The notes under the pieces: generated by a model
The model's database searches: none
What the model saw: the letters and a program-made list of their open reading frames with translations, nothing else
What the model was told of the DNA's origin: nothing
Assembly: GCA_003818285.1 (NCBI GenBank)
Contig: RPRB01000012.1
Span: 1 to 56,318 of the forward strand
From: Myxococcaceae bacterium
GTDB lineage: Bacteria > Myxococcota > Myxococcia > Myxococcales > Myxococcaceae
Length of the DNA: 56,318 nt
Direction of reading: 5' to 3'
In this document: in pieces, positions 1 through 56,318 of the stretch
Position numbering within the stretch: the stretch's first letter is position 1
Layout: the number at the start of each line of letters is the position of its first letter
Made by a program: the position numbers and the translations under genes

Positions 1-918
<918 letters not shown>

Positions 919-934
919 GTCAGGCGGCCAGCGA

Positions 935-1816
935 TCAGGCGCGCCGCTCCCACCTCCGGAGCGCCGCGCCCAGGGTGTGCTCGAGCACCTGTGTCGCGCG
1001 CCGGATCCGCGGAGAGGGACGACCGTCTCCCCGGAACACCAGATAGAGCGGACGGGGCGGGAGCGCCGGCAACGCGGCCACCTGGACCAGCTCCGGGGCG
1101 AGCTCCTCGCTCCCCACCGGCAGCACGCCGAGGCCAACACCGGCATGCACGGCGGAGAGGAACACGGGAACGCTGTCGGTCCGGAGCGCCACCCGGGCTC
1201 CGGCTCGCGCGGCGCCGTGCAGCCAGCGCCCCGCCTCGGTCCGGGCGTGGGCGCCGGTCAGCAGCACCACGCGGTGTCCGACGAGGGCATCGGGGCGGGA
1301 CGGGCGGCCGTGGTCCAGGAGGTAGGCCTCGGAGGCGTAGAGCGCCTCGGCGGTGAGACCGAGCTCGCGGGGCGGCTCCCCGTGCGCCGCAGGCCGGCGA
1401 GCCGTCACCTCAAGGTCCACCCCCTGGCTCGATCTTCCCGTCACCAGCTCGAGAGAGACGTTCTCCAGCTTCCGTGCGAGATCGGCGGCCGCCGTGGGGA
1501 GCCACTGGGCAGCGAAGATCTCCTCGATGCGGAGTCGGACGGGGGGCCCGGGCGGCATGCGGGGGAGCGCCCGCTCGACCCGGGCCATCTCCTCGCCCAT
1601 TCGCTCGCCGGTGCGGATCGCGCTCCGCCCGGCATCGGTCGGGAACAGTCGACCCGTCTCGCGAACGAAGAGCGCTGCGCCTGCGGCGCGCTCCACCCGC
1701 TTCAGCTCCGTCTCGAGCCCCCCGGGGGGGATCCCCAGCGCGTGGCCTGCGCCGGCGAGCGTGCCGTGCCGGGCGATGGCCAGCACCAACCGGAGCTGCT
1801 CCCAGGGAAGGACCAC
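935..1816 (-). CDS. LysR-family transcriptional regulator
   Basis: The 293-residue protein begins with a GTG codon at 1816. The N-terminal winged helix-turn-helix covers about residues 5-65 (WEQLRLVLAIARHGTLAGAG, then LGIPPGGLETELKRVE and LFVRETGRLFPTDAG), in the register typical of LysR proteins. The remainder matches the effector-binding fold (VLLTGAHART, VHAGVGLGVLPVG). The length is normal for the family. It ends 17 bp from the preceding gene, which is convergent with it. The target and effector cannot be deduced. It lies upstream of and co-directional with nothing obvious, so autoregulation or control of the neighbouring GST gene is only a guess. Confidence 0.85.
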   Translation of the reverse strand: MVLPWEQLRLVLAIARHGTLAGAGHALGIPPGGLETELKRVERAAGAALFVRETGRLFPTDAGRSAIRTGERMGEEMARVERALPRMPPGPPVRLRIEEIFAAQWLPTAAADLARKLENVSLELVTGRSSQGVDLEVTARRPAAHGEPPRELGLTAEALYASEAYLLDHGRPSRPDALVGHRVVLLTGAHARTEAGRWLHGAARAGARVALRTDSVPVFLSAVHAGVGLGVLPVGSEELAPELVQVAALPALPPRPLYLVFRGDGRPSPRIRRATQVLEHTLGAALRRWERRA

Positions 1817-1904
1817 GAATCCTGAGCCTCCCCCGGGATGCCCGCGCCCGCAAAGTCCCGCACCGCCGCCGGGACGGGAGGCCCGGGGCCGCGCCGCGGG
1901 AGGA

Positions 1905-2513
1905 TCAGCCGTGGAACGGCATCGGGACGAAGCCCGGGAGCGTCGTCACCCGGTCCAGCCAGCTCCGGATCGCCGGATAGCCCTCCAGCGAGAACCCGCC
2001 CTCGGGCGCCACGTGGGTGTACGCGTAGAGCGCGATGTCCGCCAGCGTCGGCTGCTCGCCCACGAGGAAGGGCGTGCTCGACAGCGCCTTCTCCATCACC
2101 GCGAGAGCGGCATGGCCCCGGGCGGTGCGCTCGACGATCTCCTGCGCCTTCTCCTGGGCCTTGCCGGCGAACTTCACCCAGAAGCGCACGGTGGCGACGT
2201 ACGGCTCGTGGCTGTACTGCTCGAAGAAGAGCCACTCGTACATCTTGGCCCGCAGGTACGGGTCGGTCGGGATCCACGACGTGCCCTCCCCGAGGTGGAG
2301 GAGCATCGCGTTCGACTCGGCGAGCGTCCGGCCGTCGGGGAACACCAGCAGCGGGACGCGCCCGTTGGGGTTGCGCTTCAGGAACTCGGGGGTGCGGCTC
2401 TCGCCCTTGAGGATGTCGACCTCGATCCAGCGGAACGGCAGGCCGCGGGCGTGGAGCATCACCGCCGGCTTCCAGCAGTTTCCGGAGATCGAGTTGCCGT
2501 ACAGGGTGTGCAT
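1905..2513 (-). CDS. Glutathione S-transferase family protein
   Basis: This 202-residue protein has the thioredoxin-fold N-terminal domain of GSTs at about residues 1-80 (HTLYGNSISGNCWKPAVML at the start, then NPNGRVPLLVFPDGRTLAESNAM, the cis-Pro and glutathione-binding segment). The all-helical C-terminal domain follows (FLVGEQPTLADIALYAYTH, the usual N-capping box). Such enzymes conjugate glutathione or thiols to electrophiles in the cytoplasm. The frame stays open another 96 codons upstream, but that part is low-complexity Arg/Gly/Pro sequence. The ATG at 2513 matches the family start. The substrate cannot be predicted. Confidence 0.85.
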   Translation of the reverse strand: MHTLYGNSISGNCWKPAVMLHARGLPFRWIEVDILKGESRTPEFLKRNPNGRVPLLVFPDGRTLAESNAMLLHLGEGTSWIPTDPYLRAKMYEWLFFEQYSHEPYVATVRFWVKFAGKAQEKAQEIVERTARGHAALAVMEKALSSTPFLVGEQPTLADIALYAYTHVAPEGGFSLEGYPAIRSWLDRVTTLPGFVPMPFHG

Positions 2514-2604
2514 GGCCGACTCTCGATCGGCGGGGCCCCCATCGACCAGCACAGTGGGCTCGCTCCGGGACCCGAGCACAGCGGACCGGAGGTCCGGCGC
2601 GGGA

Positions 2605-2680
2605 TCGCAATCGCGGTGAACCGGGGCGCCTTGAGGAGGCGGCGGACCGCGAGGCGGACCTCCCGGAGGAGCAGTGCCAT
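2605..2680 (-). pseudogene. Remnant of the N-terminus of a MacB/FtsX-type (ADOP-like) ABC permease
   Basis: Reading leftward from an ATG at 2680 gives MALLLREVRLAVRRLLKAP, then RFTAIAI. This is the start signature of the large permeases called ADOP, which begin with a cytoplasmic arm of the type LLRDLRYALRRLRRSPGFTAVA and continue with a first membrane helix. Here the similarity stops after about 25 codons and no permease-like helix follows. The rest of the 2514-2852 interval shows nothing I recognise. The match is short, so it may be fortuitous, but the residue order is specific. It reads as a decayed gene fragment upstream of the GST gene. Confidence 0.4.
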
Positions 2681-2852
2681 GGCGGGGATCCACGCAACGA
2701 CCGTGCCCGGGGGTCGCCCCGGAGGGGCCCGACTCTCCGGGATCATCGCGCCGCGCCTGTCCGCACCTGGGACGCCGCTGTCCGTTCCCGGAGCGGCCCA
2801 AGCACGGGCTGGAGGACGCTGCCCGCCGCCCGGGTCGGCCGATGGACTCCCC

Positions 2853-3671
2853 TCACACCGCCACGGCGAAGTCCCGCAGCGCCTGGTTGAGAGAGGTCTT
2901 CCGGTCGGTGCTCTCCGAGCGCTGGCCGATGATGAGCGCGCAGGGCACGTTGTACGTCCCGGCCGGGAACTGCTTCGGGACGCTCCCGGGGATGACCACG
3001 CTGCGGGCGGGAATCCGGCCCTTCCACTCGCGCGGCTCGGGCCCGGTCACGTCGATGATGCGGGTGCTGGCGGTGAGCACGGTGTTCGCGCCGAGCACCG
3101 CCTCCTCCTCGACCACCACGCCTTCCACGACGATCGCCCGGCTCCCGATGAACGCGCCGTCCTCCACGATGACCGGGCGCGCCGACGGAGGCTCCAGCAC
3201 TCCGCCCAGGCCCACGCCTCCGGAGAGGTGCACGCTCCTGCCGACCTGGGCGCACGAGCCCACCGTCGCCCAGGTGTCCACCATGGTCCCCGCGCCCACG
3301 CGCGCGCCGATGTTGACGAAGCCCGGCATCACCACCGCCCCGGCCTCGATGTACGCGCCGTAGCGCACGGTTCCCGGAGGCACCACCCGAACCCCCGCCT
3401 TCGCCAGGTCCTTCTTCAGGGGCAGCTTGTCGTGGAACTCGAAGGGCCCCACCTCCCAGACCTTCATCTCCGCGATGCCGAAGTAGAGGAGCACCGCCTC
3501 CTTCAGCCAGACGTTCACCGTCCAGCCGGCGGCGCCCTTCTCCGCGATGCGCAGCGTGCCGTCGTCGAGCCCGGCGATCGCCGCCAGAACCGCCTCGCGA
3601 TGCTCAGGCTTGCTGAGCAGGGCCCGGTCGGCAAACGCCGCGGTGACGAGCGGTTCGAGCGGGTGGGTCAC
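2853..3671 (-). CDS. dapD: 2,3,4,5-tetrahydropyridine-2,6-dicarboxylate N-succinyltransferase (DapD)
   Basis: This 272-residue enzyme transfers succinyl from succinyl-CoA to tetrahydrodipicolinate in the succinylase branch of lysine and meso-diaminopimelate synthesis. The N-terminal helical domain (FEFHDKLPLK) leads into a left-handed beta-helix of hexapeptide repeats around residues 105-190 (VRYGAYIEAGAVVMPGFVNIGA, then GTMVDTWATVGSCAQVG). The C-terminal segment (KTSLNQALRDF) is typical, and the length is as expected. The start is a GTG at 3671 overlapping the stop of the upstream hydrolase gene by four bases (GTGA), which implies coupling. The longer upstream reading frame in the same phase is only a shadow of the hydrolase gene. 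Confidence 0.95.
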   Translation of the reverse strand: MTHPLEPLVTAAFADRALLSKPEHREAVLAAIAGLDDGTLRIAEKGAAGWTVNVWLKEAVLLYFGIAEMKVWEVGPFEFHDKLPLKKDLAKAGVRVVPPGTVRYGAYIEAGAVVMPGFVNIGARVGAGTMVDTWATVGSCAQVGRSVHLSGGVGLGGVLEPPSARPVIVEDGAFIGSRAIVVEGVVVEEEAVLGANTVLTASTRIIDVTGPEPREWKGRIPARSVVIPGSVPKQFPAGTYNVPCALIIGQRSESTDRKTSLNQALRDFAVAV

Positions 3672-4555
3672 GGAGCCTCCTGCATCCCGGCCAGACGCCG
3701 GATGCTGCGGGCGATGATGTCCGGGACCTCCTCCTGGAGGAAGTGTCCGGCGTCGGTTTCGGTCACCCGCGCGCGCGGGAGCGCCCGGACATGCCGCGCC
3801 AGCGCCCCGCCGAGGAGCGGGTCCTTCCTCCCCCAGACCAGCTCCACCGGGCCCGGGAACGCCCGGAGCCAGGCCTCGACCTCGCGGAGACCCGGAACGC
3901 TGGGGTGGTCCGGCCCCCCGGGCACCATCCGTGCCAGCCCGAGCGGCGCAGCCCGATCCGCCACGCTGCGGAACGGCCAGCGGTACGCACGCGCGACCTC
4001 GCCCGAGATGCTGCGGCGATCGGCCTGTACCCGGCCCAGCCAGCCCAGGGGGAAGCCCATCGCCCGGAAGAGCACCTGGGAGAGCACCGGCGCCCGCGAA
4101 AGGCGGTGGAAGCCCTTTCCGCGGAACCGCCCCGGAAGGACGACCCCGGTGTTCAGGAGGCACACCGCCGAGATGCGGACCCTCGGGGCCCGCGCCGCGG
4201 CGAGCAGCCCGATGGGTCCGCCCCAGTCCTGCACCACCAGGATCGGGTCCTGCAGTCGGCGGGCCTCCATCCACGCAGTCAGCGCGGCGGCGTGGCCGTC
4301 CAGCCCGTGCCACGCCACTGCACGTGGCTTGGAGCTGCGGCCGCATCCGAGGAGGTCCGGGGCGAGGAGCCGCAGCCGCTGCCCCTCCAGCGCGGCGAAG
4401 ACCTTCCTCCACAGGAAGCTCCAGGTGGGATTCCCGTGCACGCAGACCACGTCACGGCCACGCCCGCTCTCCACCCAGGCCATGGCTCCGCCCGGAACGC
4501 CGTCGACCGCGGACGGGTACGGGAACTGCGAGGAGAGCCACCGAGGTTCGTTCAT
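3668..4555 (-). CDS. Alpha/beta hydrolase, haloalkane dehalogenase-like
   Basis: This 295-residue alpha/beta-hydrolase has HGNPTWSFLWR at residues 40-50 (oxyanion region), a nucleophile elbow with Asp rather than Ser (VVQDWGG, Asp110), a likely acid in GRKDPLL, and the catalytic His in DAGHFLQEE. The Asp nucleophile followed by Trp111, together with Asn42, is the haloalkane dehalogenase or epoxide hydrolase pattern; Trp and Asn would form the halide pocket of HLD-II enzymes. The natural substrate is unknown. It overlaps dapD by 4 bp and faces away from the glycosyltransferase gene, whose start is 18 bp away, so the two divergent genes share a very short promoter region. Confidence 0.85.
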   Translation of the reverse strand: MNEPRWLSSQFPYPSAVDGVPGGAMAWVESGRGRDVVCVHGNPTWSFLWRKVFAALEGQRLRLLAPDLLGCGRSSKPRAVAWHGLDGHAAALTAWMEARRLQDPILVVQDWGGPIGLLAAARAPRVRISAVCLLNTGVVLPGRFRGKGFHRLSRAPVLSQVLFRAMGFPLGWLGRVQADRRSISGEVARAYRWPFRSVADRAAPLGLARMVPGGPDHPSVPGLREVEAWLRAFPGPVELVWGRKDPLLGGALARHVRALPRARVTETDAGHFLQEEVPDIIARSIRRLAGMQEAP

Positions 4556-4573
4556 CTGCTAAGGGGGCGAACG

Positions 4574-5293
4574 ATGATTTCGCTGGTGATTCCCGTCTAC
4601 AACGAGAAGACCTCGCTGGAGGAACTGCTCCGCCGCGTCGTGGCGGTGGACATGCCCAAGGAGCTGATCGTCGTCGACGACTGCTCCACCGACGGCAGCC
4701 GGGAGATCCTCTCCCGCCTCGCCGAGCGCGGGCTCGACGGCCTGGCCGGTGCGCATCCGGTGAACGCGAACCGCCTGGAAGTGCTCTTTCAGGAGACGAA
4801 CCAGGGGAAGGGCGCGGCGCTCCGGCGGGGGTTCGGCGCGGCGACCGGCGACGTGGTGGTCGTGCAGGACGCGGATCTGGAATACGACCCGCGCGAGATT
4901 CCCCGGCTCGTGGGCCCGATCCTCGATGGGCACGCCGACGTGGTCTACGGCAGCCGCTTCATCGGCGAGACGCGCCGGGTCCTGTACTACTGGCACGCGG
5001 TGGTGAACTGGGGCCTCACCACGCTCTCCAACATGACCTCCGGCCTGAACCTGACCGACATGGAGACCTGCTACAAGGCGTTCCGGCGCGAGCTCCTCCA
5101 GTCCATCCGCATCGAGGAAGACCGGTTCGGCTTCGAGCCGGAGATCACCGCCAAGGTCGCGCGCGCGGGAGCGCGGGTCTACGAGGTCCCCATCAGCTAC
5201 CACGGCCGCACCTACGAGGAAGGCAAGAAGATCGGCTGGAAGGATGGGTTCCGGGCCCTGTACGCGATCGCCAAGTACTCGCTGAAGCGCTGA
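4574..5293 (+). CDS. Family 2 glycosyltransferase, polyisoprenyl-phosphate hexose transferase-like
   Basis: This 239-residue GT-A protein begins ISLVIPVYNEKTSLEELL. It has the nucleotide-binding VVDDCSTDGS at about residues 33-42, a DAD metal motif in VVVQDADLEYDP, and the conserved acceptor-side stretch GLNLTDMETCYKAFRRE. It ends without membrane helices. This pattern is that of DPM1-type enzymes, which move mannose or glucose from a nucleotide sugar to a polyprenyl phosphate at the inner face of the membrane. The ATG at 4574 follows an AAGGGGG ribosome-binding site at 4561-4567. Longer frames upstream lie antisense to the hydrolase gene and were not used. Confidence 0.88.
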   Translation: MISLVIPVYNEKTSLEELLRRVVAVDMPKELIVVDDCSTDGSREILSRLAERGLDGLAGAHPVNANRLEVLFQETNQGKGAALRRGFGAATGDVVVVQDADLEYDPREIPRLVGPILDGHADVVYGSRFIGETRRVLYYWHAVVNWGLTTLSNMTSGLNLTDMETCYKAFRRELLQSIRIEEDRFGFEPEITAKVARAGARVYEVPISYHGRTYEEGKKIGWKDGFRALYAIAKYSLKR

Positions 5294-5334
5294 GCATGGA
5301 CGGTGGCGCGGGAACGCCTGCCGGATCCGGTGAG

Positions 5335-5760
5335 TCAGAAGCGGATGACCACCGACTCGGCCGAGCGGACGTGCGGCCCGTGGTACACCGCCTCGACGTT
5401 GTTCCCGTCCGGGTCGAGGAGGAACGCGGCGTAGTAGTCCGCGTGGTAGCGCCGGACGCCCGGCGCTCCGTTCGAGGGAGCGCCGCTGGCCAGGCCCACG
5501 CGGTGGAACTCGTCCACCGCCTCGCGATTCGGCGCCTGGAACGCCAGGTGCACCCGGCCCGTCCGCTGGCCCTCCGCGTGGCGACTGTCGGCGCTGGAGA
5601 CGAACAGCTCGTCCGCCCAGAAGTGGTCCTTTCCCTCGCCGCCCAGCCCGATGCCGAGCACCGAGAGCACTGCCCGGTAGAAACGACGGCTCGCCTCGAG
5701 ATCGCCCACCACCAGGTGGACGTGGTCGATGAGCCGGCCGCGGTGCAGCTCCATGGTCAT
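5335..5760 (-). CDS. VOC-family (glyoxalase/bleomycin-resistance fold) protein
   Basis: The 141-residue protein has a single VOC module: an N-terminal His metal ligand in DHVHLVVGDLEASRRFYRAVL, a second His in RVHLAFQAPNREAVDEFH, and a C-terminal acid in FLLDPDGNNVEAVYH. VOC proteins bind a divalent metal and may be lyases, dioxygenases or drug-binding proteins. This one cannot be assigned a substrate. It is convergent with the glycosyltransferase gene. A 27-bp sequence repeated elsewhere in the window lies 32 bp upstream of its ATG. Confidence 0.85.
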   Translation of the reverse strand: MTMELHRGRLIDHVHLVVGDLEASRRFYRAVLSVLGIGLGGEGKDHFWADELFVSSADSRHAEGQRTGRVHLAFQAPNREAVDEFHRVGLASGAPSNGAPGVRRYHADYYAAFLLDPDGNNVEAVYHGPHVRSAESVVIRF

Positions 5761-5792
5761 CGCGCTCCTCCTCGCCGGAGGGCGTCCGGCGT

Positions 5793-5819
5793 TCAGCCCC
5801 CCGCACCAGGGGGACGCCC
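5793..5819 (-). repeat. 27-bp element, copy 1 (identical to 44396-44422)
   Basis: Read on the minus strand, this element contains a CCCCC-TGGTGC-GGGGG hairpin core. It is identical over 27 bp to the plus strand at 44396-44422. Both copies lie a few tens of bases upstream of a start codon (32 bp here, before the VOC gene) and in the same orientation relative to that gene. Confidence 0.75.
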
Positions 5820-5853
5820 ACGGAAGCGCGCAGGGGCGCGCCGCCGTCCATGC

Positions 5854-7368
5854 TCAGCGAGCGGAGGGCACGGACGGCGGCGCCGGCCGCGCGGCGAGGC
5901 CCTTCGCCTCGGCCGTGCGGTCGATGACCGGTCCGAGCTGCAGCTCGGCCAGGCCCTCCTGGTTCTTCTTCGGTCCCACCACCACCACCGGCAGCTTCGC
6001 CGGATCCAGGTAAGCCCGCGACGCCCGCGCCACCTCGTCGCGACCGAGCGCTCCCAGGCGCGCCGGCAGGGTGGCGTACCAGTCCAGCGGGCGCCCGAGG
6101 TTGGTCAGGGTGACGAAGGTGCTCGCCACCGCGTCGTTCGTCTCCAGCGCCTGGGGGAGCGACTGGAGGATGCCCTCCTTCGCGTGCTGGAGCTCGTCCT
6201 CGGTGATGTCACCGGTGGCGTAGTCCTTCAGCACGGCCTCGACGTCCTTGAGCGAATCCACGGTGTGCTGGGCGACGACCGACCCCCGGACCTGGAACAC
6301 GCCGGTGCGCTTGTTGAAGCCCACCGAGCTGAACATCCCGTAGGTCCAGCCGCGCACCTCGCGGAGCTGGTGGTTGAGCCGGCTGGTGAAGAGGCCCCCC
6401 AGGGCCACGTTGGCGGTGCTCAGCGCCAGCGCCTCGGAATGGGTCGCGGAGATGGTGCGGGTGGCGAGCGCCAGCTGGCTCTGGGTGCCGTCCGACATGT
6501 CGATGCTGATGACGGTGCGCGGGCCATCCTTCGGGAACGGAGGGAGTCGGGACGGGGGGACGGCCTTCGGTCTCCAGGCGCCGAAACGCTCGGCGAGGAG
6601 GGCGAGCATCTTCTCCGGCTCGAAGTCGCCCGACACCGAGAGCAGCGCGTTGTTGGGCCGGAAGTAGGTGTCGTGAAAGCGCACCAGGTCCTGGCGACGG
6701 ATCGACCTCACCGACTCCACCGTCCCACCCGCCGGCTGACCCCAGGGGTGCTTGGGACCGTAGAGGAGACGGGCCACCTCGTCGCTGGCCAGCGCGCCGG
6801 GGTTCCCTCGCCGCTGCTGCAGGCCGGTGAGGGTGATGCCGCGCACCCGCTCCACGTCCGCCGGACGGAAGGCGGGGTTCAGCGCCACGTCGGCCAGGAG
6901 GTCCAGCGCCGGCTCGAGCGTGTCGGTCAGGCAGTTGAGATGGAGCCGGAAGCCGTCCAGGCCCGGGCTCACGCTGAGGTTGGCGGCGAGGTTCTCCAGC
7001 TGCTCCGCCAGCTGCTGGTTGGTGCGGCTCTTCGTCCCCTCGTCGAGGACCGCGGCCACGAAGTCGGCCAGACCGGCCTTGTCCGGTGGGTCGCCGTCCA
7101 CGCCGGTCCGGATTGCCAGCTCGACCACCACCACCGGGACCGCGTGGTTCTCGCGCAGGAGGACGCCGAGACGGTTCGGCAGCGAGCGCTGGGCCGGCAC
7201 CGGGGCCCGGAACGGGGGCACGGCGGCGAGCGAAGGGGGCTGGGTGTTCCTCCACGCGTCCGGAGGAGGCGCCGGAACGGCGGACGCCGGAGGCTGGGCG
7301 GGCTTGCTCGACGCGCACCCCAGGGCGAGCAGGAACAGGCCCAGGGCCGACAGGCGACGGCGGCTCAT
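5854..7368 (-). CDS. M16-family peptidase-like lipoprotein, non-catalytic partner
   Basis: The 504-residue protein starts MSRRRLSALGLFLLALGC, a lipoprotein signal with a Cys at about residue 18, followed by a Pro-rich linker. Two M16 (pitrilysin/insulinase-like) domains follow. The first has DKAGLADFVAAVLDEGT where the HxxEH zinc motif should be, so it cannot bind zinc in the usual way. The second contains the RGWTYGMFS motif typical of the partner subunit. This is the standard inactive half of a bacterial M16 heterodimer. Its ATG overlaps the stop of the catalytic gene by four bases (ATGA). The pair probably acts in the periplasm or at the outer membrane on peptides. Confidence 0.9.
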   Translation of the reverse strand: MSRRRLSALGLFLLALGCASSKPAQPPASAVPAPPPDAWRNTQPPSLAAVPPFRAPVPAQRSLPNRLGVLLRENHAVPVVVVELAIRTGVDGDPPDKAGLADFVAAVLDEGTKSRTNQQLAEQLENLAANLSVSPGLDGFRLHLNCLTDTLEPALDLLADVALNPAFRPADVERVRGITLTGLQQRRGNPGALASDEVARLLYGPKHPWGQPAGGTVESVRSIRRQDLVRFHDTYFRPNNALLSVSGDFEPEKMLALLAERFGAWRPKAVPPSRLPPFPKDGPRTVISIDMSDGTQSQLALATRTISATHSEALALSTANVALGGLFTSRLNHQLREVRGWTYGMFSSVGFNKRTGVFQVRGSVVAQHTVDSLKDVEAVLKDYATGDITEDELQHAKEGILQSLPQALETNDAVASTFVTLTNLGRPLDWYATLPARLGALGRDEVARASRAYLDPAKLPVVVVGPKKNQEGLAELQLGPVIDRTAEAKGLAARPAPPSVPSAR

Positions 7369-8726
7369 GGGCGGGCCCCCGGAGCGGCGGACGCGGCGGG
7401 CTCGATGTCCATGACCAGGAGCCGGTCGGGCGGGAGCAGCGTCCGCGCCGCCTCGTGTACCTGCGCCGGGGTGACCGCCCTGTACCGGGCGACGTCCTTC
7501 GGGAGGTACCCCGGGTCCCCGGTGAAGAAGGCGTAGGCGTTGAGCTGGTCGGCCTTGCCCGAGGCGCGCTCCACGGACCGGACCATCCCTCCCACCACCA
7601 TCCGCTTGGCCCGTTCCACCTCCGCCGCGGTGGGGCCGTTCTTCCGCAGCTCGTCGAGCACCGACTCGACCTCCTTCCGCAGCTCGGCCACGGTGTGGCC
7701 CTCGCGAGCGGTGGCGACGATCTGGAAGTAGCCGCCGAGCCCGAGGCTGGAGTTGGTCGCGTAGACGCCGCTGGCGAGCTGCTTCTCCTCCACCACCCTC
7801 CGGTACAGGCGCGAGGTCTTGCTGCCCCCGAGCACCACCGAGAGGATGTCGCCCGCCGCCTCCTCGGGCGCGAAGGGCTTCACCCCGTTCCACACCATCT
7901 GGAGCTGGGGAATCCGTGCCACCGGGTCCGGCACGGTCTTCTCCACCACCCGGTCCAGCCTGGGCTGGGGCACGTCGGGCCGCTTCGGCTCGGAGCCGGC
8001 GGGGAGATCACCGAAGTACTTCGTCACCAGCTCACGCGCCGCCTTGGGATCGAAGTCGCCCACGATGGCCAGGGTCGCGTTCCGCGGACCGTAGAACTCC
8101 CGGAAGAACGCCTTGATGTCCGAGAGGCTCGCCGCCTGGATCTCCTCGATGCTCCCGATGACGCAGTGATAGTAGGGGTGCGGCTTCGGGTAGAGGGTGT
8201 CGCAGAGCTCCAGCGCCGCACGGCCGTAGGGCTGGTTCTCGTAGCGCTGCCGGCGCTCGTTGCTCACCACGTCGCGCTGGGTGGCCAGCTTCTTCTCGTC
8301 CAGGGTGGGGAGGAGGAAGCCCATCCGGTCGGACTCGATCCAGAGGGCCGTCGGCAACTGACTTGCCGGAACCGTCTCGAAGTAGTTGGTCCGGTCGAAG
8401 TTGGTGCTCCCGTTGGCCGCCCCGCCGAGGCCGGCCCCGATGGCCGCCAGCACCTTGTCCGGATCGGGAACGTGCTGGCTGCCGGAGAACATCATGTGCT
8501 CGAAGAGGTGGGCGAAGCCACTCCGGCCCGGGCGCTGGTTCGCGGCGCCCACGTGGTACCAGACGTTCACCGTCACCTGGGGGGCCCGGTGGTCCTCGCT
8601 GAGGAAGACCCGGAGCCCGTTGGGCAGGGTGAATTCCTGGTAGGAGATGCTCGGCTCGGTGGCGGCGACGGCGCGCGAGGCGCCGAGGAGAAGGATCAGG
8701 CTGACGATGACGGCTCGGGGTGGCAC
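7365..8726 (-). CDS. M16-family zinc metallopeptidase, catalytic subunit, exported
   Basis: The 453-residue protein starts at a GTG (8726) with a cleavable signal peptide (VIVSLILLLGASRAVAA). The zinc site is H73-LFE-H77 in GFAHLFEHMMFSGS, and the distal Glu is probably in DVVSNERRQRYEN. The C-terminal M16 domain begins near YFGDLPAG. The length fits a two-domain M16 peptidase. It is followed with a 4-bp overlap by the zinc-less partner gene, so the two are likely made together and assemble as a clam-shell heterodimer that degrades short peptides in the periplasm. The substrate is unknown. Confidence 0.93.
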   Translation of the reverse strand: MPPRAVIVSLILLLGASRAVAATEPSISYQEFTLPNGLRVFLSEDHRAPQVTVNVWYHVGAANQRPGRSGFAHLFEHMMFSGSQHVPDPDKVLAAIGAGLGGAANGSTNFDRTNYFETVPASQLPTALWIESDRMGFLLPTLDEKKLATQRDVVSNERRQRYENQPYGRAALELCDTLYPKPHPYYHCVIGSIEEIQAASLSDIKAFFREFYGPRNATLAIVGDFDPKAARELVTKYFGDLPAGSEPKRPDVPQPRLDRVVEKTVPDPVARIPQLQMVWNGVKPFAPEEAAGDILSVVLGGSKTSRLYRRVVEEKQLASGVYATNSSLGLGGYFQIVATAREGHTVAELRKEVESVLDELRKNGPTAAEVERAKRMVVGGMVRSVERASGKADQLNAYAFFTGDPGYLPKDVARYRAVTPAQVHEAARTLLPPDRLLVMDIEPAASAAPGARP

Positions 8727-8740
8727 GGAAAGGCTCCTAG

Positions 8741-9985
<1,245 letters not shown>

Positions 9986-10108
9986 GCGAGGCGGGCTCCG
10001 CGTCCGCGGTCCCCTGAACAGCCAATCCCTCCCGCCGTTCGCCGCCGGGACGTCGAACCGGCGGCCGGCTCGCCCGTGCGGGGGAACGTGCGTAGCCTTG
10101 GCCGGCGG

Positions 10109-10675
10109 ATGGACGGCTCCGGCACCCTCATCAGCAGCCTCCTCACCGGTCTCGGCCTGGCGGGCGCGGCCGGGCTGAACGCGTACATCCCCCTGCTCGG
10201 CGTGGCGCTGCTCGGCCGGATGCACGTCCTCACCCTGTCGGCGCCGTTCGATGTGCTGATGCACCCGGTGACCATCGCCGCGCTGGTGGTCCTCCTCGCC
10301 CTCGAGGTGGTGGTGGACAAGGTTCCCGCGGCGGACCACGTGAACGACGTGGTGCAGACCTTCGTCCGGCCCGCCGCAGGCGCGCTGCTCTTCCTCGGCG
10401 GCAGCGGGGCGGCCGGCCAGGTTCCGCCGCTGGTGCTGCTCCTCGCCGGTCTGGTCACCGCCTTCGGCGTCCACGCCACCAAGGCAGCGGTCCGTCCGGC
10501 GGTGAACGTGTCGACGCTCGGCGTGGCCACGCCGCTCGTCTCGCTGCTCGAGGACCTCCTCTCCGCCATCACCACGGTGGTCGCGGTCCTGGTCCCCATC
10601 CTGGTGCTGCTGTTGCTGGGAGGCCTGCTCTGGGTCGGGCTCCGGTTCGCCCGGCGACGCCGCGCCGGGGCCTGA
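10109..10675 (+). CDS. DUF4126 family integral membrane protein
   Basis: This protein of about 188 residues is almost wholly hydrophobic, with roughly five membrane segments. Its signature near the start, GLAGAAGLNAYIPLLGVALLGR, and later VEVVVDKVPAADHVNDVVQTFVRPAAGAL-like text match DUF4126, a family of unknown function. The ATG at 10109 gives a compact start; an alternative start at 10076 would add 11 mostly basic residues. It follows mreB by about 120 bp in the same direction but shows no evident functional tie. Confidence 0.8.
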   Translation: MDGSGTLISSLLTGLGLAGAAGLNAYIPLLGVALLGRMHVLTLSAPFDVLMHPVTIAALVVLLALEVVVDKVPAADHVNDVVQTFVRPAAGALLFLGGSGAAGQVPPLVLLLAGLVTAFGVHATKAAVRPAVNVSTLGVATPLVSLLEDLLSAITTVVAVLVPILVLLLLGGLLWVGLRFARRRRAGA

Positions 10676-10882
10676 CCGCGCCACCTCCGGGCGGCCAGTC
10701 ATCGGCGATGAGCTTGCCGCCGACGCCGCCCTGCTCGGCAACGACCCCGAGCTCCCCGCGGGCGCGAGGCATGGGCGGGGATGCCCGCTCGTGGACGGCG
10801 GACACGTTCCGCACGGGGTCGGTCCCTGTCCGGGCGAGGGTCGTGGGTCGCTCGCCCGGAGAGCGACTCTCGTGCGCGGGGT

Positions 10883-11323
10883 CTACTTCTTCGCGGTCTT
10901 CTCCTCGACCACGTCCCACTTCCCCTTGGAGTCGACGAAGAGCGTGCACCCCGCGGTGTCGGTGCACTTCGTCGTGTGTTGCTTCTTGCCGGTGAACGAG
11001 AAGTACGAGCCAGCCGGAAGCGTGTGGTCCTGGCCGTCGTTGAGCACCATCGTCCCGCTGACCACCGCCACGTGGTGATCGGCGGTGTGGTGGTGAAGCG
11101 GGACCTCCGCGTTTCCCGGCAGCTTGACGAAGAAACGGGCCGCGCCCTTGCTCGGATTTCCCTGGACCGGAGCCATCTGGAAGCCTGGCCGGTTCGGAAT
11201 ATCCGACCATTTGAGGTCTCCGGCCGGAGCGTAGACCGCCTTTCCGCTGTCCTTGGCTCCGGCCGTCAGAGGAACGAGAAGCGCTGCGCCGACGAACCCT
11301 GCCATTGCGATGGTTTTGAGCAT
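10883..11323 (-). CDS. Secreted cupin-domain protein
   Basis: The 146-residue protein has a signal peptide (LKTIAMAGFVGAALLVPLTAGA) and a single cupin barrel with the metal-binding motif PLHHHTADHHVAVVSGTM in conserved motif 1 and GSYFSFTGKKQHTT in motif 2. Two to four His residues could bind a metal. It carries two Cys near the C-terminus (TKCTDTAGCTLF) that could form a disulphide in the periplasm. The family includes sensors, isomerases and dioxygenases, and no reaction can be assigned. It has its own intergenic spaces on both sides. Confidence 0.8.
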   Translation of the reverse strand: MLKTIAMAGFVGAALLVPLTAGAKDSGKAVYAPAGDLKWSDIPNRPGFQMAPVQGNPSKGAARFFVKLPGNAEVPLHHHTADHHVAVVSGTMVLNDGQDHTLPAGSYFSFTGKKQHTTKCTDTAGCTLFVDSKGKWDVVEEKTAKK

Positions 11324-11408
11324 GGATTTCTCACCTCGAGGTACGAGGCCGGTCTGAACCGGGCCGGCAGTCGCACCCTAGCGCCCGGCCGGAGCGCGGG
11401 AGCTCTTT

Positions 11409-12500
11409 TCACCAGAGCATGTCCTGATCCTCGGTGACCCCGGGTAGTTCGCTGAGAGTGAGGTCGCGACCGCGGAACCGCAGTCTTCCGGTGAAGAAGC
11501 CGAGCGGCTGCACGAAGCGGCTCCGGAGCAGGCCCAGGTCGCGGACGTCGCGGTGCGCGTGCAGCGGGCGGAAGGTGACCTCCACCGTGCGGTCGCCGGT
11601 CTCGATTCGCCAGAGATCCAGCGGGTCCGCGGCGTCGAAGTGGAAGACGGCCGGGCCCACCGGCTCGAGCTGGTCGCCGAGGAACAGGACGTTCTCGCCG
11701 GCCGTCCCCGCGGCGACCTGGTTGAATCCAGCAACCAGGTTGAATCCCAGCGGCGTGCCGTCCTCGAGCCGTCCGCAGGCCATCGCCCAGTTCCACCGGG
11801 TCCGCCGCGCCAGGAACCCGTGGGTCGAGTCCAGCCCCACCACGCCACCGTCGAGCGGGTACCGCCGCCGCCCCACCTCCAGCCGTCCCGCCGCCAGCAG
11901 TCCGACGGACTTCTGCGTGACGTTCACCCCCTGGCGCCGCAGGACGGAGCCGTCTCCCTCCCGGCGAGGCTGTGCGGGCACGGGCGCCACCAGCGCCAGG
12001 GGTGGAGGCGCGCCGGTGACCAGTGCTTCGCCCTCGAACTTTACTCGCCCGCTCCTCGGTCGCCGGAGCGCCGAGATCTCCACCGAGTGGCGGTAACGGT
12101 CGGAGTCGGCCGGGCGCGCGAACCTGAACCGCGCGCCGGGAACACGGAAGCTCCCGGCGAGGCCACGCGACATCTCGTCGGACACGATGGTCAGCGGAGC
12201 CGGAGGACCGAGCAGGGTCTCGTCCACGAGCGGCTGCTTCTCATGGAGGTCCACGGCGGCGAAGAAGGCGTTCGAGGCGTAGCCCACCTCGGCGATCGCC
12301 ATCACCGCGACCACCTCGGGCGTGGTGTACAGGGCGTAGTGCCAGCGCTTCCTCCGGAGCCGCCGCGCCCAGCCTGGCAGGGCGTGCGGAGGCGCGAGCC
12401 GGGCGAGGTCCACCGGCCCCAGCTCGCCGGCATAGGCCCCGAACGGCGGAACGCCGTCCGCGCCGGGGATCTGCGGCGGGGCTGAAGACAGGACGAGCAT
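11409..12500 (-). CDS. DUF2804 domain-containing protein
   Basis: This 363-residue protein matches DUF2804 in overall layout: an N-terminal PFGAYAGELGPVDLARL segment, a central lipocalin-like beta-rich part (RLEVGRRRYPLDGGVVGLDSTHGFLARRTRWNWAMACG), and a closing GVTEDQDMLW. The Trp/Asn-rich RWNWA centre and the DMLW tail are family hallmarks. No signal peptide is visible. The biochemical role is unknown; lipid handling has been suggested for lipocalin-like relatives but cannot be shown here. It diverges from the PEBP gene with 44 bp between the starts. Confidence 0.78.
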   Translation of the reverse strand: MLVLSSAPPQIPGADGVPPFGAYAGELGPVDLARLAPPHALPGWARRLRRKRWHYALYTTPEVVAVMAIAEVGYASNAFFAAVDLHEKQPLVDETLLGPPAPLTIVSDEMSRGLAGSFRVPGARFRFARPADSDRYRHSVEISALRRPRSGRVKFEGEALVTGAPPPLALVAPVPAQPRREGDGSVLRRQGVNVTQKSVGLLAAGRLEVGRRRYPLDGGVVGLDSTHGFLARRTRWNWAMACGRLEDGTPLGFNLVAGFNQVAAGTAGENVLFLGDQLEPVGPAVFHFDAADPLDLWRIETGDRTVEVTFRPLHAHRDVRDLGLLRSRFVQPLGFFTGRLRFRGRDLTLSELPGVTEDQDMLW

Positions 12501-12544
12501 CGGAGCGATGGCATGCCTAGTCTGGCACGGCTGGAGGAGTCGCC

Positions 12545-13045
12545 ATGTCCAATCCCGCTCCGTTGAAGGTCAGCAGCCAGATCGTCCAGGAAGGCAAGCC
12601 CATCCCGATGAGCGCCGTGTACACCGGCGCGGGCGGCCAAAACGTCAGCCCCGACCTGTCGTGGGACGCTCCCCCGGCCGGGACGAAGAGCCTCGCCATC
12701 ACCTGCTACGACCCGGATGCGCCGACCACGGTGGGCTTCTCCCACTGGGTGCTGTTCAATCTCCCCGCTGAACTGAAGACCCTCCCGGCGGGCGCCGGTG
12801 CCCCCGGCAAGACGCCCAAGGGTGCGACGCTCGGGTTCACCGACTACGGCGAGAGCGCATACGGGGGGATGGCGCCGCCTCCGGGAGATCCGCCGCACCG
12901 CTACCAGTTCACTGTCTACGCGCTGGACGTGCCGCGGCTGGAGGGCGCGGACGAGCGGACGACCTACGCGAAGTTCCGCTTCATGATCCGCGGCCACGTG
13001 CTGGCCCAGGGCACCGTGACGGGGCTCTTCGGCCGGAAGGGCTGA
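12545..13045 (+). CDS. YbhB/YbcL family (PEBP, Raf-kinase-inhibitor-like) protein
   Basis: The 166-residue protein has the phosphatidylethanolamine-binding fold: NVSPDLSWDAPPAGTKSLAITCYDPDAPT near residues 35-62, HWVLFNLPAELKTLP, and the ligand-pocket segment GDPPHRYQFTVYALDV. It has no signal peptide. Bacterial YbhB-like proteins are small cytoplasmic proteins of uncertain function, possibly anion or lipid-head binders. Its stop lies 24 bp from the stop of the convergent DJ-1/PfpI gene. Confidence 0.9.
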   Translation: MSNPAPLKVSSQIVQEGKPIPMSAVYTGAGGQNVSPDLSWDAPPAGTKSLAITCYDPDAPTTVGFSHWVLFNLPAELKTLPAGAGAPGKTPKGATLGFTDYGESAYGGMAPPPGDPPHRYQFTVYALDVPRLEGADERTTYAKFRFMIRGHVLAQGTVTGLFGRKG

Positions 13046-13069
13046 CCACGGCCGCCGTCGCTCCGCGCT

Positions 13070-14230
13070 CTAGTGGTCTTGCCCGAAGAGCCGGGCATAT
13101 CTGGGATCGCCCCGCACGGTGCGAAGGTCCGCGTCCCCGTCCGCCAGACCCTGATCCCGGAAGCCGAGAGCGACGGCCTCGCCGAGTGACGCGATCGCGG
13201 CGTCCACCTTCCCCTGCCGACCCTGAGCGGAGGCGAGCTGATATGCGTCGACCGCGGCGCCGCGCTCCCTGAACAGCTCCGCGAAGGTACGCTCGGCTGC
13301 CGCGTTCGCGTGACTCGCGAGCTGGGCGTCGCCGAGCGCGGCCAGGGTGAGGGGCCGCACGTCGCCGAGCGCGACCGCGGATTCCAGAGTCTTTATCGCC
13401 GCCTTCGTCTCTCCGCGGAGGAGCCGGGCACGCCCGAGGCGCGAGAGGACCACGGGGTCCCTCGGGGACCTCGCCGCCTGAGCGGAGAGGAGGGTGACGG
13501 CGCGCTCGGTGTCCTGGAAGACCAGAGCCCGGAGGGCCTCCTTGGCCGGACCAGGCAGCGACGCCGACTCGTGGGGCTCCCAGGCATACTGCATGTAGCG
13601 CGCGGTCTCCCAGGCCACGTCGTCCCCGAGCAGTCGCTGCACCACGTGCAGCGCCCCGTCGATGCCCGCGGACACGCCGGCGGTGGTGACGATGCGTCCG
13701 GCGTCCACGAAGCGGACGTCGGTCTTCACCTGTACCCGAGGAAATGCCGCCCGGAGCCGCGGGACCGCGCCCCAGTGGGTGGTCGCCGGTCTGCCATCGA
13801 GCAGCCCGAGCTGAGCCAGGATGAAGGCGCCGCTGCACACCGACATGCTCAGCTCGTTCCTCGCCGCCACCTTCCGGACCCAGCTCATGCCGGCCTCGGA
13901 GCGGGTGAAGCCACGCGACTGCCCGCCGGGGAGCACGAGGATGTCGGGGACGGGGCTGTCCTCGACCGAGAAGTCCGGGTGAACGGTGAGGACCCCCTGG
14001 CTCAGCACCGGCGCGCGAGAGGCAGCGACGGTGTACACGCGGAAGGAGCCGTTGCCCGCCGCGGTGAAGACCTCCGTCGGGCCGGCGAAGTCGAGGATCT
14101 CCACCCCGTCGTAGACGACGATGGCGACGTTCCGGCGCGCCCAGGGCCGGGAGCTCTCGGCCCGTGCGGCCAGGCCGCAGGCCAGGACCAGAGGAAGGAA
14201 GATCTTCAAGACTGCGTCGATCCGTCGCAT
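13070..14230 (-). CDS. Exported DJ-1/PfpI domain protein with C-terminal TPR-like repeats
   Basis: The 386-residue protein starts at the ATG at 14230 with a signal peptide (RRIDAVLKIFLPLVLACGLAARA). A GATase1-like DJ-1/PfpI domain follows (VAIVVYDGVEILDFAGPTEVF, ILVLPGGQS, and the nucleophile Cys in SMSVCSGAFILAQLG). From about residue 230 the sequence becomes helical, with TPR-like repeats (VVLSRLGRARLLRGETKAAIKTLESAV, then LTLAALGDAQLASHANAAAERTFAEL). GlxA-type regulators have an AraC domain at this position; it is replaced here, so this is not a transcription factor. The role is unknown, perhaps a periplasmic scaffold or protein-damage factor. Confidence 0.82.
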   Translation of the reverse strand: MRRIDAVLKIFLPLVLACGLAARAESSRPWARRNVAIVVYDGVEILDFAGPTEVFTAAGNGSFRVYTVAASRAPVLSQGVLTVHPDFSVEDSPVPDILVLPGGQSRGFTRSEAGMSWVRKVAARNELSMSVCSGAFILAQLGLLDGRPATTHWGAVPRLRAAFPRVQVKTDVRFVDAGRIVTTAGVSAGIDGALHVVQRLLGDDVAWETARYMQYAWEPHESASLPGPAKEALRALVFQDTERAVTLLSAQAARSPRDPVVLSRLGRARLLRGETKAAIKTLESAVALGDVRPLTLAALGDAQLASHANAAAERTFAELFRERGAAVDAYQLASAQGRQGKVDAAIASLGEAVALGFRDQGLADGDADLRTVRGDPRYARLFGQDH

Positions 14231-14455
14231 GGGACCAGCCTCTCCTGCGCCCACTCTGGCGCAGGACGGGAACGAGCAATCGACGTGCCTGGACGAACGG
14301 GGCTCCTCGCGCAGCCAGCGGGAAGGAGGGGCCCGGCGGCGTTCAGAGGTGGGAACGGCGGTGCCAGAACCGCGCAGCGGGTGCGACAGGACGACGCACC
14401 AGGGTCCGGGCTCCGGTCGGCTCACCGGCCCGGAGCAGCGCCAGCCCTTTGCGGA

Positions 14456-15700
14456 TCAGCCCGCGGCGTACTCGCGGCGGTGGTCTTTCACCCCGGTGAA
14501 TCGGAATGCGCCCGGCGCCGGCGGGATGTCCGGCGGCGCGTCGGGTTGAAGCGCCATCAGCCGCTCGTACTCCTCCACCGTGACCCGCTCGCGCGAGCCG
14601 ATGACCTCGTCCAGGTGTGCGCGCTGGATCTGCTCGGCGGCGTTCTTGCCGACCACGCCGGAGAAGAATTCGCTCGCGCAGCCGCTTCCGTAGCTGAAGA
14701 GGCCGATCCGCTTGCCCACGAGGGCCGCGGCCCCGGCGTTCAGCATCCCTGCGAACCCGAGGTACAGCGAGCCGGTGTAGATGTTGCCCACCCGGGAGCA
14801 GAGGGTCAGCGAACCCGCGACCTGGCGCTCGAAGCTGGTCGCGCTCTCGCGCTCCTCACGCGCCTCGTCGAACGCGCCCAGCACGTCGTCCAGGTCGCAC
14901 CGGCGAAGCCGGGCATGGGCCTTCTTCGCCATCTTGCAGAACGGCACGTGATAGCCGATGGCCGCCAGCTGCTCGCTGGGGAGCGCCGAGGCGGCACGGC
15001 GGACGATCTCCTTCGCCTCCGCCCTCCCCCGCCAGTCACGGTAGGCGCCGGACAGCGCCTCCAGGTAGCAGTCGATGGAGTAGTGCCCGTCCACGACGGC
15101 CTCCCGACGGCCGAGCGGACGCCAGAAGTCGAACACGTGCGCGCTGCTCGTTCCGTTGAGGCCGAGGTCGATGGCGAAGAGCTCCGGGCGGGACGAGACC
15201 AGCATCGCCACCGCGCCGGCGCCCTGGGTGGGCTCGCCCGCGGTCTTCACCCCGTAACGGGCGATGTCCGAGCAGACGATGACCGCCGACTTCCCGCCAG
15301 CCACGCCCGAGGCGATCCACTCGATGGCCGCCATCAGCCCCGCGGTGCCGCCGTAGCAGGCGTGCTGCACGTCGAAGACCCGCATGTGTCGGGGTAGCCC
15401 GGCCGCGCCTTGCACGTACGAGGCGACCGGCTTGCTGTGATCCACGCCGGTCTCGGTGCCCACGGCGAGCATGCCGATCGACGCGGGATCGACGTCGTTC
15501 GAATCGATGAGCCGCCGCACGGCGGTGGCGGCGAGGGCGACCGTGTCCTCCCCGGGGTCGGTCACCGCCATCTCGCGCACGCCGAGGCCGGCGATGTACT
15601 TGGCGGGGTCCACCCCGCGAGCGCGCGCCAGATCCTCCAGGTGCAGCGTGTGGCGAGGCAGCGCCACGGCAAGGGCCTCGATGCCCACGGACGTCTTCAT
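14456..15700 (-). CDS. Hydroxymethylglutaryl-CoA synthase family protein
   Basis: This 414-residue thiolase-fold enzyme condenses acetyl-CoA with acetoacetyl-CoA, the first committed step of the mevalonate route, which myxobacteria use. Catalytic features are visible: the acid in VGTETGVDHSKP (Glu83), the nucleophile Cys115 in VQHACYGGTAG, and the His in IGYHVPFCKMAKKA. The C-terminal GSGCASEFFSG motif is also family-typical. Related enzymes act in polyketide beta-branching, but no PKS or mevalonate genes are nearby, so the pathway is inferred. The ATG at 15700 follows a GGGGAG ribosome-binding site. A TetR gene lies 130 bp upstream in the same direction. Confidence 0.9.
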   Translation of the reverse strand: MKTSVGIEALAVALPRHTLHLEDLARARGVDPAKYIAGLGVREMAVTDPGEDTVALAATAVRRLIDSNDVDPASIGMLAVGTETGVDHSKPVASYVQGAAGLPRHMRVFDVQHACYGGTAGLMAAIEWIASGVAGGKSAVIVCSDIARYGVKTAGEPTQGAGAVAMLVSSRPELFAIDLGLNGTSSAHVFDFWRPLGRREAVVDGHYSIDCYLEALSGAYRDWRGRAEAKEIVRRAASALPSEQLAAIGYHVPFCKMAKKAHARLRRCDLDDVLGAFDEAREERESATSFERQVAGSLTLCSRVGNIYTGSLYLGFAGMLNAGAAALVGKRIGLFSYGSGCASEFFSGVVGKNAAEQIQRAHLDEVIGSRERVTVEEYERLMALQPDAPPDIPPAPGAFRFTGVKDHRREYAAG

Positions 15701-15830
15701 GCGTGTGTTTCTCCCCTCAACCTGAGGCAGGGACCCGGGCCGGCCGCCCGGAGCGAGTGAACGGGTACCGCCCGGCGAGGCGCCCGCGCATGCGGTTCCG
15801 GCGGATGGGCGTGGGACTTCGTGAGCGGAA

Positions 15831-16424
15831 TCAGGAGCGGGGCACGAGGCCGGTGAAGAGCAGATCCACCATGCCCGCGGCGACCTCGTCGTCGGTGCGC
15901 TTCCCGCCCGGCTTGAACCACTTGTAGATCCAGAGCACCATCCCGAGGAACGAGAAGGCGGCGACCGTGGGATCCACCGGCCGGATCAGTCCCTTCTCCA
16001 CCGCCTCGGCGAAGGACGACTCGAGGAACCGTACGTAGCGCTTCTTGCGCGCGTTGATGTGCGCCTGCGCCTTGCCGGTCAGCGTGTCGTGCTCGTGGAG
16101 GATGATGGTGACTTCCTTGCTCCACCCGCGGGTGACGAGCTTGATGTTCCTCGCCATGCAAGCCTTGAGGCGCTCCACCGGATCCGGGATGTGCTCCACC
16201 TCGGAGAGGACGCGCTCCTCGAACACGTCCATCCCGTAGTTCATGATCTCGATGAGCAGCTGCTCCTTGCTCTCGATGTGATGATAGAGGCCGGCCTTGG
16301 TGAGCCCGCAGGCATCCGCGATCTCCTGGATGCTCGTTCCCTCGTAGCCCTGCTTGCAGATGAGCCGCGCTGCGGTCTCGAGGATTGCCCGGTGCTTCGC
16401 GGTGGTGTCGTCGGTGCGTCTCAC
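15831..16424 (-). CDS. TetR-family transcriptional regulator
   Basis: The 197-residue protein starts at a GTG (16424). Residues 10-56 form the TetR helix-turn-helix (RAILETAARLICKQGYEGTS, IQEIADACGLTKAGLYHHIESKEQLL). The C-terminal helical domain (KEVTIILHEHDTLTGKAQAHINARKKRY) resembles acyl-CoA-responsive members that control fatty acid, sterol or short-chain acyl catabolism. This resemblance fits its position just upstream of the HMG-CoA synthase gene but does not prove the ligand. A perfect palindrome 50 bp upstream of the start (16474-16489) is a likely operator for this gene and for the divergent lipoprotein gene. Confidence 0.9.
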   Translation of the reverse strand: MRRTDDTTAKHRAILETAARLICKQGYEGTSIQEIADACGLTKAGLYHHIESKEQLLIEIMNYGMDVFEERVLSEVEHIPDPVERLKACMARNIKLVTRGWSKEVTIILHEHDTLTGKAQAHINARKKRYVRFLESSFAEAVEKGLIRPVDPTVAAFSFLGMVLWIYKWFKPGGKRTDDEVAAGMVDLLFTGLVPRS

Positions 16425-16473
16425 GGGGGGGCATCGAGGTTACCACTGGCGCGTCGGGGCGGCTCGGAGGTCT

Positions 16474-16489
16474 CCTACCGACTGGTAGG
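16474..16489. promoter_or_regulatory. Candidate TetR operator palindrome
   Basis: The sequence CCTACC-GACT-GGTAGG is a perfect 6-4-6 inverted repeat between the divergent TetR and LEA2-like genes. Spacing and composition resemble operators of TetR proteins (ACCNAC-type half-sites). It would let the regulator control its own promoter and the divergent one. Confidence 0.55.
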
Positions 16490-16576
16490 TAGCAGTCTGG
16501 GGCGGTGCGCGTCCAGTCTTTGGCCGTTCCGGTCCTGTCCACGGGGGGTTGGACCCGTGATTACGCTGTGCGTTTC

Positions 16577-17410
16577 ATGACCCGGACTCCTGCTCGCCTG
16601 CTGCTCGCCCTCGCGGCCGTGGCCACCTCCTGCGCGACTCTGGAGCAGCTCACGTCCGGCGCGTTCCAGAAGCCCACGCTGGCCTACAAGAGCACCACGC
16701 TCGCGGACGTCACCCTGAGCGGGGCGACGCTGAACGTCGTGACCACCGTCAACAACCCGAACGGCGTTGGCCTCTCGCTCGCGGCTCTCGATTACCGGCT
16801 CAGCATCGACGGTCACCCGGTGGCGACCGGCCGGCCTCCGGAAGGGCTGCAGATTCCGGCGAACGGAAGCGCCGACGTGACACTCCCGGCGTCGTTCAAG
16901 TTCACCGACCTCGGGCAGGCAGTGGCCACTGTGCTGGCCAAGGGCAGCGCCGGGTACAAGGCCGAGGGCACCGTGGGAGTGAAGACGCCCATCGGCGTGG
17001 TGCACCTGCCGCTCTCGCACGAGGGGACCTTCTCGCTCCCGGACATGCCGGGGATCGCGCTCGGGACGCCGCGCGTCGCAAGCGTGGCCATCGACCGTGC
17101 CACGGTGGAGCTCCCGGTCACCCTCACCGGAAGGGGAAGCTTCGCGGTCCCGCTCCAGGCGCTCCAGGCCGCAGTGACCATCGGAGGGACGCGGGTGGGC
17201 GAGGTCTCGGCCAAGGACCTCGGCACGCTCGAGCCTGGCGCCTCGCGCTCGGTGACGCTGCCGCTCACGGTCCCGTTCTCGGGTGCGCTCGGCGCGGCGC
17301 AGGCGATGCTGAAGGGCGGGAGCGTTCCCATCGCGCTCGAGGGTCAGCTGCAGTCGGGACCGGCACCGGTGCCGTTCGCGCTGAAGACGACCGCGCAGTT
17401 CCGTCGATGA
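16577..17410 (+). CDS. LEA type 2 (WHy-like) family lipoprotein
   Basis: The 277-residue protein begins at the ATG at 16577 with a lipoprotein signal ending in AAVATSC (Cys at about residue 19). Two related beta-sandwich modules follow. The first contains ATLNVVTTVNNPNGVGLSLAALDYRLSIDGHPVA, the classic water-stress/LEA-2 signature with NPN. The second begins near RVASVAIDRATVELPVTL. It should be anchored to a membrane facing the periplasm. Bacterial LEA2 lipoproteins are of unknown role. An upstream in-frame start at 16505 exists but would bury the lipobox, so it was rejected. Confidence 0.82.
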   Translation: MTRTPARLLLALAAVATSCATLEQLTSGAFQKPTLAYKSTTLADVTLSGATLNVVTTVNNPNGVGLSLAALDYRLSIDGHPVATGRPPEGLQIPANGSADVTLPASFKFTDLGQAVATVLAKGSAGYKAEGTVGVKTPIGVVHLPLSHEGTFSLPDMPGIALGTPRVASVAIDRATVELPVTLTGRGSFAVPLQALQAAVTIGGTRVGEVSAKDLGTLEPGASRSVTLPLTVPFSGALGAAQAMLKGGSVPIALEGQLQSGPAPVPFALKTTAQFRR

Positions 17411-17441
17411 AGGTCCACGACATCCGGACGCCGATGGCCGG

Positions 17442-17722
17442 ATGTACCCCTTCGAGGTCTCGACGTTCTTCCTGACCAGGCGCGCCGTCCGGCAGATCGT
17501 CCGGGCCATTCCCGGCGCGACGCTCCTCGCCTATCGCCCGCACCAGGAGCGGCTGTGCGAGTTCAAGGTGGGGGGAGTGACCTTTCTCTCGTCTACGAGA
17601 CGTGGGGCGAGAGCGATCGCTCCTGGGTGGGACCGAAGGAGGCCGGCTGGGCCCCGCAGCTCGTCGTCGTCCGTGACACCTTCGCCCGCGCGCGTCCGTT
17701 CCTCTGGTTCGTCCGCTTCTGA
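17442..17722 (+). pseudogene. Small conserved-looking gene broken by a single-base frameshift
   Basis: The first frame reads MYPFEVSTFFLTRRAVRQIV, then RAIPGATLLAYRPHQERLCEFKVGG, after which it turns into low-complexity Arg/Ser sequence. Inserting one base in the six-G run at 17570-17575 moves to a frame reading SDLSLVYETWGESDRSWVGP, then KEAGWAPQLVVVRDTFARAR and FLWFVRF, stop at 17722. The joined product is about 93 residues with normal composition. I do not recognise the family. The G-run position suggests either a sequencing error or a recent mutation. It sits in the same direction after the LEA2 lipoprotein gene. Confidence 0.55.
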
Positions 17723-17735
17723 GCGCGTCGAGTGG

Positions 17736-19016
17736 TCAGAGGTCCTCATGCAGGAACGGCTTCTGCCCCGGCCCATACTCGGCGCTCACCTGCCCCGACC
17801 CGCGTAGCAGCCACCGGAAGGTGAGGAGCCCGTCCACGCCGACCGGACCCCGGGCGTGCAGCTTCCCGGTGCCGATGCCCACCTCGCCGCCGAGGCCGAA
17901 GCGGTAGCCGTCGGCGAAGCGGGTGCTCGCGTCGTGGAACACGCAGGCCGCGTCCACCTCGGCGAGGAAGCGCTCCGCGGCGGCACGGTCCTCGGCGACG
18001 ATGGCCTCGGTGTGCTGCGAGCCGTGGCGGGCGATGTGCGCCAGCGCACCGTCGAGATCCGCGACGCGGGCCACGGAGAGGATCAACGCGCCGTATTCGC
18101 AATCCCAGTCGGCGTCAGTCGCCGCGGTCATCTCCGGATGTCGGGCCCGGGTCGCCGCATCTCCTCGCAGCTCGACGCCCACCGACCGGAGCGCGGCCAC
18201 GCTCGCGTCCAGCGCGGCCTCAGCCCCAGGCTCCCAGAGCAGGGTCTCCACCGCGTTGCAGGCCGCCGGATAGGTGACCTTGCTGTCCACCACGATCCGC
18301 GCTGCCTTCGCCGGGTCCGCCGAGCGGTGGAGGAAGACGTGGCACACGCCCTCGGCGTGGGCCAGCACCGGCATGCGGCTGCGGGCGCGGACGTGCTCCA
18401 CGAACTCCTTGCCCCCGCGGGCGACCACCAGGTCCACCCCCTTCTCCAGTCCGAGCAAGGCGTCGACCTCGGCGCGGTCGTCGAGCAGCTGCACCGCGTC
18501 CGCAGGGAGCCCTGCCCGCTCCAGCGCCACGCGCACCACCTCCGCCAGCGCGTGGTTGGACTCCGCGGCCTCCCGCCCGCCCTTGAGCAGGACGGCGTTC
18601 CCCGAGCGGAGCGCGAGCGAGGCGATCTGCGCCAGCGCGTCCGGCCGCGACTCGAACACCACGGCCAGCACCCCGAGCGGACAGCGGATCTGCTCGAGCA
18701 CCAGCCCCTCGTCCAGCTTTCGCCGGGCGAGCACGTCACCGAGTGGATCCGCCCGGGACGCGAGCTGACGCGCTCCATCGGCCATCGTCTCCAGCTTCGC
18801 CGCATCCAGCTTCAGCCGCTTCACCAGCGGAGTCGCGAGCCCCGACGCCGCAGCGAGGTCGCGCGCGTTCGCCTCGAGGACCCGCGCGCACACTTCGGGA
18901 TCGACCAGCGCCGTCGCGAGCGCCTTGAGGGCCCGAGTGCGCGACTCCGCCGGTGCCCGGGCCAGGCGTCCTCCGGCCTCTATGGCACGCTGAACCCGCT
19001 CGACGACCGCGCTCAC
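17736..19016 (-). CDS. proA: Gamma-glutamyl phosphate reductase (ProA)
   Basis: This 426-residue aldehyde dehydrogenase-fold enzyme reduces gamma-glutamyl phosphate to glutamate semialdehyde with NADPH in proline synthesis. Recognisable parts are RCPLGVLAVVFESRPDALAQ, the cofactor-binding KGGREAAESN, the catalytic Cys in SKVTYPAACNAVETLL, and GLGGEVGIGTGKLHARGPVG near the end. The start is a GTG at 19016 preceded by GGAGG at 19023-19027 on the minus strand; the longer open frame belongs to another phase of proB. It follows proB by 103 bp in the same direction. Confidence 0.95.
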   Translation of the reverse strand: MSAVVERVQRAIEAGGRLARAPAESRTRALKALATALVDPEVCARVLEANARDLAAASGLATPLVKRLKLDAAKLETMADGARQLASRADPLGDVLARRKLDEGLVLEQIRCPLGVLAVVFESRPDALAQIASLALRSGNAVLLKGGREAAESNHALAEVVRVALERAGLPADAVQLLDDRAEVDALLGLEKGVDLVVARGGKEFVEHVRARSRMPVLAHAEGVCHVFLHRSADPAKAARIVVDSKVTYPAACNAVETLLWEPGAEAALDASVAALRSVGVELRGDAATRARHPEMTAATDADWDCEYGALILSVARVADLDGALAHIARHGSQHTEAIVAEDRAAAERFLAEVDAACVFHDASTRFADGYRFGLGGEVGIGTGKLHARGPVGVDGLLTFRWLLRGSGQVSAEYGPGQKPFLHEDL

Positions 19017-19119
19017 CCGTCCACCTCCATGCCTGGCTCGGCGCTCCGCGTCCGGATGGAACCGCAGGCTCCGTGCCGGGATGCATCCGCGTCCGCCGCT
19101 CGCCACACGCGCTCGCCGC

Positions 19120-20289
19120 TCATGACCCCAGCACCAGGTTGTCCCGGGTAACGAGCGCGTCGTAGCCCCGCCAGCCGAGCACGTCCTCGATCTCCTCGCT
19201 GTGCCGGCCCAGCAGCGCGCGGCAGGCCCGGGCGTCGTAGTTGACCAGGCCCCGGCCCCGCACCCGGCCCGAGCCATCGCGGATCTCCACCACGTCACCC
19301 TCCCGGAACTCGCCCTCCACCGCCAGCACCCCGATGGGCAGGAGCGAGGCCCGGCCACCCTCCAGCGCCGCCACCGCCCCGTCGTTGACCACCAGCGCAC
19401 CCGACTGGGGCGCGAGCGCGATGCGCTGCCGGCGCACCGCCCGCCGCTCGGCCGGAGGGATGCAGGTCCCCACCGTGTCCCCGGAAAGCAGCCGGCGCAG
19501 GACGCCGGGCGCGGCGCCGGAGGCCACGACCGTCGTCACCCCGGCCCGGCTCGCGAGCCTTGCTGCCTCCAGCTTGCTGGCCATCCCGCCCGTGCCCCCG
19601 GCGCTCACCCCGCCGAGCCGTGGGGTCTCGGCGTCGAGCACGTCGATGCGCCGGGCGGCGTGGTCGGTCCGGGGGTCGGCGGTGTACAGCCCGTCCACGT
19701 CGGTCAGGAGCACGAGGAGATCGGCGTCGACCCCGATGGCCACCCGGGCGCTCAGCCCGTCGTTGTCCCCGAACGCCGGCGCGCCCGTCTCCTCGCCCTG
19801 CGCGCGCCGGTGCTCCACCAGCTCGCGGATGCTCACGCTGTCGTTCTCGTTGAGCACCGGCACCGCGCGCAGCTCGAGGAGCCGCATCAGGGTCGTCCGG
19901 ACGCAGAGCGCCCGGTCACGGTCGCCGAGGTCGCTCTCCGTCAGCAGCACCTGGGCCGCGGTCACCCCGAACTGGGCGAAGGCCGAGGTGTAGAGCGCCA
20001 CGAGGTGTCCCTGCCCCACGGCGGCGCAGGCCTGGCGCAGCCCCAGCGAGCGCGGCCGCTCGGCGAGACCGAGCTGCTTCATGCCCAGGGCGACCGCACC
20101 GCTGGAGACGAGGAGGATCTGCCGCCCCTCCAGGCGAAGTCGGGCCATCTCCTCCACGAGCGACATCAGCCGCCCCAGGGCGAGCGACCGGCCATCGTGG
20201 GTCACCACCTGGGTGCCCAGCTTCACCACGATGCGCTGGCTGTCCCCGAGGGGAGGCCGCGGGCCCGGCTGTGCTAGGTCCGAGGGCAT
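19120..20289 (-). CDS. proB: Glutamate 5-kinase (ProB) with PUA domain
   Basis: The 389-residue protein has an amino acid kinase domain (RIVVKLGTQVVTHDG, LLVSSGAVALGMKQLG, PVLNENDSVS, FGDNDGLSARVA, LLTDVDGLYTADPR) followed by a C-terminal PUA domain (SGALVVNDGAVAALEGGRASLLPIGVLAVEGEF). It phosphorylates glutamate in the first step of proline synthesis and is usually feedback-inhibited by proline. The ATG at 20289 gives about 18 residues before the kinase core. That start codon overlaps the start codon of the divergent proC by two bases, with no good ribosome-binding site visible in front of it. Confidence 0.94.
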   Translation of the reverse strand: MPSDLAQPGPRPPLGDSQRIVVKLGTQVVTHDGRSLALGRLMSLVEEMARLRLEGRQILLVSSGAVALGMKQLGLAERPRSLGLRQACAAVGQGHLVALYTSAFAQFGVTAAQVLLTESDLGDRDRALCVRTTLMRLLELRAVPVLNENDSVSIRELVEHRRAQGEETGAPAFGDNDGLSARVAIGVDADLLVLLTDVDGLYTADPRTDHAARRIDVLDAETPRLGGVSAGGTGGMASKLEAARLASRAGVTTVVASGAAPGVLRRLLSGDTVGTCIPPAERRAVRRQRIALAPQSGALVVNDGAVAALEGGRASLLPIGVLAVEGEFREGDVVEIRDGSGRVRGRGLVNYDARACRALLGRHSEEIEDVLGWRGYDALVTRDNLVLGS

Positions 20290-21106
20290 GCTGGACAACG
20301 ACGGTACCCTGGGCGTCCTGGGTTGTGGAACGGTGGGCGAGGCGATCGTGCGCGGGCTCATCCGCTCGGGCTCGCTCGCTCCGGCGCGTCTGTCCGTCTC
20401 CACGCGCCGGACGGAGGCGGCCGAGGCGCTGGCGGCGAAGCACGGCGTCCGGGCCACGGTGGACAACCTCTCGGTCGCGCGCGAGGCGAGCGCGGTCCTG
20501 GTGTCGCTGAAGCCGCAGCAGCTCCAGGGCGTGCTCGACGCCGAGGAGATGCGCGCCGCACTTCGGGGCAAGCTGGTGCTGAGCACCGCGGCCGGCGTCC
20601 GCCTGGAGCAGATCCGCCGCTGGCTGCCGGAGAGCCCTCTCATCCGGGCGATGCCCAACACCCCGTGCACCATCGGCGAGGGCATGACCATCGTCTCCCG
20701 CGGCCCGCTGGCCACGGACGCCCACGTGCGGACTGCCGTCCGCCTGTTCCAGACCGTGGGCCGGTGCATCGAGCTGGAGGAGAAGTCGATGGACGTGGTC
20801 ACCGCGCTGAACAGCAGCGGGCCGGCGTTTGCCTACCTCATCATCGAGGCGCTCGCAGAAGGCGGCGTGATGATGGGCCTCCGCCGGGACGTGGCGATGG
20901 AGATCGCGGCCCAGATGCTCCACGGCTCGGCCCGGATGGTGCTCCAGACCGGGATGCACCCCGCCGCGCTGAAGGACCAGGTGACCACCCCGGCGGGGTG
21001 CACCATCGCCGGGCTGCTCACGCTCGAGGACGGCCGCATCCGCTCGGTCCTCGCCAGGGCGGTCGAGGAGGCGACCCGGGTCGCCTCACGTCTGGGGCAG
21101 TCGTAG
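20288..21106 (+). CDS. proC: Pyrroline-5-carboxylate reductase (ProC)
   Basis: The 272-residue enzyme reduces pyrroline-5-carboxylate to proline. It has an N-terminal Rossmann motif (LGVLGCGTVGEAIVRGL), the conserved RAMPNTPCTIGEGMT, and the C-terminal dimerisation signature LKDQVTTPAGCTIAGLLTLED. The length is normal. The start at 20288 leaves only six residues before the Rossmann strand, so little room exists for a later start. Only GAGGG one base before the ATG resembles a ribosome-binding site, so translation may be leaderless. With proB and proA alongside, the whole glutamate-to-proline route is in one locus. Confidence 0.95.
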   Translation: MLDNDGTLGVLGCGTVGEAIVRGLIRSGSLAPARLSVSTRRTEAAEALAAKHGVRATVDNLSVAREASAVLVSLKPQQLQGVLDAEEMRAALRGKLVLSTAAGVRLEQIRRWLPESPLIRAMPNTPCTIGEGMTIVSRGPLATDAHVRTAVRLFQTVGRCIELEEKSMDVVTALNSSGPAFAYLIIEALAEGGVMMGLRRDVAMEIAAQMLHGSARMVLQTGMHPAALKDQVTTPAGCTIAGLLTLEDGRIRSVLARAVEEATRVASRLGQS

Positions 21107-21215
21107 AAACACGCACTTCCGCCGAAATCAGGCCCACCCGCCGTGCGTTCTCCGGACGTGTCTGGCTCACTCGGCCGTTGCCGGGGAGACCGGGCCGCTG
21201 CCAGGATCTCCTTCC

Positions 21216-21839
21216 GTGGGACTGCTCGACGGCGAACGCCTTGCCTTCCTGAAGAAGCTCCGACCGGGGTCGCTGAAGCGCCTGGCGTCGCTGCGGATGG
21301 AAGACGTCGTGGGCCTCGAGGCGAAGCGCGCCCGCGGCCGGGTGAAGGCGCTCCGCACCCGCTACGCCTCCGCAGGCCCGCGCGAGCTCGGGCAGCACGT
21401 CATCGAGTCCACCAAGGGCCTGGCCTCGCTCAGCGGATCGGTGAGCGGCGTCTTCGGCCTGGTGAGCGTCCCGGCGGACCTGGTGGTCATGGCCTGGCTG
21501 CAGATCCGCATGATGGCCGACATCGCAACGGCCTACGGCGTCGACCTGCGCTTCCGGCGGGCCCGCACCGAGCTGCTCGCCGTGCTCGGCGAGGCCAACG
21601 GCGTGGGCCCGCTGCAGCGGTCCGGACCCAAGGTGCTGGGCAAGGTGGCGGCGGTGCTCGCCCAGAAGGGCGGCTTCACCTCCCTGGGCCGAGCGATGCC
21701 GCTGGTGGCCGCGCCGGTGACCGCCTGGCTCAACAACCACCACATCCAGATGGTCGGCGAGGCGGCGCTCCGTCAGTACGACGGGTTCGTCCGTGCGGCG
21801 GCCAAGACGCGGGCTGCGTCGGGAGCGAGCGCGCCATGA
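21216..21839 (+). CDS. EcsC-family protein
   Basis: The 207-residue protein starts at a GTG (21216). It has an amphipathic N-terminal half (KRLASLRMEDVVGLEAKRARGRVKALRTRY) and a central hydrophobic hairpin (GLASLSGSVSGVFGLVSVPADLVVMAWLQIRMMADIATAYG) that is the family-like core. EcsC was named for the third gene of the Bacillus ecs ABC transporter operon, but the biochemical role of the family is unknown. The protein probably associates with the inner membrane. Its stop overlaps the start of the next gene by four bases, tying it to a degenerate GGDEF protein. Confidence 0.6.
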   Translation: MGLLDGERLAFLKKLRPGSLKRLASLRMEDVVGLEAKRARGRVKALRTRYASAGPRELGQHVIESTKGLASLSGSVSGVFGLVSVPADLVVMAWLQIRMMADIATAYGVDLRFRRARTELLAVLGEANGVGPLQRSGPKVLGKVAAVLAQKGGFTSLGRAMPLVAAPVTAWLNNHHIQMVGEAALRQYDGFVRAAAKTRAASGASAP

Positions 21840-22321
21840 GCGCCCAGGTCGTCGAGCTGGACCTCGAGACAGGCGTCTACACGCGCGGGGCGTTCGAGCG
21901 CGAGCTGGCCTTCGCGGTGCAGGTCGCCCGCCGGGCGGCGCAGCCGTGCAGCCTCCTGGTGGTCGACGTGGACGACTTCCAGGCGCTCCGGGACGTGCGG
22001 GGCGATCTGGCGGCAGACAGCTGCGTCGAGGCGCTGGCCGAGCGCATCTCGGCGGAGAGCAGCGGGGCCGGACCCATCGGCCGGCTGGGGGCTGACACGT
22101 TCGCGCTGCTGCTGCCCGGCTGGGCGCTTCCCCGGGCCTGTGCGCTCGCCGACCGGCTTCGCAGCGCGGCGCGCGCGGACCAGTGCGTGAGCGCGACGGT
22201 GAGCGTGGGCGTGGCGGCGCTCCGGCCCGCCGAGCCCTGGGGCAACCTGCTCGAGGCCGCCGAGTCGGCGTGTACCCGCGCCAAGCAGGCCGGCCGCGAC
22301 CGCAGCGTCCACCGGCGCTGA
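21836..22321 (+). CDS. Degenerate GGDEF-domain protein
   Basis: The 161-residue protein is essentially a single GGDEF fold: DLETGVYTRGAFERELAFAV (the usual D..TGLxNR region altered), CSLLVVDVDDFQALRD with metal-binding Asp residues, and then GRLGADTFALLLPG where GGDEF should be. The signature reads G-A-D-T-F, so cyclase activity is unlikely. The C-terminal part (VSATVSVGVAAL, then AKQAGRDR) is normal. It may bind c-di-GMP or GTP as a sensor, or have purely structural roles. There is no N-terminal sensor domain. It overlaps the EcsC-like gene (ATGA) and so is probably its functional partner. Confidence 0.8.
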   Translation: MSAQVVELDLETGVYTRGAFERELAFAVQVARRAAQPCSLLVVDVDDFQALRDVRGDLAADSCVEALAERISAESSGAGPIGRLGADTFALLLPGWALPRACALADRLRSAARADQCVSATVSVGVAALRPAEPWGNLLEAAESACTRAKQAGRDRSVHRR

Positions 22322-22349
22322 GCGGCAGGGCGACGACCGGACGATCCCC

Positions 22350-22594
22350 GGTAACGAGGCGGTGACGAGGTGTCCGGTAACGAGGTGTCTGGCACCTCGA
22401 CGGCCGCACCTCGACGGCCACCTCGGGTAACGAGGTGTCTGGCACCTGCGGTAGGCACCTCCGGTAACGAGGTGTCTGGCGCCCCGACGGCGGAGGTCGG
22501 GTCGGCACCTTGAGATCCCGCATGCGTCGCCGCACGCCGCTCTGGCCCGCATAACCAGGCGTAACCAGGTGCCTTTACGAGTTGTCTGGCACCT
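22350..22594. repeat. Cluster of REP-like imperfect palindromes
   Basis: The core AGGTGTCTGGCACCT folds back on itself. Full cores occur at 22383-22397 and 22433-22447, a variant at 22470-22484 and another at 22580-22594, plus a partial copy near 22350-22374. Most are preceded by GGTAACG or TTACG, and the unit CACCTCGACGG recurs between them. The same core stands alone at 36376 and 54086. This fits REP elements of the kind mobilised by RAYT transposases; no such transposase is in the window. Confidence 0.7.
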
Positions 22595-22700
22595 CGACGG
22601 CGGGCACCTCGACCGCGCCTCCTTCGGGACTTCGGACGTGTCGATCACCCAGCGAAGGTGGCAGCGCAACCTGCCACGTGCTATCTACAGATATATCGAC

Positions 22701-22725
22701 TCGACACATCGACGCGATGTGTCGA
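22701..22725. promoter_or_regulatory. 25-bp perfect palindrome, candidate PadR operator
   Basis: The half-site TCGACACATCG is mirrored exactly around the central ACG (11-3-11). It ends 32 bp before the padR-like ATG and just after an AT-rich stretch (TATCTACAGATATA) that could hold a -10 element. PadR dimers bind ACAT/ATGT-containing inverted repeats, and the ACAT and ATGT are present. Autoregulation is the simplest reading. Confidence 0.6.
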
Positions 22726-22757
22726 CCGAGGCCGGTTGGCCGGCAAGGAGCCCTGCG

Positions 22758-23336
22758 ATGAGTCACGGAGAGAGTTGGGGCTGGCACCCCGGGATGTGGA
22801 TGGGACGCGGACCGTGGGGGCGCCACGGACGAAGCGGACGGGGAGACTGGTGGGAGATGTTCGGTGGCCCGCCTCCGCGCGCCGAGCGAGGCGCGGTCCG
22901 CTACCTGGTGCTGGACGCGCTGGAGAAGCAGCCCCGGCACGGCTACGAGATCATGCAGACCATCGAGGAGCGGAGCGGGCAGGCCTACCGCCCGAGCCCC
23001 GGGGTCATCTACCCCACCCTCCAGATGCTGGAGGAGCTCCGGCACGTGCGGGGCACCGACGACGACGGGCGGCGCATCTACGCGATCACCCCGGAGGGCC
23101 AGCGCGACCTCCAGGAGCATCGCTCGGAGGTGGAGGACTTCTACGAGCGCTCGGGCGCTTCGAGCTGGGTGGAGAGCGCCGAGGACCTGGCTGATCTCAT
23201 GCAGCGCGCGGCGCAGCTCTTCCGGGTGCTCCGCCGCGCGGCGCGCCGCGGCCGCCTCACACCGACGGCGATGCGAAAGCTCCGCACGGTTCTGGATGAG
23301 GTCCTGGCCAAGGTGAGCTCGATCGTCGAGGAGTGA
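22758..23336 (+). CDS. PadR-family transcriptional regulator
   Basis: The 192-residue protein has a Gly/Trp/His-rich N-terminal tail of about 45 residues (GWHPGMWMGRGPWGRHGRSG) and then the PadR winged helix (RAERGAVRYLVLDALEKQPR, HGYEIMQTIEERSGQAYRPSPG, VIYPTLQMLEELRHV). A C-terminal helical part (Vir/PadR_C-like) mediates dimerisation. The ATG at 22758 follows AAGGAG at 22745-22750. The Trp/His-rich N-terminus is seen in PadR proteins from several GC-rich phyla and might bind metal or haem, which is conjecture. No effector gene is adjacent on this strand. Confidence 0.92.
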   Translation: MSHGESWGWHPGMWMGRGPWGRHGRSGRGDWWEMFGGPPPRAERGAVRYLVLDALEKQPRHGYEIMQTIEERSGQAYRPSPGVIYPTLQMLEELRHVRGTDDDGRRIYAITPEGQRDLQEHRSEVEDFYERSGASSWVESAEDLADLMQRAAQLFRVLRRAARRGRLTPTAMRKLRTVLDEVLAKVSSIVEE

Positions 23337-23378
23337 CCGGTCCGTCGACGACGCGCGTGCGCGGCCCGCCGGCTCTTC

Positions 23379-23906
23379 TCACGACAGCAGCTGCCCGGCG
23401 GACCAGGCCAGCGCGCCGGCGAACATCAAAGAGAGCGCACCGAGCCGGGTCTTCACCGCGAGCACACCGACCAGCACCGCGACGCCGAGCGCGAGGACGT
23501 GCCGGGTCCCGGCCGCGGTCCACATCAGCGACGCCGCCGACGCGGCCAGCAGCCCCAGCACGACCGGGCGCATCGCCAGCTCCAGCCGCCGCACCCAGGT
23601 GACCTCTCGCCAGCGGTGGTACACGGCGTAGGCCGCTCCCATGATCGCAACCGGCCCGCTGTAGATGCCCACGAAGGCAACCAGCGCCCCGGCGAGCCCT
23701 GCCACTTGCCAGCCGATGACCGCGCACATCGCCATGTTGGGCCCCGGAACCACCTGACCGAGGACGAACGCCTGGAGGAAACCCTCGGGCGTGACGAAGC
23801 CCTGATCCACCAGCGCCCGCTGCAGCTCGGGGAGCACGGCAAACACGCTCCCGAAGGAGACCAGCCCGAGCCGGAAGAAGATCCAGAACAGCGCCAGCAG
23901 CTTCAC
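23379..23906 (-). CDS. ChrA-type (CHR) transporter half, second subunit
   Basis: This 175-residue membrane protein is one CHR domain: ALFWIFFRLGLVSFGSVFAVLPELQRALVDQGFV, then FVLGQVVPGPNMAMCAVIGWQVAGLAGALVAF, and further membrane spans. CHR proteins in the ChrA family export chromate or act on related anions. Short single-domain members work in pairs. The start is a GTG at 23906 overlapping the stop of the first half by four bases. The protein lacks any cytoplasmic regulatory domain. The substrate cannot be judged from sequence; chromate is only the best-known one. Confidence 0.85.
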   Translation of the reverse strand: MKLLALFWIFFRLGLVSFGSVFAVLPELQRALVDQGFVTPEGFLQAFVLGQVVPGPNMAMCAVIGWQVAGLAGALVAFVGIYSGPVAIMGAAYAVYHRWREVTWVRRLELAMRPVVLGLLAASAASLMWTAAGTRHVLALGVAVLVGVLAVKTRLGALSLMFAGALAWSAGQLLS

Positions 23907-24475
23907 AGGGCGAACTCCAGGACGATTGCGATCGGGATCGCCACGCCCAGGACGGCGAACAGCGAGGCGCCGGAGAGGATCGCCACCCCCACCGCGGCCA
24001 TCAGCAGGCCGCGCGCGACTCGCACTCGCATCCGGGCGGGCGTGGCCGGATCCGCGGTGCTCGCCAGCGCCGGCAACCGCCTCGAGATGAACAGGAGGAG
24101 CAGCACGATCCCCGCCACCGCCATTCCACGCAGGGGCGCCTGCACCCACGGCCTGTCCACTGCGAGCGCCCCGGAGAGCGCGACCGCCAGCACCGCGCCC
24201 GGGAGACACAGGCAGAGGATGCCGAGCACGGCACCGAGAGGCCCGACGAGGCGGTAGCCGAGGTACGCCGAGAGATTGACGATGTTGGGGCCGGGGAGAA
24301 GCTGGGCCACGGTGAGGACCTCGGCAAACTCGTTCGTGCTCAGCCAGCCCCGGCGCCGGACCACCGCGTCCTCGTAAAGCGGGAGGCGGCTCGCCGAGCC
24401 GAAGCTCAACGTCCCGATGGCTGCGTTGACGCGCAGCCAGTCCGCAAGAGTGGGAACCGGACGGCTCGCGGTCAC
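23903..24475 (-). CDS. ChrA-type (CHR) transporter half, first subunit
   Basis: This 190-residue CHR-domain protein begins TLADWLRVNAAIGTLSFGS and has the conserved AEVLTVAQLLPGPNIVNLSAYLGYRLVG followed by about five membrane helices. It pairs with the next gene to make an antiparallel two-half transporter. It starts at a GTG (24475) that overlaps the stop of the NAD synthetase gene by four bases, an unusual coupling for a transporter. The longer frame upstream in this phase is an antisense-like shadow of nadE. Confidence 0.85.
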   Translation of the reverse strand: MTASRPVPTLADWLRVNAAIGTLSFGSASRLPLYEDAVVRRRGWLSTNEFAEVLTVAQLLPGPNIVNLSAYLGYRLVGPLGAVLGILCLCLPGAVLAVALSGALAVDRPWVQAPLRGMAVAGIVLLLLFISRRLPALASTADPATPARMRVRVARGLLMAAVGVAILSGASLFAVLGVAIPIAIVLEFAL

Positions 24476-26370
24476 TTCTTCTTCAGCGCCCACTCGGCGT
24501 GCGTGACCACCGGGAGCTGCAGTGCCCGCTCCCGGTCCAGGTCCAGGTTCCCGATGTGCAGTGACAGCGGCGCCTGCACCCACTTGTAGATGCTGGAGAG
24601 GAACAGCCTCACGAACTTCGTCACGTACCCGTGCACCGCCTCCGGAGAGACGTCGGGGAACATCGAGCCGACGACGCGCTCCACTTCGTCGGGGAGCAGC
24701 TTCTCGTCGGCGAAGAGATGGAAGCAGGCGTCGAGCACCCGGAAGGGCATCAGCTCCTCCTCGCCCACCTGGTTCGGCGCCAGCTCGGGGCCCGGCGGCT
24801 TCTGCAGCACCAGGCGGATGCCCTCCAGCGGGTGCACCTCCTGGAGGTAATCGAGCAGCACCATCACCACCGTCTTCGGCACGTTGGCGATGACCGCCAG
24901 CGCGCCCTCGAGGTCGCCTCCCACGGTGGTGTACCCCACCGCGCGCTCGCTCATGTTGCCGGTCTGGAGGAACAGGCCACCACTGGAGTTGCTCCAGCTC
25001 CACATTCGCTGACCGCGGATCCGCGCCTGGACGTTCTGCTCGGTGAGCTGGGTCAACGCCTCGCCAGGCTGGAGCATCGCCCGGACCGCTTCCAGCTCTC
25101 GCTCGAACGCCGCGTCGATGCTCACCACCCGGAGCGGCACTCCGAGCTCGTCACAGACGGTGCGCGCCGCCTTCTCCGTCTCCGCCGACGAGTAGCGGCT
25201 CGGCATGTAGAACGCCCGGAGCAGACTCCCCGGCGCCTCGGGCTTCTTCCGCGTCGCCCAGCGGTGGGCGACCAGCAGGGTCAGCAGCGAGTCCCTGCCG
25301 CCGGAGAGCGCCACCCCGACGGTCTTGAAGACCCGGTTCTTCTCGAAGTAATCGCCCACCCCCATCGCCAGGGCGTCGAGTACGTCCTCGCAGTAGCGGG
25401 TGCGCGCCGGGACGTGCTTCTCCGGACCGGGGAGGAAGAAGCTCCCGTGCGCCGGGACCGGGTAGGTCAGCTTCTCCCGGCGGGTGCGAAACTCGCTGGC
25501 GGGGATGTCGAGCGTCGGGACCGGCTCGTGTGAGGCGGCCCACGCGGTGTGGTCCATCCGCCAGGTCGTGTTCTCGCTCCGGAGCCGCATGGTGCGGTCG
25601 AGGTCGACGGTGGTGGCCTCCCAGCCCTCGCGCCAGCGCGCCACGTCGAGCATCAGCTTCCCGTTCTGGAAGACGAAGCCGCCGCCGTCGAAGAGCAGGC
25701 CGTCGTTGCCGCCCACGAGGTTCACATAGGCCAGCGTGCACTGGTGGTCGCCGGCGCGGGTGATGAGCATCTCCCGCCGGGTTTGATCCGTCCCCACGCG
25801 GAAGGCGGAGCCGGAGATGTTCACCACCAGCTCGGCGCCCGAGTAGGTGCGCCGGCGCATCGGGCAGTCGGTGGTCCAGGCGTCCTCGCACACCTCCGGG
25901 GCGATGACGCCGAAGTCGAACCGGAAGATGAGGTCGCCGAAGGGAACGCCCCGGTGCTCGCCGAGCTGGTAGGGAAAGCCACGGCTGAAGGTGCGGCCCT
26001 CGTAATAGATGCTGTACGTCGGGAGCTTCTCCTTGGGCACCAGGCCCCGGATCTCCCCGCCGGCGACGATGGCCGCGCAGCCGTAGCGGAGGCCCTCGTG
26101 GAGGACGGCCACACCAAGGACGTGCACCGTGGGGTGGCTCTTCGTCTCCTTCGCGAAGTGCTGCAGGGCCCGCCACTGATCCTCGACGAACCCCTGCCAC
26201 TGGATGAGGTCCTCGGGCGGGTACCCGCCGATCATCTGCTCGGGGTAGGCGGCGACCGTCACGTCCGCGGCGGCCATCTCCTTCGCGAAACGGAGCGCCC
26301 GTTCCACGTTGCCCTGGGTGGCGCCCACCGTGGTGTTCACCGAGGCGAGGCCGATCTTGACCAGCCGCAT
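24472..26370 (-). CDS. nadE: Glutamine-dependent NAD+ synthetase
   Basis: The 632-residue enzyme makes NAD+ from deamido-NAD+, ATP and glutamine. The N-terminal nitrilase-like glutaminase has a complete triad: Glu44 (AYPEQMIGGY), Lys113 (LVPKEKLPTY) and Cys161 (IAPEVCEDAW). The C-terminal ATP-pyrophosphatase domain carries SGGRDS at 356-361 and GNMSERAVGYTTVGGD. The length matches the large glutamine-using form. It starts 2 bp after the stop of the LON-domain gene and overlaps the first CHR transporter gene, so all four may be one transcript. Confidence 0.95.
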   Translation of the reverse strand: MRLVKIGLASVNTTVGATQGNVERALRFAKEMAAADVTVAAYPEQMIGGYPPEDLIQWQGFVEDQWRALQHFAKETKSHPTVHVLGVAVLHEGLRYGCAAIVAGGEIRGLVPKEKLPTYSIYYEGRTFSRGFPYQLGEHRGVPFGDLIFRFDFGVIAPEVCEDAWTTDCPMRRRTYSGAELVVNISGSAFRVGTDQTRREMLITRAGDHQCTLAYVNLVGGNDGLLFDGGGFVFQNGKLMLDVARWREGWEATTVDLDRTMRLRSENTTWRMDHTAWAASHEPVPTLDIPASEFRTRREKLTYPVPAHGSFFLPGPEKHVPARTRYCEDVLDALAMGVGDYFEKNRVFKTVGVALSGGRDSLLTLLVAHRWATRKKPEAPGSLLRAFYMPSRYSSAETEKAARTVCDELGVPLRVVSIDAAFERELEAVRAMLQPGEALTQLTEQNVQARIRGQRMWSWSNSSGGLFLQTGNMSERAVGYTTVGGDLEGALAVIANVPKTVVMVLLDYLQEVHPLEGIRLVLQKPPGPELAPNQVGEEELMPFRVLDACFHLFADEKLLPDEVERVVGSMFPDVSPEAVHGYVTKFVRLFLSSIYKWVQAPLSLHIGNLDLDRERALQLPVVTHAEWALKKK

Positions 26371-26372
26371 CG

Positions 26373-27029
26373 TCAGTTCACCGGCCCCTCGGGCTTCGCC
26401 GGGGCGAGCCGCGCCAGCACCTCGCTGACCTCGGCCAGCACCGAGCGCAGCCGGGCGCGCACGTCGAGCTCGCACAGGAGATCCTGGCGGCGCTCGACGT
26501 CGGCCACCACGCTCGAGGCCACCACGTCGGCAAGCGCGCCGCCCGAGGCCCGGGCCGACGCCTGGAGCAATCCCTGGGCGACCGGGGGCGGCAGGCGCGC
26601 CGCGAGCTCGAGCATCGCCTGGCGAAGCTGCTCCTCCTCCACGCCGTGGTAGTCGGCGTCGGGAAGGATGGCCGCGCGCACCTCGCGGTAGAGCTGGTCG
26701 GGCGGGAGCTCCTCGAGGATGCGCGCGCGCACCGTGCCCTGCACGATGATGTTGTACCGCCCGCCGTCCAGCTCCTCGTGCCAGGCGATGATGCCCGCAC
26801 AGACCATGGGCCGCATGCGCGGGCGCCCGGAGTAGCTGCCCTCGTAGCCCGGCTCGAGCTGCGCCATCGCCATCACCTTGTCGCCGGCCAGCGCCGACTT
26901 CACCAGGGAGCGAAAGCGAGGCTCGAAGATGTGGAGAGGAAGGACGGTGTGCGGAAACAGCACGGCCGAAGGGAGGGGGAAGACCTTGAGCGCGGACGCG
27001 GCACGCTCCACCCGTTCCATGGCCGTCAT
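26373..27029 (-). CDS. LON substrate-binding-domain protein
   Basis: The 218-residue protein consists only of the N-terminal domain of Lon proteases (FPLPSAVLFPHTVLPLHIFEPRFR, then AGDKVMAMAQLEPGYEGSYSGRP and helical C-terminal region). It has no AAA+ or protease part, which is normal for this stand-alone family. The family may help recognise misfolded proteins, but the function is not established. The start at 27029 (MTAMERVE) is chosen over an internal ATG at 27020. The much longer frame upstream is not coding-like. Confidence 0.88.
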   Translation of the reverse strand: MTAMERVERAASALKVFPLPSAVLFPHTVLPLHIFEPRFRSLVKSALAGDKVMAMAQLEPGYEGSYSGRPRMRPMVCAGIIAWHEELDGGRYNIIVQGTVRARILEELPPDQLYREVRAAILPDADYHGVEEEQLRQAMLELAARLPPPVAQGLLQASARASGGALADVVASSVVADVERRQDLLCELDVRARLRSVLAEVSEVLARLAPAKPEGPVN

Positions 27030-27122
27030 GCCAGGCAACCTAACATCCGGACACCCGACTGCCACACACAGCCACCCCTCGGTCCCGGGGGCCTTCCTGC
27101 TAGGGTGCCGGCCGATTCCCGC

Positions 27123-27917
27123 ATGAGTTCCGACACCGAACGTCATCTCCCAGCGACGCCGTGGGGACGGGCACGGGCCTGGTCCGGCCGGATGTACTCC
27201 CGGGTCGAGTCGTATGCGAACACCCCGGCCGCATTCAGCGCGCTGCTGGTCGTCGCGGCGATCGACTCGGCGTTCTTCCCCGTCCCGCCCTTCGTCCTGC
27301 TGATCCCGATGATCATCGCGGCCCCGCACCGCTGGTTCCGCCTGACCCTCTGGGGAGCGGTGGCCTCCATCGGCGGAAGCCTGCTGGGGTACGCCATCGG
27401 GGCGGCCATGCGCGGGGGCCTCCAGCTCATCCACGTGGACCCCAACCTCCGGCTGGACCTCGGGCCAGACTGGCTCCGGAAGGCGCTCCTGGTCCTCGCC
27501 GGGCTTGCGGCCATCGTCGCGGTCCTGACCGCGCTCCAGGGCTGGCGAGAGCGCTCTGCCGCCCGGCAGAGGGCCGCGGTGGCGGGCGTGCTCGCGGTGC
27601 TCCTCGCGGCCGGGTCGCGGTGGACCGACTGGTTCGACGTGCATGGCACGCTGGCCGAGCTGCTCAGCCGGAACTGGTGGTCCCTCGCCGTGGTCTGCAT
27701 GGTGGTGCCGGCGTTCAAGCTCGCGACCATCGGCAGCGGCCTGGTCGGCGTGTCGATCGGCCCCTTCCTCGGCGCGGTGGCCGTCGCCCGCGTGGCCCGC
27801 TTCGGCGTGGCAGCTGCCCTGGCGCGGTTCGGTGGGCCACCGGTGCGTGACTGGCTTCTCAAGCACGCCCATGCCCATGCCCCGGCCGCGACGCCCGCCC
27901 GGGCGCTGGAGACCTGA
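27123..27917 (+). CDS. YqaA/VTT-type integral membrane protein
   Basis: The 264-residue protein has an N-terminal cytoplasmic segment and then hydrophobic segments. The first pair (AFSALLVVAAIDSAFFPVPPFVLLIPMIIAAP, then LTLWGAVASIGGSLLGYAIGAAM) and the last (VPAFKLATIGSGLVGVSIGPFLGAVAVARVARFGV) match the VTT/SNARE-associated (DedA-like) pattern seen in YqaA proteins. The His/Ala-rich C-terminus (HAHAHAPAAT) is odd. VTT proteins can flip lipids; that role is inferred. It diverges from the LON-domain gene. Confidence 0.75.
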   Translation: MSSDTERHLPATPWGRARAWSGRMYSRVESYANTPAAFSALLVVAAIDSAFFPVPPFVLLIPMIIAAPHRWFRLTLWGAVASIGGSLLGYAIGAAMRGGLQLIHVDPNLRLDLGPDWLRKALLVLAGLAAIVAVLTALQGWRERSAARQRAAVAGVLAVLLAAGSRWTDWFDVHGTLAELLSRNWWSLAVVCMVVPAFKLATIGSGLVGVSIGPFLGAVAVARVARFGVAAALARFGGPPVRDWLLKHAHAHAPAATPARALET

Positions 27918-28006
27918 CGGCTCGCCCCAGGATTCCGCTGTCGCTGCAGCCGACCTGCAATCGGTGGACGCCTCCAGCGTCTCCCCGGTCGGAGGAAGCC
28001 GACACC

Positions 28007-28246
28007 ATGTCTCGTCCCGCCGTTGCCGCGCTGCTCTCGTTCCTGATTCCCGGGCTCGGGCAGATCTACAACCGCGAGGTTCTTCGGGGGCTGTTCTGGC
28101 TGATCATCACCCCGGCGCTGTGGATCGGCAGCGCGGGGTTCTTCGGCTGGATCGTCCACCTCATCTCGGCCGCCACCGCGTTTCACCGGGCCGAGCTGCA
28201 GGAAGGCCGGCCCCGGCCGACCCGGCTCGACTGGCGCTCGCTGTAG
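28007..28246 (+). CDS. Small TM2-like membrane protein
   Basis: The 79-residue protein starts ALLSFLIPGLGQIYNREVLRG, the GLGQ-Y-G motif of TM2 and DUF5683-like proteins, followed by two adjacent membrane helices (LFWLIITPALWIGSAGFFGWIVHLISAATAF). It ends in a short basic tail. The function of the family is unknown. It is convergent with the ExbD gene, and the two stops share a small hairpin. Confidence 0.75.
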   Translation: MSRPAVAALLSFLIPGLGQIYNREVLRGLFWLIITPALWIGSAGFFGWIVHLISAATAFHRAELQEGRPRPTRLDWRSL

Positions 28247-28249
28247 GGT

Positions 28250-28265
28250 GACCGCGGGAGCGGTC
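28250..28265. terminator. Hairpin between convergent gene ends
   Basis: GACCGC-GGGA-GCGGTC is a perfect 6-4-6 stem-loop placed right between the stop of the small membrane protein gene and the stop of the ExbD gene. It would serve both strands. No T-run follows on the plus strand beyond TACTT. Confidence 0.5.
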
Positions 28266-28840
28266 TACTTGAGCGCGGCGGTCTTCTCGCCGCCCTCGCC
28301 GGTGGCGCCGCGGAGCACCGCGAAGTTGATGTTCCCGTAGCCGCCGCCCTGGCAGCTGAACATCACCCGCTTGATGATCCGGAAGGGCACGTCCTTGTGC
28401 CCCTGGATGTTCACCACGCCCTTGAAGGCCGTGCCGTCGTTGGCCAGGGCGTGGAGCTCCTCGGTCTCCTTCTTCTGCTCGCGGAGCTTCTCCTCCAGCG
28501 CGGGGATGGTGACGTAGTCGTCCCGCGAGAGGTCGGCCACCCGGGCCACCGAGATGCCGTTGATGATGATGTCGTCGTTGCTGACCATGATCACCGGCGC
28601 CAGCTCCAGCTCGTCCACGTGCGTGGCGGTGGGCAGCTGGATGTCCTTGGTCATGTTCAGGATCTCTCCCGTCGCCGAGAAGTTGGCGATCAGGAAGAGC
28701 ACGATGATCACGAACATGTCGACCAGTGGCGTGATCAGGAGATCCGCGTTGGTGGACTTGTGCGCGGCATGTCCATGCCCGAAGACCTTCGACTTCCTGA
28801 GGCGCTTGCCGAAGCGCTTGCCCGGGGTTTCGATGGCCAT
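28265..28840 (-). CDS. ExbD/TolR-family biopolymer transporter, second copy
   Basis: The 191-residue protein has a basic N-terminus, one membrane helix with the essential Asp (NADLLITPLVDMFVIIVLFLIAN), and a periplasmic domain. With the partner ExbB/TolQ protein it would harness proton flow for energising outer membrane processes. It begins 2 bp after the stop of the first ExbD gene. The periplasmic domain (VSNDDIIINGISVARV) follows TolR-like lines but is longer than usual, with a helical KLREQKKETEELHAL insertion. Confidence 0.9.
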   Translation of the reverse strand: MAIETPGKRFGKRLRKSKVFGHGHAAHKSTNADLLITPLVDMFVIIVLFLIANFSATGEILNMTKDIQLPTATHVDELELAPVIMVSNDDIIINGISVARVADLSRDDYVTIPALEEKLREQKKETEELHALANDGTAFKGVVNIQGHKDVPFRIIKRVMFSCQGGGYGNINFAVLRGATGEGGEKTAALK

Positions 28841-28842
28841 GG

Positions 28843-29325
28843 TCAGGTACTCACGGGCGCGACCGACACCGAGGGGAAGCCGTCACCGATGCATTCGTCG
28901 ATGACGTGCACCAGGTCCTCGTAACGGACCGCGTCCTCGGTCTGCACGGTGATCGCCGTCTGGTCGGGGCCGAGCTTCTCCTTCACGTCCTTGAAACGCT
29001 CGGAGAGCTTGGTGAGGTCGATCTGCTGCTTGGCGTCCCGGACGATGAGGATGGGGTCGAAGCTGGTGGTGCCGACCGTGAGCCGGAGGTCCTTCTCCGA
29101 GAGGAGCAGCGTCACCGGGACGGTCTTGTCGTCCTTCTCCGGCGTGGGGTCGCCGTCGCCGCCGCCACCGGAGACTTGGAGGCGCCCGATCTGCGTCCAC
29201 ACTGCGGTCATGATGAGGAAGCTGATGGTCACTGCCATCAGGTCGATGAAGGGGACCAGGTTGATGGTGGCGTCCAAGGGCTTCTTGGGGCCCTTGGCAT
29301 CACCGAGGTCCATCCCGCCGGCCAT
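28843..29325 (-). CDS. ExbD/TolR-family biopolymer transporter, first copy
   Basis: The 160-residue protein has its single membrane helix in INLVPFIDLMAVTISFLIMTAVW with the conserved Asp, then a Gly/Asp-rich linker (GGGGDGDPTPEKDD), and a TolR-like periplasmic fold (VTLLLSEKDLRLTVG). Its genes sit between ExbB and a second ExbD in one operon. Systems with two ExbD proteins are common in Myxococcota and are linked to TonB-like transport or motility machineries. The substrate system is not identified here; a TonB-like kinase lies 22 kb away. Confidence 0.9.
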   Translation of the reverse strand: MAGGMDLGDAKGPKKPLDATINLVPFIDLMAVTISFLIMTAVWTQIGRLQVSGGGGDGDPTPEKDDKTVPVTLLLSEKDLRLTVGTTSFDPILIVRDAKQQIDLTKLSERFKDVKEKLGPDQTAITVQTEDAVRYEDLVHVIDECIGDGFPSVSVAPVST

Positions 29326-29374
29326 GCGCGCTCTCTCCGGTCTCTAGGGTGTGGCGTGGGAGTCGACGAGGCCG

Positions 29375-30109
29375 CTAGTCCTCGTCGCGTCCTGCGGAGA
29401 CGGTCAGGTTCTTGAACTTGTCCTTGTTGTTCACCACCAGGTTCAGCACCGAGACGCTGGTCTCGTTGATGTCGTTGATCAGGCTCTGCGTCCGACCGTT
29501 GAGGACCGAGAACATGATCAGCGCCGGGATGGCGATGAGCAGCCCGAAGAAGGTGCAGTTCATCGCCTCGGAGATGCCCTGGGAGAGGATGGTGGCCTTG
29601 TCCGCCGGGTTCACGTGGGCCACGGCCTCGAAGCACTGGATCAGACCGTTCACCGTTCCGAGGAGTCCGGCGAGCATCGCCGCGTTCCCGAGCATCGCCA
29701 GGTAGCCGGTGCGGGCCTCGAGCTTGGGCGTCTCGCGGAGGCTGGCCTCGTCCAGGGCCGCCTGCACCTCGTCCTCGCCCTTGGGCACGTTCATCAGACC
29801 CGCCTTCACCACGTTGGTGAGCGGGGTGCTCTTCTGGCCGGCCACGTAGTTGATCGCCTTGTCCAGGTCACCGGCGTAGATGTGCTTCTTCAGCCCCCGC
29901 AGGAAGCCGTCCTTGTTGATCGGCGCGGAGAAGAAGAGCACCACTATCCGCTCGATGATGATCGCCAGGGCGATCACGCCGCAGATGGCGATGGGGTACA
30001 TGCCGCTCTTGCCGGCGCGGAAGCGCGCGGCCATCTGGTCGAAGAAGGAGCCGGACGCGGTCGCCTCGGCGGCGAGCAGCGTCAGCTTGGTCAGGAGCCC
30101 CACGGTCAT
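29375..30109 (-). CDS. MotA/TolQ/ExbB proton channel family protein
   Basis: The 244-residue protein has three expected membrane regions: an N-terminal one (SGMYPIAICGVIALAIIIERIVVLFF), and the conserved pair GYLAMLGNAAMLAGLLGTVNGLIQCFEAV and GISEAMNCTFFGLLIAIPALIMFSVLN. The GLLGTV...GISEA spacing is the channel signature. It is the first gene of an ExbB-ExbD-ExbD operon and probably forms a pentameric channel with ExbD helices inside. A Thr-rich N-terminal region is short. A promoter with a TTGACA box lies about 95 bp upstream. Confidence 0.93.
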   Translation of the reverse strand: MTVGLLTKLTLLAAEATASGSFFDQMAARFRAGKSGMYPIAICGVIALAIIIERIVVLFFSAPINKDGFLRGLKKHIYAGDLDKAINYVAGQKSTPLTNVVKAGLMNVPKGEDEVQAALDEASLRETPKLEARTGYLAMLGNAAMLAGLLGTVNGLIQCFEAVAHVNPADKATILSQGISEAMNCTFFGLLIAIPALIMFSVLNGRTQSLINDINETSVSVLNLVVNNKDKFKNLTVSAGRDED

Positions 30110-30201
30110 CGATGCCTCCGAACTGGCCAGCGCACCACGACGGTCGCCTCGGACCGCCGGGTCACGCTGGAACCCTGGAATTCAGGGGGACGTGAAGGTG
30201 C

Positions 30202-30232
30202 ATCCTACGTCCCGCACTGAGCAACCTGTCAA
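30202..30232 (-). promoter_or_regulatory. Candidate housekeeping promoter of the exbB-exbD-exbD operon
   Basis: On the minus strand, TTGACA (30232-30227) and TAGGAT (30207-30202) are separated by 19 bp. The -35 is a perfect consensus and the -10 matches at four of six positions, but the spacer is 2 bp long. The predicted leader before the ATG at 30109 is about 85 nt. Confidence 0.5.
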
Positions 30233-30322
30233 GAATACGAGGTAGGGAAGTACGCGCAAACTCTCCATATTTTTGGCCCACGGGACAACTCACAGCGGGA
30301 CCAAAACGGGTGAGTCGCGCGG

Positions 30323-32308
30323 TCAGGCCTCACCCTTCGAGACCGGGGCGCCGTCCTCGTCCGAGGCCCGCTCCAGGTCCAGGATGCGGGCCTCTCCCAC
30401 GTAGGCCTTGGTCTCGAAGCGGGTGATCCGGCCGATCTTCCGGACGATCTCCTTCATCCGCTCGGCCTCCTTGTGAATGATGTCCACCTTGGCCCAGGCG
30501 TAGTCGTCCGGCCCGAGCTTCCGCTTCAGGAGCTCGGCGTAGCCGAGCACGGAGGTCAGCGGCTGGTTCAGCTCGTGGGCCGCCGTGCCGGCGAGGGCGA
30601 TCATCTCCGCGCTCCGCTCGCTGCGCTCCAGCCGCAGGGTGGCGTCGGAGAGCTTGCGCTCGAGCTGCACCCGGTCACGCAGGTCGCGGAGGATGCCCAC
30701 CGTGGCCACCTCGCGCGCGCCCTCGTAGAGGATGGAACCGGTCATGTTCACCGGGACCCGCTCCCCGGACTTGGTGACGACCGCCTGGCGGGTGAGCGCC
30801 AGCCGGCCCGGGCCGCCGTGCTCGGAAGAGCGCATCCGCTCCAGGAGCTCCGCGCCCACGCCCTCGCCGACGAAGAAGTCCGCGGCGCTGAGCCGCGCGA
30901 GCGCCTCCTGGGCGGAATAGCCGGTGAGCGCCTCGGCGCCCTTGTTGAAGAGGACGAAGCGGCCCTTCATGTCCATGGCCACCACCGCGTCCACGGTGTT
31001 GTCGACCAGCTTCTCCAGGAACTCCTTGGTCCGGCGCAGCTCGTTCTCGATACGCCGAGGCTCGGTGACGTCACGGAAGCTGAGGATGGCCGCGGCGTCT
31101 CCCTCGCGCAGGGGCGCGCCGCTCACCGAGAGCGTCAGGTGACGGCTGAACGGAGTGCGGGCCTGCACGTCCACGTCGCGCTGGACCTCGCCCCGAGCCA
31201 CGGCGCAGAGCAGCGCGGTGAGCGCCTCGGCGCCCAGTGCCCCGGTCAGGTCCTCGACGTGGCGCCCTTCGAGCTGGGCCGGATCCACCTCGAGCATGCC
31301 GGCGCCGGCCGGGTTGAGGAGCAGCACCCGACCCTTCCCGTCGAGGATGGCGATGCCTTCGGAGACGTGGGCGAAGAAGGCCTGGTAGCGCTGGAGCTCC
31401 GCGGCCTTCTGCTCCGCGACGAGGCGGGCGGACTTCTCGCGCTCGGATTCGCCGCGGACGGACTCGAAGAGGTGTGCGTTCCGCAGCGCCACCGCGGTCG
31501 CGTGGCCCACCGTGGCCAGGAAGGCCACCTCGGCGGGCGTGAAGGCGGGACGAGTGCCCGAGGCGCGCACCAGGAGCACGCCCAGCACCTTGCCCTGCAC
31601 GCTCAACGGGAGAGCGGCGATCGAGCGCACCCCCGCGGCGGCGACTCGCTCATGCATCCCCTCGAGGAGCGGGTGGCTCGGGACGTCCTCCACCACGGTG
31701 GCCAGCCCCGTGCGCAGGCACTGTCGCACCTCGGGGTAGCGGTCCATCTCGATCCGCAGATTCTTGATGTCCGGCGCGTCGCTGGCGGCGACCACCACCG
31801 CCGAGCCGGCGCCGTCGTCGAGGAGCAGGCTCGCGCGTGGGATGCCCAGGATCTCCGCCAGCCGCCGGGTGACGTCGTGCAGCAGCGCGTCCACGTCGGT
31901 CGATTCCGCGTACCGGGCGGTGAGCTCGAGCAGCAGGTCCAGATTGCGCTGCTGGATGCGCGACTGGAGATCGAGGGCGTGCCGCTCGCGCGCCTTCTCC
32001 AGGCGCCACCGGAGCTCGCTCTCGAGCTGTCCGACGGTCATCAGCGCATCGGCCGGGATGCCGGCCATCGAGCGGCGCCGGAGCACGCCCTGGTCGACCA
32101 GCGCGAGCACCGCGTGATCCCCGCCCTGCGTCACGCACTGGAGGAGCTCGTCCGCTTCGGGGACGGTCAGGTCGACCACGACGTAGCTCGCGTCGGCGAT
32201 CCGACCCGCGGGCCAGAACTCCACATCGCTCCCGAGCAGGGCAGCTGTCACCCGGTCCCTGAGACCGGAGCTGTCCGGCAGCAGGACCAGGCCCGAACGA
32301 GGCGCCAT
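30323..32308 (-). CDS. GAF-PAS-PAS-HisKA sensor protein lacking an ATPase domain
   Basis: The 661-residue protein starts at the ATG at 32308. It has a degenerate receiver-like N-terminal part (residues about 5-105), a GAF domain (RNLDLLLELTARYAESTD, IPRASLLLDDG, LGVLLVRASG), two PAS domains (QAFFAHVSEGIAILDGKGRVLLLN, and NTVDAVVAMDMKGRFVLFN), and a HisKA dimerisation helix (LAGTAAHELNQPLTSVLGYAELL). It then ends after DLERASDEDGAPVSKGEA, without any HATPase_c domain. The phospho-acceptor His is present, so it may be phosphorylated by another kinase or act as a dimeric sensor. It diverges from the GTPase pair with 34 bp between starts. Confidence 0.88.
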   Translation of the reverse strand: MAPRSGLVLLPDSSGLRDRVTAALLGSDVEFWPAGRIADASYVVVDLTVPEADELLQCVTQGGDHAVLALVDQGVLRRRSMAGIPADALMTVGQLESELRWRLEKARERHALDLQSRIQQRNLDLLLELTARYAESTDVDALLHDVTRRLAEILGIPRASLLLDDGAGSAVVVAASDAPDIKNLRIEMDRYPEVRQCLRTGLATVVEDVPSHPLLEGMHERVAAAGVRSIAALPLSVQGKVLGVLLVRASGTRPAFTPAEVAFLATVGHATAVALRNAHLFESVRGESEREKSARLVAEQKAAELQRYQAFFAHVSEGIAILDGKGRVLLLNPAGAGMLEVDPAQLEGRHVEDLTGALGAEALTALLCAVARGEVQRDVDVQARTPFSRHLTLSVSGAPLREGDAAAILSFRDVTEPRRIENELRRTKEFLEKLVDNTVDAVVAMDMKGRFVLFNKGAEALTGYSAQEALARLSAADFFVGEGVGAELLERMRSSEHGGPGRLALTRQAVVTKSGERVPVNMTGSILYEGAREVATVGILRDLRDRVQLERKLSDATLRLERSERSAEMIALAGTAAHELNQPLTSVLGYAELLKRKLGPDDYAWAKVDIIHKEAERMKEIVRKIGRITRFETKAYVGEARILDLERASDEDGAPVSKGEA

Positions 32309-32342
32309 CGACACCCTCCGGGATGCTAGCACCAAAGCCGCC

Positions 32343-34106
32343 GTGACCACTGAACCCCACACCCCGGCGCTGGTGGAGGCGCTCCGCGAGGTCGCCGCGG
32401 CCACCGATCGGTTGCCCGACGCGGCCGGAACCGAGACCCGGGCGCTCGCACGGCGGGTGCACACGCGAATCGTGCGGGATCTCCTGCCGCGCCTGTCGAG
32501 CGACGCTCCGCTGCTCCTGGTCGCGGTGGCCGGCCCGAACAACGTGGGGAAGTCCACGCTCTTCAACACCCTGGTGGGGGCGAATCTCTCGCCGGCGCGG
32601 GCCGAGGGCGGCCTCACCCAGCAGTGTCTCGCCGCGGCCACGCCGGAGACCGCGAGCGGTCCGGGGCGAGAGGCGCTCTCCGCACGCTACGAGGTGGTGC
32701 TCGTGCCACCCGGGGCACGGGCGCCGGTGACCGAGCCGGGTCCACCCGGACGCCTCTTCCTGACCTCGACTCCCACGCTGCCGCCGGGACTGGTCCTCGT
32801 GGACACGCCGGACTTCGACAGCGTGGTCCGCCAGAACCGGCTGCGGAGCGAGGCGTTGCTCCTCACCGTCGACGTCCTGGTCTTCGTCGTTTCCCGCCAC
32901 ACCTACCAGAACGCCGCGCTGGTGGACGTGGTGCGTGAAGCCGTGGGCCGCGGCCGTCCGTGGGTGGTGGTGTACAACGAGGCGCCCGAGCTGGAGACGG
33001 TGCGTGCCCACCTGGACAAGCTCGCCGCCGACGTGGGCGCTCCGCCCTTCGCGCGCTACCGGAGCCCGCACGACCCCGAGGTGGAGGCGGGCCGGCGACG
33101 ACTCTCGGTCCAGGCAGTGGACGGCGGGCCCGGGCTCGGAGAGCTGCTCGGGGACCCCGAGCGCGGAGCGTCGCTCCGCACCCGCGCACGGGCCGCCGCG
33201 CTGCGCGATGCCGGCGCCGAGCTCCGGGAGCTGGCGACCCAGGTGCGAGCGCTCGCGAGCGAGCCGGAGCGGCTGCGGACTCGCCTCCGTCACGGGCTGG
33301 CCGAGGTGGGGGCGCGAGCAGCGCTCCGGGCGGTCCCCGCCGACGTGCTGCTCGAGGCCTTCCGCGACGAGCTGGACGCGCGCAGCCCGGTCAATCGGTG
33401 GATCCGCCGGCCGTTTCGGGGGCTCGCCGCGGCGCTGGGCGCGGTGGGCCGCAAGCTCCGCTCCTCGTTCAGCCCGTCCCAGCCCGAGGCGCTGGAGGCG
33501 ACGGCGGGGGCTGCCACCGACGCGGCGCTGCGCGATGGCGTGCGGCAGCTGGTGGAGTCGCTCGGTCCCGAGCTGGGCGCCTGGCGCGGGGACCCGGGCA
33601 CGCGCGAGGCGCTGGGCGAGGCGCTCGGCCTCCGCACCCTCGCCGCGCTCCAGGCTCCCGGCCCGCTGGTGGAGGACGCCTCGCTGAGGGAGGACCGCGC
33701 GCAGCTGCTGGCCCGATGCCGCGAGCTGGTGCGCAGCCATCTCCCTGGCGGGTTCCAGGAGGGAGCGATCCAGGCGCTGGCGACGCTGGTCTACTCGGTG
33801 CCGGCGAGCGCCGCGGCGGTGGTGACGGTGGCCACCGGTGGCATCGGCCACGACGCGGTGGTGTGGGTGGGGACGCTGCTCACCACGCCGCTGCTGGAGC
33901 GATTCGTGGATCTGCTGGGGAGCGGAGTGCGCGGCGAGGTGGTGCGCACGTGGTCGGAGCAGCACGGCGGCTCGCTGGGTCGGGCGCTCGAGGCGAGGCT
34001 CTTCGGCGCGCTGCTCCAGCGGCTCGACTCTCAGGTGACGGCCGCCGAGACCGCCGCGGCCGCGTTCTCCAGGGCCGCGGATCAGCTGGAGGGAGGCGAC
34101 GCATGA
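32343..34106 (+). CDS. Dynamin-like GTPase, first of a tandem pair
   Basis: The 587-residue protein begins at a GTG (32343). Its GTPase core has G1 GPNNVGKS at 64-71, G2 Thr92 (GGLTQQ), G3 DTPDF at 154-158, and a G4-like YNEA at 211-214 instead of NKxD. The middle is helical, Arg/Ala/Glu-rich, with a basic amphipathic segment (NRWIRRPFRGLAAALGAVGRKLRSSF) near 375-400. A hydrophobic hairpin at about 475-516 (LATLVYSVPASAAAVVTVATGG and later VVWVGTLLTTPLL) could insert into membranes. This is the layout of bacterial dynamin-like proteins or YfjP/GTPase-HSR1 relatives. Its stop overlaps the start of the second GTPase gene by four bases. Confidence 0.8.
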   Translation: MTTEPHTPALVEALREVAAATDRLPDAAGTETRALARRVHTRIVRDLLPRLSSDAPLLLVAVAGPNNVGKSTLFNTLVGANLSPARAEGGLTQQCLAAATPETASGPGREALSARYEVVLVPPGARAPVTEPGPPGRLFLTSTPTLPPGLVLVDTPDFDSVVRQNRLRSEALLLTVDVLVFVVSRHTYQNAALVDVVREAVGRGRPWVVVYNEAPELETVRAHLDKLAADVGAPPFARYRSPHDPEVEAGRRRLSVQAVDGGPGLGELLGDPERGASLRTRARAAALRDAGAELRELATQVRALASEPERLRTRLRHGLAEVGARAALRAVPADVLLEAFRDELDARSPVNRWIRRPFRGLAAALGAVGRKLRSSFSPSQPEALEATAGAATDAALRDGVRQLVESLGPELGAWRGDPGTREALGEALGLRTLAALQAPGPLVEDASLREDRAQLLARCRELVRSHLPGGFQEGAIQALATLVYSVPASAAAVVTVATGGIGHDAVVWVGTLLTTPLLERFVDLLGSGVRGEVVRTWSEQHGGSLGRALEARLFGALLQRLDSQVTAAETAAAAFSRAADQLEGGDA

Positions 34107-35830
34107 GGTGGTTCCGACGGGCGAAGCAGGACGAGGCGCCGCCGGCCGCGCTGCCCGAGCCGGAGCTGGTCCGGTCCCGGCTTCAGCTGGCGTGCGAGCT
34201 CCCGGCGCTGGCCGATGCCCGTGCGCTGCTGGAGCGGCTCGCCGAGGACTATGCCCGGACCCGTGCGCTCGCCGAGCGGCCGCTGCGCATCGCGCTGGTG
34301 GGCTCGACGGGAGCCGGCAAGTCCACCCTGCTCAACGCGCTGGCCGGAACGGTGCTCGCCCGCGAGGGAGTGGATCGGCCCACCTCGAGCGAGGCGGTGG
34401 CCTACGCCCCGTCCGACGCGGACCTGGGCACCCTCGGGTCGGTCGTGCCGCGGGTGGTGCGGTACCTGACCGAGGCGGGGAGCGCGTGGTCCGGCCAGGT
34501 GTTCGTCGACACGCCCGACCTCAACTCCGTGGCCCGGGAGAACGCCGCGGCGGCGGTGGCGGTGCTCGACCAGGTGGACGCGGCGCTGGTGGTGTTCCAC
34601 CGCGGTTCGGTTGCCGAGGCGCGACCCTCGGAGGCGCTCCGCCCCTTCGGCCGACGCCGGGCGCTGCTCGGGGTGGTGAACTTCGCGGACCAGCTGGGAC
34701 CGGAGGCCAGGGCGACGCTGCGCGAGCAGGTCGGAAGAGTGCTCCAGTCGGAGCTGGGCCTCGCCGAGCCGCCCCCGGTGTTCGTGGTGAGCGCGCTGAA
34801 GGCACGGCTGGGCGAGCCGCTGGACGACGACTGGCAGGCGCTCACGGCGCAGCTGCGCAGCCTCGCCGAGGCCGGAGTCGCCACCGAGCTTCGCCGGCGG
34901 AATGCCGAGGCGCTGTTCGGTCAGATCCGCGCCCGGGTGGCGGAGGCGCTGAGGGTGACCGAGGAGGCGCGCGGCGAGGTGCGCAAGGCGCTCGAGATGG
35001 GGCTCGCCGAGGTGCGCTCGCCGCTCGGGGACGATTTCCGTGTGCGGCTCGGCGGCGCCGGCGGCTTCCTCCGCCAGAGCGTGCGGCGTCAGGCAGCGGG
35101 GCGGCTCACCGGGCCGATCGGCTGGGGGCTGCGCCTGTCGGGATGGGGGTCGGGAGGGCTTGCCGGGGCAGCGCTGGCGTCGCAGGCGAGCCTCCCGGCG
35201 GGGCTGCTGGTGGCGGCGACCGGTGCGGTGCTGGACGAGGTGCAGTCGCGGGGGCGGCAGGCGGCGGCGGAGCGGGTGGTGGCGTCGTCGGACGGGGCGC
35301 TCGATGCGCTGGCGCGCCAGGCGCTCGCCCCGGCACGGGCGATCGCCGCCGAGTCGGGGCTTCCCGCCGAGGTGACCGGGTTGCCGGAGCATCCGGCGTG
35401 GGTGGCCCGGCTCGCCGGCGCTCGCGCGCTGGCCTGGCGCGAGGTGACCGGGCCGATGCTCGACGGGGCGGTGCAGGGGTGGTGGCGCTGGGCGCGGCTG
35501 TTGCTCGTGCCGCTGGTGCAGCTGCCGCTGCTCGGGCTCGTCGGTCACGTGGGCTACCGCGTCGCGCGGGCGTACTGGGAAGGGCAGTGGCTGCCGGGCG
35601 GCTACTTCCTGAATGCCGGCGTGCTGGCGCTGCTGTGGACGGTGGCCGGGACGGTCATCGCCGGTCTCACCCTCGCCGGCGTCGCGGCGGCGCTCGCGCG
35701 CGCGGGCGAGGCGTCGTTCCTGCGGGCGGTCGACGGAGTGAACGCCGATCTCCGTGTCGAGGTGGACCGGGCGCTGGAGAAGCCGCGCGAGGCGGCGAGA
35801 CAGCTCGTGGAACCGGACTCGAAGGCCTGA
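34103..35830 (+). CDS. Dynamin-like GTPase with C-terminal membrane helices, second of a tandem pair
   Basis: The 575-residue protein starts at the ATG at 34103. It has G1 GSTGAGKS at 67-74, G2 around PTSSEAV, G3 DTPDL at 136-140, and NFAD at 193-196 in the G4 position. A helical middle (AEALRVTEEARGEVRKALEMG) is followed by a hydrophobic segment (GSGGLAGAALASQASLPAGLLVAATGAV). Near the C-terminus come two strong membrane helices (ARLLLVPLVQLPLLGLVGHVGY, and NAGVLALLWTVAGTVIAGLTLAGVAAALA). The two genes differ enough to be heteromeric partners rather than recent duplicates. The pair probably remodels or tethers membrane; no experimental homologue can be named from sequence alone. Confidence 0.8.
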   Translation: MRWFRRAKQDEAPPAALPEPELVRSRLQLACELPALADARALLERLAEDYARTRALAERPLRIALVGSTGAGKSTLLNALAGTVLAREGVDRPTSSEAVAYAPSDADLGTLGSVVPRVVRYLTEAGSAWSGQVFVDTPDLNSVARENAAAAVAVLDQVDAALVVFHRGSVAEARPSEALRPFGRRRALLGVVNFADQLGPEARATLREQVGRVLQSELGLAEPPPVFVVSALKARLGEPLDDDWQALTAQLRSLAEAGVATELRRRNAEALFGQIRARVAEALRVTEEARGEVRKALEMGLAEVRSPLGDDFRVRLGGAGGFLRQSVRRQAAGRLTGPIGWGLRLSGWGSGGLAGAALASQASLPAGLLVAATGAVLDEVQSRGRQAAAERVVASSDGALDALARQALAPARAIAAESGLPAEVTGLPEHPAWVARLAGARALAWREVTGPMLDGAVQGWWRWARLLLVPLVQLPLLGLVGHVGYRVARAYWEGQWLPGGYFLNAGVLALLWTVAGTVIAGLTLAGVAAALARAGEASFLRAVDGVNADLRVEVDRALEKPREAARQLVEPDSKA

Positions 35831-35896
35831 GCCGCGGGGCAGCGACGAGCTCGCAGGCCGTCCGCACTTCGCGAGGCGCGCCGGGCCGCGGCGTCA

Positions 35897-36017
35897 AACG
35901 CCCAGAGGCAATAGCAACAACCTGCATCTCCGGTGAAACCCGATGACGGCGGTTCAGGCACTTCTGAGCGCCGGACTCGCACTCGGGTTCTAGGTTGTGG
36001 CTATTGCCTCTGGCGTT
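35897..36017. repeat. 121-bp element bounded by 26-27 bp inverted repeats
   Basis: The left arm 35897-35923 and the right arm 35992-36017 match as inverted repeats with one bulge and one mismatch (shared part AGAGGCAATAGC, then ACAACCT). Inside, a second inverted pair (AACCCGA and TCGGGTT) and a CGGCG/CGCCG pair allow a long branched hairpin. No target-site duplication is clear. It may be a MITE-like element or a structured RNA. It does not look coding. Confidence 0.6.
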
Positions 36018-36458
36018 CCACCGATGTCCGATGCGCGGAGCTCCGCGGCGACGAGCTGGGCCTCGGAACCCTGTCCAGACGCGCCGGCGCGGTCTCACGT
36101 CGCGAGAAGCTTCGACTTCCGGATCGCATGGCTCGCCTCGAGACGGAGACGGCGAGTCGGACACCTGCGCCGGCGATGGCGGGGCTCCGACTCGGCGGTG
36201 CGCCGGGGCGGCCCTTCCTCGTGCGGCTCGGCTTCGGTGTCGCGCGGCTCGCCCTGCATCGGCCAGGCGGGCTTGCCTGTGAGCGCGCCGGTGCGGAGAG
36301 CGCCGGCTTCTCCGCCGGAGAGAGGGCGCCTCGAGTGCTGCGGGCACCTCTTCGACGGGAAGGGGATCCGTCACGAGGTGTCTGGCACCTGGGAGGGGAC
36401 CTGGAAGCAGGTACCTGGAGGCCGCCTCCCGTCGCTCAGGAGCTCGGCCTCGCGGCGC
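36018..36458. other. Intergenic stretch with one REP-like core and no recognised gene
   Basis: Several long open frames cross this region on both strands, but all are low-complexity Arg/Pro/Gly-rich sequence without domain signatures. The only specific feature seen is the REP-like core at 36376-36390. Confidence 0.5.
36376..36390. repeat. Solitary REP-like palindrome
   Basis: The core AGGTGTCTGGCACCT, preceded by TCACG, is identical to the copies at 22383, 22433 and 54086. Confidence 0.7.
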
Positions 36459-37496
36459 TCAGTGACGCGCGGGTGCGGCCTCTGCGTCCTCGAGCAGCTC
36501 GGTCTCGGTGGCGCGCGGCGGGGTGTCCGCTGCCGGCGCTGCGGCGGTCGGGTGCGTCGGCCGCGGCGGTGTGGGCGAGGCGCTCTCCGGAGCCGGGGCC
36601 AGCGGACCCTCGGCTGGCTCGGGCGGGATCGAGGGCAGGAAGGGAACGCCGGTGCCGGAGAGCGGAACCTCCCCGAATGGACCTCCGCTGGCCGGGGCCC
36701 CCGCCGTCGAGCCGGAGGGCTCGGCGGTTCCACCCGACGTGGACCGTCCGCCGACGCTGATCGCCGCCTCCCCGGCGCTGCCGGCCGCGGAGAGCGCCGG
36801 TGGGTTCACCTCTCCCGGTGACTGCACGACCGGATCACCCTGGCGCACGGCTGGAGGCGGCCGCTGCGTCGCCACCTCGAGCGGCGCGGTGCACGGCGGG
36901 CTCGACACCCACGCCTCGAGCGCCGGGTCGCCGTAGCCCAGGAGCCGCGCCTCCATCGATGGATTGTTCCAGCCCGCCGAGGTGGGGGTCGCGACCTTGA
37001 AATGCAGGTGCGCGCCACAGGCCCAGCCGGTCTTCCCGGAGTAGCCGAGGAGATCGCCCCGGCGCACGTGCTGGCCCGGGATCACACTCACCGCGGAGAA
37101 GTGGAGATACTGCGTCTCGATGTTTCCCGCGCTCTCGATGACGACGTAGTTGGCCCTGCGAGCCATCGCCGGGTCACATCCGCCCTCGTCGCTGTCTCCG
37201 CGCGCAAGCCGCACCACGCCATCGAGCGCGGCGACCACCGGCGTGCCCTCGGGCATGCGGAAGTCCCAGGCCCAGGTGTCGTTTCCGACGTGGCTGCCGA
37301 CGTTGTGGACCTGGCTCACCGGGAACGACATGCCGCAGCCGAACGGGATGCCGACCTCCGGTGGATCCACCGGGACAGCGACGTTCGCCTCTTGCGCAAC
37401 CGGTGCGCTCGGCTGAACTCCAGTTCCTGTTTCAGCAAGGACGGGTGAAGCGAGCAGCGAGACCGCCAGGAGGATCGAGGATGCGGACCTGTCCAC
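36459..37496 (-). CDS. Exported M23-family peptidase with long Pro-rich tail
   Basis: The 345-residue protein starts at a GTG (37496) with a signal peptide (SSILLAVSLLASPVLA). The M23 domain has zinc ligands in SHVGNDTWAWDF (HxxxD pattern), and HLHF in WACGAHLHFKVA. It may cleave or bind peptidoglycan cross-bridges. From about residue 205 the sequence is a long disordered Pro/Ser/Gly/Ala-rich tail of about 140 residues (PSGSTAGAPASGGPFGEV, and so on), which may span wall material. Four Cys residues in the domain suggest disulphides. It diverges from the LuxR-type regulator gene. Confidence 0.87.
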   Translation of the reverse strand: MDRSASSILLAVSLLASPVLAETGTGVQPSAPVAQEANVAVPVDPPEVGIPFGCGMSFPVSQVHNVGSHVGNDTWAWDFRMPEGTPVVAALDGVVRLARGDSDEGGCDPAMARRANYVVIESAGNIETQYLHFSAVSVIPGQHVRRGDLLGYSGKTGWACGAHLHFKVATPTSAGWNNPSMEARLLGYGDPALEAWVSSPPCTAPLEVATQRPPPAVRQGDPVVQSPGEVNPPALSAAGSAGEAAISVGGRSTSGGTAEPSGSTAGAPASGGPFGEVPLSGTGVPFLPSIPPEPAEGPLAPAPESASPTPPRPTHPTAAAPAADTPPRATETELLEDAEAAPARH

Positions 37497-37689
37497 GGTT
37501 TGCTCTGTTCATTATCGCACCTCCCCCATGTGGGTTCACCGCCGACTTCGGTCGGCCGCTCGCCTGCTTCGCGCTGACGGACTCCGGACACCCTGCTGCG
37601 ACCGGCGGTTGACCTTCGGGGCAACGCGGCTGACTTCTGACCCGGCGACCCGCAGCGGTTTCCGATGGGTCCGGAGGTCGGTGGTGACG

Positions 37690-38337
37690 ATGGAACACGG
37701 GGGGAGCGTGCGCGTCTCGCTCCTGGATGGCCAGCTGCTCCGAGGTGACGCGCTGGCGCGCGTGCTCACCGAGTCGGGATACGTCGTCGTCGGCCGGCAC
37801 AGCGGGGCCGACTCGTTCCTCTCGGGTCTCGCCCAGGAGCAGCCGCAGATCGCCTGCGTGGACGTGACCCTCGACGACGATGACGGGGTGGCGGCCCTCG
37901 CCGAAGCCCGCCAGTTCCACCCGAACCTCCAGGTTCTGGCGTACGGCGACGGGGCGGGAGCGCTCGACCGCTGTATTGCCGCTGGAGCAGCCGCTTACCT
38001 GGACGCTCGCACCAGCATCTGTTCCGACGTTCTCCACACCCTCGAGCTGCTCGCCCGCGGCGAGCGCGCGGTGTCCGCCCACATGCTGAGCACCGTGTTC
38101 CAGGCGACACGTGCTCCGGAGCACGAGCAGCTGCGGCCCCTCTCCGCCCGGGAGCGTCAGGTCCTGGCCTGGGTGGCCGCGGGCGCGGACAACGGGGACA
38201 TCGCTGTCAGCCTGCAGATCACCGAGCGCACGGTGAAGGCCCACGTCTCGAGCCTGTACCGCAAGCTCCGGCAGGAGAACCGGACCCAGCTCGCGCTGCT
38301 GGCGCGACACTTGGGAATCCGTCCTCCGAGTCAGTGA
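37690..38337 (+). CDS. LuxR/NarL-type response regulator with degenerate receiver domain
   Basis: The 215-residue protein starts at the ATG at 37690. Its receiver keeps the phospho-acceptor Asp58 (IACVDVTLDDDD) but has only one acidic residue early (LLDGQ, Asp13), and where the conserved Lys should be it reads AAAYLDARTS. The helix-turn-helix at about 145-190 is a clear LuxR domain (LSARERQVLAWVAAGADNGD, IAVSLQITERTVKAHVSSLYRKL). With the missing Lys it is probably not switched by normal phosphotransfer. No kinase gene is adjacent. The promoter region with the M23 gene is about 190 bp. Confidence 0.88.
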   Translation: MEHGGSVRVSLLDGQLLRGDALARVLTESGYVVVGRHSGADSFLSGLAQEQPQIACVDVTLDDDDGVAALAEARQFHPNLQVLAYGDGAGALDRCIAAGAAAYLDARTSICSDVLHTLELLARGERAVSAHMLSTVFQATRAPEHEQLRPLSARERQVLAWVAAGADNGDIAVSLQITERTVKAHVSSLYRKLRQENRTQLALLARHLGIRPPSQ

Positions 38338-38404
38338 GCCGGTCCGCCGTCGCAGCAGGCGGCAGGGCGCACCGGTGGGCGTTCGCGGCAGCATCGCTCC
38401 TGCC

Positions 38405-38872
38405 ATGCGAACAATCGGACTCCTCCTGCTCGTCGGCTGTGCCACCGCCCCGCCCGTCCCGACCGGAGAGGACGCACGACGCTCGCTCCTCGCCGCGCAC
38501 GCCGTCGAGCGTGAGGCGCATCTCGCCCGGAACCCTGACCCCATCGCCGCCATGACCGCCGAGGGGTTCCTGATGCTCGATCGAGGGGAGATCCGGACCG
38601 TCAGCGTCGCGGAGATGAGGGACCACTTCGCCCAGTACTTCGGACGCGTCACTTTCGATCGGTGGGACGACCTCCAGCCGCCTCAGGCGTGGGTCTCGGC
38701 CGACGGGACCTGGGGCTCGGTGGCCGTCCGCAAGGAGGTGATCACCCGGAGCGTGACCGACGGCTCGGTGGATCGCACGGTGTTCGCCTGGCTCGAGAGC
38801 TGGGAGCGCACCCCGCAGGGCTGGAAGCTGCGCGCGGTCGCCTCGACGCGGGCCGACGAGCCCGCACGCTGA
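38405..38872 (+). CDS. Small lipoprotein with an NTF2-like/DUF4440-type domain
   Basis: The 155-residue protein begins MRTIGLLLLVGCATAPP, a compact lipobox with Cys at residue 12. The rest looks like a cone-shaped NTF2/SnoaL-like fold (SLLAAHAVEREAHLARNPDPIAAMTAEGFLMLDRGEI, then ERTPQGWKLRAVAST). Such domains often bind small ligands, and no function can be assigned. The ATG at 38405 is favoured over an upstream start because it places the lipobox correctly. A hairpin terminator follows. Confidence 0.75.
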   Translation: MRTIGLLLLVGCATAPPVPTGEDARRSLLAAHAVEREAHLARNPDPIAAMTAEGFLMLDRGEIRTVSVAEMRDHFAQYFGRVTFDRWDDLQPPQAWVSADGTWGSVAVRKEVITRSVTDGSVDRTVFAWLESWERTPQGWKLRAVASTRADEPAR

Positions 38873-38889
38873 CTGCCGCGCTGACCGCA

Positions 38890-38918
38890 GAGACCGGCCG
38901 GGCCTCTCTGCCGGTCTC
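38890..38918. terminator. Perfect 9-bp stem-loop between convergent genes
   Basis: GAGACCGGC and GCCGGTCTC are separated by an 11-nt loop. It sits between the ends of the lipoprotein gene (38872) and the convergent DUF3618-like gene (38930), so it could stop transcripts in both directions. There is no long T-run. Confidence 0.6.
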
Positions 38919-38929
38919 GGTTCCCCGGG

Positions 38930-39343
38930 TCAGCCCCCGGCGGAGAGCGCGCGCCGCACGCTCCGGCGGACGAGCTGCGTTCCCGCGACCAGCACCGCGA
39001 CCTTGAGGAGGGAGACCAGCACGCCCAGGGGACGCGGCAGGGCCTGGGCGCGCGTGGCGAGCCGGTCCGGGTTCTCCCGGGCACGGCGCAGCCCCTCGAT
39101 CCGGCGCTCGGGGAACCGGGACTGCCGCGAGCGGGAGAGCGCCACGCTCGCGCCGATGATGACCACCATGACCGCGGCAAGCCCCGCGCCCGCGGCGATG
39201 AGCACCCGGCGGTTGTCTCTGATCAACCCGCGCACGTCCAGCGCGCGCTGGGCGCGGCGGTCGAGCTCGCGGAGGGTGACCAGGAACTCGTCGCGGAGGC
39301 GATCCGCGGTCTTCGCGACCTGGGGCTCCTCGACGGAGCTCAC
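38930..39343 (-). CDS. DUF3618-like single-membrane-helix protein
   Basis: The 137-residue protein starts at a GTG (39343) that overlaps the previous stop by four bases. Its N-terminal helix (KTADRLRDEFLVTLRELDRRAQRALDVRGLIRDN) resembles DUF3618, followed by a membrane helix (RVLIAAGAGLAAVMVVIIGASVAL), a basic loop and a second weaker hydrophobic segment (LGVLVSLLKVAVLVAGTQLV). DUF3618 proteins are often coupled with holin-like DUF1469 proteins, exactly as here. The function is unknown. Confidence 0.7.
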   Translation of the reverse strand: MSSVEEPQVAKTADRLRDEFLVTLRELDRRAQRALDVRGLIRDNRRVLIAAGAGLAAVMVVIIGASVALSRSRQSRFPERRIEGLRRARENPDRLATRAQALPRPLGVLVSLLKVAVLVAGTQLVRRSVRRALSAGG

Positions 39344-39744
39344 TGCAGCTCCTCCCGGGTCAGCATCCAGTCCAGCTTCAGCCGGTCGCGGGTGCGCGCC
39401 AGCGGCCGCTTCGGCATCTTCCTCATCGCGAAGAAGGCGAGGAGCGCGGCCAGGCCGAGAACCACCGCGCCGAGCACCAGTGCCGGGATCCACCGCGGCT
39501 CCGGAAGCGCGAGGACGATGGCCATCAGGGCGACGGCCAGCCCCGCCGGAGCGAGGAACAGAGCTCCGCCGAAGAGGATGCCGGCGGTCCGCGCCTCCCT
39601 GAGCTCCTCCTTCAGCTCGGTCCGGGCGTGCAGCGCCTCGGCCCGAACCAGGAGCTTCATCTCGAGGATCGCATGCCGGACCAGCTCCACCGTCGACATG
39701 TTCCGCAGCTGAGCCTCGTCCAGCCGCTGCTCTCCGAGTTCCAC
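39340..39744 (-). CDS. Phage-holin-like (DUF1469, holin superfamily III) membrane protein
   Basis: The 134-residue protein has an amphipathic N-terminal helix (STVELVRHAILEMKLLVRAEA, then LHARTELKEELREARTAG) and two membrane helices (ILFGGALFLAPAGLAVALMAIVLALP and WIPALVLGAVVLGLAALLAFFAM) followed by a basic tail. It matches the chromosomal holin-X family found next to DUF3618 genes in many bacteria; there is no phage context. It starts at a GTG (39744). It is probably a housekeeping envelope protein of unknown role. Confidence 0.8.
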   Translation of the reverse strand: MELGEQRLDEAQLRNMSTVELVRHAILEMKLLVRAEALHARTELKEELREARTAGILFGGALFLAPAGLAVALMAIVLALPEPRWIPALVLGAVVLGLAALLAFFAMRKMPKRPLARTRDRLKLDWMLTREELQ

Positions 39745-39999
39745 GCCTCACCTCCGCTCGACAGGCCACGGCGCCCCGGGCGCCGGGAACGAAGATGGGG
39801 TCAGCACGCGCGATGCGCATCGCCCGACGCACTCGCGGGCCACAGGGGGCCCGCCGGCGAGGCCGTCGGCTGCGTGACAGAGACCACCAACGCCGGTCCT
39901 ACGCCGGAGCATCGCGGATGCTCGAGGCCGCCGGTCGCGGCCGGAGCAGCTCGCCCGGCCTTCGGTCGCCACAGGCCGCGCCAGCTCCGGAGCTCGGGC

Positions 40000-40254
40000 T
40001 CAGGAGCGACCGATGTCCAGCACCGCCTGGAGCCGGGCGACGATCAGCTCCGCACCGGTGAACAGCCGCTCGCCGTCCCAAAGCGCGGGGGTCTCGGCGC
40101 CACCCCGCGCGGCGAAGTCCGACGCCGCCTCCGGGTAGACGACGTTCCGGAACCGCACCACCTCGAGCAGTCCATGATCGACGACCCAGCGCCGAACCCG
40201 GGCCGACCGGGGCTCGTCGAGTCGATGGAACAGCTCGAGGGGCTTCGGGCTCAC
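40000..40254 (-). CDS. Small thioredoxin-fold (glutaredoxin/GST-N-like) protein without Cys
   Basis: The 84-residue protein reads like the N-terminal GST or glutaredoxin domain (LELFHRLDEPRSARVRRWVVDHGLLEVV, then ETPALWDGERLFTGAELIVARLQAVL), including the cis-Pro position in TPAL. The CxxC or Ser position is replaced (EPRS), so no thiol chemistry is expected. It starts at a GTG (40254). It is directly downstream of atpC by 51 bp in the same direction and may be transcribed with the ATP synthase genes. Confidence 0.65.
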   Translation of the reverse strand: MSPKPLELFHRLDEPRSARVRRWVVDHGLLEVVRFRNVVYPEAASDFAARGGAETPALWDGERLFTGAELIVARLQAVLDIGRS

Positions 40255-40305
40255 GACCGTCTGCGCAGGCCGGCGAAGCTCATCGGACCCGCCCGGTGCC
40301 CCGCA

Positions 40306-40716
40306 TCAGCGCCCGCCGGCGCGTGCAGCAGCCACCCGTGCCCGTTCCCGCTGCACGCGCGCGGTCTCCGCCGGAGTCTTCGGATCGCCCGGCCCGAGGG
40401 CTGCCAGGCGCTGCTCGGCCTCGCGGAGCGCCGCCGTCGCGCTCTCCAGATCGATGGAGGCTGCGGGCTCCGCGTGGTCAGCCAGCACCAGCACGGTGTC
40501 GTTCTGCACCTCGACGAAGCCGCCGGCCACGAACCAGGCCTGGGTGTTCGTGCCGTCGCGGACGGTCAACGGGCCGGGAGAGAGGGTGGAGAGGAACGGG
40601 CTGTGTCCCGGACGCACGCCGTACAGTCCCTCGGCGGCGGGGGCCACGACCTCATCGGCGTGCGTGGAGATCAGCCGCCGCTCGGGGGTAACGATATCGA
40701 CGTTCAGCTTGGCCAT
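40306..40716 (-). CDS. atpC: F1F0 ATP synthase epsilon subunit
   Basis: The 136-residue subunit belongs to the central stalk of the F1 sector on the cytoplasmic face. It has the beta-sandwich N-terminal domain (KLNVDIVTPERRLISTHADEVVAPAAEGLYGVRPGHSPFLSTL, GFVEVQNDTVLVLADHA) and a C-terminal helical hairpin (SATAALREAEQRLAALG, ETARVQRERARVAAARA) that can restrain rotation. It is separated from atpD by an unrelated gene for an exported protein. Confidence 0.95.
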   Translation of the reverse strand: MAKLNVDIVTPERRLISTHADEVVAPAAEGLYGVRPGHSPFLSTLSPGPLTVRDGTNTQAWFVAGGFVEVQNDTVLVLADHAEPAASIDLESATAALREAEQRLAALGPGDPKTPAETARVQRERARVAAARAGGR

Positions 40717-40723
40717 CGGGCAC

Positions 40724-41323
40724 TCACTCCTGGAAGTCGAGCCGCCAGGTCCGCGGCTCGACGGTCTCGAATTCCACCTGGTTCCGGTCGTTCACCCGCG
40801 GCTCCTTGCCCGGAATCCCGAGCACGCCCTCGAGCCAGACGAACCGCCGGTCCAGCTTCCTCAGCTTCCGGTGCGCGCTCCTGCCGAGGAAATCCTGAAG
40901 CTTCCGCTGGGCGATGACGTTGCCCAGCCGGTCGTACAGGGAGGCCACCGTCACCGGACCATGGGGATCGAACGGAGGCTTCTTCTTCGACGATCCCTTC
41001 TTCGCCTCCACCGCGGCCGAGGGAGGCGGAGGCAGCGACTTCGGAAGGGCGGCCAGGACCCAGAACCTCTCGCCGGAGTTGCTGACGAAATACAGATCGT
41101 CCACCGTCCCCAGGCACCGAGGCAGGGTCCACGCGACGTCGGTGTCCCGCGTCACCTCGATCCGGCACTTCCCCTCCCCCTCGATGCGCATCACGATGCC
41201 GTACTCGGCGTTGGACGAGGCACGGCCACGGCTCTGACCCGTCTCCTGCGCGGCGGCCCGTCCCGTCAGGACCGTCTGCACCAGCAGGAGCGCCAGGGTG
41301 ATCTCGCACCGGCCGATCCTCAC
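40724..41323 (-). CDS. Exported hypothetical protein inserted between atpD and atpC
   Basis: The 199-residue protein starts at a GTG (41323) with a signal peptide (CEITLALLLVQTVLTGRAAA). A compact region follows (YGIVMRIEGEGKCRIEVTRDTDVAWTLPRCLG, with two Cys), then a Lys/Pro-rich spacer (KKGSSKKKPP), and a C-terminal part ending in PRTWRLDFQE. I do not recognise the family. It is 7 bp from atpC and 23 bp from atpD in the same direction, so it must be co-transcribed with them. It is not an ATP synthase subunit by any visible motif. Confidence 0.7.
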   Translation of the reverse strand: MRIGRCEITLALLLVQTVLTGRAAAQETGQSRGRASSNAEYGIVMRIEGEGKCRIEVTRDTDVAWTLPRCLGTVDDLYFVSNSGERFWVLAALPKSLPPPPSAAVEAKKGSSKKKPPFDPHGPVTVASLYDRLGNVIAQRKLQDFLGRSAHRKLRKLDRRFVWLEGVLGIPGKEPRVNDRNQVEFETVEPRTWRLDFQE

Positions 41324-41346
41324 GGGCGCGCGCCGCGGGCAGCGGA

Positions 41347-43697
<2,351 letters not shown>

Positions 43698-43775
43698 GGG
43701 AGGTCGGGGGGGCCCCTTACAGCCCGGTGGCCCCGGAATCAACCACCGTGCACTCCGGAGGTCCCCCTGCGCCGC

Positions 43776-44384
43776 ATGAGGAAAAGCCTGGCCCTGGGAT
43801 TCGCCCTGCTGCTCGTCGCGGCGGTGGTCCCGACCACGTACATCGAGCTGACCACCCGGCGGCACGTGGTCTCGCCCGAGGCGGCACCGGCGGTGCCCTG
43901 GGGAATCGTCTTCGGGGCGGGCCTGGCCCCCGGTGGAGAGCCCTCCCCCATCCTCGCGGAACGGCTGGAGGCGGCGATGCTGCTCTGGCGGACCGGCCGG
44001 GTGGAGCGGCTGCTCCTGACCGGCAACACCGACCCGTATCACGACGAGATCCGCTCGATGCGCCGCTACCTGACCAAGGGTGGCGTGCCGGAGCGGGCGA
44101 TCTCGGTGGATCTGGAGGGCCTCTCCACCTTCGATAGCTGCTGGCGGGCCCGCGGGGTGTTCGGGGTGCAGAGGGCGATCCTCGTCACCCAGGCGTTCCA
44201 CCTCCCCCGAGCGGTGTTCCTGGCCCGGGCGGCGGGGATCGACGCGGTCGGCGTGCGCGCCGGGGGCGGACGGTGGCGTGCCCCGTACGTCTGGCGTGAG
44301 CTGCTGGCCCGGCCGCTCGCCCTGGTGGACGCCTGGGTGCATCCCAGGCCGCCGCTCCCGGCCGCCACCCCCCTCGCCGGCTGA
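43776..44384 (+). CDS. SanA/YdcF-like DUF218 membrane-anchored protein
   Basis: The 202-residue protein starts with a single membrane anchor ([22 protein letters not shown]) and then the DUF218 fold: [52 protein letters not shown], and [28 protein letters not shown]. SanA of enteric bacteria affects envelope permeability to vancomycin; others in the family are enzymes of unknown reaction. The ATG at 43776 is preceded by GGAGG at 43757-43761. It diverges from atpG. Confidence 0.85.
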
Positions 44385-44395
44385 GCCCGATCGGC

Positions 44396-44422
44396 GGGCG
44401 TCCCCCTGGTGCGGGGGGCTGA
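44396..44422 (+). repeat. 27-bp element, copy 2 (identical to 5793-5819, opposite strand)
   Basis: It contains the CCCCC-TGGTGC-GGGGG hairpin core and lies 41 bp before the ATG of the acidic protein gene, in the same orientation relative to that gene as copy 1 is to the VOC gene. Confidence 0.75.
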
Positions 44423-44463
44423 GCTTGTCAGGCCACGCGCCGCGGCCCACCTTCCGCGGCACC

Positions 44464-44856
44464 ATGCCCAGCTCCCAGGACGAAGAACTCGACAGCACGC
44501 CGTACGAGGGCGACCGCCCCGGACCTCACCCCGTGGACGTCCTCCAGGAGCTCCCCGTCGACGGGGAACCGACGAGCGAGACGCAGCTGATGAGCGACGC
44601 CGAGCTCGACCCACGCGAGGTCGAGGGGGACCGGTTCGAGGTCGGCAACGACGACCTCGGGACGGCACCGGACCTCGAGGAGGACCCGGACGCGCCCGAC
44701 CTCCGGCCGGACCACGTGGAGCGCATCACCGAGTCGGGCCTCATCGAGGAGGACCCGGAGCCGGACGACGACGACGATGGGCTCACCGCGCGGCCCACTG
44801 CCCGGACCCCGGACGACGACCTGGTCGAGCCCACCGAGCCGGACGAGCTGTCCTGA
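44464..44856 (+). CDS. Highly acidic small protein
   Basis: The 130-residue protein is dominated by Asp, Glu and Pro ([58 protein letters not shown]). It has no hydrophobic segment, so it is probably cytoplasmic and disordered. I do not recognise a family. The ATG at 44464 fits the sequence composition break. [23 protein letters not shown] motif suggests repeated VDxL or DG patterns, but nothing functional can be claimed. It has its own leader containing the repeated 27-bp element. Confidence 0.65.
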
Positions 44857-44945
44857 AGGGGCCGAGCCGGCGCGCACGTGCTCCGGAACGACGACGGGGC
44901 GCGCCGCACGCTCCTTCTGCGTGCTGCACACCCCATCGCTCCCTT

Positions 44946-44962
44946 GCGGTCGCAACGACCGC
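44946..44962 (-). terminator. Hairpin downstream of the first small exported peptide gene
   Basis: GCGGTCG and CGACCGC surround a three-base loop, a perfect 7-3-7 stem, eight bases after the stop codon at 44970 on the minus strand. Confidence 0.55.
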
Positions 44963-44969
44963 CGAGGAG

Positions 44970-45137
44970 TTACTTCGCGGGAGCCGGCTCGGCAGCGGGA
45001 GGCGGAGCCTCCTTCGAGGACTTCTTCGCCTTCTTGGCGTGCTTCTTCTCGGACTTCGGCGCGTCCGACTTGGCAGCGTCGTCAGCGAATGCGGCGAACG
45101 AGGTGGCGAGAACCAGCGCGGCGATCAGCTTCTTCAT
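44970..45137 (-). CDS. Small exported Lys/Ala/Pro-rich protein, paralogue of the next gene
   Basis: Only 55 residues: a signal peptide (KKLIAALVLATSFAAFA) then DDAAKSDAPKSEKKHAKKAK, KSSKEAPPPAAEPAPAK and stop. The first 16 residues are identical to those of the product at 45282-45473, and the mature parts share Lys/Ala/Pro composition. GAGGAG lies just upstream of the ATG (minus strand). It was probably missed by length-limited gene calling. The mature peptide is strongly basic and unstructured; a role in binding polyanions of the envelope is speculation. Confidence 0.75.
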   Translation of the reverse strand: MKKLIAALVLATSFAAFADDAAKSDAPKSEKKHAKKAKKSSKEAPPPAAEPAPAK

Positions 45138-45219
45138 GTGAATGGAACTCCTCGGGCGACTGCGTCACGACGACAGCGAGATGCTGCGTCGATCGCAATC
45201 AGAGCACCGAACGTGCCAG

Positions 45220-45253
45220 CGGGGTGAGCCTGGCTTGCGCCAGGCCCACCCCG
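45220..45253 (-). terminator. 15-bp stem-loop after the second small exported peptide gene
   Basis: The arms 45220-45234 and 45239-45253 pair at 14 of 15 positions around a TTGC loop (arm CGGGGTGAGCCTGGC). It lies 28 bp after the stop of the 45282 gene and before the ATG of its paralogue. It could terminate, or partly separate expression of the two genes. No T-run is present. Confidence 0.65.
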
Positions 45254-45281
45254 CCGGTGTGCAACTGAGCTGCGAAAAGGC

Positions 45282-45473
45282 TTACTTCTTCGCCGGCTCG
45301 GCAGCGGCCGGGGCCGGGGCCGGCTTCGCCGCGGGGTCGGTGGTCTTCGTCTCGGTGGTCTTCTTCTCGGTCGACTTCTTCTCGGTCTTCGCCGGGTCCT
45401 TCTTGGCAGCGTCGTCGTTGGCGAGGGCGGCGAACGAGGTGGCGAGAACGAGGGCGGCGATCAGCTTCTTCAT
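45282..45473 (-). CDS. Small exported Lys/Thr/Ala/Pro-rich protein
   Basis: The 63-residue protein has the signal peptide KKLIAALVLATSFAALA, cleaved probably after Ala, and a mature part NDDAAKKDPAKTEKKSTEKK, TTETKTTDPAAKPAPAPAAA, EPAKK. It is a tandem paralogue of the 55-residue gene downstream. AAGGAG precedes the ATG (minus strand, 45481-45486). Both mature parts are Lys/Ala/Pro-rich and low-complexity, with an acidic start (DDAAK). The family is not recognised. Separate terminator hairpins follow each gene, suggesting each is controlled at its end. Confidence 0.78.
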   Translation of the reverse strand: MKKLIAALVLATSFAALANDDAAKKDPAKTEKKSTEKKTTETKTTDPAAKPAPAPAAAEPAKK

Positions 45474-45693
45474 GGATTGCTCCTTGGGTTGGGAACAGCG
45501 GGGCGGACCATAGGCACCCGCCGTGCCACGTCGCGCAATCGAGCGTCTCCTGCGAGCTTGCGGTGTCGACTGGGGACGGGCTCCACACGTTGGAGCAGAG
45601 ACGTGGGGAGTTTTTCCCCAGCAGCAGCGTTACAGTGCCTTTGCAACCACGGCCCGGGATGCCCCTCGGCTGTGAGAGGATGCCGCCCCCGCC

Positions 45694-47115
45694 GTGAATG
45701 GATCGCTGTCGTTTCGCCGCTATCGCGCGGCGTTCTTCTTCGTCGTGGCCCTTCTGGCCGCGGTGACCGCGTTCACGCTCTGGAACGAGCTGCGGACCAA
45801 CGCTCGCATCGACGAGCTCTTCGGCGCCGCGCTCGAGCGAGAGGCGCTGATCGCCCGCATCCGCGTGGATGCGGCGGTCCTCGAGAACACCGTGGACGAT
45901 CACATCCGGGCCACGGACGACGACGCGCGGCAGCTCGCCGACGCGCGGATGGAGGAGACGCTCGCCGACGCGAAGGAGGCCCGCCTCGCCTACACCCAGG
46001 GGCTCCCCGAGGGCGAAAAGGAGCTCTGGAAGCGGTTCGACGAGACGGCGCGAGCGCTGGCCCAGTCGGCCCGAGTGGCGCTGCGCTTCTCCAACCGCCG
46101 CGAGGCCGAGCGCGCGCGGCAGCACCTCGAGGCCGAGCTTCGCCCGATCGCCGAGCAGCTGAACGCGCTGGCCGGTGAGCTGGCGCACAAGGATGCGCAG
46201 GAGACCCGTGCCCTGCTGCATCGCCGGGAGAGCCTGCGGACCAAGACCACCTTCGTCGGTGCGCTGGTCGCCCTCTCCGCGGTGGCGCTCGCGGTGGCCG
46301 TGGGCACGTCGATGGTGCGGGTGCTCCGGCGGCAGGAGCACACCATCCAGCAGCAGCTCGCCGAGCTCGACCGGCGCAACCACGAGCTCGACGCGTTCGC
46401 CAGCCGGGTGGCGCACGATCTGGTGTCACCGCTCAGCCCGCTGCGCGGCTACCTGACGCTGATCCGACGATCCGAGTCGGTGACCGACCCCGACGTGAAG
46501 GAGATGCTCTCCGACGCCGAGACCAGCGCCACGCGGATGGCCGAGCTGGTCGAGGCCCTCCTGCGGTTCTGCCGCGCCGGCAAGCGGAGCGAGGGACCGC
46601 CCTGCGAGCTGGACACCGCGGTGAGCGCCATCCTCCTCGAGCAGGATCAGGTCGCGGCGCTGAACGGGGTGCTCATCGAGCGGAAGCTCGCCCGCCAGGT
46701 GTCCGTCGACGTTCCCGCCCAGCTCGTCCAGTCGATTGCCCAGAACCTGATCTCGAACGCGGTGAAGTACTCCGCGGGACGGCCGGGAGCGCGGGTGGTG
46801 GTGTACGCCGGCCGGGAGGGTGACGAGGCGGTGCTCGAGGTGACCGACAACGGGCCGGGGATGACCGAGGCGGTGCTGGCCAGGCTGTACCAGCCCTTCT
46901 TCCGGGCGCCCGAGGCGCGCGGCCTCCCCGGCCAGGGTCTGGGGCTGGCGACCACCAAGCGGCTGGTGGAGGCGCACGGCGGCACCCTGCGCGTCCGCAG
47001 CGCTCCGGGGAGCGGCACCACCGCCACGGTTCGGTTCCCGAGCGTCGATCACCCGAGGAGCGAGGCCGCGCGCTCGCAGAAGACCGTCCCCGCGGAGCTC
47101 GTGTCGGCGCGATGA
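45694..47115 (+). CDS. Membrane sensor histidine kinase
   Basis: The 473-residue kinase starts at a GTG (45694). A membrane helix (AAFFFVVALLAAVTAFTLW), a periplasmic helical sensor of about 150 residues (coiled-coil-like, VRVDAAVLENTVDDHIRATDD region), and a second helix (TTFVGALVALSAVALAVAVGTS) lead to HisKA with His241 (RVAHDLVSPLSPLRGY) and a complete HATPase_c (QNLISNAVKYS, VTDNGPGMT, GQGLGLATTKRLVEAHGG). It overlaps the next gene by four bases, so its cognate partner is the NtrC-type regulator. The signal is unknown. Confidence 0.93.
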   Translation: MNGSLSFRRYRAAFFFVVALLAAVTAFTLWNELRTNARIDELFGAALEREALIARIRVDAAVLENTVDDHIRATDDDARQLADARMEETLADAKEARLAYTQGLPEGEKELWKRFDETARALAQSARVALRFSNRREAERARQHLEAELRPIAEQLNALAGELAHKDAQETRALLHRRESLRTKTTFVGALVALSAVALAVAVGTSMVRVLRRQEHTIQQQLAELDRRNHELDAFASRVAHDLVSPLSPLRGYLTLIRRSESVTDPDVKEMLSDAETSATRMAELVEALLRFCRAGKRSEGPPCELDTAVSAILLEQDQVAALNGVLIERKLARQVSVDVPAQLVQSIAQNLISNAVKYSAGRPGARVVVYAGREGDEAVLEVTDNGPGMTEAVLARLYQPFFRAPEARGLPGQGLGLATTKRLVEAHGGTLRVRSAPGSGTTATVRFPSVDHPRSEAARSQKTVPAELVSAR

Positions 47116-48506
47116 GCCTTCCCGGAATCCTGGTCGTCGACGACGACCCGCACGCCCGCGGTCTGCTGCGGCGGCTCCTGGGTCCGTTGGGGCAGGTGTC
47201 CGAGGCCGCCTCCGCGCCGGCTGCCGAGGAGATCCTCAAGGGCACGGTGCCGGTGGACGTCGTGCTCACCGACATGGCGATGCCGGATCCGGACGATGGG
47301 CTCCGCGTCCTCCGGGCCACGCTGGCCCGGAACCCGGACACGCCGGTCATCGTCCTGACCGCCTTCGGCAACATCGAGGGAGCGCTGGACACCATCCAGA
47401 AGGGCGCCTTCGACTACCTGGCCAAGCCCTTCGACGTGGACGCCATCGTCCGGATCGTCCGGCGCGCGCTCGAGCAGCGACGGCTGGTGGAGGAGAACAA
47501 GAGCCTCCGCGCCCGGGTGAAGCAGCAGGAGCTCGTGGGCCGGAGCGCGGCCATTCTCGAGGTCTACAAGCAGGTGGCCCGGGCGGCGGCGACCAACGTG
47601 CCGGTGCTGATCACCGGTGAGACCGGCACCGGAAAGGAGCAGGTGGCGCGGAGCCTCCACCAGCGCTCGCCCCGGAGCGCCGGGCGCTTCGTGGCGGTGG
47701 ACTGCGGCGCCATCGCCGAGTCGCTGATGGAGAGCGAGCTGTTCGGGCACGCCCGCGGAGCGTTCACCGGCGCGTCCGGAGCGCGGCGCGGGCTCTTCGA
47801 GGAGGCCACCGGCGGGACGATGTTCCTCGACGAGATCGGCGACATCGGGCCGAAGATCCAGAGCCAGCTCCTGCGCACGCTGCAGGAGGGGGAGATCCGC
47901 CGGGTGGGCGAGAGCACGCCGATCCGGGTGGACGTGCGCGTCGTCGCCGCCACCAACAAGGACCTCAAGGCCCAGGTGGCCGAGGGGAAGTTCCGCGAGG
48001 ACCTGCTCTACCGCCTGGACGTGGTGCACCTCCACCTGCCGCCCCTCCGGGAGAGGCGGGAGGACATCCCGGCGCTGGTGGACCACTTCGCGGGCCTTCA
48101 CGCCCGGGGCGGTGCGCGTCCGGTGGTGACCCAGGAAGCGATGGCGCGGCTGGTGGCCTACGACTGGCCGGGGAACGTGCGGCAGCTGGAGAACATCGTG
48201 GCCCGGGCGCTGGCGCTGAACACCACCGGCGTCCTCGGGCCCGCGGACTTTCCCGAGCCCATCGGGGATGCGCCGAAGAAGCTCGCCGGCCTCGCGTCGG
48301 ACATGCCCACGCTCGCCGAGCTGAACCGGCGCTACGCGCAGCACGTGCTGACGATGGTGGGCGGGAACAAGAGCGAGGCCGCACGGCTGCTCGAGGTGGA
48401 CCGGAAGACGCTCTCGAGGCTCGTGGAGCCGCAGGACCGAGGCGTGGAGCCCGAGGCCGAGAACCAGGCGGGCGAGGCCGGCTCCTCCCGGCCTGCCGGC
48501 TCCTGA
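47112..48506 (+). CDS. NtrC-family sigma-54-dependent response regulator
   Basis: The 464-residue regulator has a receiver with phospho-acceptor Asp54 (VVLTDMAMPDP), an AAA+ domain with Walker A GETGTGKE at 169-176, the sigma-54 contact loop GAFTGA at 216-221, Walker B MFLDEIGD at about 237-244, and the R-finger region REDLLYRLDVVHLHLPPLRERREDI. A Fis-type helix-turn-helix ends the protein (AQHVLTMVGGNKSEAARLLEVDRKTLSRLVE), with a variable tail. It activates sigma-54 promoters when phosphorylated by the adjacent kinase. The targets are unknown. Confidence 0.95.
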   Translation: MSLPGILVVDDDPHARGLLRRLLGPLGQVSEAASAPAAEEILKGTVPVDVVLTDMAMPDPDDGLRVLRATLARNPDTPVIVLTAFGNIEGALDTIQKGAFDYLAKPFDVDAIVRIVRRALEQRRLVEENKSLRARVKQQELVGRSAAILEVYKQVARAAATNVPVLITGETGTGKEQVARSLHQRSPRSAGRFVAVDCGAIAESLMESELFGHARGAFTGASGARRGLFEEATGGTMFLDEIGDIGPKIQSQLLRTLQEGEIRRVGESTPIRVDVRVVAATNKDLKAQVAEGKFREDLLYRLDVVHLHLPPLRERREDIPALVDHFAGLHARGGARPVVTQEAMARLVAYDWPGNVRQLENIVARALALNTTGVLGPADFPEPIGDAPKKLAGLASDMPTLAELNRRYAQHVLTMVGGNKSEAARLLEVDRKTLSRLVEPQDRGVEPEAENQAGEAGSSRPAGS

Positions 48507-48683
48507 CTCATCTCCGGACCCTGCTGCGAAGGCCGGAGGACGCCGAGCCCGGACATCCCGAAGGCCCCCGCCAGGACGCCATTCAGCTTGGCGGGCGGCC
48601 GGGCTGGCGTGCGATGCACGACAGTTCCGCCCCGGACCCGGGGTGCGCAGCTTCGGGCCTCCCTTTCCCCAGGAGACGAAGCG

Positions 48684-49124
48684 ATGGCGACTCCCAACGA
48701 AGAGGTGGTCGGAAAGCTGAACTCCTTCCTGCGCGGCGAGATCTCGGCCGTGGAGACCTACCGGCAGGCGCTCGACAAGATCACCGACCCGGCGCTCCGC
48801 TCCCAGCTGCAGAGCTGTGAGCAGGACCACGAGCAGCGCATCCAGCTGCTGCGGGCCCGCATCACCGAGCTCGGCGGCACGCCCGACCAGAGCTCGGGCG
48901 CGTGGGGCGTGTGGGCCAAGCTGGTCCAGGGCGGCGGAAACCTCCTCGGCGAGAAGACGGCCCTCCAGGCGCTCGAGGAAGGCGAGGACCACGGGCTCAA
49001 CGACTACCGCCGTGACCTGGACGAGCTCGATGGAGACACCCGGAACTGGGTGGAGAGCAACATCCTCCCCAACGCCGAGCGGACTCACGGCACGCTCAGC
49101 ACGCTGAAGCGCACGGTGCACTGA
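48684..49124 (+). CDS. DUF2383/ferritin-like domain protein
   Basis: The 146-residue protein is all-helical with a ferritin-like arrangement: KLNSFLRGEISAVETYRQAL (Glu at helix 1), QSCEQDHEQRIQLLRARITE (ExxH-like pair) and EEGEDHGLNDYRRDLDELD. These acidic/His pairs could form a di-metal site. It matches the PA2169/DUF2383 pattern. AGGAG at 48671-48675 precedes the ATG. Roles in stress or metal handling are only suggested by the fold. It follows the NtrC-type gene by about 180 bp. Confidence 0.8.
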   Translation: MATPNEEVVGKLNSFLRGEISAVETYRQALDKITDPALRSQLQSCEQDHEQRIQLLRARITELGGTPDQSSGAWGVWAKLVQGGGNLLGEKTALQALEEGEDHGLNDYRRDLDELDGDTRNWVESNILPNAERTHGTLSTLKRTVH

Positions 49125-49186
49125 GCAGCGCGGGCTCAGGCTGCGGCGAGGGGCGCGCGAGGACGAGGCGACTGCGGCAGCCGCTC

Positions 49187-51055
49187 CTAGGCGACCTCGC
49201 CCGCGTTCTGGGCGGCGCTCGAGGGAGCCCGACCGGCGGTCGCCTCGCCAACCAGGGTCCCGAGCCGTACGGCGACGTCGCTCATCTGCAGGCGGTTCTT
49301 CGCCTGCGCCGCCGTCCGCCCGATGTGCACCAGGGAACGCAGATCGTCCACCAGCTTCACCGTCGCGGCGCGCTCCTTTTCGTCGTCGCTCCGCCGCGCG
49401 CCGGCCTCGAGCGCCCGGCGGAGGGTGTCCCCCTGCTCGAGCAGCGTCTCGAACTCCGCGAGCTCGCGCGTCTCGGGGTCCGCCTTGTCGGCGTGGTACG
49501 CAGCCTGCTCGGCGCGCAGCACCGTCACCTCGTCCGCCGAGAGCTCGGTGCGCTGGGTGATGCGCAGCGCCTCGGCGAGTCCGCTGGTCAGGTCCATGCA
49601 GCGGACGCTGACCGTCCCCTCGCTGGACAGCTCGAAGGTTACCTCGAGCGGCGTGTCCGCCCGGTACTTCACCCGGAGGTCGCTGAGCAGCACCTCGCCG
49701 AGCTTCACGTTCTCCTCGGCCTGATCCGATTCGCCCTGGTAGATGACGATGCGGGCCTTGTTCTGTCCCCCGGCCGAGGGGAGGAACACCTCGCGGGCCA
49801 CCGCCGGGATGGCGGTGTTCTTCCGGACCACCTTCCGGACCCCGCCTCCGTACACCCCGACGCCAAGCGAATGGCTCGCGACGTCGATCAGCAGCGTCTC
49901 CCCGTGCTGCGCGACGATCTCCGAAGCGTGCACCGCAGCGCCCAGCGCCACGACCTCGTCCGGGTTCACACCCACCACGGGCTGCTTCCCGAACAGCTCG
50001 GCCACGCGCTTCCGGATCAGCGGAACGCGGGTCATTCCCCCGACCAGCAAGATGATCTGGATGTCCTTCTGGCTGGAGCTTGCCTCCTCCATCATCTGCC
50101 TGGTCACGTCCAGGGAGCGCACGACCAGCGGCTCCACCTGGCGCTCGAACTCGGCCCGGGACAGCCGAACGTCGAGGTCCATCAGGGTGCCACCGGGCTC
50201 GTGGTCGCCGATTCCGGTGGCGGTGACGTACGCCTCGTCGCTCTGCGAGAGATCGCGCTTGGCCTGCTCGGCGGCCACCCTGAGGCGCTGGAGCGAGATG
50301 GTGTCGTGCGCCGCCACCTCGCGCTGGGCGAGCGGCAGCTGCTCCAGCAGCCACTGCACCACCGCGGCATCGAAGTCCTCGCCGCCCAGCACCGGGTCAC
50401 CGCCCGTGGCCTGGACCTGGAAGACGCCCGATTCCACCTCGAGGATCGACACGTCGAAGGTGCCGCCTCCGAGGTCGAACACCAGCGCCTTTCCCTCGAA
50501 CTTCGAGGTCAGGCCGTAGGCCACCGCCGCCGCGGTGGGCTCATTGACGATCCGCAGGACCCGGAGGCCGGCGATCTCCGCCGCCTGCTTCGTCGCCGCC
50601 CGCTGGTTGTCGTCGAAGTTGGCGGGCACGGTGATGACGCACTTGTGCACCGGACGGCCGAAGTGAGCCTCGGCGTCGAGCTTCAGCTCGCCCAGCACCA
50701 TCGCCGAGATCTGGGTGAGGGGGAGGACGCGTCCGGCGATCTTTGCTCGCACCTCGCCGTTCGGACCCTCCACCACCGGGTAGGGCACGAGCGTTCGCGC
50801 CTCGTGCACGAGCTTCGGGCTCCAGCGGCGCCCGATGAATCGCTTGGTCGCGGCCGCCACGTCCGCCGGCCGGGAAATGGCGAGCAGCCGGGCCTCCTCG
50901 CCGATCACCCGCTTTCCGTCCGGCGTGAAGCCCACCAGAGACGGGGTCAGCGAGCGGCCAGCCCGGCTCGTCAGCAGGCGAGGCTTGCCGTTCTCCACCG
51001 TGGCCACGGCGCTGGTGGAGGTCCCGAGGTCGATGCCCACCACCGGTTCGCGCAT
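49187..51055 (-). CDS. Hsp70/DnaK-family chaperone paralogue
   Basis: The 622-residue protein has the full ATPase half (VVGIDLGTSTSAVATVE, VITVPANFDDNQRAATKQAAEIAGL, IVNEPTAAAVAYG, LVFDLGGGTFDVSILEV, IILLVGGMTRVPLIRKRV) and a beta-sandwich substrate domain (LIDVASHSLGVGVYGGGVRKVVRKNTAIP). The C-terminal lid is divergent, and the protein ends in AQNAGEVA rather than the acidic tail of the main DnaK. No grpE or dnaJ is adjacent. In Myxococcota, additional DnaK proteins are known in motility and development, so this may be a dedicated paralogue. It diverges from atpH. Confidence 0.93.
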   Translation of the reverse strand: MREPVVGIDLGTSTSAVATVENGKPRLLTSRAGRSLTPSLVGFTPDGKRVIGEEARLLAISRPADVAAATKRFIGRRWSPKLVHEARTLVPYPVVEGPNGEVRAKIAGRVLPLTQISAMVLGELKLDAEAHFGRPVHKCVITVPANFDDNQRAATKQAAEIAGLRVLRIVNEPTAAAVAYGLTSKFEGKALVFDLGGGTFDVSILEVESGVFQVQATGGDPVLGGEDFDAAVVQWLLEQLPLAQREVAAHDTISLQRLRVAAEQAKRDLSQSDEAYVTATGIGDHEPGGTLMDLDVRLSRAEFERQVEPLVVRSLDVTRQMMEEASSSQKDIQIILLVGGMTRVPLIRKRVAELFGKQPVVGVNPDEVVALGAAVHASEIVAQHGETLLIDVASHSLGVGVYGGGVRKVVRKNTAIPAVAREVFLPSAGGQNKARIVIYQGESDQAEENVKLGEVLLSDLRVKYRADTPLEVTFELSSEGTVSVRCMDLTSGLAEALRITQRTELSADEVTVLRAEQAAYHADKADPETRELAEFETLLEQGDTLRRALEAGARRSDDEKERAATVKLVDDLRSLVHIGRTAAQAKNRLQMSDVAVRLGTLVGEATAGRAPSSAAQNAGEVA

Positions 51056-51157
51056 AGCGGAGAGGGCGAAAGCGTCCCATGCCGTGTGGCGGTGGGAGCA
51101 AGGGCGCGCATGGACGTTGCGACGGCTCGGGCCCGGGTGCTAGAGGCCCCGTCCGAA

Positions 51158-51697
51158 ATGGTGAACGTGTCCGTCGCCCGCCGTTACGCCCGGGCGCTCC
51201 TCGAGGCGAGCGCTCCCGGCGACGTGGTCGGCATCGCCGATCAGCTGAGCGCGCTGGCCGGGCTGGTGGCGTCGAATCCGGCGCTGGGCGACGTCATCGA
51301 GAATCCTGCCTACTCCCGCGCACAGCGGCACGGAGTGGTGGATGGGCTGAGCCAGCTGCTGAAGGTCGAGTCGACCATGCTGCGCAACTTCCTTCGCCTG
51401 CTGGTGGACCGCCACCGGCTCGCGATGCTCCCCGACATCGCACGGCTCTTCCGGGACATGGCGGACGAGAAGGCCGGGCGGGTGCGGGGAACCGTGGTGA
51501 GCGCCATTCCGCTCGACCCCCAGTCCATCCGACAGCTCGAGTCGACACTGTCACAGGTCGTGCAGAAGCAGGTGGTGCTCGAGACCCGCGTGGATCAGGA
51601 GGTCCTGGGCGGGGTGAGCACCCAGGTCGGCTCGGTGGTGTTCGACGGAACGCTGCGCAGCCAGCTCGACGACCTGAAGCGCGCACTTCAGAGCTAG
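51158..51697 (+). CDS. atpH: F1F0 ATP synthase delta subunit
   Basis: The 179-residue subunit (OSCP-type) joins F1 to the peripheral stalk. The N-terminal helical domain (VNVSVARRYARALLEASAPGDVVGIADQLSALA, LRNFLRLLVDRHRLAMLPDIARLFRDMADEKAGRVRGTVVSA) and the C-terminal part (SQVVQKQVVLETRVDQEVLGGVSTQVGSVVFDGTLRSQLDDLKRAL) are typical. The ATG at 51158 fits. It is not next to atpA or the b subunit; a kinase gene and then a 670-bp gap separate it from atpA. Confidence 0.95.
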   Translation: MVNVSVARRYARALLEASAPGDVVGIADQLSALAGLVASNPALGDVIENPAYSRAQRHGVVDGLSQLLKVESTMLRNFLRLLVDRHRLAMLPDIARLFRDMADEKAGRVRGTVVSAIPLDPQSIRQLESTLSQVVQKQVVLETRVDQEVLGGVSTQVGSVVFDGTLRSQLDDLKRALQS

Positions 51698-51811
51698 ATC
51701 GGCGCGGATGTAGGCAGCGCGTTTCCTGCTCCGGACGCTTGCCGGCAGCGCGCGAGTTTGTGGTTTCATCACCCGAGCAGTCCGCTCATCTCCTCCCCGG
51801 AGCCCGTGCGC

Positions 51812-53857
51812 ATGCTCGAGGGCGATCCCCAAGGCCCTGTTCCATCCGTCGTCGGTGCCGCCGATCCGCTGATCGGCCGCATCCTGAACGACCGCTTCCG
51901 CATCCTGTCGCCGCTGGGCTCCGGCGGAATGGGGAAGGTCTACAAGGCGGTGCAGACTCCGCTCGACCGCGTGGTGGCGCTGAAGATCCTCAACCCGAAC
52001 TTCCCGGCGGAGAAGGATCCGGCGTTCAAGCGGCGCTTCTTTCTCGAGGCCAGCCTCACCTCGAAGCTCCGCCATCCGAACACGGTCACCGTCATCGACT
52101 ACGGGCAGACCGAGGACGGCATCTACTTCATCGCCATGGAGTACATGGAGGGGCAGACGCTGGCCGAGGTGCTGGCGCACGAGAAGACCCTTCCCTGGCG
52201 GCGGGTGCTCGACATCGCCCAGCAGATCTGCCGCTCGCTGCGCGAGGCGCACAAGCTGGGCGTCATCCACCGTGACCTCAAGCCGGCCAACGTGATGCTC
52301 CTGAACGAGGCCGACCACGACATGGTCAAGGTCCTCGACTTCGGGCTGGTGAAGTCGTTCCTCGCGACCGATGGCCAGGCCGGCGATCCCGAGGTCACCC
52401 AGAACGGGGTCTTCCTGGGCAGCCCGCAGTACATGGCGCCGGAGCAGGCCCGGAACGTGGCGGACCCGCGGAGTGACGTCTACTCGCTGGGCATCCTCGT
52501 CTACCAGATGCTCGCCGGCCGTCCGCCGTTCCAGGGCAAGGACTACCTCGAGGTCATCTTCCAGCACATGAAGGAGCTGCCCCGGCCGGTGCGGGATCTG
52601 AATCCCGCCGCCGAGGTTCCGCCGGAGGTGGAGGCGGTGGTGCTGCGCTGCCTCCAGAAGGACCCGACGGCGCGTTATCAGTCGATGGACGAGGTGCTCG
52701 AGGCGCTGCGCGAGGCCGCGCTGCTCACCGGGATGAGCAGCATCTTCCCCGAGCGGCGCACGACCACCGGCTCGGGTCCGATGTCCACCTCGGGGATCCA
52801 CGCGCGGGCCGGGTCGGGTCCGATGTCCACGTCCGGGCTTCACGCGCGCAACATCTCGGGCCCAGTCACCGCGCCCCGCGCACAGGTCGACCGGGAGATC
52901 GAGATCGAGGACGCGGGCGAGCCGAGGAAGGGCGGCAGGCTCCTTCCGGCGCTGCTCTTCGTCAGCGCGGTCCTCCTCGGATTCGTGGTGGTGTGGCTGC
53001 TCCTGCCCAAGGGAGAGCAGGCCCAGGTGGTGACCACCCCGCCGCCGCAGCCGGCGCCCGTTCCGGCTCCGGTGGTCGCCGCGCCGAAGCCGCCCGAGCC
53101 GGCTCCGGCACCCGAGAAGAAGATGGTGCGCTTCCACGTCTCCACCGAGCCGGCCGGGGCGCACGTCTTCATCGGACGTCACGACATGGGGACGACTCCC
53201 ACTGTCTTCGAGCTCCCGGCCGGCGCCGACGGAATGGCCAACGCCGAGATGGTGCTGGCGCTCGATGGATATCCGACGCAAGCCATCACCTCCGGCGGCT
53301 CGGGCGACGTGGTCGTGAACGCCAAGCTGCAGAAGAAGGTCGTGATGCGCGTCGAGAAGCCGGTGCCGCTCACCAAGCGCGAGGAGGAGCGTGAGCGCGA
53401 CGAGGGCAAGGCGGCCCCGGTGGCGGTCCGTGCCGAGGCGGGCGCCGCGGCGGCGGTGGCTCGCGGTGCGTCGACCCAGCCCCAGGCACAGCCGGCCTCC
53501 GTCGGCTCCACCGCGACGAAGCCGGCGCAGGCGCCCGCGGCTCCGGCGGCGGAGGCGCCCCGCGACGTGGTGCCGTTCGGCGAAGGCATGACCCGTCCGG
53601 TGCTCCTCCAGTCCGGGCGGCCCATCACCTACAGCCGCGAGGCGATCGCGGCCCGGGTGGAGGGGGTGAGCATCGTCCGCTGCGTCATCACCGCCGAGGG
53701 GGCAGTGGAGCGGTGCAAGGTGATCAAGCCGCTACCCTTCATGGACGAGGCAGTGGTCGAGCACCTCCAGACCCAGCGGTTCCAGCCCGTCTCCTACCAG
53801 GGCCACCCGGTCTCGGTGGGGTACAACTTCTCCGTCCGCTTGACCCTGCCGAGGTAG
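51812..53857 (+). CDS. Ser/Thr protein kinase fused to PEGA-like and TonB C-terminal domains
   Basis: The 681-residue protein has a complete kinase domain at about 27-300: GSGGMGKV, Lys58, HRDLKPAN at 153-160, DFG at 176-178, and APEQ at 209-212. A Ser/Thr-rich linker contains a 14-residue repeat (GSGPMSTSGIHARA, then GSGPMSTSGLHARN). One membrane helix (378-398) leads outside to a Pro-rich spacer, a PEGA-like beta domain (438-508), and a TonB C-terminal domain (593-680: PITYSREAIAARVEGVSIVR, LPFMDEAVVEHLQTQRFQPV, VGYNFSVRLTLP). The kinase is therefore cytoplasmic and the TonB-like tail periplasmic. The ATG at 51812 is preferred over earlier GTG starts. Confidence 0.88.
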   Translation: MLEGDPQGPVPSVVGAADPLIGRILNDRFRILSPLGSGGMGKVYKAVQTPLDRVVALKILNPNFPAEKDPAFKRRFFLEASLTSKLRHPNTVTVIDYGQTEDGIYFIAMEYMEGQTLAEVLAHEKTLPWRRVLDIAQQICRSLREAHKLGVIHRDLKPANVMLLNEADHDMVKVLDFGLVKSFLATDGQAGDPEVTQNGVFLGSPQYMAPEQARNVADPRSDVYSLGILVYQMLAGRPPFQGKDYLEVIFQHMKELPRPVRDLNPAAEVPPEVEAVVLRCLQKDPTARYQSMDEVLEALREAALLTGMSSIFPERRTTTGSGPMSTSGIHARAGSGPMSTSGLHARNISGPVTAPRAQVDREIEIEDAGEPRKGGRLLPALLFVSAVLLGFVVVWLLLPKGEQAQVVTTPPPQPAPVPAPVVAAPKPPEPAPAPEKKMVRFHVSTEPAGAHVFIGRHDMGTTPTVFELPAGADGMANAEMVLALDGYPTQAITSGGSGDVVVNAKLQKKVVMRVEKPVPLTKREEERERDEGKAAPVAVRAEAGAAAAVARGASTQPQAQPASVGSTATKPAQAPAAPAAEAPRDVVPFGEGMTRPVLLQSGRPITYSREAIAARVEGVSIVRCVITAEGAVERCKVIKPLPFMDEAVVEHLQTQRFQPVSYQGHPVSVGYNFSVRLTLPR

Positions 53858-53951
53858 TTCCCCGGTTCGGCCATCGACGACGGGCGCCGGGCCTCGAGCC
53901 GGAGCTCGGCTCCTGTCGGGTCACCTCGAAGCGGGTCTCTGCTCGGCTTGC

Positions 53952-53981
53952 GCCCTCGATTTCATTCGAGATGACGAGGGC
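53952..53981 (+). terminator. Candidate stem-loop downstream of the kinase-TonB gene
   Basis: GCCCTCG and CGAGGGC form a 7-bp stem enclosing a second small pair (TCAT and ATGA). It is 95 bp after the kinase stop codon and ends GCTTGG, so it is a weak terminator candidate. Confidence 0.4.
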
Positions 53982-54085
53982 TTGGACGAGCTCCCCGAGA
54001 GGAGATGCCCCCGCGCTGGTACTCGGGGAACTGAGCGTCGATGAGCCGCATCACCATGGTGAGGCCCCACGAGGTCCGCCTCACG

Positions 54086-54100
54086 AGGTGTCTGGCACCT
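54086..54100. repeat. Solitary REP-like palindrome
   Basis: The core AGGTGTCTGGCACCT, preceded by TCACG, is the same as at 36376, and matches the 22.4-kb cluster. Confidence 0.7.
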
Positions 54101-54527
54101 GCGGGGGAGCCCTGCGGGGACGTCCCGGAGGGGGTCTTCCGGCGCGGGGATGTCCGGAGCATGCCGCGGAGGGCGCCCCGTCGGTTTCGTGCCCATGACG
54201 TCCGGCGTGCAGGCAGGCGCCGCCCTGCATTGACGGGTCGCCGTGCCTCCTCGCGCGGACGCGGTCGCGCCGGCCCTCGCAAGCTGGAAGCCTGGCGCCC
54301 GCCGGGCCGAGGCACTCAACTCGGCGCGAGAACAGCGGCAGGTCGCGCGCCCGGGAGGCCCCGTCCACCCGCATCCTCTGCCGTTGCGAGCGCTGCACAC
54401 CGATGGTAGAGCCCCCGCGCCCCTACGGGCTCAGCAACCCCGGGCGACGTGCACGCCGGGACAGGACCTCGCCGCAGCGGCTCCTGCCCACGTCCCCGAA
54501 GCGCTCCCGGCCCCGACAGACGAAACC

Positions 54528-56068
<1,541 letters not shown>

Positions 56069-56072
<4 letters not shown>

Positions 56073-56318
56073 CGGCGGTCCTCGAAGGGGGACCGGTCGA
56101 GGTGGGCCAGCAGGTCCGCCGGACCGTCGAACAGCATCCGCACGCCGGCGGACCGGAGGTCGCTCTCGGGAAAAGCTCCGGAGCGGAAGCCCACCGTCGG
56201 GAGCCCGAGGCGCGACGCGGCGAGCGCGTCCCACGGTGAATCGCCCACCACCCAGGACCCTGGCCTCTCGCGCCGCGGGACCCGATCGAGCGCCGCGGCG
56301 AAGATGTCCGGGTGCGGC
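56069..56318 (-). CDS. HAD-family hydrolase, C-terminal part (runs off the window)
   Basis: The visible 82 residues read [78 protein letters not shown]. The PHPDIF phrase is HAD motif III (the Lys lies off the edge), and VVGDSPWD is motif IV with the metal-binding Asp. This is a phosphoglycolate-phosphatase-like small-molecule phosphatase. The nucleophile Asp and cap are outside. The stop lies in the CTAG shared with atpA. Confidence 0.85.

Follow-up and report, generated by a model that had tools for sequence, protein, structure and literature searches.

atpI and gene X of Rhodopseudomonas blastica are extra genes in atp operons, the latter lying between the genes for the gamma and beta subunits. 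The gene order of the ATP synthase is stable even across distant bacterial classes, according to passages of PMC5709465. PMC3696898 reports that atp genes of Sorangium go up at pH 9; no extra gene is mentioned in the passages concerned. Among the papers listed by searches of the open-licence literature (Myxococcus, myxobacteria, ATP synthase), none describes by its title or the start of its abstract a gene between atpD and atpC. We analysed a stretch of 56,318 nucleotides from a Myxococcaceae bacterium (contig RPRB01000012.1), here called the window, which has a gene at this place; we use the name atpX for it, or X when loci are compared. Due to the fact that gene order is so stable elsewhere, and yet a non-subunit gene stands between the beta and epsilon genes in 14 of the 26 sampled genera of the window's family, atpX is a clear target for study. 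We regard it as an extra gene of the atp operon that encodes a member of an unnamed domain family. The model organism Myxococcus xanthus carries it as well, and at stake is whether M. xanthus has an unrecognised periplasmic partner of its ATP synthase or an atp operon that hosts an envelope gene.

In the window, atpX occupies 40724..41323 on the minus strand and encodes 199 amino acids from a GTG start. Upstream of it is atpD (F1 beta subunit; 41347..42789, minus; Pfam PF00006, 1.5e-68), whose stop codon is 23 bp from the GTG, and downstream is atpC (F1 epsilon subunit; 40306..40716, minus; PF02823, 3e-25), whose ATG follows the end of atpX after 7 bp; the initial annotation had placed the reading frame and both spacings exactly. 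The first gene of this four-gene unit, atpG-atpD-atpX-atpC, is an open reading frame at 42825..43697 (minus, start set by eye), which we take, from the features of the family, to encode the F1 gamma subunit. In three other loci (L032–L034), the gene that precedes atpD shares 63–67% identity with it. By eye, an AGGAG-like ribosome site of atpC overlaps the last codons of atpX in the window, and a GAGG-type site stands ahead of X in 12 of the 21 orthologues viewed. For the other nine, the window's own gene among them, no such site was seen, so that X may be translated there by coupling to atpD. A search of 39900–44500 for promoter- and terminator-like sites gave none, which is a weak test in this DNA since the expected counts were just 0.1 and 0.8. 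From the spacing and the conserved order with atpG, atpD and atpC, expression together with the ATP synthase is likely, as had been proposed, and atpX would be transcribed and translated from the atp message.

Several features around this unit are recorded here as side observations. The F1 genes of the window are split by strand, with atpH and atpA, and a Ser/Thr kinase-like gene between the two, on the plus strand (51164–56072) and atpG-atpD-atpX-atpC on the minus strand (40306–43697). In other genomes atpH is ∼116 kb (G007 and G011), ∼141 kb (G023) or ∼9 kb (G021) from atpX, so that atpX belongs, in these genomes of the family, to a gamma-beta-X-epsilon unit that stands apart. Two genomes from other families (G036 and G054) have atpH next to atpA. 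Divergent from atpH is an Hsp70-like gene (49187–51055, minus), and this pair recurs in 10 of 12 atpH loci, all 10 from the window's family. Several noncanonical Hsp70s are described for M. xanthus in passages of PMC8265645. Within 1.5-kb flanks, the kinase is also found beside atpH in both loci of G021 and is not found in the other 10 of the 12; G021 has two atpH-Hsp70-kinase loci (L129 on C11 and L139 on C63), by duplication or assembly artefact. After atpC come a short frame that looks glutaredoxin-like by eye and has no Pfam match (40000–40254, minus) and a Holin-X family membrane protein gene (39340–39744, minus), and M. xanthus (L033) has homologues of both, likewise ordered and further downstream.

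An initial protein search gave matches in 26 of 60 genomes, including the window's own. From 25 X sequences, an alignment of 23 orthologues (A1) was made after omission of the duplicates L031 and L034 (L031–L034 appear, from their length and position, to duplicate the records G001, G086, G138 and G034), and its profile was searched against 145 genomes of the order. At E ≤ 0.001, 82 genomes matched, with 92 matches in total; two weak matches of the first search (L023 and L024) were not recovered at this threshold and were set aside. The matches fell into two groups: 71 lie 4–109 bp upstream of an atpC match on the same strand, all with E < 1e-40, and the remaining 21 (E 8e-6 to 1e-20) are all located away from atpC. 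A strong homologue is thus found directly upstream of atpC in 71 of 145 genomes, and the matched span is free of stops in 71/71. In all 53 loci checked, from 43 different genomes by our own count, the order is atpD-X-atpC on one strand, with 1–76 bp between the X stop and the atpC start.

The window's family (f1) was sampled with 96 genomes. A detectable atpC is present in 94 of them, and X is beside it in 70 of these 94, Myxococcus included, as counted by comparing the match tables of X and atpC; conservation in related genomes, which the initial annotation had named as the check on its proposal, was therefore found. X is missing from 12 of the 26 genera, and no genus is mixed except g26, where one genome (G103) has neither X nor atpC detected, which suggests an assembly gap. 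Outside the family, X was seen in only one of the 49 sampled genomes of the order (G036, family f2). Carriers by name include Myxococcus xanthus AM003, Myxococcus sp. CA023, Archangium lansinium and a Myxococcaceae metagenome-assembled genome. Where a close X homologue is missing, atpD and atpC stand −4 to 73 bp apart in 24 of 25 loci from 24 genomes, 16 of which belong to the window's family (the family total with atpC and without atpX also being 24), in keeping with the premise that the beta and epsilon genes are almost always adjacent. In the 25th locus (L053) the gap is 263 bp, with no X-like frame inside.

To describe the constraint on X, Nei–Gojobori dN/dS was calculated for 10 pairs, which share members and of which several have dS < 0.1, so that single values are noisy. 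The ratio for X was below 1 in 10/10 pairs, above that of atpD in 9/10 and above that of atpC in 9/10. In a same-genus pair (dS 0.53), it was 0.34 for X compared with 0.07 for atpD and 0.05 for atpC; the exception was the pair L009/L011, with 0.073 for X and 0.330 and 0.082 for the neighbours. X is hence under constraint, looser than that on its neighbours. Identity of the orthologues in A1 to the window's AtpX drops as low as 25%. The codon-position GC of X resembles that of its neighbours, with a GC3 of 0.94 against 0.96 and 0.95 in 53 loci. A neutral insertion, which the initial annotation had offered as one option, is contradicted by the lack of stops in 71/71, by dN/dS < 1 in 10/10 pairs and by this neighbour-like GC3. 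atpX is a real, inherited and preserved gene of the Myxococcus family.

For the history of X, its presence and absence were mapped on a tree of atpD (46 rows, three of them under half length), which omitted the duplicates L007, L031 and L034, also L059 and L090–L094, and all loci from L060 on. Four changes are needed on this tree. If the other families serve as outgroup, these are most simply read as one gain followed by three losses (in a clade of 14 rows, in G009 and in G025). An alternative of two gains and two losses costs the same four changes, but the shared place of X and its single clade favour one gain. G036, the carrier from family f2, is placed within the window's family on the atpD gene tree. 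One gain with three losses would mean that atpX is dispensable, and hence the gene appears to be both old in the Myxococcus family and dispensable.

At the protein level, the N-terminus of AtpX, MRIGRCEITLALLLVQTVLTGRAAA followed by QE, resembles a Sec/signal-peptidase-I signal peptide by eye, with predicted cleavage between RAAA and QE after residues 1–25 (41249..41323, minus). The orthologue starts that we viewed likewise have short hydrophobic N-termini, many with an AxA end. The mature window protein has two cysteines, Cys53 (codon 41165..41167, minus) and Cys70 (codon 41114..41116, minus), and a third, Cys6, is within the signal peptide. Both mature cysteines are invariant in 23/23 orthologues of A1 and in 42/42 rows of a wider alignment with paralogues (A2), which comprises 29 atp-located copies (L032, L033 and 27 others) and 13 paralogues, and from which L030, L102 and L104–L107 were omitted as near-copies or the same loci. 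Across A2, only these two cysteines and one tryptophan are invariant (C47, C64 and W155 in M. xanthus numbering), a pattern that points to a structural disulphide and to a place in the envelope; Cys53 and Cys70 are probably disulphide partners. Pfam and NCBIfam gave no match at E 0.01 for any of the 42 family members, and hence none to the families of F1 or Fo subunits either. With the window's AtpX alone, just sub-threshold matches were obtained, to SH3_15 (Pfam, E 0.11) and to UvrA (E 0.033), and when PDB sequences were searched with a profile, two matches at chance level came up, both to Homer (E 0.19 and 0.2). The earlier description as a signal-peptide protein with two cysteines and without a known family therefore stands, with the signal judged by eye.

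The AtpX domain is also found outside the operon. In a tree, the atp-located copies form one clade against the 13 paralogues (support 97/88, and 98% of bootstrap trees), with long branches flagged, e.g. L021. The A2 profile matched 88 of 195 genomes sampled from the phylum, the order itself included, and all 88 are labelled Myxococcales; in this sample the unnamed domain family is seen only in that order. Judged by eye, a lipobox-like sequence opens 9 of the 15 paralogue loci viewed and a segment resembling DUF4124 closes 8 of them, and when four paralogues were searched against Pfam, DUF4124 appeared in one at E 0.0095, below its cut-off. The window's AtpX has no DUF4124 match up to E 1 in Pfam and no lipobox by eye. 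The open reading frames around the paralogues at four loci showed no shared theme. In G009, where atpD and atpC are adjacent, a long frame (L022/L105) joins an AtpX-like domain to a start that resembles a zinc ribbon and to a membrane-like segment. Since the frame is longer and clusters with the paralogues, it probably does not represent an orthologue that has moved.

AlphaFold2 models of the window protein (from A1) and of the M. xanthus protein (from A2) had a mean pLDDT of 82 and 91, respectively. Both are mostly beta, with paired strands, and in our own reading of the strand lists the strands group into about three sets. The best VIA matches of the window model were clathrin terminal domains (Z 8.8, rmsd 3.0 over 106 residues). 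The M. xanthus model was matched best by an IFT-A chain, with Z 8.4 and rmsd 2.1 over 101 residues, and next by Hsv2 with Z 8.3. We take all of these to be propellers; the best Z values of 8.8 and 8.4 barely exceed 7–8, which is typical of this tool for models without a clear match. In Foldseek, the top three matches of the M. xanthus model were by title self-assembling propeller fragments (6r60 and 6r5y), with the three-blade 6r5z at rank 18, and these entries are presumably the structures of PMC6805158. Neither model gave a Foldseek E-value ≤ 0.001, and TM-scores on the query were 0.18–0.41 among the matches listed, mostly with large rmsd. Because the two models are consistent and nearly all of the listed structural matches of both are propellers, AtpX is predicted to be a propeller fragment of about three blades, on modest matches. 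A closed ring of 4–12 blades is not present in the monomer models, so that ring closure would take self-assembly or a partner protein, and the AtpX family may be a natural half-propeller.

Taken together, we consider it reasonably probable that AtpX is a periplasmic protein of the envelope, that it draws on the atp operon for growth-linked expression and that it is not a subunit of the ATP synthase. In our model, atpX would be translated from the atpG-atpD-atpX-atpC message, and the predicted signal would send the product through Sec to become a small soluble periplasmic protein, probably held together by the Cys53–Cys70 disulphide. It is predicted to fold as about three beta-propeller blades, would most likely complete the propeller by pairing with itself or with another protein, and the closed propeller may then bind another envelope protein. 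The atp operon would serve as a steady, growth-linked source of expression for this envelope job, and AtpX would act as a binding protein of the periplasm, present at a level that rises and falls with that of the ATP synthase. Against this model, the place of the gene, fixed through most of the family, could also mean that this level must track the ATP synthase.

Alternatively, atpX might be a passenger with no link to energy metabolism, inserted at a site that tolerated it and offered strong expression, and fixed in place since rearrangements of atp operons are rare. The repeated losses that we infer, the fast evolution and the freestanding paralogues would all agree with this, but the gene is uninterrupted in all 71 carrier genomes; we regard it as unlikely, and hard to tell apart from the growth-linked envelope protein, where the sole addition is a benefit from the link to atp expression.

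A physical role in the ATP synthase was the other proposal of the initial annotation, as assembly or envelope coupling. In its fuller form, AtpX would be a periplasmic accessory that helps to insert, stabilise or gate Fo (subunit a or the c-ring) from outside, with co-translation alongside beta and epsilon fixing its stoichiometry. The fixed place in an F1 operon, in 71 of 145 genomes and 14 of 26 sampled family genera, speaks for this, as does the retention of the gene while its orthologues diverge to 25% identity with the window's. However, the predicted signal peptide would put AtpX outside the membrane and F1 is inside, the gene seems to have been lost three times from operons that kept atpD and atpC together, X changes faster than both neighbours in 9/10 pairs, and relatives of AtpX live away from atpC. 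Moreover, the linkage is to F1 genes, to which the search was confined. For these reasons an accessory of this kind is a minority reading, somewhat less likely still than a passenger, and a direct role in the ATP synthase, for which location was the argument, is possible but unsupported. A more specific version, in which at least two half-propellers of a lineage-specific periplasmic Fo partner form a disc under subunit a or the c-ring, tuning proton entry or motor stability, strikes us as quite improbable. If true, the ATP synthase of the Myxococcus family would have an outer-face component that other bacteria lack.

AtpX could also act in the cytoplasm with its signal unused, as a regulator of F1 like epsilon, zeta or IF1. 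Only the location between the beta and epsilon genes points that way; the signal-peptide-like starts of the orthologues viewed, two invariant cysteines suited to the periplasm, lipoprotein-like paralogues and the mostly beta fold of both models make it very doubtful. That the frame is spurious or decaying, as one of the many long open frames that high-GC DNA yields on both strands or as a neutral insertion, was dropped as next to impossible, because homologues with invariant residues, dN/dS < 1, the codon-position pattern of the neighbours and 71/71 spans without a stop all oppose it.

Regarding a periplasmic envelope protein with growth-linked expression as the preferred reading, AtpX can be compared with four known systems. 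TolB is a complete propeller plus an extra N-terminal domain. The C-terminal beta-propeller of TolB, in the Tol–Pal system, is periplasmic, as AtpX is predicted to be, whereas AtpX would have about half the blades. TolB was among the Foldseek matches of the window model (ranks 6 and 10) and matched the M. xanthus model in VIA with Z 6.4 and rmsd 3.8–3.9 over 114–115 residues; the profile search of PDB sequences gave no sequence match of AtpX to TolB. The DUF4124 envelope proteins share with the AtpX domain family the DUF4124-like ends in 8 of 15 paralogue loci, from which the window's AtpX differs by having neither a DUF4124 match nor a lipobox. With the self-assembling propeller fragments (6r60 and 6r5y at ranks 1–3, 6r5z at rank 18), AtpX would share, by its predicted fold, a few blades in place of a whole ring, but the superposition is poor (TM 0.27–0.37 on the query). 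Propellers are almost always made of one polypeptide chain, according to PMC6805158, and the fragments, by the title of that work, are experimental and have identical blades, whereas AtpX is natural, its blades are unlike one another and its assembly is only proposed here. Finally, atpX resembles atpI and gene X of R. blastica in being a non-subunit gene within an ATP synthase operon, and differs from the latter in its place.

Follow-up and report, generated by a model that had tools for sequence, protein, structure and literature searches.

A predicted transmembrane Ser/Thr kinase with a TonB C-terminal domain in the Myxococcaceae

The 56,318-nucleotide stretch of Myxococcaceae DNA analysed here (the window) carries at positions 51812–53857 of the forward strand an open reading frame of 681 amino acids, which starts with an ATG at 51812 preceded by a GGAG. 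The N-terminus of the protein, MLEGDPQGP, is kept in two orthologs (L031 and L087). The gene lies, as the initial annotation had it, between atpH (51155–51697, +; TIGR01145) and atpA (54528–56072, +; TIGR00962), both of which are context and probably outside its function. The same annotation had described a complete kinase, one membrane helix and a TonB_C-like end, and all three were borne out by Pfam matches, catalytic motifs and hydropathy. A protein kinase domain (aa 31–295; 51902–52696, +) is followed by a single transmembrane helix (aa ~377–398; 52940–53005, +), a Pro/Ala-rich spacer predicted to be periplasmic (aa 399–434; 53006–53113, +), a PEGA-like domain (aa 435–510; 53114–53341, +), a poorly conserved Ala/Pro-rich linker (aa 511–592; 53342–53587, +) and a TonB C-terminal domain (CTD; aa 593–681; 53588–53854, +). 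Hydropathy predicts an extracytoplasmic region after the membrane helix, and the overall architecture is that of a transmembrane Hanks-type kinase. We infer that the kinase lies inside the cell and the tail in the periplasm.

The genome is a draft of 502 contigs, and two genes might have been joined by an assembly or gene-calling artefact. A whole-protein scan of the genome collection gave two loci only, and the survey was hence run through whole genomes. There, a kinase with a TonB_C end was found in 34 further distinct sequences from 12 genera of the Myxococcaceae, a family of predatory bacteria. The reading frame is continuous in all of them, including those from the one-contig genomes G023, G007 and G028, and the artefact, to which we assign practically no probability, is refuted by these orthologs. 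In 17 other full-length sequences aligned with the window protein, the order of kinase, helix, PEGA-like region, linker and TonB_C is kept, which excludes a chance explanation. We conclude that the fusion is a genuine single protein. It is apparently missing from about half of the sampled genera of the family.

The kinase domain matches the Pfam family PF00069 with an E value of 2.6e-51 and has all its catalytic motifs intact, namely GSGGMGKVY, VALK (K58), HRD (D155), DFG (D176) and APE. Its nearest solved structures are PknB, PknA and related kinases. Fusion kinases of the family share 63–93% identity with the window kinase, while any other compared kinase reaches at most 44%, and in a tree they form one clade (support 99/96). 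The combination of a transmembrane kinase with an extracytoplasmic sensor is itself well established. Kinases of the PknB/PASTA type resemble the fusion in having a cytoplasmic Hanks kinase, one helix and an extracytoplasmic sensor, but they carry PASTA repeats where the fusion has a PEGA-like region and TonB_C. PASTA repeats are absent from the window protein, and it scores 318 bits against the NCBIfam PASTA-kinase model (PknB/Stk1), for which the cut-off is 450. Between the kinase and the membrane helix, residues 311–372 hold repeated Thr/Ser-rich (T)TGP/SGPMSTSG motifs, which are possible autophosphorylation sites.

The PEGA-like domain noted by the initial annotation corresponds to a stretch that is indeed conserved among orthologs (dN/dS ~0.13 between the window and L031), but its Pfam score of 17.3 bits lies below the cut-off of 20.8. 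Scores in three orthologs, the window protein included, were 17.3, 19.2 and 20.2 bits, and PEGA went undetected in a fourth. The structure model of this region is all-beta, of low confidence and too weak to use.

At the C-terminus, Pfam TonB_C matches residues 605–675 with an E value of 5.1e-14 (52.9 bits, cut-off 24.6). A PDB search with a profile of twelve tails matched TonB chains exclusively, the best with an E value of 3e-5. An AlphaFold model of the tail, built from two sequences (the window and L031) and of moderate quality (mean pLDDT 68), has the element order helix–strand–strand–helix–strand. This model proved to be TonB-like: in a Foldseek search its 17 best matches were CTDs of TonB, FusB and HasB. 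The best of them, TonB bound to FoxA, gave a TM-score of 0.72 with an E value of 2e-3 and a probability of 1.0. No match in this search reached an E value of 0.001, consistent with the moderate quality of the model. The two outcomes that would have spoken against the initial annotation, a tail model unlike TonB and a fusion that is not conserved, were both contradicted. The tail is under purifying selection, with a dN/dS of ~0.09 between the window and L031; the value for the kinase is ~0.11.

Outside the kinases, the tail is most closely related to TonBs of the host family. It shares 55% identity with the Oar-type TonB of the host (L103, contig C49) and 54–55% identity, over 89 residues, with the Oar-linked TonB1 type. 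When the kinase tails were compared with 19 TonB CTDs, which were those chosen as Oar type, 23 positions conserved at 85% or more were common to both sets and two differences were fixed. The last strand, V79-D80-Y81-x-F83-L87, is largely common to kinase tails and Oar-type TonBs; in TonB, this strand pairs with the TonB box of the receptor. A second group of TonBs, found beside a histidine kinase and a response regulator, is about equally close to the tail. A tree of TonB_C domains, built from tails of 90 residues, has too little sequence behind it to decide between one and several origins of the kinase tails, or to single out the source TonB. By these sequence comparisons, the tail is a member of the TonB repertoire of the family and lies near the type used by Oar-like transporters. 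Several smaller features were noted. Cys624 and Cys635, on adjacent strands and eleven positions from each other, are kept in the kinase tails and in family TonBs (L103, L099), and a disulphide between them is possible. The Oar-type TonBs (L103:7670–8377, L099:7271–8026) have a glycine–valine repeat linker, GGVVGGVVGG, before the CTD, which the kinases do not have. Members of the second group (L034:4336–5625, L048:5264–6046) have an S-x3-H helix and adjoin the histidine kinase and response regulator, with no ExbB–ExbD nearby.

In TonB and TolA, the helix that docks on the motor carries the pattern S-x3-H...L...S (PMC8928145, PMC12204202), in which S-x3-H is required for motor binding (PMC8928145). 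This motif is absent from the window helix, which has no histidine, and from all 34 other family fusions, whose helices likewise contain no histidine, as well as from the 13 Acidobacteriota fusions scored (see below). In contrast, 34 of the 38 TonBs scored in the same order carry it. The helix region of the fusions is also poorly conserved. The closest known relative on the TonB side, TonB1 of the Myxococcus xanthus Oar system (TonB–ExbB–ExbD–ExbD–Oar, PMC6434023), is like the fusion in its CTD, Cys pair, last strand and Pro-rich spacer. TonB1 differs in its N-terminus, which is short and contains the S-x3-H helix for docking on ExbB; at this place the fusion has an entire kinase, followed by a helix that lacks the motif. 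Since the ExbB–ExbD docking helix is missing, the tail is most likely unpowered.

These counts bear on the coupling to ExbB–ExbD proposed by the initial annotation, according to which the motor would pull the chain as it pulls TonB and the kinase would report transport work or envelope tension. In favour of this proposal, the membrane orientation and the order of domains after the helix are TonB-like, and an ExbB–ExbD–ExbD operon is present in the window (28265–30109, −), 22 kb from the kinase gene as had been noted. The operon is, however, of another motor type than the Oar-type Ton set of the host, which lies on a different contig (C49, L103) and consists of a TonB, ExbB–ExbD–ExbD and an Oar-like receptor. 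Identity between the two sets is 34% for ExbB and 27–35% for the ExbDs. The window ExbB has its own family orthologs at 76–77% identity, and no TonB gene was found beside the window set or beside the ExbB orthologs in the stretches seen. Oar-type TonBs of the family, by comparison, are 235–251 aa long and adjoin ExbB–ExbD–ExbD and a receptor of ~1050 aa (CarboxypepD_reg, Plug, barrel), an arrangement that matches the Oar system of M. xanthus (PMC6434023). We therefore rejected the nearby set as a partner of the kinase. With the motif missing throughout the fusions and the helix region poorly conserved, the kinase is probably not driven by ExbB–ExbD, and we consider an energised kinase very improbable. 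The window set seems to resemble the AglR–AglQ–AglS gliding motor and may be that motor. Its ExbD at 28843–29325 has Asp28 within FIDLM.

Of the readings considered, we favour a receptor kinase whose TonB tail would contact outer-membrane receptors passively, as a sensor or tether that no motor powers; for this reading we hold belief and doubt to be about equal. In a rival reading, suggested by a CTD surface like that of TonB on a chain that lacks the motor helix, the tail would compete with TonB for TonB boxes and the kinase, perhaps autophosphorylated, would damp or gate the energisation of transporters as an unpowered antagonist. Such competition is conceivable in a cell whose genome also encodes a true TonB–ExbB–ExbD–ExbD–receptor set, but it leaves unexplained why a full, conserved catalytic kinase was retained, and we judge it improbable.

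The fusion gene does not lie beside ExbB–ExbD or TBDT (TonB-dependent transporter) genes, where the gene of a TonB energy transducer would be expected, and no TBDT gene adjoined it in any neighbourhood examined; its neighbours are either atpH and atpA or HAD and che genes. Most genera that carry the fusion have it between a HAD phosphatase gene, beyond which lies gltX, and a divergent CheW–CheR–MCP cluster. An orthologous CheR was not found in the window genus (30–38% matches only) or in G021 (none), to which the atpH–kinase–atpA arrangement is limited. In 13 other family genomes the gap between atpH and atpA is ~1.8 kb. Two of these gaps were read; one (L074:1546–3027, the annotated one) contains a 493-aa histidine kinase (PAS-PAS-HisKA) and the other (L079:2076–3566) a gene of 496 aa. 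In several other families of the order, atpH and atpA are adjacent. In the family, the gap seems to accommodate signalling genes. A function tied to ATP synthase was rejected as a conserved trait, as elsewhere in the family the gap holds a PAS histidine kinase or nothing; the kinase is placed there in the window genus and G021 alone, so that the link is a local rearrangement. A scan for promoters and terminators gave no signal above chance. G021 has two atpH–kinase loci, L088 (C11) and L087 (C63), whose kinases have diverged and one of which is cut by a contig end; they reflect a strain mixture or a duplication.

The che neighbourhood without a TBDT is one of the observations behind the main rival to our reading, namely that the tail senses a target other than a TBDT, such as peptidoglycan, an envelope protein or another copy of itself, in the manner of PASTA kinases and without any link to transporters. 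The kinase is PknB-like, the ectodomain also contains a PEGA-like domain, and TonB_C domains may dimerise or bind peptidoglycan or other proteins. A new ligand would nevertheless be expected to leave more drift than is seen in the tail, where the TonB positions and the last strand are almost unchanged and two differences are fixed. We regard such non-TBDT periplasmic sensing as unlikely; the TonB competitor and the energised kinase are less likely still.

In the reading that we favour, a PknB-like receptor kinase would have acquired a TonB CTD, its motor-docking helix having been replaced by the kinase and a different helix. The tail would reach across the periplasm and pair with the TonB box of TBDTs, or detect an unoccupied box. 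Upon binding, release or clustering, the cytoplasmic kinase would change its state and then phosphorylate its targets. We infer both the pairing of the tail with TonB boxes and the control of kinase activity, and a role in sensing outer-membrane receptors is plausible. In M. xanthus, the CTD of TonB1 is bound by the N-terminal region of Oar, as are those of two further host TonBs and even that of the E. coli protein (PMC6434023). Since the kinase tail is a close relative of these CTDs, it could bind Oar too. Oar is needed for PopC secretion and development in myxobacteria (PMC6434023), where Oar/TonB1 two-hybrid constructs exist, so that a test of this reading would need a single additional bait.

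If this is true, such a TonB-tailed kinase would read the outer membrane directly from the inner membrane, with no motor to power it. Known TBDT signalling runs from TonB-powered receptors to anti-sigma factors. Few signals are known for the large kinomes of these bacteria, and a recognisable sensor domain would supply one. No paper describing a kinase–TonB fusion was found among the searchable literature, and the word "kinase" is absent from a 2025 survey of TolA/TonB force transducers (PMC12204202). The architecture is very likely listed in automatic domain databases.

Comparable proteins were also found outside the Myxococcota. In a sample of 40 Acidobacteriota genomes, at least 15 long proteins from 9 genomes combine a kinase or kinase-like domain with a C-terminal TonB_C. 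The kinase–TM–(PEGA)–TonB_C proteins among them (for example L202, L230 and L216) have the same domain order as the window fusion, and L202 has two strong PEGA matches between kinase and TonB_C. They share with it the lack of S-x3-H, which was absent from all 13 that were scored. They differ in their kinases, which belong to several lineages outside the Myxococcaceae clade and are in some cases apparently degenerate, in a TonB_C of the ordinary type and, in some, in extra TPR or N-terminal parts. These sequences suggest apparently separate, repeated origins of the kinase–TM–TonB_C design, with the motor motif absent in every case. We propose tentatively, and with rather less assurance than for the window protein, that the fusions of Myxococcota and Acidobacteriota may represent a class of receptor kinases that has recurred by acquiring the TonB CTD but not the motor-docking helix, in which transporter engagement would be read as cytoplasmic phosphorylation and the TonB box would be read without proton-motive force. 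A TonB_C joined to a partner other than a motor helix is also seen in MxcH-type receptors (NF038079), against whose model the window tail scores weakly (21.3 bits, cut-off 925). In these receptors TonB_C is N-terminal, and its partner is an outer-membrane barrel instead of an inner-membrane kinase.
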